64,000 nt of DNA from Brachionus manjavacas (taxonomy: Eukaryota; Rotifera; Eurotatoria; Ploima; Brachionidae): positions 2,175,501 to 2,239,500 of the forward strand of contig JAHQIY010000007.1 in the NCBI GenBank assembly GCA_019054805.1. Direction: 5' to 3'. This document shows, piece after piece, positions 1 to 64,000 of this stretch. A program made the translations under genes and the position numbers. How positions within the stretch are numbered: position 1 is the first letter of the stretch; every line of letters starts with the position of its first letter. A model generated the notes under the pieces. It did no database searches. It worked only from the letters and a program-made list of their open reading frames with translations, and was not told the origin of the DNA.

Positions 1-967
1 CGAGATTTCTAAAGAAACCAGGATATTTTTATGTATTCTCGAAGACTGTCAATAATTTTTTTCATCTAAATTTCACAATTTCAATTATTTTGTGTAAATA
101 AATGTATTCAAATTCTAACAGTTTCCAGTTTCCATGTATTTTTATTTTAAAAATCATTATAAATACGTGATTTTAAAATAGAGTATTCGAAATTTTTGAA
201 ATACTTGTCTTGAAATTTTTGGAGCTCGTGTCTGTTTTAAAATTTCAATTTCTTAGCCTAATAGAAGTCTTAAAAATCAATTAGACAAAATTTGTACAAA
301 AATAATCAATTTTGTTTATTGTTGAAATTGACTTGGTTTTCACCTCAAATCTTAAAAACCTATTTTATTTTATTAAGTTGTTTTTTTAACAGTTTTAATT
401 TTATTTTTCTAAAAAATATAAAACTCATGAAAAAATCAATCCTGCATTCAAAAATAATCGACTTTTTTATCTTATCAAAAAATCAAGGCCTGTTCGCATA
501 AACTTAATTTTATGGAATAAATTTGTTTAATAATGCACTTATTAAACCAATGTAGCAATTTAAATTAGGTAGGTTTAGTTAATTGCATTGACTTCATTGA
601 AAAAAAAATGTATTTTTTTAATAGGCAAGATTTCTTTTGATCGTTAGATATTTTTTATTGATGAACTTTTAAAAATTAACCAGAATAAATGTAAATAGCA
701 ACCAATTTCTGGCCCTAGTTTGCTCTTGATTTTTATGTAAATAAATCTTTAAAAAATTTAAGGAGCTTTTTTGACAAAGCATTCCAAATAAAAGCCAATT
801 TAGAATTTTTTTATTGTGCTTCTTTTTCTTTAATTGTGATAGTTATTTTTCAAAAAAAATTTCATTTTTAATTTAAGCTTTTTTTTAGACAGATTAAATT
901 TTGAAAATTTTATTATTTTATTTTTAATTCAGAGAAAAATTATTAATTAATATCAAATAAAAAAAAA
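1..967. other. AT-rich spacer upstream of first gene
   Basis: No gene, structured RNA or recognisable repeat is visible. The sequence is homopolymer-rich. The open frame at 292-501 encodes a low-complexity Phe/Leu/Lys peptide typical of AT-rich noise. The last few hundred bases must hold the promoter and 5' UTR of the gene starting at 968, but I see no convincing core-promoter motif. Confidence 0.6.
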
Positions 968-1933
968 ATGCAAAATTATCCTGCTCAAGTTGATGGTGAA
1001 AAGGTGTTGAACAACTATGCTCAAGAGTATTTAAATACAGTGAAAGAGAACAGAAGTCAATATGGAAATTTTGTTGACAATAACTTAACATATGACCCTT
1101 ACAAGGAACAAAAATCAGTTTATAACGTAATATACGAAACTGATGCCTACAACCCATGGGGAAAACCAGGTGGTGGAGCACCCAAGATCGATTCAACTGG
1201 CAATCTAAAGACTAAAATTGCTGGAACTTTAAAATGGAATTTGAGTAAAAGAATTTTTTCAAATCTAAAAATTATTTTTAAAATTTAATTTTGCCAAGAT
1301 GGTGAAACTGAAGAAGATAGGCTAAAAAGATTAGCAAATTCTCAGAAAAATAACAACAATGCTCTCTTGTACAAGAAAAATTTCCAATCACCACAAAATA
1401 CGCCAAGACTAGGTCAAAATGAAAATAGACAATCCACTACTTACAATTACAATTACAGAGATCCATACATTAATTCCTCTCAGCCGGCTTTTAAAAAAAA
1501 CTTACCTCCATTATCCAACACACAAAACCTAACCCCCAGGCAAGTCGATAACCAAGTTTCACAAGCTCAATCGTTCGAAATGACTAGAATAGAACAAGAA
1601 GCTCAACAGAGAAACATGCAGAAAAATTTCAGACCCAATTTATTTCCTAAACAAGGAGATAATGATTTTAACCGCACCAGTAATAAGCTGTTTATTGATA
1701 ACAAACCATCAACAGAGTATCCCAATAATCCTTATTGGTTTGGTCGGGCGGGACCTGGTAATCAAATGTCAGAAAATCCAAGAAATTTGGGCTCTAATTC
1801 AGCACCACTTGAGAATTTTCAGTATTATGATGTCAGAAAACGAAATCTATTAGACGCATTGGAGAACAGAATTCCTAACAACTATCAATCATCATCTAAT
1901 AATTTTGGTTCAAACTCTCAATTTGTCAATTAG
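968..1933 (+). CDS. Two-exon protein with WGKPGGGAP motif, function unknown
   Basis: I join two exons, 968-1244 and 1299-1933, across a 54-bp GT-AG intron (phase 1), giving 303 codons. The join restores one frame: exon 1 ends in ...GTLKWNL and exon 2 continues NGETEEDRLKRLANSQ. Residues 1-60 are acidic, polar and Tyr-rich. Residues 62-72 read NPWGKPGGGAP, followed by a short ordered-looking stretch. The rest, from about residue 110, is Asn/Gln/Ser/Pro-rich and probably disordered. There is no signal peptide or membrane segment. WG-x-PG-x-GAP motifs are, from memory, a feature of some centrosome/cilium proteins (CCDC66/CSPP1 type); I could not verify this, so no function is assigned. The ATG at 968 is the first in frame after an A-rich leader. 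Confidence 0.65.
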
Positions 1934-2264
1934 GGCTTGGTTTAAATTTAAAACTATTTTCTTTTTTGATTAAAGCTTTCTTTATATTCATGTAAAAATA
2001 TTCAGCATTTTTGAATATTATGTATCTTATGTTTGAAATACAAATCTTTCCTTTTTAGATTTATTAAACATTAGATGCGGCTTTTTCAAAATTTCGATTA
2101 ACTTTTTTTTTAGTTTTTAAAATGCTTTTTTTCTTAATAAAAAAAGAATACTATAGATTTATTAAAGTCAATAAATATTTCATGGTTCAAAAGAAAATAT
2201 TCATAAATATATAAAAAGTAAAATAGAAGATGAAAATTAATACTTTTTTAAAACTATTTAAAAC

Positions 2265-2325
2265 TTCTGGTATTCTGAAGGAACCCTAGCTCGGTACAGA
2301 AAACAAATAAATAATAATTCAAAAA
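2265..2325 (+). repeat. LINE family B 3'-tail remnant
   Basis: The segment contains TTCTGAAGGA...CTAGCTCGGTACAG followed by AAACAAATAAATAA. The same tail ends the family B LINEs at 27.3 kb (reverse strand) and 54.0 kb (forward strand). Only the last 60 bp or so is recognisable, so this is a severely 5'-truncated copy or an eroded one. Confidence 0.6.
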
Positions 2326-2689
2326 ATCTAAAGAATAAAATTTCTTCTTAATTTTCTATACTATATTGGAATTTTTTTTATTTAATGTAACCAATTTCCC
2401 GTTATTTAGCATCCTGTGGATTGAATAATTGCTTATTTTGAGTTTAAAAATTTATTAATTCTTAAAAAAATCTAAACAAGTTTTTTAAAAAACTATAGTA
2501 ATATTACAGTCAGATTTAAGAATTGAAAACAAGACGGACACTGCAAATTTTAATAAAAACTGAATAAATGTAAGATTTGACGCTATAGATTTTATACTTT
2601 GTAAGATTTAACTTTATTAATTTTTATGATTATAGCTGTAATGAAGGTTGAAACTAAGTATTATATTCTGGATATTATATTACAAAATA

Positions 2690-3141
2690 ATTTGATTAGG
2701 CAAATATTTGGTTTAAAATCCTTTTGTCTTTGTCTCATGCCACGAGTCTTTTAAAAACACTTAAATTATTCAACTTTGATGAATTTTATCTATTTTGAAA
2801 GCTAACTTTTATTTTTACAATTAAATATATTTATCTCGCATCCGATTAACTATCTGATTTTATACTTATGGCCAAGTGCTTTTAAATTGAGACCTGAAAA
2901 TTACAGTAATTATAAACCAATTGAAACAATATTTTAAAAGTAATCCGATTGAATCTAATTTATAATGATGATATATCTAATTAAAATGGTTATGTCTAAA
3001 AAAAATTTACCATTCCAGATTTCTTTTAAATCAACTTATTCAATATAAAAGAAGCTCATCAAATTTTGGTCCGAGTTTTGGTCAAACTTTCATGCCTTTT
3101 TCTATTTTCGAAATTGAATTTTTTTTTATTGTAATTTTATT
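2690..3141 (+). mobile_element. LINE family C, 5'-truncated 3' end
   Basis: This stretch matches the reverse complement of about 42.06-42.55 kb over most of its length. Shared blocks include CACGAGTCTT, TTATTCAACTTTGATGAA, TATAAACCAA, TTTTGGTCCGA and CTTTTTCTATTTTCGAA. At 42-43.5 kb the same sequence is the 3' part of a reverse transcriptase element, so this is a dead 3' fragment of that family in the opposite orientation. No open frame survives. Confidence 0.7.
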
Positions 3142-3309
3142 CGGGTCTTGTCGAATATGTGATCACGTGATCATTTTAATAATTCTGGTTTTGTGAACAA
3201 GACTGGTCACCAAATCGATGATCTTACAATATGTGATCAAGAATATAAAAATTAAAATTAAGGAAAAACTTTTGTGATCAAAGATTCATTTAAAGTTTTA
3301 TAAAGAAAG

Positions 3310-3600
3310 AAAATTAACTTGAAATTTAACTGTGCTTTTTAGCGATATGGAGTTTGAAATTTTTCATCAAAGCCTAGCATATTGGGCATGAGACTGGATT
3401 CGCATGCTTGCTCAAAGCTACTGCTACTTTCTCTTTAGCCTCATCCGAAGCGACATGAGGCTCTAAAGCTAACTTACGATATTCGCTTAGAATTTTCTTT
3501 AATATTTAAAATACTCATTTCATTCAAATTTTTGCTGATTGAATTAATTTCTTCGTCCTCATCATTTTCACTTGAGTCAACGCCAGTCTAATTTGCAATA
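3310..3600 (-). pseudogene. Zinc-finger-like coding remnant
   Basis: On the reverse strand a GC-richer stretch reads EYRKLALEPHVASDEAKEK, then VAVALSKHANPVSCPIC, a TAG stop, ALMKNFKLHIAKKHS and a terminal TAA. The CPIC...H-x4-H arrangement resembles a C2H2 finger with a short spacer. Upstream, in another frame, is an acidic stretch (SSENDEDEEI). The in-frame TAG (one change from CAG or AAG) and the frame shift suggest a decayed gene or transposon-borne ORF. I do not recognise the family. Confidence 0.35.
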
Positions 3601-6044
3601 TTAATGTGACATCTTTTTACCAAGAAAAGTTAATGGGAAAATTTTATATTTTGGTATCTACTGTTATCTACTATTTAGATCCTACTTTTAAAACCAACAA
3701 TTCATTAAACATTAAATTCGTCCTTATTATTTTCGTTTGAATAATATCATCTGGGTTACTTCTTGTCTCTAATTTTGTTGAATTTAGCCATTCTACCTTA
3801 TATTCAAAATTTGCGAACCCGTTAATACTATTGTATAATAATATTAGCGTTAAAAATTCTGTAAAAATTCTTCATTTTTTAAAGGAAATCTAGAGATATT
3901 TTAAAGAAACAATTTTTTTTTTAAATTTTAAAGAAATCTTTCGTTATTTTTCTTTGAAATTAAAATTTTAAACAAATATAAATGAATTTTCTAAATTAGA
4001 AATAAACAATAAAATTTTATTTGCTTTAAGAAAATTTTAAAGAGGTAAAAAGTTGTTTTTTATTTCATATATTTATTCATTTAACGGTGAAGTAATTTCA
4101 ATTTTAAGATAAAATATAAAATTAATTTTTATTTGATAATTTTTGAAACAAGATCAGCAGGAATGGCTAGAAATCTAATTAGTAAAAAAAAAATACATTT
4201 TACTGATAAAAACAGAAAATTAATTATTTAGAAACATTCAACATAGTTGATATTTTAATAATGCAATTACTAACTTGATTTAAAACTAAAAGAATGGGTT
4301 AGTTATTTCGAAAAATAAATATATCTCAAATTTTGAAATGAGTTAAACAGCTAACTAAAAAAATTTCTAATTAAAAATATTTTGAACAGGTTATCATTTT
4401 TTTTTTAATAAAAATCAGTAACTAATTATTACTGATAAAACCAAATTATTTTTTTTTTAATAATTTAGGAGTTGGACTCCAGGGCAGTTTCAAGCGGTTT
4501 AGTCCCTATTTTCAGCCCTCTTATTAGTAAATTTTTGATTAAATAAAGAGAGGATGTTTTCTACTAATTAAAAATTAAATTAAAATTAAAATCCTTTGTT
4601 TCTATCAAAAAAAAAAAACACCACTAAAATTGTGTTTCCATTGAATTTCTGATTATTTACAACAACAATGCTTTTTTAATTAAAAAAAAATATGTCCAAA
4701 ATCATATAAAAGGCTTCAAAAAAGTCTTTAAAGGAAAAATTGAAAAATTCTTCAAAAAATTATTGATTGGGTACCTTGCTATCATTACAAAAACTTTGTA
4801 TTACCTGAAAAGCTGAAACTTATAAATGAACAATTAATACATCCCATTTAAATAAACTCTTTACCGCATTTGACACAACACCAGACTTGTCCATTTTATA
4901 TATGGTTATTATTAGTTATGGTAAATCATCAATGCATGTGACAAAAACTTTGGAGCAGATCACTGAAGTTTGAGTAATACTAATTTACATCTCATTCTAG
5001 TCAGAAATTCTTTCGTTTTGAAGAACAAAATTATTCATTATCTATTTATTTGAAAAAAATAATTCTAATTTCATTTAATTCAATTTAAGAAAGTGGTTGG
5101 TGAAATAATTATTTAATCTAAATTAAAGATATTTAGAAAAAAGCAATTTTGCAACTTTTTCAAATAATTTTTAAAATATTGAAAAATTTCATTTAGTATT
5201 TAATTACTTAATTTAAATTTTATTTTAAATCCAAAATTAAAAATTTAATAAAGAAGCCAATTTATTAGTCCAGATTCATTATTCGATTTTACTAGAATAA
5301 GGTATCTGGAGAAAGGCTTTTTAATGTTTCTCTATGTTTTTTTAATGTTCGACTTTTCGTCTTTTTAATTTCATAATAAAAAAAAAATAATTTGCAATAA
5401 TTGAGTTAAAAAATATTATATAATGGTATTCTATATTTTCATTTCTCTAGCATTGTTTTTGTGGAATATCAGTTCATTTTATTGGTAAAAAAATTTAATT
5501 ATTCAATCTTCTTTTTTTTTTTTTGTGTAATAATAAATATTTAATTTGCAATTATTGCAATCGTTTATAAAAATAAAACTGAGTGAAATTTTTATTTTTT
5601 AGATTTCAAAAAAATTTAAATTCTTTTTGATTTTGAGTTTTTTTCTCACATTTTAAATTAATTTTGTTTTTTTAATTTCAGGAGACTGAAAGGGAATACT
5701 AAGTTCCATTTTCATAGAGTTTTCCGAACTATTTTTAAAAATAAATATGTATTTTTTACACAATTTTTGCCAAAAAACTACACATTGATTACGTTAATTT
5801 TAATTATTTTAATTAAGATAAAAAGAAAATAAAAAGTTTTAATTATAAAAAAGTTAAATTTTTTAAAAACAGCAAATCTTCCCTATTATTAATTTGTGAA
5901 AAAATCGCTTTCTGACTAAAAAATATCGTAATTGTGATGTAGTTAATTTTTCATTTAATATGTAAACGAAATTATTTTAAAAATTGAAAAAAATTCTCTT
6001 CAGATTAAACAATTTATTTAAAAAAAATTAATCATGTTTAACAA
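3601..6044. other. AT-rich spacer
   Basis: Mostly homopolymeric AT sequence with no supportable gene. The only distinctive item is a GC-richer block at 4461-4528 (listed separately). The text around 4,850-4,990 has faint coding character, but I could not assign it. Confidence 0.5.
4461..4528 (-). repeat. Unclassified dispersed repeat, copy 1
   Basis: In reverse complement this reads GGGCTGAAAATAGGGACTAA, then CCGCTTGAAACTGCCCTGGA, then GTCCAACTCCTAAATTATT. A second copy lies at 26,598-26,664 on the forward strand with the same block order (GGGCTAAAAGGGAG, TTCAAACTGCCCGG, CCCCAAACTATTA). It is GC-rich compared with its surroundings and non-coding. It may be a transposon terminus; the class is unknown. 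Confidence 0.5.
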
Positions 6045-7750
6045 TTTAATAATAATAATAATTTGAATGTAACAGGAGTAATCCTGCAAGTGAGGGCTTT
6101 CCTCACTATGACAGTCGCTTGTTTACGATCGACTTGTAATTGTCATAGTTTGCTTTTAAACCGTTCATAGTGCGGGCCTGAATTACTGTTGGTGGCAGTT
6201 GATTCCAAAGCGGGACGATTCGATTAGTAATGAAATATTCTCTTTGTCCACAGTTAATTGTTAATTGTCTTGATTTTCTATGTTTATTTCCTCTTATATC
6301 ACTCGTAGGTCCTACTGAAGAAATGGATTTAGCTAGAGAGTTTGGCTTATACCAGTCTTCAATGTTGAGACCGTTTTCGATTTTGAAATACTGGACTGCG
6401 TCGCCTCTTAATCTTCTTTCTACTAAAGTTGTTCTGCGGATTTCGAAAATTGAGGAAGGATACCTTGTTTTAATGTTTGTTTGAATATGGGTAAAAGGGC
6501 ACGCGCAAAGCTAATAGGACATTCTCTGAGAGGATAAGGGTGAACTCTGTCACCCTCTGTCGTTTTGTTGACGTCTAGTTTCTCTAACTCGGATCTTATA
6601 TCGATGAGAGTAATAGAGTGCTCGTCGAAATTTCATATTGAGTTTGTACGTGACTGGAAATTTCGTGTAGTTGTATTTGAGTTTTTGTCATTAAATACCG
6701 AGTAAAAATATTTAGCAAGTTGGTTTACAATTTCCTGATTGTCAAGTTTCAATGATTAAATTTTCGCTTTAAACTTAGTTTGGCTGTTTATATAGGCATA
6801 GAGTAATTTTGGTTCGTGTTTACATTTGGCTATTAAGTCGATTTCGAATTTTTTTACTGCAAGTTTGGTCATGCTTTTTGTTTCCTTTGATGCTTCTTTG
6901 TAATCAATTTTTAATTGTTTATTATGTGGTGATGATTTGCTCTTAAACCAAAGCTCATATTTTTTTTACATGACTTTTTTAAGTCTTTAGAGAACCATTT
7001 CGGTTGAATCTTGCGCGGTGGTTTAATGATTGGGATGAATTTATTGATGTTTGACGTGTATATATCTTGAAATTTATTGAACATTGAGTCTAAGTCGTAG
7101 TTTAAATATTTTTTTTGCCAATCAATCGATTTGAGAGAGTCGTTTAGAGCAAAGTAGTTTCCTTGGCAAAACGAGAGCTTGGCGAATTTAGTTTTGTAAA
7201 GCTGATCGTGGGCTTGAATGTTATAACACCAAGTAATCGTCGAGTGTAAACAACTACGCTTGGTGGAACTAATTGGTGGACCAATGGAGACAGCATGCAC
7301 GGGAGATGGTTCATCAGTTAGTTTCTGACTAACTTATTAGCTTTTTCAATCGATTCGTTCAATTCTAAAGACTTTTCTCTCATACAGTGAGGAGTTCGGT
7401 AGATACAGCCCAATAAAAGTTTCTCTGAACCGAGTTTAAGATGTAGCTAAATTTGTTCGCTATTCGGATTTGAATTTATATTAGTAATCTGGTTAGCAAC
7501 AATGTCGTTTCTTACGTAAATGGCTACGCCACCGCCTCTGACTATTTCACGATCTTGGGAAAAAACTTCGTAGCCGTTTACCTGTTTGTTTGAGTTTTTG
7601 TTGAACCATGTCTCTGTTATAAATAAGATGTGTGGAAGTTCGAGGGAAACTGTAAGGGCTCTGAATTGGTTCATTTTGTTCTTGAGTGATGTAGCATTTG
7701 TGTACAAGCAGTTTATTTACTAATAGAAATTTCAGATTGTTCAAAATTAT
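6045..7750 (-). mobile_element. LINE family A (CR1-like), internally deleted
   Basis: Read on the reverse strand from about 7750. First comes an APE-type endonuclease segment (7447-7707: HILFITETWF and GGGVAIYVRND). A linker follows (about 6911-7300, with PKWFSKDLKKS). Next is the start of a reverse transcriptase (about 6490-6720: LEKLDVNKTTEGDRVHP, RALLPIF). It then jumps directly to the C-terminal end (about 6110-6480: RGDAVQYFKI, YFITNRIVPLWNQLP) and a stop near 6110. The 3' end is an (ATT)n tail near 6049. The fingers/palm with the catalytic aspartates is absent, and several frameshifts and stops occur. It is an inactive non-LTR retrotransposon. Confidence 0.8.
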
Positions 7751-8143
7751 ACATCAATATTGAATTTTACGTAGTAGTTATTTAATCGAGAACAATCCTT
7801 CAAAATTTTTGTAAATCTTAAATATAAGAATAATTTCTTACTCACTCAATGAATAACAAAATGACTAAATAAAAGTAAATAAAATTAAGAGCACTTGAAT
7901 TCAACCTGAGTCTATAATTAGCTGTTTCTTTCAATTCTATTCTAGTTCTAGATTATTCACAAGGATGATGCTAGACTTTTTAATCAATTATGCTATTTTA
8001 TCTTTTAAATTGCAAAATAATTGCGAATTTTTAAATTCATCATAAACAAAAAAATTCACCTATAAAAACCACTTGATTAATGAATAAAATTTTTTTAAAA
8101 AGTGTTTTTATTGAGATTCCGTTAGATTCTCTGAATAACTTAA

Positions 8144-9164
8144 ATGAGAGAGTGCTTATCTATTCACATAGGCCAAGCTGGTGCACAGATTGGAAATGCT
8201 TGCTGGGAATTGCTTTGTCTAGAGCATGGCATACAACCCGACGGACTGATACCATCTGAGGAAAAAACCGAATCAAACGCATCATTTAGCTCATTTTTCT
8301 CTGAAACTGCATCAGGAAAGTACGTACCTAGGACTTTGTTCATAGACTTGGAACCAACAGTGATAGACGAAATACGAACAGGCCAATATCGTCAACTATT
8401 TCACCCAGATCAATTGATAAGTGGAAAAGAGGACGCTGCTAATAATTTTGCCAGAGGACACTACACAGTCGGAAAAGAGTTTATAGAACCAGTTTTGGAC
8501 CGGATTAGAAAATTAGCTGACCAATGCTCAGGACTGCAGGGATTTCTGATATTCAACAGTTTTGGCGGCGGAACCGGTTCCGGATTTTCGTCTCTCTTAA
8601 TGGAAAGACTCAGTGTCGAATAATAGCTATGCACCCATAATTTCTGCTGATAAAGCCTACCATGAAAGCCATTCAGTTGCGGACATAACAACAGCAGTTT
8701 TTGAGCCGGCAAACCAAATGGTCAAATGCGATCCAAGAAATGGAAAATACATGGCTTGTTGCTTATTGTATCGTGGTGACATTGCTTGCAAAGATATATC
8801 AGCTACAATAGCAACTATGAAAACTAGACAGACAATTAGGTTTGTTGATTGGTCTCCAACTGGATTTAAAGTTGGTCTAAATTATCAACCTCCGACAACC
8901 GTGTCTGGTAGTGACATGGCAAAAGTTCCGAGAGCTGCGTGTATGCTAAGCAATAGCACTGTAATCAAAGATGCTTGGTCAAGACTGGACTATAAATTTG
9001 ATTTGTTGTATGCTAAACGAGCGTTTGTTCATTGGTATGTTGGTGAGGGAATGGAAGAAAGTGAGTTTGGTGAAGCAAGAGAAGACTTGGCTGAGTTAGA
9101 AAAAGATTACGAAGAAATTGAATGTGAAGTTGAAGATGTGGAGAACGATAATGAAGAATACTAA
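8144..9164 (+). pseudogene. Alpha-tubulin copy lacking its central ~110 residues
   Basis: Frame 1 (8144-8623) is the N-terminal part of alpha-tubulin: [20 protein letters not shown], a K40-loop region with K41 as the likely equivalent, [10 protein letters not shown], and the tubulin signature GGGTGSG. It ends at the residue equivalent to about D160. Frame 2 (8613-9164) resumes at the equivalent of about residue 271 ([14 protein letters not shown]). It runs to the C-terminus through [27 protein letters not shown] and an acidic tail ending EEY, with the terminal Tyr kept. Residues ~161-270 are missing and the two halves are out of frame. In tubulins that segment carries nucleotide contacts, helix H7 and the catalytic Glu254, so a working subunit is not expected. 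There are no introns. The rest is well conserved, so the deletion may be recent, or an assembly collapse. Confidence 0.85.
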
Positions 9165-10379
9165 AATAATTTTTTGGTTATGAATAACAAATTAATTTTG
9201 ATCAAATAATGAAAATTGCTAAATTTTAATTCCAAATGTTTTATATTTTTAAATTTTCGATATTAAGAAAAAAAAAATTTGTTGAATTTATTTCCGGGAA
9301 AATGAGTAAATTCAACTAGTAATAAAAACAATTTAGAACTAAATTTTAATTGCATTTATATGAATATTTATATGAGTTTAGGCCATCATTTGCATCAATA
9401 AGCACACTGAATATAATAAGAAAAAAATTCAATTAGATCTATTAGAAAAATTAACTTGTTTTTTTTTTAATAATCTTTTTATTTAAACCTTTATTGTTGT
9501 TCTAATTTTGATTATTATTTATTTTATTTATATTTTAACCTATGCTCAGCTACACTGCAGATTGATTTAGACCCTTTTCAAATTTATCACTTATTTAATT
9601 TATTTTATATTTTTGTGTCTAATTATTTTCACGAGCTTAGATAAGTATTAAAGTTTTTAGATATTGATTTAATAAACGTTTAATACAAAAATAAGAAAAT
9701 TTTTTTAATGAGTCTTATAAATTAATTAAGAGAAGTCTAAAAAAAGTTTTTTCTTATTTTTCTGTTTTTTTTAATTTTTGTCATGTATTAGCATCGATTA
9801 AAAAATTAAGTAAACTTTTAAGTATAAGGGCTATACTTTGTGAATGAGGTTCCTAACAAGAATGCTTTTACATTAAAATGAAGTCTAAGTGATAAAACAT
9901 TGTGGAACGTTGTAAATCTCTAATCGGGCAATTTTGGATGGGATATAATTTTTTGCTATTTTTATTACTTAAGTGCTATTCATTAATGTTATCAAAGATT
10001 TATTAACGCACACATTAGCCAACATTTCAGCCTAGCGTTTGAATAAAATAAACTCGAAATAAAAATAATTATAATTGCAAATTCGACTTTTGGCTTAGCA
10101 ATCTTGATCTTAATTTATAGCGTCATCACGCAATTTAAAGGCTAAATTTCTAATGGAAAGTTCGCTAGCGAACTATTAAGCCTGCAGCTTCTGGCGGTCC
10201 GATTAGGGAATTGGGAATATATGAAAATAAATTTAATATGATTCAAAACTTTTATTCTTGAGGTAAATTAATAATAATAGAAATAATAGAAAAACACGAG
10301 ATTATATATTTTAGCAGCTAATGTATGCATACTAAAACTAAATTTGCCTAACAAAATTAAGTGACCATTTTGGTGGGTA
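9165..10379. other. Spacer, no gene seen
   Basis: AT-rich and non-coding. A perfect 14-bp palindrome, GTTCGCTAGCGAAC, lies at 10160-10173 beside a small GC-richer patch (10,180-10,205). Its meaning is unknown. Confidence 0.5.
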
Positions 10380-10800
10380 CAACAGAACCCAAGCGAAATT
10401 CAACGTTGGAATTTTAAGAATTCGGTAAAACTGAATCTTAAAAAGTTGGAGAAACCTGTTAATCACAAAACAATCTTTATGCAACTCAAATGTGTACTCA
10501 GATACTCGGAATTTAAAGAAATTATAGGAATTTACAATTCCTCTTCGAAAAAAATATGCATTATAAAGTTCGAAAACACCTTTGACGTTTCGAAAGTCTT
10601 TGTACGTTCAATTGAAATAAATGGTGAATTTTTAAAACATCATTGATGATGCTCGATATTTAGGTATCACTATCTCCCAGAAGATTTCAACAAGGAATTA
10701 CTTCGAGACATTTTCGATGCTGTTATAATCGATGGTCTCAAAGTGAACAAATTTCAGAAGAAAAATGCCGATGCGACGACAAAAAAGACGAATTCTGTCT
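10380..10800 (+). pseudogene. Possible LINE ORF1 remnant
   Basis: Two adjacent frames look coding. The first reads KCVLRYSEFKEIIGIYNSSS and KICIIKFENTFDVSKVFVRS, ending at 10646. The second reads YHYLPEDFNKELLRDIFDAV and DGLKVNKFQKKNADATTKKT, ending near 10801. The composition and the RRM-like feel suggest an ORF1/gag-type protein of a non-LTR element. I see no zinc knuckle here, so the call is tentative. LINE family A ORF2 sequence begins about 700 bp downstream. Confidence 0.3.
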
Positions 10801-11221
10801 AATGCAAAGACAGTTATCTTTCATTCAATATTAATTGTTCTGATTATAAAAATAAACTTAAAATCGATACGATATCATTTTGAGAAAAAAATGACTAACT
10901 TAACTTTTTTTTTAATTAAAATTAAAGAAACATTGAATTATTTAATCAATAAAAACTAACAAAAATTTCAATTTTTTTTATATTTTGAAATTTTATTTTA
11001 TTTTTTTGCTTAGATCATTAAAAAAAGATTAATTTTTAATAGATTTCTGTTTTTTCGTTCAAAAATTTTTTCACTGAAAGTCGCATGGGAAAAAAAAACT
11101 TGTTATGTCTCAATTGGTCATCAGAGAATTAAAGCATGTTATAGCAGGAAGTAAAATAAAAACGGAGAAGTAGAAAATTAAAATAAAACAAAGCATTAGA
11201 AAAATAAAGTGAATTTTATTC

Positions 11222-11522
11222 AAATGCACCACGCACACACACGCACGCGCTCACATTGACTTGTACACTCAAAGCTATCGGTGGAAAAACGTGCACAATT
11301 TTATCCAAGTAATTGAACGATCGTTCCAGGAGCAAAGTGTTGACGAGAACAAGGCCGACGTTCAGCTGGCCGATTTTGGCAATTGGCAACTACACCGCCT
11401 TTGACACAGAACAAAATAGGTCAGATCAAACACAGTGTTGTTTTTTGGTCAAAGAATTGCCTGGCGTGGACAGCTAGTCAATTGTTAGTTGGTTAGCCCT
11501 GAAGCGTTTAGCTACTTGGGAA
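11222..11522 (+). pseudogene. Ig-domain remnant, titin/Sallimus-like (left part)
   Basis: A GC-richer block that translates, with indels, to the end of an Ig-type domain plus linker: NKADVQLADFGN, then YTAFDTEQNRSDQTQC and CFLVKELPGVDS, then EAFSYLGKS in another frame. The order matches the right-hand remnant at 13.2-13.7 kb (GGYLVLAENPADRDQT, FIQQQFLNVDSTPIVD, AFKHLEQAQL), so both derive from repeated Ig modules of a giant sarcomeric protein. Stops and frameshifts rule out function as it stands. Confidence 0.45.
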
Positions 11523-13225
11523 AATCGAGAGGTCAGTATTAGCAAATTAAATGGCTTTAACTGTTTTCGTCGCGATCGTGGTAGTAAAGGCGGAGGAGTT
11601 TGTATCTACGTAAGCGAGACGTTAACAGCAAATTTAGTTGAAGAACCTGAGTTTTTGGTAGACTCGGTTGAGCAAGTCTGGTGCACAATCAGACTAGAAC
11701 ATGAGAAAATATTGGTGGGCTGTATTTATCGCCCAAACAATTTGCACGACAGTGAGATATGTGAGATTTTTTGTAAGGCTCGGCTATTGTTAAAATCAAA
11801 GGGATTTCAATTTTCCAAGAATAAACTGGAGCCGCTCAGGCGTACCTTTTGGCAACCATTTGAATGAGGGAGACCAATCGTTCATAGATATCATCAATGA
11901 TTGTTTTCTCTACCAAAATGTCTATTTTCCGACTTTTCGAACAAATAAATATGCTAGCACACTCGAATTGATTTTCACAGAGTCCGGAAATCGCGTTATC
12001 GATATCGCCTGCAGCCCGGCTCTAGGCGATATTGAAAAAGCCCATCAAAGCATAATCTGGAAGTATGACTTAAAGCATGATTCGCGAGTTTCCAGACTAC
12101 TAAATCGGCCAAGATATGTGTATCACAAAGCTGATTTTGAATTACTGAATGATTTCTTTAATTCAATAAACTGGCTAGAAGATCTTAAAACGCTTTCAGT
12201 TCAGAGCTCATATGACAAATTCATTCAAGTTTACAGCGAAGCTTGTGCTAGATTTGTCCCGGTTAAGCGTACCAAAGGAGATAAAAAGCCGCCATGGCTT
12301 AAACCAGATGTTAAAAAAGCCATCAGATCGAAAATTGCAAGTTGGGACGTTTATATCAACAGTGGCAAAGATGAAAGTGCCTACCGAGAATATAAGAAGG
12401 CTCGAAATTTCGCAAAAAACTTGATAAACAAGAAAATATACGAGTTTGAGGCTCAAATTGCAAGTGAGGCAAAGTCAAATCCAAAAATTCTTTTCAGTTA
12501 TGTCAAAAGCAAACAAGTGATCAAAGATCAGATAAGGCTTATACGTACTAAGGACGGAACTGCACTGACTGATATGCAATGTATAGCCGATGAGTTAAAC
12601 AACCACTTTAGCTCAGTTTTTATTGCTGATACGGATTCAACACATCCAAGACTTGAGTCAAGAATAAAAACATCATGCGATCAGATAAGCGAGCTCTTAC
12701 TTAACACGGAGGTAATACATAAACGGTTATTAAGGATTGATGGTAACAAATCATCAGGACCTGATGATGTGCACCCGTTAATTCTTAAAAAGTGTGCAGA
12801 TAGTCTCGCAGTTCCATTGAGCATCATTTTCGGCAAATCGGCAAGCGAGGCGACCATTCCGCGTCAGTGGAAAGTTGCTAATGTGACACCAATTTTCAAA
12901 AAAGGAATTCGATCAGAGCCAGGTAACTATAGGCCTGTTTCTCTCACTTCTATCCCATGTAAGATCATGGAGGGAATCATCCGTGACCACATTTGCGCCT
13001 ATCTCAACACTAAGGGATTTATAAACGATAAACAACACGGATTTGTTCCTCGTAAATCATGCGCTACGAATTTGCTTCAATCACAGGATTACATCACAAA
13101 GTGCTTTGCGGAGAAGAAATGTTTAGATATTTTCTTTGCCGATTTTGAGAAAGCCTTTGATAGAGTTTCCCATCCAAAGCTGCTCTTTAAACTTAAAGAG
13201 ATCGGCTTAAGTGGATCTAATTCAA
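11523..13225 (+). mobile_element. LINE family A (CR1-like) fragment truncated at both ends
   Basis: An endonuclease segment (SKGGGVCIYV, EQVWCTIRLEHEKILVGCIY) leads into GDFNFPRINWS after a one-base frameshift near 11,800. A long open frame (11,860 to about 13,220) follows. It holds the linker and reverse transcriptase fingers/palm: GNKSSGPDDVHPLILKKC, NYRPVSLTSIPCKIMEGIIR, QHGFVPRKSCATNLL and DIFFADFEKAFDRVSHPKLL, in which the first catalytic Asp is present. The element stops abruptly after KEIGLSG and continues as Ig-domain sequence, so the YADD box, thumb and 3' tail are absent. Compared with the other LINEs here its frame is little decayed. Confidence 0.85.
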
Positions 13226-13735
13226 AGATGGCAAGCTCGTACCGACCTCAACTAGATTCACAATTGACATTGACTTTAGTACGGGAGTGTTATTCTAGCG
13301 TGCAAGATTGAGAGCTACCCCAGATCTAAGTTGACTTGGTTCAAAATGTACTGACTCAACCTGAGGCCAAATGCTACACTACTGAATACGTTTTGAGCAC
13401 CAATGTTGCCACACTCAAGATTGACCAAAGCTTGCTGATCGACTTAGGAGGCTATTTGGTTTTGGCTGAGAATCCGGCTGATCGTGATCAAACCCACTGA
13501 ACTGTGTTTATTCAGCAGCAATTTCTCAATGTGGACAGCACTCCGATAGTTGACCTGAAGCGTTTAAACACTTGGAACAAGCTCAGTTGCGCAAACTGTC
13601 TTTGGAAGATGTCGAGGACAATTGTCCACCAATTGTTATCATACCTCTGTAGGATATTAAGCTGACTGAGGGTGAACCTGTTATGCTTATGAGAAAAATT
13701 AATGGAAAACCAAACCCAAAGGTGAGTTGACAATT
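13226..13735 (+). pseudogene. Ig-domain remnant, titin/Sallimus-like (right part)
   Basis: With a few stops and shifts this reads KDGKLVPTSTRFTIDIDFST, then NVATLKIDQSLLIDLGGYLV and LAENPADRDQT, then a linker AFKHLEQAQLRKLSLEDVED. The start of a further Ig domain follows (CPPIVIIPL, stop, DIKLTEGEPVMLMRKINGKP, NPK), with a good donor GTGAGT at about 13,722. Family knowledge: KDGK...RF and LTEGEPV...GKPNPK are hallmarks of titin/twitchin/Sallimus Ig repeats. The preserved exon edge argues for a duplicated genomic gene piece, not a processed cDNA copy. Confidence 0.5.
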
Positions 13736-25313
<11,578 letters not shown>

Positions 25314-26109
25314 AATTTTGTATTTTATGTTTGTTTTTTATTTTAATTTAGTACTTTTTTATTAAATGGATTAAAAATTGAAATTAAATTAAATTTTTGC
25401 TTTTAATTAATTATTTAATAAATGGTTACATTTTCTAGTTGGAGATAATTTTCTTTTTTTGCTAGATTATTTTTTTTGAATAAAAATAGACTTAAGTTGT
25501 TTAGACAATTAAATTAATTTTTCTGCCACAAAATAAAAATGATAGTTTTTTTTTTATTGTTTTAAAAAAACAAAAAATAATAAGTAGATATTTATTTAAA
25601 AAAAAAGATACTAATTTTTATTCATGAAAAAAGAATCTAATTTTAGCCAATTTGTTTTACGACTTTCTTTGAGCATCGAGTTGAAATTTGTGTGGTCTAC
25701 CTTTCAGAATTTTAGCTGGATAATCTTCTATTTAATTCAACACATTCGATTGAGAACATAATTGTTCCTCAACTTTCAATTTTCAAGTCAAGTCCAAGTC
25801 TTAACTTGACTTGATTTTCTTTTTCAGTAAAAAGTCAAATTAAGACTTCAGTTGCTGATGTAATCAAGCTTTGTTATTAAGGTGACATCTTTTTGCTGAA
25901 CAAATTCAGTCATTTTTATGATTACAACCATCTCATAGACAATTCCCTTGCCAAGCTTTTTAAATGGTTATGGATCTTCTTTGACAATATCAAGCACTGT
26001 GTCATCTGTGTTGAAATTTGGGAATGGTTGATTATGTGATAGACATTCTATTTTATGTTCCTTGATTATTTATTTATCTTTTGTTTAGTATTTAGTTTTT
26101 TACTAAAAA
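25314..26109. other. NF1 3' flank and spacer
   Basis: No gene. Possible polyadenylation hexamers are plentiful but uninformative at this base composition. Confidence 0.5.
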
Positions 26110-26114
26110 ACTAA

Positions 26115-26330
26115 TTATACAATGGAGTCGAGAATTTAAAGATATTTTGATTCGGGGTCAGCTTTATATTCTTCCACCAGTATGAAAACTAATGGAGTAC
26201 AATGATTCAGTTCAAAAAAGTCAATTTGAAAGTCTATTTGTTTACATTTTAAGTTTATTTAAGGCTTCATCCATTTTGCATAGTGATGTAAAATGATGGA
26301 GTGAGTATCATATTTTAGTTAAATAGTTAT
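26115..26330 (-). mobile_element. LINE family B, short 3' RT fragment
   Basis: It aligns with the reverse-strand LINE at about 27,480-27,690. Shared words include ATGGAGTCGAG, TTTAAAGATAT, TTCCACCAGT and GAGTATCATATTT. These encode the end of the RT ORF (the VRLVEEYKEGY-type C-terminus). It is a decayed partial copy in the same orientation as the next two. Confidence 0.65.
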
Positions 26331-26597
26331 TATAATTGACCGAACTGAATTTAAGAAGAAGTAGAAGAAGAAGTAGAAGATTCTATTAATAGACTACTAT
26401 AACTATTATTTTTTTTGAAATTGAAATCAAGTTCATTTAAAATTTTTTTTTTATTTTAAATAATTTTAATTGTGTTTAGACTTATTATGCTAGTATTAAA
26501 CACAAATCTGCCATGTGACTTAACTAACAAATTCTAAGTTAAAAAGAAAAAGTTAAAACAATTTTGTCGAACATTTATTAGACTCTGTTTTTCATTT

Positions 26598-26664
26598 AGC
26601 ACGGGGCTAAAAGGGAGGTTAACGACCATTTCAAACTGCCCGGTGTGTTCCCCAAACTATTATT
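26598..26664 (+). repeat. Unclassified dispersed repeat, copy 2
   Basis: Forward-strand counterpart of the block at 4461-4528, with GGGGCTAAAAGGGAGGTTAA, TTTCAAACTGCCCGG and CCCCAAACTATTA. See the first copy. Confidence 0.5.
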
Positions 26665-27289
26665 TTAATAAAAAAATAAAAAATAAATATATTTACTATA
26701 ACTAAATTTTTACTGGTTTATTTAATGTATTATCACATGTGTTAAATGACCCATTCTTAAATTATCGTGACAAATGAAAAAATAAATTTAACTCAAATAA
26801 ACACCTTAGAGGAATATTTAAAATAGGAAAAAGTTTAAAATTAAAGTTAAAGAACTTTACCATATCTTATCAACTATCAAAATTATATAAAAATAAATTA
26901 AAAGCTTCTTTTAAATTTTGTTTTTAAAAAAAAAATTTACTAAATAATATTAATAAAAAAAGATTTTGTCATAATTAAAATTATGTACAAACTTTTAATT
27001 AGATTATTATCAATTAATGTGCAATCTTAAGTTTTAAAATTTTATTTAATTCTTATTTCTATTTAGGAAAAACTCTTGATTTGTATGCTGAAAGAAAGGC
27101 GTTTAACCTTAAATTGATGTGTCATTTTTTAAAATTATACTAAATTGAAAAATACGTAAAAATTTAAAGTATGACTTTAAAATCAATGCATTAAATTTTT
27201 GAGTCCACTTATTTTCAGGTAAGATACGTGAAAATAAAAATTATTAGTACCCGTAACTTACGTGTAAATAAAAAAATTTTTAAATCTTA

Positions 27290-29835
27290 CTATTTATTTA
27301 TTTATTTGTATATCTGTACCGAGCTAAGGCTTCTTCAGATTAAAAAAAAAAATAATTAGTTAAAATAAGTTAAATTAAAAGAAAATTAAAAATAGATATA
27401 TTGAAATAGATAAAAATAGGATACATATTTTTAAATGTCTGATTTTTCGGGGAAAAAAGAAAAAATAGTAAGGTAGCAATTACTCAATGGAGTCGAGCAT
27501 TTAAAGATATCTTGATAACCTTCTTTGTATTCCTCCACCAGTCTGACAACCAATGGAATAGAATGACTCATTCCTGCCCTAACATCTCTCACTCAACTCA
27601 AACAGTCGATTCGAGACTGTTAATAAATTTAGTTTATTAAAGGCCTCGTGATGCATCATGTTGGAAAGAGTATCATATTTCAGTTTCAAGATGGATCTTA
27701 CTGCTGAATTTTGAATCACTTGTATTTTTTTTATGTTAGTTTCTGTGAGTGAATTTAAACAAGGAAAAGCATAATCTAGAATTGATCCTATTAAGGATTT
27801 GTATAGATTTCCTAATGTTTTGGGTTTAAGGCCCCATTTTTTATTCGATAGATATTTAATAATATTTAGTCTTGAGTTACAGCGCTTTTTTATCTCATCC
27901 ACCATTAAACTAAATGTAAGTTTTGAGTCTAATGTAACCTAAGAACTTAACTTTTTCTTTTAGATTTGAACTGTTTTCATATAATTTTAGGTCAAGATTG
28001 GTTTTTTCTCTAGAGTTTTTTGCAAAGATCGTGTAACATGACTTTTCAAAAAACATTTTCATTTTCCATTTGAAAGCCATTTTTCAATTTCTTTTAAGTA
28101 CTTATTAATTAAACACTCGAGATTTCCTTTCTTTTTAAAAATAAAAAAGATAGCCAAGTCAATCGCAAAAAGAAGAGATTATTGGCTAGGTCTTATTTCT
28201 TTTAGGTACGTCATTTATGAAAATGCTGATTAGAAGCGGACTAATTACTGATCCTTGTGGAACCCCTGCTTTAATTAAGTATTGGTCACTCAAATGTCCG
28301 TTTACTTTTACTTTAAAAGATCTGGAATCGAGAAATGATCTGATCCAGTAAATAAGATAAGGAAGAAGTATATTTAATTAGCTTATAAGTTAGTGCATCA
28401 TGCCAAACTTTATCAAAAGCTTTAAAAATGTCAAAATACAAACAGCTAACTTTTTTCTTTCCATTAAAACACTCTACTACTTATTGTATAAGAAAATAAA
28501 GATTATCCGCTGTGCGCCTATGTTTTCTAAATCCTGATTGCTCATTAATAAGTAGGTTATTTCTTTCAAGAAAATTGTATATTCTTGTTTAAATAATACG
28601 TTAAAGAAACTTACCAAGGCAACTTATCATACTAATTGGACGATAGTCAGAAGGGTCTTTAGTGGGAGGAGATTTCTTTGGGATCATAGTTATACATGTT
28701 ATTTTCCAAGATTTTGGGACTTTACCTTGTTCCAAACTCATGTTAAAAAGTTGACTTAATTCAATTAGAGTCTCATAAGGGAGATTTTTTAACATTAAGT
28801 TCGGATGCGATCTATACCAGATCCTCCCACTTCTTTTAACTTTTTTAAAGGGCATTTAATTTCTGAAACAGTAATTGGCTCATTCAGATTATTTAGTACT
28901 TGTTTTTTTTGGAAATCTGAGATTCTATCTGCTATTTCACTATCACTCTCAGATATATCAAAATCTGAATGAGGACTAAAAGTTGTCTTTAAGATATTTC
29001 CGAATATTTCTCCTTTATCTTTATTTGTATTAAACAATTTTCCATGGGGATTTGCCTAGAACATTTCTTTGATCTAAATTTATTTATTTTCCTCCAAAAT
29101 GGTCTACTAGATAATGGGTTTTTTTCCATTTTGTTAATAAATTCTTCTCAGTTTTGATTCCAAAAATCCTTTTAGTTTAAACGTAATTCAGATTTTAACT
29201 TATTAAATGTCATTTTTAGAGAAGGACATCTTGTTTTCTGAAAAATTCTTCGAATTTCCTACGTTCTTTAATTAGTAATACAACGTTCTTCGGTAGACTC
29301 GATTTAAAAAATTTCTGAGATTGAAAAGAAATACTTTTTTGGGCCGCATTCATGATTTTCAATGAAATTTGCTCATTCAGTTTATCAATATTTACGAGAG
29401 AACTAATGTTTAGGTTTGAGGATCTAAGTAATATTGGACAAGCCCCCAATTTGCTTTTTTGAAATTAAATTAAAACTTGTCGACTTAATTGTTTTATAAT
29501 GCTCAATTGATATGTTTGCCTGAACTGGAAAATTATCACTTAACATTTCATGATCCACCAAGACTTTGAAGTCCAGTATCTTATCTGCTAATGAAGATGG
29601 TATCAGAAAAAGATCAAGTATTTCAAAATGTTAAGACTTTAATCTGTTAAATGTCGGCGTCCTTTCGTTAATTACAGAGAGATTAAGTTTGCTAAGTATT
29701 TTTTCTAGAAATTGACCGTTTTCATTCTCACCTAAACAACCTAAGCTTCTGGCCTTCGCATTTAGATCTCTCTCTAGAATAAATTTTCCACACCTCTTAG
29801 AGATATCTAGAAAAGTTCAAAGGGACTATATGAGA
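27290..29835 (-). mobile_element. LINE family B, 5'-truncated, catalytic box mutated
   Basis: Read 5'->3' on the reverse strand: the endonuclease end (GKFILERDLNAKARSLGCLG, INERTPTFNRL), then a linker (29,216-29,449), then RT segments. The RT segments are LSQLFNMSLEQGKVPKSW and SDYRPISMISCLGKFL (28,601-28,855), YFDIFKAFDKVWHDALTYKL (about 28,390-28,440) and KAGVPQGSVISPLL (about 28,250). Then comes FAIDLAIFF (about 28,150), where families keep F/YADD. The C-terminus is at 27,579-27,905 (QVIQNSAVRSILKLKYDTLS). The 3' tail is CTGAAGAAGCCTTAGCTCGG, TACAG and (AAAT)n near 27,300. Stops and shifts break the ORF and one catalytic Asp is replaced. It is inactive. Confidence 0.85.
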
Positions 29836-30233
29836 TGGATTTTACAGACTAAAAACAAAAAGTTTCGTGTTTTTTAAATTTTATCTTGATGCAAAGAAGC
29901 TCCGCATTAAAGTGGTCAAATGAGTTTTCTTGTTTAAACTCAATTCCCTCTTTTATTTGAAATAAATAATATCTTACCTGAAGGAAAAATCTTTTATTTT
30001 CATGCATGTGTAAATTTAAATAAAAAAAAAACAAATCAAACAGATAATGATAAAAGATGAATACTGAAACCTAGCTTTTATGTATAAAAATTGGACTTAT
30101 AAATTTTTAAATACTTACGTCGATCCAAATTCAATTTCAGTTTCATCAACTGGTTTTGTTGATCAGAGCGGCTAAAAAAAAGCCAAATATCTTTTCAATT
30201 TTTGTTGGCTTACTAATATATGTTATGAAATTA

Positions 30234-32865
30234 ATTAATTTATTTTTTTTATCTGCGCAGAGCTAAAGCTCCTTCAGATTAAAAATTAAAAAAAAAAAAA
30301 ACAAAAATGTAAAGAAAAAATATAAGAAAAATTAAAAAAAGTTAAAATATAATAAAAAGACAATTAAAAATTGACAAATTGTAAGAGGAGACATGAAAAG
30401 TATTTAAGTATTGGACTGTTCAGGAATGAAAGAAGAAATAGTAAGATAGCAATTACACAATGAAGTTGGGTATTCAACATACCTTGATTCAAAACCCGCT
30501 TTATATTCATCAACCATCTTGACAACCAATAAAACAGAATGACGCAGTCAGTTCTATTAAATGATTCTACAATTTTTTGAACAAGGAAGAAGAGATTATC
30601 AGCGGTTCGTCGAATTTATCTAATATTTTGTGGTAAATTTTTTAACATAATGTAATCAATTTGGTGTTGTCCCGAAGCTGCTTCCTTTTTTAACCTTTTT
30701 ATCGATGATGTGATCTCATTAGTGCTAACAGGCTCGTCGAATTTACATTGATTTTCCTAATTAAAAAACTCAAGATTAAAATCAATTATTTCTCTATCTT
30801 TTTGCGGATTTATTAGATCATTCGCAAAAAGATTCGGATTAAATGTTTTTTGAAGAAATTCACTAAAAATGGTAGCCTTTTCTTCATCATTTCTAATTAT
30901 TATTAGAGATTAATGTAGATATTGATCCAGAGCAATTCTCGATCGAAACTTATTAATTTTATTCCAGAATGGTCTACTTGAAAGCGGATTTTTCTCAATT
31001 TTTTAAATAAAATCAAACCAGTTTTGATTGCAAAAATTTTTAAAATGTTTCTTAACTCTAAAGTCATTTGGTTGAATATTTTTTTAGTATTTTGACAACG
31101 AGTTTTTTTAAATATTCTTATTATTTTTCCTGCGTTCCTTAATTAAAATGACAATTTTCAGGGGGAGACTTGTTATGAAAATTCTATTTTTTTGGTATGG
31201 AATGCTTTTTTGAACTGCAAAAATTAATTTTTTGTTAATTTCTTCATTTAATTCGTCAATTGATTCTGAATTTAATCCTTAGTTTTGACCATTTAGGTTC
31301 TCACGGAATAGAAACCAATTTGCTTTTTTATAGTTAAGCTTCTTTGGTTGCGTTTTAGGGATAACTGAGTGGTCAAAATATATGCATGCCTAAATTGGGA
31401 AATGATCACTTGTCATATCTTGATTATTTAAAACCATAAAATCAGTGATTTTATCAATCTAAGAATAAATCAAGAATTTCGAAATATTCTCTATTGAATA
31501 TGTTAAAGGTTGATCATTTATTAATAATTACTGTAAAATTAAGCTCGATAATAATGCTTTCAAAAATGATTCCATTTCGTTTTCTCTTTAGCATCCTATT
31601 TGTTTTGTTTTGGCATTTAAGTCACTCCCGAGAACATAATATTTACAATTCCTATTTATCTTTTGGAATATACTAAAATCAAGAAGTTTTTTAGGTGGAT
31701 TATATATACTGAATATGTATACTTTACTTTTTATGGATTTATTTTGATACAAACTAATTCAGAAGACAATGCATCTAACGAAAAGTCTTTGAAAAACTCT
31801 AATTCTATCTTTACTAAAATTACTATTCCTCCACCATGCTTAATGCGTGATTAACTTATTGATTTTTAATTATTAAAATTTTAGAAAATTTTTAATTTAC
31901 TCGATTTAATTTTTTTTTCATTAAGTAATACAATATCATCGAAAAATTGGGTCAAAAAAGTTCCCTAGAGGCTAATCTTGCTGGGGAGATGAGAACAATT
32001 CCAATGAGTAATTACTTGTTTTATTAAGAGCTTTTGTTCTTAAAATTGATTTATTTGTCTTCTTGTTCATTCTAAATTTTCTTTTAAGCTGTTTTGTCTG
32101 GAAGTTAACTGAACAATATCGTTGGATGATTGATTTACTTGGTTTGAACATTCAGTTATTGAACTGTTTGATTCAGACTCGAAAGTATTGTCGTTTTCAT
32201 TTTCAAAGGCAAGTAATCGTTTCTTTGATTCTTTTTCGGTGAGCTCTTTATTAATTGGATCAGATTCGGTAAATATCTTGATTTGATTTTTGGTTTTGAA
32301 AAAATTTTAGTCTCATTTTGATCATTTGAGCGTCCATTGACAGGTGACTGACATTGCGCTAGAAACCGTATAAACGACTTACAAAAGCGTCTTCTTAAAC
32401 TGGAGTTTATAGGTCTTGTGGAATAATTTGGGATATTACATCATTGAAATCTGTTGGCTGATATCCAGGTGTTTTTGGCATCACATTTTCATCATTATCT
32501 TTTTGGTAAACTTCAATTATTGATTGTATTACTTCTTGGTCAATGTAAAGATCATTGTGGTCGATCTTTTTCCTCTCAAGCGACTTAGGCTTTTCGGCAA
32601 TTGAGCATTTTTGTGTCAAGTGTCCTTTCTAATTACACTTTTCGCATAATGTTTCTTTGACAGGGCATTTCGCTATGTTGTGTTCTTCATCATCATAAAA
32701 ATAGCATTTCTGCTTTTGTCAAACAATTCACACAACACACTCTAAACCATGAATTATTGTGGGGCCTGACAAGCTTCCAATAATGTTCTCAACTTCTTTT
32801 GGAAATGATATTCTCACTCTTCTGACACCAATGTATAAATAAAACTTATGGAAAATCAAGAAAAC
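30234..32865 (-). mobile_element. LINE family B, longest copy with ORF1, internally deleted
   Basis: The 5' part on the reverse strand encodes an ORF1 with YIGVRRVRISFPKEVENIIG and GSLSGPTIIHGLECVV. A damaged and then a good CCHC knuckle follow (CEKC...GHLTQKC: C-x2-C-x4-H-x4-C). ORF1 ends near 32,407 with NDVISQIIPQDL. An endonuclease segment follows (KHGGGIVILVK, about 31,825), then the linker (31,030-31,370). Most of the RT is deleted around 30,560-30,660: text matching 28.8 kb jumps to text matching 28.5 kb and then to the 3' end. The tail near 30,240-30,280 matches the family consensus. The CCHC ORF1 plus APE endonuclease plus RT layout is typical of Jockey/CR1-superfamily LINEs. Confidence 0.8.
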
Positions 32866-33898
32866 TTGGAAATGTACTAATTTCTCTTAAATCCTTGTAA
32901 ATATTTTTTTTTATTTTTATTTTAATTAAGTGAAAATAAAAAATATTTGTAAATCGTAAACGCATCTTAAGTGTTACAAATTTTCTATTTATTTTCAGGC
33001 ATTTTATGTGAAAATGAACTTATTCTAAATTTTTTGTCCATTATTTTCTAAATTGAAAATTTTCTTAATATAATAAAGTTTTTCAAAGAAAATAAAAAAG
33101 ACAATAAAAAAAAATTAAAAACAATATATTTTTTTCTCAAAATAAAAATTATCTGGTCTTAATTGAAAGCCAAATTCGTCTAGCCATATTTTGGTTATTA
33201 ATTATTTAAAAGCTAGGCAACGAAACGTTTCATTCCAAAATAATTTTTAATTTTTTAATTATCAATTTTTTATTGATGTTGCCAACCATTAAAACAATCT
33301 TTTTTTTCTCATAATTTTCATTGAAACTTTTATTTATAATTTTTTCTATTAAATAAAAATTTAAAAAGTAGCTTAGTATTCATCTATTAAAAATTAGATA
33401 ATTATTTTAAAGGTTTTTAAATGATTTTTTTATTTTTTGTAGTATTTACCGCTGCATGTTAGTGAAAGTATGTAATAATTTCGTGCGTTTTATAAGATCT
33501 CCTTACCACAACTTTTTTCGAGTCATGCCATTCAAATTTTGACTTAAAGTTTATTAATTTTTTCAGCACTAATTGTGTTTGTTTGGTTGAAAATTAATTA
33601 AAATTTTCCTTAAATTCATTTTTAGATTTTAAAATGCAAATTAGCAAAATTTTAAATTGGGATATTACTTTTAATTTTTAAAATTAATAATTTATTCATT
33701 CATGTTTAAAATAATCTAGCATTTTTTAACTCGATAAGTTTTAGATTAAAAATATTTTGAATTATTTTATCGTTTCTTTGGTGACATATACAACTAAAAA
33801 TTGGAAAAATAGAGATCAAAAACTGAAAGTCTAGAGTGAATATTCGCTTTTAGCTTTTTTTATCTCAAAAATATTGACAAATGTAAACTTTATGACAA
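32866..33898. other. Spacer
   Basis: AT-rich, no gene seen. The end must contain the 5' region of the glycosyltransferase. An out-of-frame ATG at 33,893 opens a short upstream ORF overlapping the start at 33,899. Confidence 0.5.
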
Positions 33899-35128
33899 AT
33901 GAATTTAAAAAAAAAGCTTTTTTATAGTATTTTAATATTTTCTTCATTGATCACATGGATTTTAAATAGAAGTAAAAATAATCAATTTGGCAAAGATGTC
34001 GAAATTTTTAAACAAAAGAATTTAACAATTAATTCGACTTTTGAAGATAAGTTAGAAATGATTACCGAAACTTTTTGCAGCTATAAGAACGAAAAAACTG
34101 AGCTTGGAGAATGCTTGAAAAATTTGTCAAAACTCGATGACGAAATTCAAATCAAACGATCTGAAAACAAGTACTATAACCCTTGTGATGATTGCATTAC
34201 TGTTGAAGGACGTAAAATGCCAATTTATCACCACACATTTTGGCAATTAAGTGAAACTCAAAACTCGTCAGTTTATAAATTTAAGCGTCGTGTTTTATTT
34301 CTTAATGTGATGTCTTTTTTATATTCCCAAAATCTATGTTGTAGCAAGTACATTTTTTGGAAGTTGAAAAATTTCCCGATCGAAATAGAAGCCGCTCTAG
34401 TCAAAAAATTTTCTAAATTCATAAAAAATGAAACATTTGAAATCATTGAATTTGATATAGTCAAACTCTGTGAAAAATCCAAAAATTTAAATGGATCCAT
34501 CATAAACCAGTATCCAATTTGTAAAGAAAACCGTGAAATGCGCTATTTTAGTTTGATTTCTCTGAGTGATTTGGTCAGGTTCATTGTGCTAGATCTCTAC
34601 GGGGGTATATATGTTGATGGAGATGTCATTTTTCTGAAAGAGACAAATCTTTTATGGAAACAGAACTTTGTGTATAAATGGTCTTATACGAACAAAATTA
34701 ACACTGCCATAATTGGAATTAATAAATACTTTAGTGCTCATTTTAGAGATTTTTATGATAGGATATTTTCAAGAGAAAAATCTACTTCAGCGCTAATTTC
34801 TTCACTTCATCCATTTAGTTTATCAAGTAAAATAAAAGAAAATTTGTTCGGTAGATTTAAACTTAAAGTATACCATGCTTTTTTGTTCGATTCTGCATGG
34901 CTGTGCTTTGATGGAAAAATAAAGCGGATCAGTAGAGAGACCGTTTGTGGATTCGATGAATTCAACAATCGATATTTGGTTGATATTAGAAATTACTCAA
35001 TTCAAAGTTTTTTTAAGGGAGCTTTTACATATCATTTGCATTTGGTCAACTGTGGAGTCAATATACGAAATGATTCAATTTTTTATTTTTTTGAAAAATT
35101 TTATTTAAATAAACTTAACTTGGAATGA
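33899..35128 (+). CDS. Type II membrane glycosyltransferase with DXD motif (GT32-like)
   Basis: A single-exon ORF of 409 residues. Residues about 7-22 (LFYSILIFSSLITWIL) form one hydrophobic anchor after a KKK cluster, giving a type II Golgi-like topology. The luminal part has a short stem with Asn-glycosylation-type sites, then the catalytic core. SLSDLVRFIVLDLYGGIYVD runs into DGD (Asp240-Gly-Asp242), the DXD metal/nucleotide-sugar motif in the setting typical of Pfam Gly_transf_sug (PF04488), as in GT32 and alpha-1,4-glycosyltransferases. HLHLVNCGVN near the C-terminus is a plausible further active-site element. Donor and acceptor are not predictable here. The frame is intact, and no introns are needed. 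It stands alone between repeats with no related neighbour. Confidence 0.8.
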   Translation: MNLKKKLFYSILIFSSLITWILNRSKNNQFGKDVEIFKQKNLTINSTFEDKLEMITETFCSYKNEKTELGECLKNLSKLDDEIQIKRSENKYYNPCDDCITVEGRKMPIYHHTFWQLSETQNSSVYKFKRRVLFLNVMSFLYSQNLCCSKYIFWKLKNFPIEIEAALVKKFSKFIKNETFEIIEFDIVKLCEKSKNLNGSIINQYPICKENREMRYFSLISLSDLVRFIVLDLYGGIYVDGDVIFLKETNLLWKQNFVYKWSYTNKINTAIIGINKYFSAHFRDFYDRIFSREKSTSALISSLHPFSLSSKIKENLFGRFKLKVYHAFLFDSAWLCFDGKIKRISRETVCGFDEFNNRYLVDIRNYSIQSFFKGAFTYHLHLVNCGVNIRNDSIFYFFEKFYLNKLNLE

Positions 35129-35559
35129 ATTAAAATTTTGCTTAAAATTTAAATGTTATTTTGATTTCGAAGATTAGGAGAATTCTGGTTTATTTTTGAT
35201 GAGTTCGAATTTTTTCTAGCAGATATTTTTAAATAATAATGGAAAAACCTATTTTTGTTCGAATGATTTAGACTTATTTTGGAGTGTGGTTTGAATATTG
35301 AGTGCGTGTCACTCGTCTTTCACTCAACACGCATTTGCATGTGAAAATTTCAAAACATTTAAAATGCTTACTTTTTTTAAAGTAATAATTTATAGATTAA
35401 AATTTATATAATTTAAATAGAATACCTCAAATTTTAATTTTTTTCCACAAGTATTAAATAAAATTTCTCAACTATTAAAATTATACAATTCAAAATTAAT
35501 TTTTTTTTAAACTAAAGTTTGGTTCATTTGCTGACACTGATCTTTTAAAATGACACTTT

Positions 35560-35723
35560 TAGTGTTAGAAATGGAAATAAATTTAATACAAAAAAGGGTG
35601 AGGATTAAAAGTTGACCGGCCAATTGACCGCCCACTTAAAGGTTGTCCGGCTAAAGCCGACATGGTCACGGTTTCTATAAATTTTGGCCGGTTAAATGTC
35701 CGCTTATACGGATCCCAACACTA
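35560..35723. repeat. Candidate hAT terminus or small hAT MITE
   Basis: The right end, read inward, is TAGTGTTGGGATCCG, a typical hAT-type terminal sequence. The left candidate end is TAGTGTTAGAA, a partial match. Inside are GC-rich subterminal motifs repeated in both orientations: GACCGGCCAATTGACCGCCC, GGTTGTCCGGC and TTGGCCGGTTAAATGTCCGC. No matching 8-bp target duplication is evident (flanks GACACTTT and TTATTTTG), so the left boundary is uncertain. Confidence 0.4.
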
Positions 35724-36039
35724 TTATTTTGTTTAAAAAAATACAATTTTACATTTTATTCTGCATTAACCAAAAACAGTATATCTTTTATATCAAATCT
35801 ATCATATTCAGTCAATATCGTAATGAAAATAATGCTTTTAAAGCAACAGTAACTAGCGAAAATGGGAGAAAAGTACACAAAAAAAAGGAATAGATGCAAA
35901 TGATACAGTTTTGGACATATTAAATGAGCTGGAGGAGATTTTTATCAATTAATTTAAATTTTGAGCCTTTTTTTGTATATTGAATTTAAAAAAAAAAAAT
36001 TTTGTTTGTTAAATTTATTCTGGTAATTTCAGCTCTGTT

Positions 36040-37689
36040 AATTTTCTGTTAAAATTTTTTTTGTCAAAAATATTAATATTAAAGATCAGTAGTTTGTATA
36101 CGATTAAACCAGACTTGTGCAAAAGTAAAAAAAAAAGTCATTTTAAAGTCTTTTCAAAGTCAAGTCTTTTGACTAAACTTGAATTTTTTTTTGTTGAAAA
36201 AAAGTCTTTTGACGTGAAACTTATACAAATAACAAATGTTATAAAATTCAAACATGTTGCACTTACAACTGGGGTTCATATTAAGACAATAATGGATGAA
36301 ATAATAAATGAATACGGTATAAGGTAATTAATTAAAATGTTTTCATAGAAAATGCATTAAAATTTTCTAAATTAGAGATAAAATTGTTAAAATAGTAACC
36401 GATAATGGATCAAATATGGTAAAAATGGGAAATATGATTAATTTCGGTATTTTAAATGATTTAATTTAAAACTATAATTATTTCGATTCATTTAAGTTGG
36501 TGATAATGAATTTGACATTGACGAATGTAACGATTTTAATATGAATATAGATTCAGAAGAGAATAGTGAAACTTCCTGTTCAGACGATGAAACGAATTCT
36601 TTTACTATTAACACACAGTCAATTACTGAAAATATGCATTTGCGCTGCTTTGCTCATTCAATTCAACTTGTTGTAAAAAAAAGCCTGATGTCAGTGAACA
36701 ATTTGAAACACTAGCTAAATGTACTAAAATTGCAGCAAAATATGGTCAAAAGAAAATTCTTTCAAATTTTTAAATGAAAAAAATTGTAACGCAATTACTA
36801 AACCTATCAAAGTGAGATGGAACAGTGAGCTAAAATGCTTGAAAAGAATCACAAGTATTAAATTATACGATTTAAACGATGCACTTGATCAAATCGACGA
36901 AAACAGATTAAAAATTTTAACATTTAAAAAACTTTCACCCATCTATTAATGCTTTACGGTCATTAATTTCGGAATTGAAATCCTAAATATTCGAAAGATT
37001 TGATTATTTTTTAAAAGCATTTGATGACACAAACTCCGAAAGCCTTGATTACCTTGATTTTTCTTAGTTTATAGTATATTCCTTGGACCCTATTTTTAAA
37101 CTGGAGTGGCTCGAAATATCCGTAATGAGTTCTGATAGAAAACTTGATTTTATAAATGTCTTAAGAGATTCAGCTTTACAAAGAATGGAAAATTTTCACA
37201 AATAATGTAATAAGCTCACAACTACTAACTTCCACACAAAGGGAAAAAGAAGCAAGTATAGAAAATGAAATTAGCGAAAATCAAAGTAGTCGTCCATTTA
37301 GCACATTGATAAACGATTCAGATGAAAGTCTTTTAAAATCACCAAAAAAAACGGAAAAAAAATTTTTCTCTTTTATGAAAGCTAAAGAATCCACAAACAC
37401 AGAATCAAATGAACAAATATTATTCAAACGAAAAATCGATGACTATTTAAATATCGATTATGATCCAGATACTAGTTTAAAACAATTTTGGCAAAAATAC
37501 AAGACTAGATTTCCTCGTTTGTTTGAAGTTGTTTTAAAATTCTCTTCAATTCCGGCTTCTTCAAGTCCTGCCGAACGTTTATTCTCAAAATCAGGCTTTA
37601 TAAACAGACCACACAGAATAAGATTAACTGCCAAAAATTTGGAATCCACAACACTTTTATATAGCAATTTTGAGCTTTTAAAAATCTAG
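36040..37689 (+). pseudogene. hAT-family transposase pseudogene with two short introns
   Basis: Coding blocks in order: FKHVALTTGVHIKTIMDEII and NEYGIR, then a 52-bp GT-AG intron (36,324-36,375), then DKIVKIVTDNGSNMVKMG, which carries a DDE-type Asp. A 50-bp intron follows (36,447-36,496), then an acidic stretch and HLRCFAHSIQLVVKK. Next, after a shift in an A8 run, come LAKCTKIAAKYGQKKILSNF, then VRWNSELKCLKRI, then DPIFKLEWLEI. The C-terminal hAT dimerisation domain closes it (37,306-37,689: SSIPASSSPAERLFSKSGF, RIRLTAKNLESTTLLYSN). About four or five frameshifts or stops break it, yet both splice sites are intact. No BED finger is visible at the N-terminus. Confidence 0.85.
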
Positions 37690-39478
37690 TTAAAATTTTT
37701 TTAATCTAAAAAACAAAATGAAATAACTAACAAACCATTCTAATATTTTTTTCATACAAATTTTACTAATTTTTAGAACAAACCTGTGATTTTGTGACCT
37801 TAATAGACGCACGGAAAAAAATATAACTGTAATTGAAAATAAAAAAATAAAAATAAACTTTCATTTTTCAATAAACATATAAATTTTTAATTGGAACTTT
37901 TAAGGCAAGAAATTCTAAAATCATTTTGTAAGGACAGCTTTGGCAGTTAAATATTAGTCTAGATAATATTATACATAGAATCAATGTCATTTAAATTATA
38001 TTTGTGAGTAGGTGGGGAGGCCGCTATTCCTGCCAGCAGTCCTTTTTTCGGATTTCTCCTCGTTCCCGTAACCCTGTAACAGTTCACGAACCCCAAACAC
38101 GCACCCAGTCCATGGGCTTACTTTTCCGACTCTAACATATTAAAAGTTGTAAAAATAATTAAGTTTATATAAATAATATTTTCAAAATATAGCATAAGGT
38201 AATTGCAACATTACGATAATGATGTAGATTTTTAAATTTTATTCTTAAAAAATTGCAATTTTAAAGAGAATGTTAAGACTGATATCTTTCATCATTAACA
38301 ATTAAAAAACATTAATCAGCTGACTTTTTTTTCAAAAAAATGTAGACGATCATACATGTTTTAAAAATAGGTAAACAAGACTTACTATACAAGCAAACTT
38401 TGAAAAGTTTTGATTTTGATCAATTTAAAACCCAAATGGCTAAATTCGTTAAAAACTAAAAAACGAATAAAATAAATTTATAGAAATGTGAAAATCACTT
38501 TAATTTATCTTTTAAATCAAAATTAAATCATAAAAAAGTTATATAAAAATATTCATTTAAAATGAATTTTTGCTTTTTTACATTAACTGTCTAATCACTG
38601 ACTCTTGAAAGTTTCCAGGTATTTTTTTATTTTTATTTTCTTCTTCTAGATTTTAATTTTTAATTCAAAAAGAGTTTCTCAAAAATTAAAAAGAAAATCA
38701 ATAATAAAAGTAAAGAACACACTTGGTAAAGGAAAAAAGATATTTTTTTTGTTTCGATTAACATTTAGATAAACATTTTTGACTGATTAAGTTTTGGGCA
38801 TTGTTTTTTGTTTCAATTTTTTTATTTGTATTATGCTGAACTCTACCTACAAATAAAATAAGTCCAAGTAAAACATATAAAATCTCTAGGAATATGAATC
38901 TTGGAAAAGCTTAAAAAATTTCAATTAAAAAAAAAGGTAGGAATATGTACTAGAAGTTCGACATTATGTCGTTTGATTGATTTGAAATTTTTAAAATTTA
39001 CAAAAAATCTATTTTGTAACTAATAAAATAAAAAAAGTAATTAAATTATAAATTAAATTGAGTTCATTTTATTTTGCAATTGATATTTTTGCTGTTGCTA
39101 TGATTAAAAATCAATACTGAATTTCAAAACAAACTAAGCATTTTAAAATGTAATTTAGAAAAAAAAAATTCTAAATTGAGAGAAAATTAAGATTTAGTAA
39201 ATAGATATTTAAACATTTATTTTCAAAAATTAAATAAAAAAAGTTAAATTAAAAATTTAATTTAACCTAAGAATCAAATTAATAAACTTAAATTATAAAT
39301 ATGAACGATTTTAATTTTAAAACAAAGTAAGTAAATGTATAATAATTATAGCTGTATTTAATTATTCTGAAAAAAAGTTTAATGAGACAGTTCAGTTTTT
39401 TTTTGTTAAAAATCATTGAAAACATTTAGTGAATTAAAAAAAAATAATATATTAAATTTTAAAGGATAAAATTTCATA
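37690..39478. other. Spacer with one GC-rich island
   Basis: AT-rich apart from a sharply bounded GC-rich block at about 38,008-38,140 (GTGGGGAGGCCGCTATTCCT, GCCAGCAGTCC, CCCAAACACGCACCCAGTCC). This looks like a dispersed-repeat piece or an unknown exon; I cannot classify it. No other feature. Confidence 0.4.
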
Positions 39479-40726
39479 ATGTCATTGTCAAAATCATTGA
39501 ACAGTTTTACCTACAAACTTTTCAACCAAGTAAATGCTGGAAAAGGTATATTATACAGAATTTAATTTATTTGGGAAATAATAAAGTCTATTTAAGATGA
39601 AAATTTTTTCATTTCACCATTTAGCATTTCGACTGCTTTGGCTATGTGCTATGCTGGAGCTAAATGTGAAACAGCTTCACAACTAAAAGACTTATTGAGC
39701 TTAACAAATTTGGAAGATGAGAAAATTTTGAGTCTGAATCAAGAATTAATTTCAAGTGTCAATAGCTTGAGCGGAGATGTTGTCATCAAGACTGCAAATA
39801 AACTTTATCCAAAACAGGGCTATGAAATTTTGAGCGAATATTTAAACTTGGTGCAAAAAAATTTTCATGCTGATGTTGAAAGTTTGAACTACAGCAATGC
39901 TGAAGAATCTGCCAAGACAATAAATGACTGGGTGTCCGGACAAACAAATGATAAAATACGAGATTTGATAAATCCGAACAGCATTAATGGCTTAACTAGA
40001 CTAATTTTAGTAAATGCAATTTATTTCAAAGGAAATTGGGATCTTAAGTTCGACTCTAATCTTACCACTGAAAAAGACTTCCATTTGGCAGATGGCTCGA
40101 CTAAAAAGTTCAAATGATGAAAAGCAACAAAAAGTTTAGATATATCTATAAGCCGGCACAAATCGATGCTGACATTTGTGAATTACCTTATGCTGGTGAG
40201 AATATTTCATTGACAATTATTCTGCCTCATGAAGGTTCCTCGTTGCACCAAGTGGAAAAACAGCTTAATGATTCTGTTTTGCATCAAATAATGACTTTGG
40301 AAATACCCAAGGAGAAAATAAATCTTCAAGTACCTAAATTCAAGCTTGAATTTAAAACAGAAGTAATTTTTATTTTTAGAAAAAATTTTCTTCGAATTAA
40401 AAAAATAATAATATTATTTTTAGTTGTCTGATCATTTTAAAAGAATGGGAGCAAATTTGCCTTTTGATGAATCAAGAGCTGACTTTGCTGGAATCACAAG
40501 TGATCCTGATGGTTTATGCATTTCTGAGGTAGTGCATCAAGCTGTTGTAGAGGTCAACGAGGAGGGAACTGAAGCTGCTGCTGCGACGGGAGTAATTATG
40601 AGAGCAAAAATGACAATGAATAGACCACCGTCTAATTTCATTTGTGATAGACCATTTTTATTTTTGATCAATGAAAAAAAACAAAGTGTAATTCTATTTT
40701 TTGGAAAATACACCAAAACTGAATAA
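39479..40726 (+). pseudogene. Serpin copy 1 (predicted P1 Lys), one-base frameshift
   Basis: Exons 39479-39545, 39597-40362 and 40424-40726, with introns of 51 and 61 bp. It encodes an intracellular (clade B-like) serpin: MSLSKSLNSFTYKLF start with no signal peptide, ENFFISPFSISTALAM, LILVNAIYFKGNW, hinge EEGTEAAAATG, C-terminal NFICDRPFLFLI and SVILFFGKY. The hinge pattern is that of inhibitory serpins. Counting from the P17 Glu, the loop VIMRAK/MTM puts Lys at P1, i.e. trypsin-like targets. At about 40,104-40,110 an A6 run is A5, shifting the frame after DGSTKK and giving a stop at once. Copies 2 and 3 have A6. Everything downstream is otherwise intact, so this is either a very recent pseudogene or a homopolymer error. 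Confidence 0.9.
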
Positions 40727-41499
40727 AAGATAAATGAATTTTTTTAATTTTGTGAAATTTGTTTACCTTTTTCTCCCCCTTGATACGAGCACAATATGAG
40801 GCAAGTAAAATATTTTGAAAAACAATTTTTGAAAGTCTATTAATTTTTGAGGACTACCCGATTTATTATTGTTGGAAAATAAATATTATCTTCTAATTCT
40901 ACTTGACTGAATTTTGTTCCTTAAATACCGTAGCAAATAGTATTCCAATATATACTTGTAACTATATAGGTTCAAGTTTAATGGAAAAGCTATTTTATAT
41001 TAATTAAGAATATATTTTGGTAACTTAAAAAATCTTAGACAAAATCCTGTCTGTCTTCTAAAGCTTATCGCTGCCCAAACATTTACTTTTATTGAACTCT
41101 TTTCCATTGCACCAACACATCTTGGTTTTGAAATTTTTTCTAGAGAATTGTATAAAGTAAACATATTTATCCCTATTTTTGTCTAATGGGCAAAATAAAT
41201 CGATTAAAATCGCACGATTTTTATGTTTTGGAAAAATCTTCTCTTTGCATCTTTTTAATTTAGTAAAAAAATTGACATTCTTCTTGCTCTTCTAAATAGA
41301 TAAGCCATTACTTTTATTTAAAGAGAAAAATTATTAGAGTCATGAATTTTTGTTTAGATTTAAATGCTGTTGATCAATTCTTACAATTCTAAATTGTAAA
41401 ATTCTACAATATCAATACCTATCCTCAATATTTTAGGCAGAATACTTACACACATACTAACTAACCGTATTTTTAGCGATTTTATTTTGATATTCTAAA
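40727..41499. other. Spacer
   Basis: No gene or repeat recognised. Confidence 0.5.
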
Positions 41500-41938
41500 G
41501 CTGCAAGCTTTAGTTATTACTAATAATAAAATTATTAACTGTGTCTATTTAAAAGCTATAATTTTTGATTTAAAACAAAATTTTTTATTTATTAATTTTA
41601 TTTGAAACAAATTTTGCAATAATTTTCTAATTACAACTTCAATTTTTGCTGAATTCGATTCTAAATTCTGAATTTGAATCTTACGAAATAAAAACCAGTT
41701 CGCTTTGTTAATATTTAAGCTTCTTAGTTTGTGTTTTATGGACAAAACACTAGGCAAAAGGTGTGCATTCCTTATTTGCAAAATAATAGCTTGTTAAATC
41801 TTGACTATTTAAAACTTTAAGACCAATAATTTAATTAAATAAATGAAAAAGAAACTTAAAAAAAAAGAATTCCAAAATATTCTATATTCTAATGCTAAAA
41901 TTAGGACCCTAGTGATTACTGAAAGTAAAGATTACTTA
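41500..41938 (-). mobile_element. LINE family B fragment, split by a family C insertion
   Basis: The reverse-strand peptide around 41,545-41,781 (RSLNINKANWFLFRKIQIQN) matches the linker of the family B copy at about 31,280-31,370. The adjacent sequence matches about 31,380-31,520. The match is interrupted exactly at the family C element and seems to resume for a short way after 43,480. Confidence 0.65.
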
Positions 41939-43467
41939 TTTATTTATTTATTGAATTGAATTAACCTCCTTTAAGGAGAAGTAAAAGAATTTAAAGATAA
42001 AATTTTTTTTTTGTGTTTTTGTGTTTTTTTAAAAAATGAAAAATTATTATCTAAAAATAAAATTACAAAAATAAAAAGGAACATTAGTTCGAAAATAGAA
42101 AAAGGGATGAAAGTTAGAAAGCAAGATAATTCGGACCAAAATTCATGAATTTCTTTTATTTTGAATTAGCTCATTTAGGAGAGTTCTGTAATGTTTTAAT
42201 TTTAAATTGCAAAGACATAACCAAATTGAATCAGATATACCATCATTAGAAATCAGATTAATCTTAAGATTTTCTTTAAGTTGGTTTATATTTACTGAAA
42301 TTTTTGAGGTTTCAATTTTAAAGTACTTGGAAATAAGTACTAAGTCGGAGGAAAAAGATTTATTAGAGGGGGGTCACTTAGCATATATTTTAAAAATTGT
42401 GATGATAGATAATTATATTTAATTGTATCAATAAAAGTTAGTTTTGAAAATAGATAAAGTTCATCAAAGTTGAATAATTTTAGTACTTTTAAGACTCGTG
42501 ACATGTGACAGTAGGCTTTTAAACCAAACATTTGTCTAATTAAGTTGTTTTGTAATTTATTTATTGAATCCTTTGTGGTCGAATTAAGAGTAAGAGCCTC
42601 AAGACCATATGTGAATTTAGATAAGCAAAATGTTTTGTATATAAAAGATTTGAATTTAGGTGAAGAGGTAGGACTATTTTTAGGCAGAAGATATGAAATT
42701 CCAAAAAAGCTGCTCTGAACTTTTTAAAATTTATAATTGCCTGTGTGTTAAGGTCAAGATTAGAATCTATAATGAATCCTAAGTATTTTAACTGATTTGC
42801 TTCTTCAAGTTCGGATCCATTAAGGTGAAATACCGACTTAAATAATTGAGTGCCAAAGTTAACAACTTTTGTTTTATTAGGGTTAAATTTTATTCTCCAT
42901 TTATTCCCATAAGATCCACAAATATGCAAAAGCATTTGTAGATGGGAGTCAACTGGGCTTAATAAGATTATATCATCTGCGTATACAATGATAGAAACAT
43001 TAAGATTTTTATAAAGAGCTCCAAGCTCATTGTTAAGGCATTCTATTATAAGATCATCAATATATATGTTGAAAAGAAAAGAAGATAAAATAGCTCCTTG
43101 TTTAACACCAGTTTCAATTTTAAAGGGTTTAGTTGTTAGATTATTTGGAAGAGATAAAACAGCTAGTGCTGAGTTATAATAAATCCTAAGCAATACCCAG
43201 TAGGAAGTATGCAGTCTCTTTAATAGTTTATAGAATAAGCCATCACGCCATATTTTGTCAAAGGCCTTTTCTGCATCTAAAGATGCTATCCTACATCCAG
43301 AGCCTTTATTGATGTAGTTAAGAGTTGTTTCTTTTAATACAAAAATGGCATGGTTACATGAGGTTTTTTCTTAAAACCAAATTGGTTATTACTAACTTTG
43401 TAAAGATCAGGGGAGTTAATTAGAATAAGTTTTTCTAGGATTTGAGCAAAGCAGTTTGAAATAGAAA
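41939..43467 (-). mobile_element. LINE family C, 5'-truncated, with 13-bp target-site duplication
   Basis: The reverse-strand RT reads NCFAQILEKLILINSPDLYK and NNQFGFKKK, then, after a one-base shift, CNHAIFVLKETTLNYINKGS and LDAEKAFDKIWRDGLF. An open frame at 42,561-43,193 then holds KIETGVKQGAILSSFLFNIY, IIVYADDIILLSP with an intact YADD, and GNKWRIKFNPNKTKVVNFGT. The 3' end near 41,940 is an (AAAT)n tail. The element is bounded by a perfect 13-bp duplication TAAAGATTACTTA (41,926-41,938 and 43,468-43,480). It is a 5'-truncated insertion into a family B copy and therefore younger than that copy. Confidence 0.88.
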
Positions 43468-43738
43468 TAAAGATTACTTAAGCTTTTTCACTATCTAAAC
43501 TCAGATGTTTTTTTATTTAAAGGTAGCTTTTAATAAACAACGATTTCTAATTAAATACCTTGCATGGAAACATATTTTTCTAACCTAAAATGTTTTATTG
43601 GATAAAAAAAATGCAACAAAATATTAACACAATTTATTGAATAAATGATCAATTATAATTAACTGGCATGAAGTTTTTACGTGAGTTAAAAAAAAATTGA
43701 ATTAGTTAAAAAAAATGTTCAATGGAATATTTTTTAAT

Positions 43739-44460
43739 TTAATTTTTTTTGGACCCTAGAGGAATTGCTGGCGAAATTCCATTGGATTTCTCAATTAATG
43801 AATGTTTAAAGACCAAAACTGAAACATCATAACCACACAAACTAAATGTCGTGTCATATGAAAAAATTGATTGATATTCAACATTTTTAATATTTTTTTG
43901 GTTTCTTTTAAAAGCTGGTCGTCTATACATATTATTCGAACATCTGGTACTGATAATATTTGCTTAACAAATCCAATATTCAAATGAAAAAAATGCATGT
44001 TTAACAGCTCGTCAGAACTAAAGCGTTTTAGTTTATTCAAAAATCACTTAATGTTTTGACATTGTTTGGTATTTCTAGACTTTAGATGAGGTGGTGCAGA
44101 TTTGTAAAGATTACTCGGTTCATCTACAAAACATTTTTGAGTAAGGATTTTGTATGTTGATGGCAGTGTTAGTGTAATTGGAACATCTTTTCTTTTTCTG
44201 TTTCCATGTGCAGAGCATACTGCAATAGAGTCATCACCAACATATTGAATTAATGTAGGAACTATACATTGGATTTTGCGTTTAGTAGAAAAAGTAATGT
44301 CATTGTTGTGACTTTCTATTAAAGTTGAATAAAATTTTTGAAACTTTTTATCACTTAAACCATTCAAATTTGAGTCATAATAGGACTTGAAAATGATGGG
44401 TTCATTTTTTGGCAATGGTTTATATGCACCCAGCTTTTGGTGAACTAATTTTACTGGAAT
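43739..44460 (-). pseudogene. MULE-like transposase relic
   Basis: The reverse-strand frame 44,415-43,795 is continuous except for one in-frame TGA after QCQNIK: SDKKFQKFYSTLIESHNND, IVPTLIQYVGDDSIAVCSAH, LLNMHFFHLNIGFVKQILSV and IICIDDQLLKETKKIL. It shifts once into FSYDTTFSLCGYDVSVLVFK and HSLIEKSNGISPAIPL. The YDTTF...VSVLVF block resembles the DDE-domain start seen in MULE-type transposase-derived proteins of invertebrates. The C-terminal half is missing. Confidence 0.5.
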
Positions 44461-44639
44461 GGATATTTTTTATAGGATCAAATTTTTTTAATATATCATA
44501 GATTTCAATTGTTTTAATTTTTTTGAATTCTAAAATCTTTTTTTTCTAAATTTTCCATTTTAAGCCAATAAACGAATACAAATTAATTTTTTATGATCAC
44601 ATTTATATAAGAGATGGAATTTAGCTTAAAATCAGTAAC

Positions 44640-44996
44640 AAATTTTAACTGTAAAAATTATTTGTTGCACGATTCTTAGTCTGTTTCGTAAAGTTTCCGT
44701 ATTTTAATTCTTGTTCCATTAAAAAAATTTCCGTATTTTAGATCTTTAAAAATTCAGTGATCTCTTCCGTATATTAGTTTAAAAAATTCCGTTAAATAAG
44801 AATTTTTTTGTTCCGTTTTTTAGTTTTCATTCTGTTAATTGAATGTTCCGTATTTTAGAATATGTTCCGTAGTTCCATTCCAGCGTTCCGTAGTGACGTT
44901 CCGTACTTTAGGTACAACCGACTAAAAATTAGTTACTTGAAAATTAGTTGACTTAATTTTAGCCGACTAAACTAAATTAGTTAAGTTAAGACCCAT
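44640..44996. repeat. hAT-type terminus with TTCCGTATTTTAG subterminal repeats
   Basis: About nine degenerate copies of TTCCGTATTTTAG lie between 44,685 and 44,910 at irregular spacing. They are followed by a CTAAAAATTAGT / GACTAAACTAAATTAGT block. The last bases, read inward from 44,995, are TAGTGATGGGTCTTAAC, like hAT terminal repeats. The partner end was not found. Confidence 0.45.
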
Positions 44997-45207
44997 CACT
45001 ATTTTTTACTTCGAGTCTAAAAATTGTTCTGCAAAATGTATAAGCTTATTTATTAAATCTTTGTATCACTCAAATTTAGTCTCTGCAAAATCTCTACAAT
45101 TTAATTTTAATGATTTTCTAAAGCATTTAGAGCTTTGCATATTTCAAATGTTCTTTAATGTTTGTGATAATTTAGTATTTATCTTGGTCTTAGAAAACAT
45201 TTAATTA

Positions 45208-46128
45208 CAGGAATGCTTTGACACTTAGATTTTACGTAATTTTACGTTATTTGACGTATTTTTACGTTAATTAACGTAATTTTTCGATAAATTATGTAAA
45301 ATTACTCTTGTAAAATTGCGAAAATTTACGTAATTTAACGTTATTTAACGTATTTTTACGTTAATTATCGCAATTTTGCAGAAAAAAAAATTGCCAAAGA
45401 CCATTTTTCTCAGCAGTTCTTTCCTTATTTTTTGAAAATTTAAAAATTTTTTAGCCACTCAAAAATTTATTTTTTGTTTAAAAAAAAATTAAAAATAAAA
45501 CTTCTTTTGAGTATAAATTTTTATACTTTAATAAATGTTATGATATGTTCTGGTACAGATCGTAAAATCTTAGCTTTAATTCGTTTTGAAGCTTTAGAGT
45601 TGTTCTCAGAAATAATTTTTCTCACATACTTAAAGTTAACTTTATTTTAAACAAGACTTTTAAGAAATTTTTTAAAAATTTACATTTTTAGAAGGTTGGT
45701 CAAACTGTTAGAAACAAAAAAAATTATTTTTGAATAAATTTGAAAATTTACGAATTTTTACCTATATTTTACTATTTATTACCATAAATTACAAGATCTT
45801 ACATGTAAAAAAATGATTTTTATATTAATTTACGTAAAATTTTGTAATCTTACTTTTGGTTAAGAAATTGGTCAAAAATTTCAAAAATCTAATTTTTTGT
45901 GAAAATTTGCGAAAAACAGCTGAAATTCGGCCATTTTTTGGCAATTTTTTTTTTCTGCAAAATTGCGATAATTAACGTAAAAATACGTTAAATAACGTTA
46001 AATTACGTAAATTTTCGCAATTTTACAAGAGTAATTTTACATAATTTATCGAAAAATTACGTTAATTAACGTAAAAATACGTCAAATAACGTAAAATTAC
46101 GTAAAATCTAAGTGTCAAAGCATTACTG
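45208..46128. mobile_element. Tc1/mariner-type MITE with ~191-bp terminal inverted repeats
   Basis: The left arm 45208-45398 and right arm 45937-46128 are inverted copies with, by eye, one substitution and one A-run length difference. Outer ends are CAGGAATGCTTTGACACTTA and CAGTAATGCTTTGACACTTA, both flanked by TA, as expected for Tc1/mariner insertion. The arms are built from TTACGT / AACGTA steps that form smaller palindromes. About 540 bp of non-coding AT-rich sequence lies between the arms, with no transposase. It is a non-autonomous foldback-like element. Confidence 0.85.
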
Positions 46129-46289
46129 TATATTATAATTATATTTTTGTATAAATAAAATTTTCTTTAAAATGAAAATTCTCATAGAAAATTTTTATTA
46201 TCTCTTGTTCGGAAAAGACAATTAAAGCTAAATATTCTATAGCCGTGACTGTCGAAGAACACGAAAAGGAAACCTGAATTAAGTAGTTT

Positions 46290-46790
46290 TAAAGAGTTTG
46301 TGTTTAATAATGGTGAGCTAAAACCAAATTTACCGGTGATGAACTAAACATAAACCTCAAGAGAATATTGTATTGTCATTAATTCAACTAAAGGTCATCA
46401 ACTGACTTTATTTGTTTTAAGAGAATGATGATGAGTTACCAACTCTAAATATCGTCATACTAACCGAAATGTAACAGCTTAATAGATAGGATCAACAAAA
46501 TAATAAAAAAATGGTCTGATGCTTTTCATATTGAAAACCAAAACAACTGGGACGAACTGCTACAATGCTTGGCGTTCACGAATAATACCTCGGCACATGC
46601 AACAGCGAATCACACGTCATATCAAGTGATATTAGGACGAAAGCCCAAAGTACCAATTGATTTGATCTTTGTTGATCAATTTTGTGAAAGGGAAGTAATG
46701 GTTGATGATGAACCAGCATCAAAATGTCTAACGAAGAGATCGTATAGATTGACCCAAGGTTTCTAATGTAAACATTACATTTGAAATCAT
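46290..46790 (+). mobile_element. LTR retrotransposon integrase fragment (Ty3/gypsy-like)
   Basis: The frame from about 46,478 reads NSLIDRINKIIKKWSDAF, NNWDELLQCLAFTNNTSAHA and YQVILGRKPKVPIDLIF. It corresponds to the C-terminal part of a retroviral-type integrase core, where NWDE.LP..AYN.S.H..TG.TPF.L.FGR.P is the common pattern. It is broken on both sides with no LTR pair visible. The text at 46,733-46,790 recurs at 63,822-63,875. Confidence 0.6.
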
Positions 46791-47242
46791 GAAGCAAGGC
46801 TAAATGGCGGCGAATAATATTAAGTGACGTGATGAACATTAAAGTAGACAATAGAAAAACCGAACTTAGAATCAAGACTAAGGATTTTATTTATAGCATA
46901 TTTTTTATATTTGACAGAAGACTAACCTCTCAGACATTTGTTGATATTTTTTTAGAACATAAATTCAGAAAATTTTCTCTGCTTTTGACCCAGATTAGTG
47001 GAAAAATGGTTCAAATAAAGAAGAGCAAAATAAAGAAGTGTAAAACAATAATTATTTTAATGACTTTAAAAGAATAATTTTTTTATTTGAATAGGTTTAG
47101 TTTCTTAATTTTCAATTTAATTATGTATCAAATATTTTATATAATTCACATAAGATTGAATAATAAATTTAAAAGAATCAATTGAAGCGCGAAGCTTTAT
47201 ACTACAATAAATGTTTGAAGCAAAAATGAAATTTTTTTAAAA

Positions 47243-49050
47243 ATGTTTTTTAAAAAAAAAATTTGCATATTGGTGTTGATTCTTTCAGTGATTAGAGTAA
47301 ATAAAAAATAAATAATATTTTAAATTCTTACAAGTTCATTTTTCAGAGTGCATCATTCGATAGACCAAAGCCTAATTTACTCAAGCTTAAATCTCACATA
47401 AATCCTCCAGAATGTGGAAGAAGAATCGGTGAAATTAGAGAAGAAAGAGTAAATAAGATTGTAGGCGGCCAGCAAGCTGATCCAGAAGATTGGGGTTGGC
47501 AAATTGGTTTAGAAATTAAAGGATCATTTAAATGCGGAGGGTCTCTTGTAAACACAGAATGGGTCATTACTGCTGCTCATTGCATTATTTCAAAAGATTT
47601 TTCTGGATACACTGTTAAATTAGGCTTACACAATCGTTTAAACCCAGAAAGTTATTCAATTACTAGACAAGTATCCCAAATTTTACTCTATCCTGATTAT
47701 GATGAAAAAAAATTAGAAAATGACATTGCTTTGATTAAGCTTATTGTAAGTGGAATCAATTTTTAAATTTACTATTTCGTTGATTTTAAAATTTATTAAT
47801 TTATTACCAATGATCAAATTAAAAAAAAAAATTAGTCGATTAATTTAACTCTTGAAAATTCAAAGTAAATTAATTAACATTTTTTATCATCGCACATCTT
47901 CATTTTTTAAAGATTTTTCTTTTAAATTTTTACATTTTAGGAATTTTATTTCTTAATTTTTGATTTAAATGGAAGCAATTAAATTCTTACCTTTTCAAGA
48001 AATGCAATTTTAAAAGTAAGAAGTAAAAATTTGACTGTTAATAGAGAAAAAAAATTAAGCTGGAAAGTTTTCAACTAATAAAGACGAAAGGTCTTCCTTT
48101 TAGTTGAAAAAAATTCAAAATGCAATAAATAAATAAAAAAATAAAACTAGAAAATGCCTATGCATCGTATCACAAAGCATTTACTTCCATAAAATTTATT
48201 AATTTATTATATGTTTTTGTAAAATTAGAATTTTATTTAAAATTATTTTTATAATCAGCAATTATTAGGCAAAATATTTAAATTACCATTAAATTTAGTC
48301 TTTTTTATGATTAATCATTGAAAAATTTAGTCTCCTGTTGAATACACTGATCAAATTTTGCCTATTTGTCTTCCAAGTAAAAATTATGACTTTACTAATA
48401 AAATGGCATGGGCAACTGGATGGGGAACCTTGAATTCAGGTGGATTTCCTACAACAAAACTAATGGAAGTTGAAATGCCTATTTTAAACAATTCGGATTG
48501 TAGAACCAAATATTTACTAACCCAAGATTACTACATAAATACGACTAATTCCATTTGTGCAGGTGAGAAAGGCAAAGGAAAAGATACATGTCAAGGAGAT
48601 TCTGGTGGTCCATTAGTCGTGAAAGTGGGTGAAAAATGGGAATTAGCCGGAATAACTAGCTGGGGAATCGATTGTGGTGACGGTGGGGTATATACAAAAA
48701 CAACTTTTTACATCGATTGGATATTATCACATATACAAAGTGATATTTCTTTTTATTTATAATTAAATTTATAATTGTAAAATATTAGCTTAAAACTAAT
48801 TTTTTTAGCTTTTTCTGTATCAGTTACTACAACAGTTAATAAGACTACGACGTTTTACAAAGAAATCACAAAAACAGTGCAAAAAACTTCATCCGTTCAA
48901 TATTCAGAATTCAAAAATTTAAGCTCAAGTGATGCTAGTGCTACAAGCATTCAAATTACTTCGACTAAAGAAGCACCTGGAGATTCTCTAATTATTCAGC
49001 AAATTTTTGAATTAATAATTAACTTTTTGAAAAATTTTCAATTTTTTTAA
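47243..49050 (+). CDS. Secreted trypsin-like serine protease, S1 family, with Thr/Ser-rich tail
   Basis: Four exons, 47243-47296, 47347-47745, 48331-48739 and 48809-49050, all with GT-AG introns (50, 585 and 69 bp); 367 codons. Exon 1 is a signal peptide (MFFKKKICILVLILSVIR). A propeptide with PPECG follows, then activation at VNK/IVGG. The catalytic triad is His in VITAAHC, Asp in NDIALIKL and Ser in CQGDSGGPL. The residue six before the Ser is Asp (KDTC), the S1-pocket Asp189 of trypsin-like enzymes cleaving after Arg/Lys. Exon 4 (SVSVTTTVNKTTTFYKEITK ... IIQQIFELIINFLKNF) adds a Thr/Ser-rich stalk and hydrophobic end. If it is not spliced, the protein ends at 48,762 just after the protease domain. 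The gene lies between serpin copies 1 and 2. Confidence 0.88.
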
Positions 49051-50379
49051 TTCTTTTAAAATTACAAATTAAGTGAATAGTTTAAATTAAAATTATTTTT
49101 TTATTTAAAAAAATAAATTTTTAAAAATTTTTCTTTTAAGCTTAAATATTTGTCTGTTTAAAATCAAAAAATAATCAAATATTGATATCCTCTTTATTAA
49201 AAATTATCGTTTGAATTTGATTAGTAATTTCAATTGATTAGTGACTAATAAATTGAAAATTTTCAGTTTTCAGAGTCAACTCAAACTTACAAGATAATTC
49301 TCTTAAGATATTAGACTTAATTTCATTGAAAATTCATTAACTACTCATTTATAAATCATCTTATAGAAAAAATAAAACAAAAATTCATTTCTTCTCAATT
49401 CATATAATTTTTTATAAATTGGTTTTCTTTAAAAATTTTAAGAATTGACGTTAATTGAAAATAATAATAATAATGATAATCATCATTTGAAAAATTGAAA
49501 ATAATAATAATGATAATCATCATTTGAAAAATTGAAATTATTGAAAGTATAAATTATTCGCTATTGCAACATTGAAAAATAAAAACGGAGAGTTTGATTC
49601 TCTCTTTTTTTAATTTTTTACTTTTTATTTTGGATTTTTTTTTCAATCTGAAATCGCTTTTGCTCTTCACAAATAAGCAAATAGATAAAAATGATGGAGG
49701 GCTAAGTGGCTAATAGATGGAATTTTTGTGGACATCACGTCAGCTTATTGTGTAAAAATCTGGAATATCAATTACAAAATGATAATGATATAAATTAGGC
49801 TTAAAAAATTCTTAAATATCTAAAAAAATAATTAAATAAAATATTATATAAAAGCTTGAAATATCTATAAGATGGATCAACTCGTGATGTGTAATTAAGC
49901 AAGAATATTTAAAAAAAAAGAACCGAAAAACTGGTCCTTAATTTTTTTAATTTAAACATAACATCAAAAGAAAAATTAACGTATTTTTACAAAATGCTAT
50001 TTTTAATTTAAAAAATTTTAAGTAAACCTGCAAGCGACCAAGTCAAAAATAGTATCAAGCCAAGTCTTTATTTGTGGACTCCTTTCTTTAGAAAATCTTA
50101 AAATAATTTTGTTTTTAGTAAAAAAATTAAAAGATAATGCAACATGTCTCAAAATTTTCTTTAAATACCAAAATTATTTTAAAATAAAAGAAATTTAAAA
50201 ATCTTAAAAACTTTAAAAAAATATTAATTTATAAGTTAACTGAGTATCAATTATCTTCTATCTAACATCCTCGAATATGAATACTTAATTTTCTTATTAC
50301 AAATAAAAAACAGAAAATATTGAATTTAATGAAAAAGTAATGATTTAAAAAAAGCTTCAAAAGTTTGAATTTTTTTCAC
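49051..50379. other. Spacer with a short tandem repeat
   Basis: AT-rich. A two-unit tandem repeat lies at 49,454-49,530 (units of 40 and 37 bp, ATTGAAAATAATAATAA ... TGATAATCATCATTTGAAAA; the units differ by one TAA). No genes. Confidence 0.6.
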
Positions 50380-50399
50380 TTTAATTTAGAACGACCGCT

Positions 50400-51270
50400 T
50401 TTGGCGTTGAAGAATGCTAAAACTCGTTTCGTTATGCATTTGGTGCAAGACTTAAAATTAAAAAAAAATTATAGGAAAATTAAAAATTGTGCTGTCAAAC
50501 TTATGATTTTTGTTTCCAATATACATAACTTTACATTTATTTAAGTTTAAGTCAGTAGCCTACGTAATCGCCCAGGTTGAAACGGAATCTATATCCTTTT
50601 GTAAAGCTAAATTATCAGAAAGTTGGTCAACAACTGCAATAATTAATTATACAAATAATTGCAACAAATAAGAGAGGACCAAGCACTGAACCTTGTGGAA
50701 CAACACTAGAAATATCGAGCCATTCCGATTCTGCGCTACCAAGGACAACTCTTTGCTTTCTTCCACCTAAAAAATTTCTTATCCTTCAAATCCATAAGCT
50801 GATAACTTATGAAACTTTGTCACTGTGTTGTAAACTGAGAGCTGGGAAAAGTTATTTTAAACTGAGTAGAATAACCAATTGATTTTTGAAACTTTTTGTG
50901 TCAGTGGTATTCCTTCTTAATTCATCAAATAAATTCCAATATTCATTTGTTCTATTTGTAAAAAAGTGGTATATTGCGTCACAGTTTTTGATGAGTTCTC
51001 TTTTCAGTACCAATTGGCCTCGTCTTGTTCGTCCTGCTGGGCAGTCTAAAGCATTTGAGGCCAAAATTTGATGGCCATTAATCAATTGAACATTATCATG
51101 AGCATGTTGGATCTTGTTTAACTAGATAAGATCACCGCATGCACGTCTCTCTGTAAGTGTACCCCATTTTAGTGCTTCTAGTCTTTCAAAATAATGCTTT
51201 GATTTGAGACCAGCACAGCTTTTGTCAAATACAGTAGCAGTCTCTTCATTTCGCTTTTTGAAGGAGGAAA
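50400..51270 (-). mobile_element. LINE family A fragments in permuted order
   Basis: Reverse-strand peptides: at 50,852-51,085, LVLKRELIKNCDAIYHFFTN and EYWNLFDELRRN are an RT C-terminus. At about 50,400-50,790, RKQRVVLGSAESEWLDISSV, VPQGSVLGPLLF and KDIDSVSTWAI, LNKCKVMYIGN form the RT middle, with the YADD part deleted. On the reverse strand the C-terminal piece precedes the middle piece, so this is not one simple element but two partial copies or a rearranged one. It has many stops. Confidence 0.65.
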
Positions 51271-51460
51271 CATTTTGGAAATGCACCTAACATTTCGGCT
51301 CTCTTATTTTGCTTTTTATTTTAACTTTTTAGCAGACTCCCAATATCCCATCTCAACAAAAAAATTTGCTTGCCAGTCTGCTCGATTGAAGCAATGGTAG
51401 TTAAAAAAAAAATAAAAATAAAAATTTTATTTATATTTTTATGGCCATTTATGGACGACG

Positions 51461-51872
51461 AGATATAGACGAGGTATAGACAATGAGAATATTAAAAAGT
51501 TAAAATCCTTTCTGTACTTTTTATACTTAATCATTTAAATTTATTTGGCCCTCTTCCTTTTTGTACTCTCTGTTCTTTTTGTACTTTTTGTTCTTAATGG
51601 TAATAAAAAAAAGTTTTAATTAATCAATATTTTAAATATCAATTTTAAATTTAACTAATATTTTTCTTCAGCATACCCGAATCCCTAAACCAGGGCTCCG
51701 CCTCGGACCCGATTTAAGTTTTAAATTAATGATTAAAATTACCATTAATTACAAAAAGTACAAAAAGGAAGAGGGCCAAATAAATTTAAATTATGAAAAA
51801 GTACTAAAAATACAGAAAGGAAAATGTTTTTTTAAAAGTTTGATCTCATTGTCTATCCATGTATCTGACTGA
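51461..51872. mobile_element. Palindromic MITE-like element
   Basis: Imperfect inverted arms at about 51,461-51,605 and 51,737-51,872. They share ATAGACAATGAGA, CCTTTCTGTA, AAATTTATTTGGCCCTCTTC, CTTTTTGTAC and TTAATGGTAAT in inverted order. The left arm has a roughly 20-bp internal duplication (CTCTGTTCTTTTTGTAC). The loop holds a GC-rich patch, AGGGCTCCGCCTCGGACCCG. It is non-coding and ends about 210 bp before the start of serpin copy 2. Superfamily not determined. Confidence 0.65.
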
Positions 51873-52083
51873 TCGGTTGACTTCAGCCATCCCAATTACA
51901 AAATGAGTTTTTTTCATAATCAAAAATTTTATCAATATAATTATGACTAAAGGAAAAGAAGAAAAATCAAATTAAAATTTTTTTAATTAAATCGCGAGCT
52001 TTTTACATTACTCAGAAAAATTTACGCATTTTAATCGAAAATTCTAAACAAAAACTTTTAAATTTTTAATATTCTCGGCAATA

Positions 52084-53332
52084 ATGTCATTATCAAGTTC
52101 ATTAAACAGCTTTACCCACAAACTCTTCATTCAAGTAAATACTGGTAGAGGTAAATACAAAATTTAATTTATTCTGAACAAAATTGTATTATCTATTTAA
52201 GATGAAAATTTTTTCATTTCACCATTTAGCATTTCGACTGCTTTGGTCATGTGCTATGCTGGAGCTAAATGTGAAACAGCTTCACAACTAAAAGACTTAT
52301 TGAGCTTAACAAATTTGGAAGATGAGAAAATTTTGAGTCTGAATCAAGAATTAATTTCAAGTGTCAATAGCTTGAGCGGAGATGTTGTCATCAAGACTGC
52401 AAATAAACTTTATCCAAAACAGGGCTATGAAATTTTGAGCGAATATTTAAACTTGGTGCAAAAAAATTTTCATTCTGATGTTGAAAGTTTGAACTACAGC
52501 AATGCTGAAGAATCTGCCAAGACAATAAATGACTGGGTGTCCGGACAAACAAATGATAAAATACGAGATTTGATAAATCCGAACAGCATTAATGGCCTAA
52601 CTAGACTAATTTTAGTAAATGCAATTTATTTCAAAGGAAATTGGGATCTTAAGTTCGACTCTAATCTTACCACTGAAAAAGACTTCCATTTGGCAGATGG
52701 CTCGACTAAAAAAGTTCAAATGATGAAAAGCAACAAAAAGTTTAGATATATCTATAAGCCGGCACAAATCGATGCTGACATTTGTGAATTACCTTATGCT
52801 GGTGAGAATATTTCATTGACAATTATTCTGCCTCATGAAGGTTCCTCGTTGCACCAAGTGGAAAAACAGCTTAATGATTCTGTTTTGCATCAAATAATGA
52901 CTTTGGAAATACCCAAGGAGAAAATAAATCTTCAAGTACCTAAATTCAAGCTTGAATTTAAAACAGAAGTAATTTTTATTTTTAGAAAAAATTTTCTTCG
53001 AATTAAAAAAATAATAATATTATTTTTAGTTGTCTGATCATTTTAAAAGAATGGGAGCAAATTTGCCTTTTGATGAATCAAGAGCTGACTTTGCTGGAAT
53101 CACAAGTGATCCTGATGGTTTATGCATTTCTGAGGTAGTGCATCAAGCTGTTGTAGAGGTCAACGAGGAGGGAACTGAAGCTGCTGCAGCTACTGGTTTT
53201 TTTATGGTGGCCAGTTTTGCTTTGAAATCTTTTTCGCCTAATTTCATCTGTGATAGACCATTTTTATTTTTAATCCACGAAAAGAAGCATAATTCAATTT
53301 TATTTTTTGGAAAGTTTTCCAAGCCAGAATAA
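52084..53332 (+). CDS. Serpin copy 2 (predicted P1 Ser), intact
   Basis: Exons 52084-52150, 52202-52968 and 53030-53332 (introns 51 and 61 bp), 378 codons, the normal size for the family. No signal peptide (MSLSSSLNSFTHKLF), so a nucleocytoplasmic clade B-like inhibitor is likely. Conserved blocks are FFISPFSISTAL, GAKCETASQL, LVNAIYFKGNW, AGENISLTIILPHEG, ISEVVHQAVVEVNEEGTE, the Ala-rich hinge AAAATG and FICDRPFLFLIHEKK. Serpins trap target proteases by inserting the cleaved loop into sheet A; the small residues of this hinge are those needed. By hinge counting the loop FFMVAS/FAL has Ser at P1 with Phe at P1', suggesting elastase- or chymotrypsin-like targets (inference; P1 may be off by one or two). 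It carries an ALVM instead of ALAM at the end of the first conserved block. Confidence 0.93.
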
Positions 53333-53712
53333 TTACTTTTCTTTTTTTTAATTATAATAGTGCTTTAGATTCTTTTAGTTAGACAAAATTTAATAACAGC
53401 ATAATAAAAAATTAAAAAAACCAAATTCTTTAAACACTATATAATTGATCTAAGAATTTAAAAAAATAATCAAATTTGTTGAAGTTTATCTATTCAAATT
53501 TTTCTTACTAGAAATTTTATACAGTATATCATAAAAAGTTAGAATCAAATTAAAATAGAAAATAAAAATGTTTTCTTTGAAATTTAAAAAATCATCAATA
53601 ATGAATTTTATCAAATTAAAGCTGATTTTTACTACTTTTTAATAAATTATAACACTTACACCTAAAAATTACAGTACAAGATTAAACTTACTTCATCAAT
53701 TTCTTTCCTCTA
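53333..53712. other. Serpin copy 2 3' flank
   Basis: Non-coding AT-rich sequence unlike the 3' flanks of copies 1 and 3. Confidence 0.5.
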
Positions 53713-54030
53713 CCTTCAATTCAATTGGTTGTCAGACTCGTGGAGGAATGCAAAGAAGGTTTCGAATCAAAATATATTGAATACCCAACTCCATTGTGTA
53801 ATTACTACCTAACTATTTCTTCTTTTTTTTTTCTGAAAAACCAGACATTTAAACATATATATCCTGTTATTCTCTATTTCAATATATCTAATCTCAATTT
53901 TCTTCTATTTTAATCTTTTTTTAATTTTAATTTTTATTTTTCTTTCTTTTTTTTATATATTTTACTCATTTTTTTTTTATTTTTAATCTGAAGGAGCATT
54001 AGCTCGGTACAGAAAACAAATAAACAAAAT
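53713..54030 (+). mobile_element. LINE family B, 5'-truncated 3' end
   Basis: Forward-strand copy matching the reverse complement of 27,300-27,560. It encodes VVRLVEECKEGFESKYIEYP and LCNYYLTI (RT C-terminus) and ends with CTGAAGGAGCATTAGCTCGG, TACAG and AAACAAATAAAC. It was inserted downstream of serpin copy 2. Confidence 0.75.
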
Positions 54031-54790
54031 AATATTACTCTAAGTCATTTTTTTAAATATAAAATAAACTTATTAAAAAAAATTCTCAATCTAATTAAAG
54101 GAAGACTACCTAAAATTTGCCAAAATAGAGAAAAAATAGGCAAAAATAAAAAAACTGATCAACAAAGATGGCAAATTGGATGTCTTTTGAAAGATCAGAC
54201 AATGACTGAAAGAGAAATAGCAGAGTTAACGAAATAACGAACTAAAGGACATCAAATAATAATTATAATAATAATAATAATAATAAGCTACGACAAGCAA
54301 GCTTGCGAAGGCGGTCTACTAAGAGATCGCCTATGGTAGCACATTACGCAATAAAAGGAAAACTTCAGAAATAAAAGAAACTGATAAGTTTATGTAGCCT
54401 AGTTGACATGATTGGTTAAATAGAAAAAAAAGTTACAAATTTTTTAAAAATCAATTTTAAAATAAGAATTTTTCAATAAAATAAATAAAATTAATCAATT
54501 AGTTAAATAATCAAAACTGATTTCTTTCGAATTTTTTAAATAATAAAAATTTTTGTCTAAAAATTAAAAAAGTTAGGAATAATTTATTTTTAACTTTTAC
54601 TTTACATTTTACTTTAGAAGATTGCTGTAGAGTTGTTATAAGCATTTAACAAAATCTAAAAAAATAGCCAAAAACTTTTTTAAAAACTAATTCAGATAGA
54701 AGAACTCTGATTTTATTTTCAGATTTCTAAGGATCGACAACCTAAATTGCAATATTACATTGTGGAAAAAAATGGGAAAAGGCAAAAGAT
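54031..54790. other. Spacer with a TAA microsatellite
   Basis: An (ATA)n run at about 54,255-54,286 is followed by a GC-richer 70-bp patch (GCTACGACAAGCAAGCTTGC, GAAGGCGGTCTACTAAGAGA). It may be the junction of an eroded repeat. I see no tRNA-like fold. Confidence 0.35.
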
Positions 54791-54799
54791 CTTTTGTTC

Positions 54800-54910
54800 A
54801 GCCCCAGCTGATAACATGATCATTTAAAGGATGTATACGAAATTACTGCAGGTTTTCCTCGAGGCTCTGTAATTATCTATTTTTTATTTAATTTATTTAT
54901 TATTGATACG
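54800..54910 (+). mobile_element. Small LINE RT fragment
   Basis: It reads DHLKDVYEITAGFPRGSVII, then YFLFNLFI, equivalent to the RT block with AGVPQGSVLSP.LFN. The neighbouring sequence is too eroded to assign to a family. Confidence 0.45.
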
Positions 54911-57900
54911 ATTAAGAAGAATAATAAGAATAAGAAGGTAACATATCTAAATTCAAAAACAATTCTAAAAATGATGAAAAGACTCAATGTCTATTCTTTA
55001 AGAAAAAAATAAGAATAGGTAAGAATAGATATTTAAGAGACATCAAGAAGTTGGTTTTAATTTTTGAAAGAATCAAAGGAGATCCTTTTGAAGATTAAAG
55101 GTGAAAACGGATATAATATGTTTTCTCGCAACTATAAACTAGCATTTTGATTTCCAAATGAAACTAATACTAAAAACTACAAAGCACTGAATTTGCTGAG
55201 GACAAAAAAACATCACAATAAAGGAAAAAAAATAATCGACAACAGGTCCATTTTTCGCTGCACTGAACCTTATTTTTAAATTAATCTATTTTTCAAAGTT
55301 CTTAAATTTGATCATTTTTAATGTGATTTTTTAATAAAATTTTTGAAAGGACAACTCTTCTTAAATAAAAAACGGGCTACCAAATGTGTTTTACGTAACT
55401 TACAAAAGGATACCGGCGAGTTCTTGATAAGTAATAGTATTTTTAAATCGATAGCGCTGAATCTCCGCTAAAAGTATAAATGATTAATTTATTTATAGGT
55501 CTTTACATTTCATTATTACAGTGCGTTGAAGATAAGTAACTAAAAAACCTAACTTAATTAGTTTTCATCTATGAAATTCTCTATCTATATACTCAAAAAA
55601 AATTTAAAAACTTTTTTTATTTAATAAAAGCTCTGATTTATGGATGAGTTTTTATTTTGGTTTGGCCATTTTTTATGTATTTTAAAAAAATAATATTTTT
55701 CATTATAAAAACTCATTTTATCAGTATAAAAAAAAAATATTTTGATGAAAGAGCATTCAATTCAATTTTACGTAAGAAAAATAAAAATCTACGGGTTCAA
55801 TCGATCCTTTCCCGAATTATAGGGAGGCAAAGACAACCAACTCTTAATATAAAAGAAATTTTTTTCTCGTTTTCAAGAGGTATTATTGCTTTCAATTGAT
55901 ATATTCTTCATCTTTCCTGAATTATTAGACTTCTATGTCATTTTTATCTCCTGTTAGGACAATTTCATTTTTCATGACGTCTTAGCACAGTTCATAAAAA
56001 AGCTGAGTTTTTTCTTTTTTTTAACAACTCTTTATTGTATTTAGCAATTCCAAATTAATCTAAATTAATTTTTTTCTTGTACCATAAAAATACTTACATA
56101 ATACAACTGAACATCCAGCACACAATAAAATAAAATTAAAAATAATAAACATTGGCAATCTTGAAATCTAAACCAATATCTTAAAAATATAAACCCTAAT
56201 TTAAGATTTCTCTTATATTCATTTTCACTTATATTATCCAATTTAAAATATTTAAATCAAAAGCATGTGGTTTTAAAATAATCCATATTAAATAATGCAA
56301 GTTTACTCATCAAAGGCACTGTCATTTTAATGTTTTATTTTAATTTTTAATTCTTTTTCATTACCCAAGATGCGTTTTTTGAAATAAATAAATAATAAAA
56401 AACAATAAAACATCAAAAAGATTTAATTTGATTATTTATTCAATTGTCTGATAAAAAAATAAAAAATTTAATTTTAAATAAATGGGGATCAAAACTTGAA
56501 CTAATGGCGATCAAAGTCTAATCTTATTAGTTAAAGATTAAATGTAAAAAATATGTCGTCTTAGTATTTTTAAAATTAGAAATTATCATCGAAAAAAAAA
56601 TAAATTACGAACGCATTTCCTAATTACATTTAATAATTAGAACCTGATATTTTTTTTACTTTACGGATCTAAAAATTCTAAAAATTAATATAATTCAAAC
56701 GATAATTTAATATTGTTAATAAATGTAATCTAAATCAAGAAAATTTTCATTTTTGGAAAAAAAGAACCTTTATTATGGTACCGGTTGCAGATCCAGTCAA
56801 ACTCTCAGTCCTTATACCAATCCTTGAAGACCAGGACCAGTCCCTTATAAGTCCCGGAGCCAAAGAGAAACTGTACTGGTCCGATCGAATTCAATGAAGA
56901 ATCTGGGTCTCTGGCCAACATTATTATTTCTTCTATTTTTTATAATTAATAACTTTTTTTATCAAGAATTTCATTCACAAATTTAATTTTTTTTTAAATT
57001 TTTTATTAGTATCTTAATTAAGAAAAAAAATATTTGATATTTTCCTGGTTTTAAACTTTTTAATGTTTATAAACTAATTTTATTAATTATAAAAATTCAT
57101 TGAAGTTTCTTCTTAATGAAATTTTCAAAAGTCAAAGCAATAATTGAAATATTTTTAAATCAAATTAAATTAGTTCTTTATCAAACACTATTATTAAAAA
57201 AAATATTTTTTTTTTGCAAAAAAAAACTTTTTCCCAATTAATAAATTTATAATAAAATTGCAGACTTTTTCAAATTAAAAAAATTTAACGTAAAAATTAG
57301 ATGAAAATATTCTTATTATAAAAATTTATTCGGGAAATTCAACAAAATAAAAGGTTTAAAAATAGCTAATTCCGCATCAAAATATTAGTGAAGTATTCGT
57401 TTGATACAAGATTTCTATGTAAAAATGAACACATATATGAACAATATTTTATTTCATGAAGAATAGATCAAAAATAATTTAGGTAACATGTTTTCTAAAG
57501 TATTTTGTAATGGAGTATGTGTTTTATAAACTTAATCTCAGGAAATCTTTGATAATTTGCTTTGATAGTTTTAAAATTCTTATAAAATTTCAAAATCTCT
57601 AAACCAAAAAATCTATAAAATTTGAGAAAAAAAATGAGCGTTTTGTGTTTTTTTAACTATTAAGCGTTTTATCAAAAATTTCAACAGCAAAAAATTTTAT
57701 TAATAAGGTATTTAAAGAATTTTCATAACGATCAAATCCCAAGATGTATCTTTGATCACCTAGGACACACAATTTTTTTTTTAAAAGAATTTTTTTACCT
57801 AGGTTTTTTTTGGGATTATTCATTTAACTTTTTTTTTAATTTTTTTAATAATCTAAGTAAAAAAATAATGCATAATCATGAAATAGTTTGAGGGTTTATG

Positions 57901-58670
57901 TAAGGGGATATTAAAAGTTTTAAAAAAATCAAAAACGATAAATATTTTTTTGATTCTTTATGATTCACGTAAAATGGTTTTAATACACAAATATAAAAAT
58001 GATTATTCAAGATAGTATTTTTAGGATTAAAACTATTTTTATTTACTCTATTCTATACAATTACAAAAATTAACTTAAATAGCTGATTTAAAATAAATTC
58101 TAAATAAAATTTTTTAATTTTTTTAATAAGAAAATCGCAAAATCAAATCATTTTATAGCTGCACCCTCTGTTAAACAGGTAAAGCTTAAATTTACCCATC
58201 AAACATTAACTTTATTGATTTTATAAATGAATCATCAATGGAATGAAATTTTAAAAAATGATAATTAATCATTCATCCAATTTTAGCTTTGCAATTTTTA
58301 AACATATTCCATCATTCACTTTATATCGAAAAATGGCTTAAGATAAATTTTTATTAGACTAAAAATTAGTGAATTTACGATTTATTTATTCTAGATTAGA
58401 TAACAGCCATTAAGTATGGTAATAATTTTGATTAATCATACAATGAGATTATTTATTTTAATTTAGTTAAATGAAATTTTTAAAATATTTTAGTTTCTTT
58501 ATGAAATTCTTTTTTAAATTATGAATGCAAGCGAAAAGTAATTTATCAAATTATAATTTTTAAAAAAAAATCACAAATATTTTACATTTACTTAGAAAAA
58601 TAATCCTATTTAAACCGAAATTTTTCTTTTTTACTTAAAAAATTCCAAAATTTAGATTTTTTTTACGAAA
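54911..58670. other. Long AT-rich spacer
   Basis: No gene supported. The open frame at 55,657-55,899 is low-complexity. The only distinctive block is the GC-rich one at about 56,765-56,925 (listed separately). Confidence 0.5.
56765..56925 (-). repeat. hAT-terminus-like GC-rich block
   Basis: Read on the reverse strand from 56,925 it begins TAATGTTGGCCAGAGACCCA. It carries repeated GGACCAGTAC / GGGACTGGTCCTGG / GGACTTATAAGGGACTGG motifs in both orientations. Terminal TAATGTTGGC and subterminal GACTGGTCC repeats are the layout of hAT ends. No second end or transposase was found. Confidence 0.4.
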
Positions 58671-59919
58671 ATGTCATTATCAAGTTCATTAAACAGCTTT
58701 ACCCACAAACTTTTCAACCAAGTAAATGCTGGAAAAGGTATATTATACAGAATTTAATTTAATTGGGAAATAATAAAGTCTATTTAAGATGAAAATTTTT
58801 TCATTTCACCATTTAGCATTTCGACTGCTTTGGCTATGTGCTATGCTGGAGCTAAATGTGAAACAGCGTCACAACTAAAAGACTTATTGAGCTTAACAAA
58901 TTTGGAAGATGAGAAAATTTTGAGTCTGAATCAAGAATTAATTTCAAGTGTCAATAGCTTGAGCGGAGATGTTGTCATCAAGACTGCAAATAAACTTTAT
59001 CCAAAACAGGGCTATGAAATTTTGAGCGAATATTTAAACTTGGTGCAAAAAAATTTTCATTCTGATGTTGAAAGTTTGAACTACAGCAATGCTGAAGAAT
59101 CTGCCAAGACAATAAATGACTGGGTGTCCGGACAAACAAATGATAAAATACGAGATTTGATAAATCCGAACAGCATTAATGGCTTAACTAGACTAATTTT
59201 AGTAAATGCAATTTATTTCAAAGGAAATTGGGATCTTAAGTTCGACTCTAATCTTACCACTGAAAAAGACTTCCATTTGGCAGATGGCTCGACTAAAAAA
59301 GTTCAAATGATGAAAAGCAACAAAAAGTTTAGATATATCTATAAGCCGGCACAAATCGATGCTGACATTTGTGAATTACCTTATGCTGGTGAGAATATTT
59401 CATTGACAATTATTCTGCCTCATGAAGGTTCCTCGTTGCACCAAGTGGAAAAACAGCTTAATGATTCTGTTTTGCATCAAATAATGACTTTGGAAATACC
59501 CAAGGAGAAAATAAATCTTCAAGTACCTAAATTCAAGCTTGAATTTAAAACAGAAGTAATTTTTATTTTTAGAAAAAATTTTCTTCGAATTAAAAAAATA
59601 ATAATATTATTTTTAGTTGTCTGATCATTTTAAAAGAATGGGAGCAAATTTGCCTTTTGATGAATCAAGAGCTGACTTTGCTGGAATCACAAGTGATCCT
59701 GATGGTTTATGCATTTCTGAGGTAGTGCATCAAGCTGTTGTAGAGGTCAACGAGGAGGGAACTGAAGCTGCTGCAGCTACTGGTGTAATTATGATGACAA
59801 GAATGGCTTTAATGCTAGAACCTGCCAATTTCATCTGCAATAGACCATTTTTATTCTTAATACATGAAAAGAAGCATAATTCAATTTTATTTTTTGGAAA
59901 GTATTGTAAGCCAGAATAA
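58671..59919 (+). CDS. Serpin copy 3 (predicted P1 Arg), intact
   Basis: Exons 58671-58737, 58789-59555 and 59617-59919 (introns 51 and 61 bp), 378 codons. Scaffold as in copy 2. The hinge EEGTEAAAATG is inhibitory in type. The loop is VIMMTR/MALML, with Arg at P1 by hinge counting, pointing to trypsin-like targets. The C-terminus is NFICNRPFLFLIHEKK, NSILFFGKYCKPE. No secretion signal. It is a mosaic: the first 45 bp or so of exon 1 match copy 2, while the end of exon 1 and all of intron 1 match copy 1 (one mismatch). The last 110 bp or so of coding sequence again resemble copy 2. AATAAA overlaps the stop codon. Confidence 0.94.
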
Positions 59920-60477
59920 AAATAAAAATAAATTTTTGTAGTTTATTTTTTCAATTTTAGTTTTATTTTGTGACTTTAATAATATATTTGGAAAATAAAT
60001 TTAGTTTAGATTATAATTTTTTGATTAATGTTTTTTGGAAATTTTGATAAATAAACTAAAAGTCTATAAATTTTTATTTCTAATTTACACTATTTTAAGT
60101 CTTTTATTCTCATTTCTCGTTAATTTTCGAAATGTAAAGTTTTTGGTATTCTATCCTCATTTATAAATCTAAAACAATTATTATTAATTTTGAATTTTCT
60201 ATCAGGTTAATTTTCGACTTCCAATCTTTAAATGAGAGTTTTTAATTAGATTGAATTGAATTCATTTTAACAAGTTTAATACTCTTCTTTTTTTAAATAA
60301 ATGACTTTGAGTATTAATCTCAGATTAAAATTTATTTTTTGTTTTAAATTTTATTTTTTCCCCGTTTTTTTAGATTTTAACAAAATTTATTTCTGTCTCC
60401 TAACCAGTCTTAGAATGTTATTTAGAGAGGCAATTTTGAGATTGCAATTTTTTAAATAATTAATAATTTTATAATTT

Positions 60478-60527
60478 TTTTCATTTATTTGGTCATCAGT
60501 GTCGAGCATTTGCTTCTTCAAGTTAAT
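60478..60527 (-). repeat. LINE family B-like 3'-tail remnant
   Basis: The reverse complement reads AACTTGAAGAAGCAAATGCT, CGACACTGATGACC and AAATAAATGAAA. It resembles the family B tail (CTGAAGAAGC..TAGCTCGGTACAG plus AAATAAAT) with several changes. No coding part remains. Confidence 0.45.
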
Positions 60528-63500
60528 AAAAATTTAAAAATAAAGTTGATCTAAGTCTTGTTATAATTTAAATTAAGGTAAGTTGTTACTTTCATTCAAA
60601 ATTGGAATTTTTTTATATGGTCTTTTCAAAATTGATTTTTTTATTCATGAATCGTTAGGTATTTTTTTAAACAAGCTGTTTGTTTCTAAAGCCAGTCAGG
60701 TATCTATATTCGATTTTCATTAATTAATTAAAACTAAGATTAATTTTTTTCTATTCTCTAAAAATATAATTTCATGCTTACTACGTGCATTAGCAGACCA
60801 GTTAATTATTCTAAAAGATATTTTTTAATTAAAATGCTTAAACGATTTGATGGGAATTTTTTCTATTTATTGAATTAGTTAATAATTTAGTTTCAATTAT
60901 ATTAAACTAAGAACTTGAAATCTAATTATCAAATGTAATAGAAAGCTGTTTCTTTAAGTAAAAAATCCTGAATTTTTGTTAAAAATCGATTTTAGACTAA
61001 AATAAGAGGAGTTTATTTGACTGACAAAGACTGTCATTGAATTTAGGAGTAATGTAATCAAACACTTTTAATATTTCGAAAAAAAACTTTACCAAATTCA
61101 ATAATTAATTGCCGGTATTCGAATTTCATTTTTTTCCAATTCTCTTCGATTCCTTGAAATTTCAAAGGAATTGAAAAATTTGAAATCGAAAAACTTCCAA
61201 AAAATTGTTTCAATTTTTCGGACTCGAATTGTTTTTAACATTTTTTATTATTTAGAAAAAAATTTAATTTAACAATTAATGTCTAGTCTTTTCAAACAAA
61301 TTTATTTTATTAAAAAAAGTTAGAATTGTCGATCGATTGCTAGGAAAAAACTTTGGTCTTTATAAATAATTAATAAATTTACAGAAAAAAAGTTAGAAAT
61401 TGTCAGATAGAGAATAAATTTGATTAAGTCAATAAATCATTTTGTATGGTCATAAAATTTAATTAACTAAATCGACTGGCTTTTTATTAAACTTAAAACG
61501 GAACAATCGATTTAACTTGTAAGAGTTCGCTAAAAAAAGTATGAAGAATAAAGCATCGCTGTGTACCATGGTTGTTTTAGTTTTATACCATCGGTCTGAC
61601 TACATACTGAGAGTTTTCTTAATAACAGCGAAAATTTATAAGTTTCATTTTTTTTAATTTGTTCAGGAACAAAAAATTAATTAAAAACTTCTAATTTTGC
61701 GACACTTTGTTTCTATTGATTTTAGAAAAAAATTTTATTTCAAACAAAATTTCTATAAAATGTTAATTTCTGTATTAAATGACGATATTTTTGTAAAAGA
61801 AATTATTAATTTATAAGATTCTTTAATTTAAAGTCAAGATGCATTTGACAGTATTTCAAAGATTAGTTCTATTTGTGCGGAAAATTAAAAAGTTTTAGCG
61901 AGATGGGAGAATTTATTGAGCTTTTAATTTTTAAATTTCATTCTAAATAATCTTAAGAGAGAATTAATTCAATCTATCTAGTAATTAAAAAGAATTCGAA
62001 TTAATTTGACATCCCCAGTCATAGATTTGCTGTTTTGCTCAATTTCCGCATTGTTAAGCCCAACAATCAAGTCTTTGTCATGAACGAACCGCTTTGTCAA
62101 ATTTTAATTTTTAGTCGCTTTTTCATTCCGTTTTTTAAGTTCCGTTCCTAGTGTGTATCTCTTACCAATTATTTAAAAAATAAACATTTGAATATTTTTG
62201 ATTGTGTTCATTCAAGAGTGAGACAGTTTTTCAATATTTTCTCTTTATTGATTTATTCGAGTCATATATTTAAAATAAATTTTAGAAATTTTTTAATTTT
62301 TTTTTCTAGTAAATAATAAATTAATTTAAGCTTATCATTTAGGAACAACTTTTTGTAAATTAAAATTATTTTATGTGCTTTAATTAAGGATAAGTATTGA
62401 GAAGAATAAATGATGGATAGTTGAAGTACTTTTAAATACACTTAACAAACTATTATCAACTTTTATCTTAATTAATTTCGAATAAATTTATTTAACTAAT
62501 TGCAGGAGCGAATTGAATTTTTATTAACATTTTAATAATATTGAATAATTTTAGAGGAGAAAAAATGATAAACATTTAAAACTAATAGATTTTAAATACT
62601 TTTTTTTTTGTTTATTAAATTTGAAAAGATGGTCTGAATTCAAAGAGAGAATAAAATAAAATGATCAAACTATTTTTGTTTAATTTATTTAGTGAGTAAC
62701 CTGTCCCAAGGGACTTTTTTAGATAATCTCGAGAATTGGAATCAAAAATTAATTTTGTTATTGATTCATTATTGATTGAATATATTGCTTAAGGACTATG
62801 CTTGACGCAAATACTCACAGATATTGCTTGTAAATTTAGAACCATTGCAACACTATGAATAAATGTCTTCTATGGAGGTTGAACACTGGTAAAAAATCAA
62901 TCATCAATTGTAAGGAACACGGAAATTAATTTCTCTTGGAAGAGTCGATTTAAACTAAAGAAAATATTTGTTTTATTTTAAAGAATTCGAGAAGAATTTA
63001 TTGAGCATTAAAAAAATAAAACTTCATTATAAAATTCCAACACAAATTAATTTCATGTTTAAAGAAATTTTAAGGAAATATGTCTTTCAATTGTAAATTT
63101 TGTTTATCTTTGTGAAATAAAATTTCGATTTTTTTCAAATATGTTTTTATTTAAGGCTTAGAATGTAAAAATTAAAATTTTTTTAATTTAAGTTTAAATG
63201 AAACTGAATTATTCATTGTAATTAATGAGGTTTTTTTTACTTTGATTACTCAACAGATATTATCGAGTAAAACTTAGCTGTATGGAAAAACATGAAAATT
63301 TTATTCACTGTTGTTATTTTTAATCTAGACGATTAGACTAATTTGATAAACATTCGTATTTTGTCAGGAAAAAAAAAAAATGTTTATAACAAAATATCAA
63401 AAAAAAAATCTTAATTAGGGGTTAGTATTTCTTAGTTCTTAGAACTTCTAGTCTTCTAGTCAGAGCTAATCATGATAAAAAAGGGAAAAAATGCTTTAAA

Positions 63501-63814
63501 TCTTTGGGACCAAGTGAATGGGCTATATTTCGATTCTTGGTTTCAGTAAGCATAATAGTTATCATTTCGTTTTTCATCAAAAACTTTTTTTTTTTTTACT
63601 GAAAATTAGTATGAATAAAAAATAATTTATTACTTTTATTTTTGAGTAAATTCGATCCTTTAATTTTTTTTTCGAATTTTAATCGAACACTGGGTTGGAA
63701 GATCTATGATCATTCCTGTGATATAGCGACATCTTTGTCGATATCACTGGAAAGTTGATTAACTTAACCATGAGCGTTTAAGTTAACAAGGAGCATAAAT
63801 AGCTGCTCCAATAC

Positions 63815-63880
63815 GTCTTACGAGGAGATCGGATAGATGGGCCCAAGGGTACTAACATAAACATTACAATTCCAGCCTTG
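63815..63880 (+). repeat. Repeat shared with the gypsy-like fragment at 46.73 kb
   Basis: GAGGAGATCGGATAGATGGG, CCCAAGGGTACTAA and CATAAACATTACA here parallel GAAGAGATCGTATAGATTGA, CCCAAGGTTTCTAA and TGTAAACATTACA at 46,733-46,785, next to an integrase C-terminus. It is probably the pol end or LTR edge of the same retrotransposon family. TAAATAGCTGC just upstream could be part of an LTR promoter (weak). Confidence 0.45.
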
Positions 63881-64000
63881 CCAGAAATTATTATTTAAAT
63901 AAAAAATTTCAAACCTATTTTTTTTTGAATAACTTCGATTCGAATCGCTAAAGCATATTTTATTATTCATAAAACACAAATCCGTGCTCGAGTTATCGAA

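Follow-up and report, generated by a model that had tools for sequence, protein, structure and literature searches.

How can three neighbouring serpin genes share an almost identical body, an intron included, and encode strongly divergent reactive-centre loops? The genes lie on the forward strand of a 64,000-nucleotide stretch of Brachionus manjavacas DNA (hereafter the window), where an initial annotation had described them as a serpin trio with a common scaffold. Our gene models and alignments bore out the trio, its coordinates and its boundaries.

39479-40726, + strand, serpin A, three exons (gene model)
39479..39545, + strand, serpin A exon 1 (gene model)
39597..40362, + strand, serpin A exon 2 (gene model), 766 bp against 767 in B and C
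40103..40107, + strand, run of five A in serpin A (six in B and C), 1-base deletion, frameshift and stop after 195 aa
40424..40726, + strand, serpin A exon 3, loop GVIMRAKMTMNRPPS, predicted P1 Lys; body tract ends at 40581
52084-53332, + strand, serpin B, three exons (gene model)
52084..52150, + strand, serpin B exon 1 (gene model)
52202..52968, + strand, serpin B exon 2 (gene model)
53030..53332, + strand, serpin B exon 3, loop GFFMVASFALKSFSP, predicted P1 Ser
58671-59919, + strand, serpin C, three exons (gene model)
58671..58737, + strand, serpin C exon 1, B-like to 58704 and A-like from 58712
58789..59555, + strand, serpin C exon 2, Pfam PF00079
59617..59919, + strand, serpin C exon 3, loop GVIMMTRMALMLEPA, predicted P1 Arg, Pfam PF00079
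C 58789..59774, + strand, homogenised body tract, with intron 2 (59556-59616) inside
C 59776..59826 (A 40583-40633, B 53189-53239), + strand, divergent loop segment (alignment)
C 59827..59919 (A 40634-40726, B 53240-53332), + strand, post-loop tail (alignment)

Three serpin genes in one window

All three copies belong to the serpin superfamily (PF00079); in serpin C the profile scored 263.9 bits on exon 2 and 106.3 bits on exon 3 (cut-off 27). Intron positions are common to the three gene models. The hinge EEGTEAAAAT, aligned to serpin B1 (4ga7), is present in A, B and C, and this small-residue hinge, together with a loop of standard length, predicts inhibitory serpins. Of 203 matched sequences the best three, and so the nearest solved relatives, are leukocyte elastase inhibitor, serpin B4/B3 and serpin B3. 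They would place the trio among the intracellular-type, clade-B-like serpins, and the proteins, which start with MSLSxSLNSFT close to the serpin core, would by eye lack a signal peptide. P1 is placed by the 17-residue register of the serpin loop, which gave a predicted Lys in A, Ser in B and Arg in C, the same residues as in the initial annotation. We infer protease inhibition by these proteins and their target proteases, that of C probably being trypsin-like.

Serpins B and C have an open frame through the loop (378 aa each), whereas the stop in A precedes the loop. Serpin A is therefore either a pseudogene or an assembly error, and we lean towards a real young lesion; with A frameshifted, this assembly contains two intact genes of the trio at most. 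Two long ORFs that together contain 43 homopolymers of five or more bases had no internal stop, a weak control since these ORFs were picked as open. The deletion in A, and the poor assembly to be expected of near-identical 1-kb repeats, could also point to the whole trio as an assembly artefact or haplotype collapse. The copies, however, are 12.6 and 6.6 kb apart with unrelated flanks and distinct loops, a DNA search of the 114-Mb assembly revealed no further copy, and A-like and C-like loops are independently present in Brachionus plicatilis (see below), so that an artefact is the least probable of the explanations that we considered. Besides the three copies, that search returned one 54-base match at 83%, which lies where the query covers the AT-rich intron 2. 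Two more, diverged serpin genes lie on other contigs (C13 and C8), bringing the detectable serpin genes in the assembly to five.

Other elements were observed around the genes. Between serpins A and B there is a trypsin-family gene with two ORFs (PF00089; window 47305-48762, +), whose KDTCQGDSGGP motif we take to indicate trypsin-like specificity; such specificity would suggest a fit to the Lys and Arg loops. As evidence that this neighbour is the serpin target, however, its position counts for little, since trypsin stretches number at least 157 genome-wide. Elsewhere, tandem trypsin-domain stretches (G000:C3:519914-526774) have pairwise equal scores (169.6 twice, 168.5 twice), suggesting very recent duplication or homogenisation. 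The window also contains a 185-nt inverted repeat (45206-45390 and 45946-46130; arms 99% complementary and separated by 555 nt) that is probably a small transposon of recent origin, a reverse transcriptase remnant between serpins A and B (PF00078; 42561-43370, -) and, by eye, several more reverse transcriptase-like ORFs.

Body identity ends at the hinge

In the following, differences are given in the order AB, AC, BC. Over the body (C 58789-59774, 986 alignment columns) the copies differed at 5, 3 and 4 columns, with A's 1-base gap counted, in line with the few differences per pair first estimated by eye. Exon 2 had 5, 3 and 4 differences in 767 bp, exon 3 up to the hinge 1, 1 and 0 in 159 bp, and intron 2 had 0/61 in each pair, so that the intron is indeed as conserved as the exons. 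The longest identical runs spanned 479, 479 and 600 columns; none of 10,000 column shuffles matched them in any pair, which excludes chance as their origin. The first differing base beyond the body is C 59775, equivalent to A 40582 and B 53188, and these are exactly the breakpoints that had been annotated. From there the loop segment (C 59776-59826) differed at 26, 20 and 22 of 51 positions, confirming a strongly divergent stretch of about 50 bp, while the post-loop tail differed at 18, 22 and 8 of 93. Divergence had been said to continue through the C-terminus and the 3' flanks: the flanks are indeed unrelated, but the tail is better conserved than the loop, where divergence is at its maximum. 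Upstream, exon 1 differed at 12, 6 and 6 of 67 positions and is thus related too, and intron 1 at 16, 1 and 17 of 54, being alike in A and C only.

Synonymous divergence followed the same mosaic. From 0.27-0.69 in exon 1, dS fell to 0.016-0.022 over the body and rose to 0.99-1.57 in the loop; depending on the pair, it was 0.43, 1.34 or saturated in the tail, which has only about 16 synonymous sites. The change at the hinge boundary is at least 20-fold. Synonymous divergence that stays the same across the hinge had been named beforehand as the result that would speak against conversion; instead, body and downstream values are far apart. Together with the identity of intron 2, this change means that selection on the protein does not explain the homogenised body, as had been argued.

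Could the same pattern have arisen with no conversion at all, if one gene was duplicated recently and the loop then changed very fast under positive selection? The body is about 99.5% identical, and loop dN is high (0.41-0.73, against 0.04-0.13 in the tail), making the loop the fastest piece within the unconverted part. However, synonymous divergence jumps at the hinge as well and is still high in the tail, and the last four codons of A ahead of the divergence have synonymous differences only. Exon 1 has diverged and the flanks are unrelated. Moreover, loop dN/dS does not reach 1 in any pair, with loop dS near saturation, so the loop offers no demonstration of positive selection, and the presence of A-like and C-like loops in B. 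plicatilis makes the loops older than the body identity. We therefore strongly disfavour recent duplication with loop selection and consider it very improbable.

The common tract has unequal ends

When the odd copy out was scored at each informative column of exon 1 and intron 1, the string AAAAAABBBBBBBBCBBBBBBBB was obtained. The odd copy was A at the first six columns (58679-58704) and B at 16 of the next 17 (58712-58778), the remaining one being C; 6 A and 16 B columns would fall into this order by chance once in 74,613 cases. A thus enters the common tract inside exon 1, and B does so only where intron 1 ends. Downstream, A departs at 59775, whereas B and C separate at 59785. The identity of B and C in their first 41 bp suggests an additional conversion patch.

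These ends bear on exon shuffling or partial duplication, by which a body segment would have been pasted once onto old 3' ends. Such an event would leave a sharp 3' end, and the boundaries of all copies do fall within 10 bp (C 59775 versus A, 59785 for B versus C). Nevertheless, the 5' ends are related, the tract starts differ for A and B, and intron positions are common to the copies, features more readily explained if sequence was replaced between whole genes already in place than if a segment was inserted. Patches with unequal ends fit gene conversion better than one pasted block, and we regard shuffling, functionally close to a single conversion event, as very unlikely. Alternative C-terminal exons were likewise rejected: each copy has its own full set of three exons, and the boundary comes after intron 2. 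Since the distance from this intron to the body/loop boundary is about 150 bp, splicing is not what sets the boundary.

Bodies group by species in B. plicatilis

The nearest protein to the trio is B. plicatilis P0001 (92% identical, full length), whose loop differs from that of C at 1 of 15 residues. P0121 and P0123, also from B. plicatilis, are partial proteins that cover 79 pre-hinge residues and everything after them. The A loop (VIMRAKMTMNRPPS) and that of P0121 (VIMRGRMTMNKPPS) differ at 3/15 residues. P0123, the nearest candidate for the B loop, carries a third loop that is closer to C (6/15 residues different) than to B (9/15), so orthology with B is uncertain. Predicted P1 is Arg in P0001 and P0121 and Ala in P0123. 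P0001 and P0123 are presumably neighbours, as both have the same longest contig (31,054 bases). P0121 and P0123 both begin at the same internal methionine (MTLEIPK), a hint that the upstream body was lost or collapsed in the B. plicatilis assembly.

In the 79 residues ahead of the hinge no difference separates A, B and C (0/79), P0121 and P0123 differ at two and A and P0121 at 10, and P0001 is 7/79 from each of the two partial proteins. In B. plicatilis, then, a homogenised look is apparent at the protein level in the P0121-P0123 pair only, with the body of P0001 apart. We counted sites that group the sequences by species against sites that group them by loop type, with loop types paired by loop similarity, so that the loop half of the count is partly circular and the body half is not; the sites are not independent. 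For A/C the counts were 4:0 in the body and 0:6 in loop plus tail (Fisher p 0.0048), for A/B 9:0 and 0:4 (p 0.0014) and for B/C 4:0 and 0:2 (p 0.067, not significant). Bodies thus group by species, with zero sites for grouping by loop (79 residues, protein level). The tail alone gives P0121 no priority as A's partner (A-P0121 6/30, A-P0001 5/30). Concerted evolution was accordingly found within the species in DNA, intron 2 included, and between species in protein, over the 79 residues. In Brachionus calyciflorus, by comparison, the paralogues P0002 and P0003 share 67% identity in the body, which shows that serpin paralogues do diverge there in the absence of homogenisation. Finally, exon 1 of C has none of the private residues of A or B relative to P0001, which favours C as the donor.

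Two of the loops are kept rather than exchanged

The initial annotation had pictured the trio as a cassette system with interchangeable warheads. Our data did not support this picture: we saw no loop exchange, and a protein search of the assembly with exon 3 returned five matches, all five being the five serpin genes, with no moved loop and no silent donor cassette among them. The 1/15 and 3/15 changes against B. plicatilis indicate that the C and A loops have been kept, not shuffled.

Among relatives of C, 120 were listed and 104 had a readable hinge; P1 is Arg in 82 of these, and 24 have exactly MMTR. The C loop is thus both common and conserved. The MRx[K/R] pattern of A occurred in 9 of the 104 and in 4/111 readable loops of a second listing (P0121 included), and its holders include amphioxus and B. 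calyciflorus. The GFF start of the B loop was found in none of the readable loops of 240 listed proteins. A search with the B loop plus tail for B-like loops yielded only P0001 and P0002, both full-length proteins (two of five candidates), P0123 being too short to qualify; the B loop thus seems to have no clear counterpart in other species.

Recurrent conversion as the probable explanation

Collectively, these results argue for recurrent ectopic gene conversion among older paralogues that ends at the hinge and retains distinct loops, to which we give a probability of nearly 0.9 (about 0.87). The conversion proposed at the outset is upheld here by intron 2, the dS shift and the grouping by species; conversion itself, and an origin of the paralogues before the split from B. 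plicatilis, are well supported. Under gene conversion, three paralogous serpin genes would have been duplicated before that split, and ectopic conversion would later have run from exon 2 through intron 2 and halfway into exon 3, and in A and C would also have taken in intron 1 and part of exon 1. C is perhaps, even likely, the donor. Conversion would halt at the hinge where the loops are too different to pair and too little homology lies beyond, namely 93 bp of imperfect homology followed by unrelated flanks; a special mechanism would be unnecessary, and loop heterology alone could stop conversion there. Selection may act at the loop too, with selection for distinct protease specificities purging conversions that cross it. 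The outcome would be one body with separate, mostly stable loops: a conserved Arg in C, Lys in A (Arg in its B. plicatilis counterpart) and a small P1 residue in B.

It is conceivable, though we think it rather doubtful, that in Brachionus C repeatedly overwrites the bodies of its two neighbours while selection keeps the loops apart, giving several specificities on one refreshed scaffold. If so, five detectable serpin genes set against at least 157 trypsin-domain stretches would have their specificities kept on that scaffold, and a copy broken in its body, such as A, could be restored by a later conversion with its loop intact.

Comparison with known systems

Mouse serpin gene bodies are homogenised by gene conversion. 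The rodent SERPINA1/SERPINA3 clusters (alpha1-proteinase inhibitor, Spi-2) resemble the trio in having tandem genes with similar bodies and divergent loops. They differ in being secreted, clade A and of many copies with birth and death, whereas the trio comprises three clade-B-like genes, two of whose loops are kept across species. That loop hypervariability is known in other serpins had been noted, and the literature agrees: a review by Ohta explains reactive-centre hypervariability by conversion plus selection (PMC3966226), and woodrat SERPINA3 paralogues differ in the proteases that they inhibit (PMC12646145). Insects likewise combine one body with many loops, as in Manduca serpin-1, with mutually exclusive C-terminal exons (via PMC3966226), and in Pteromalus PpSerpin-1, where alternative splicing acts at the hinge end (PMC10513286); there, a single gene has alternative exons, whereas the rotifer genes are separate.

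Five Branchiostoma belcheri amphioxus records named 'leukocyte elastase inhibitor-like' (P0080, P0084, P0085, P0095 and P0102) have bodies 100% and loops 19-73% identical over 10 pairs. Their annotators treat them as isoforms of one gene, unlike the separate genes of the trio. Their loops include both MMTR and MRAR types, resembling C and A, either by convergence or as an old pair of specificities. Among the matches listed, three frog records have bodies 94-97% and loops 21-43% identical.

Within the same Brachionus complex, the mmr-b mate-recognition genes undergo concerted evolution (PMC3495898); whole repeats are homogenised there without a protected variable segment, unlike in the trio. 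We found no paper on a rotifer serpin cluster in the open-licence literature, subscription journals being mostly outside it, and the suggestion that the arrangement may be new for this lineage stands to that extent. A common body with a divergent loop is a known serpin pattern, of which the trio is a rotifer case with unusually clean two-species evidence. With two species, three genes and a sharp boundary at a functional hinge, it presents compact, datable concerted evolution around a protected variable segment, and it opens the way to asking whether conversion is halted at the loop by selection or simply by a loss of homology, a question that is hard to address in the large rodent clusters.
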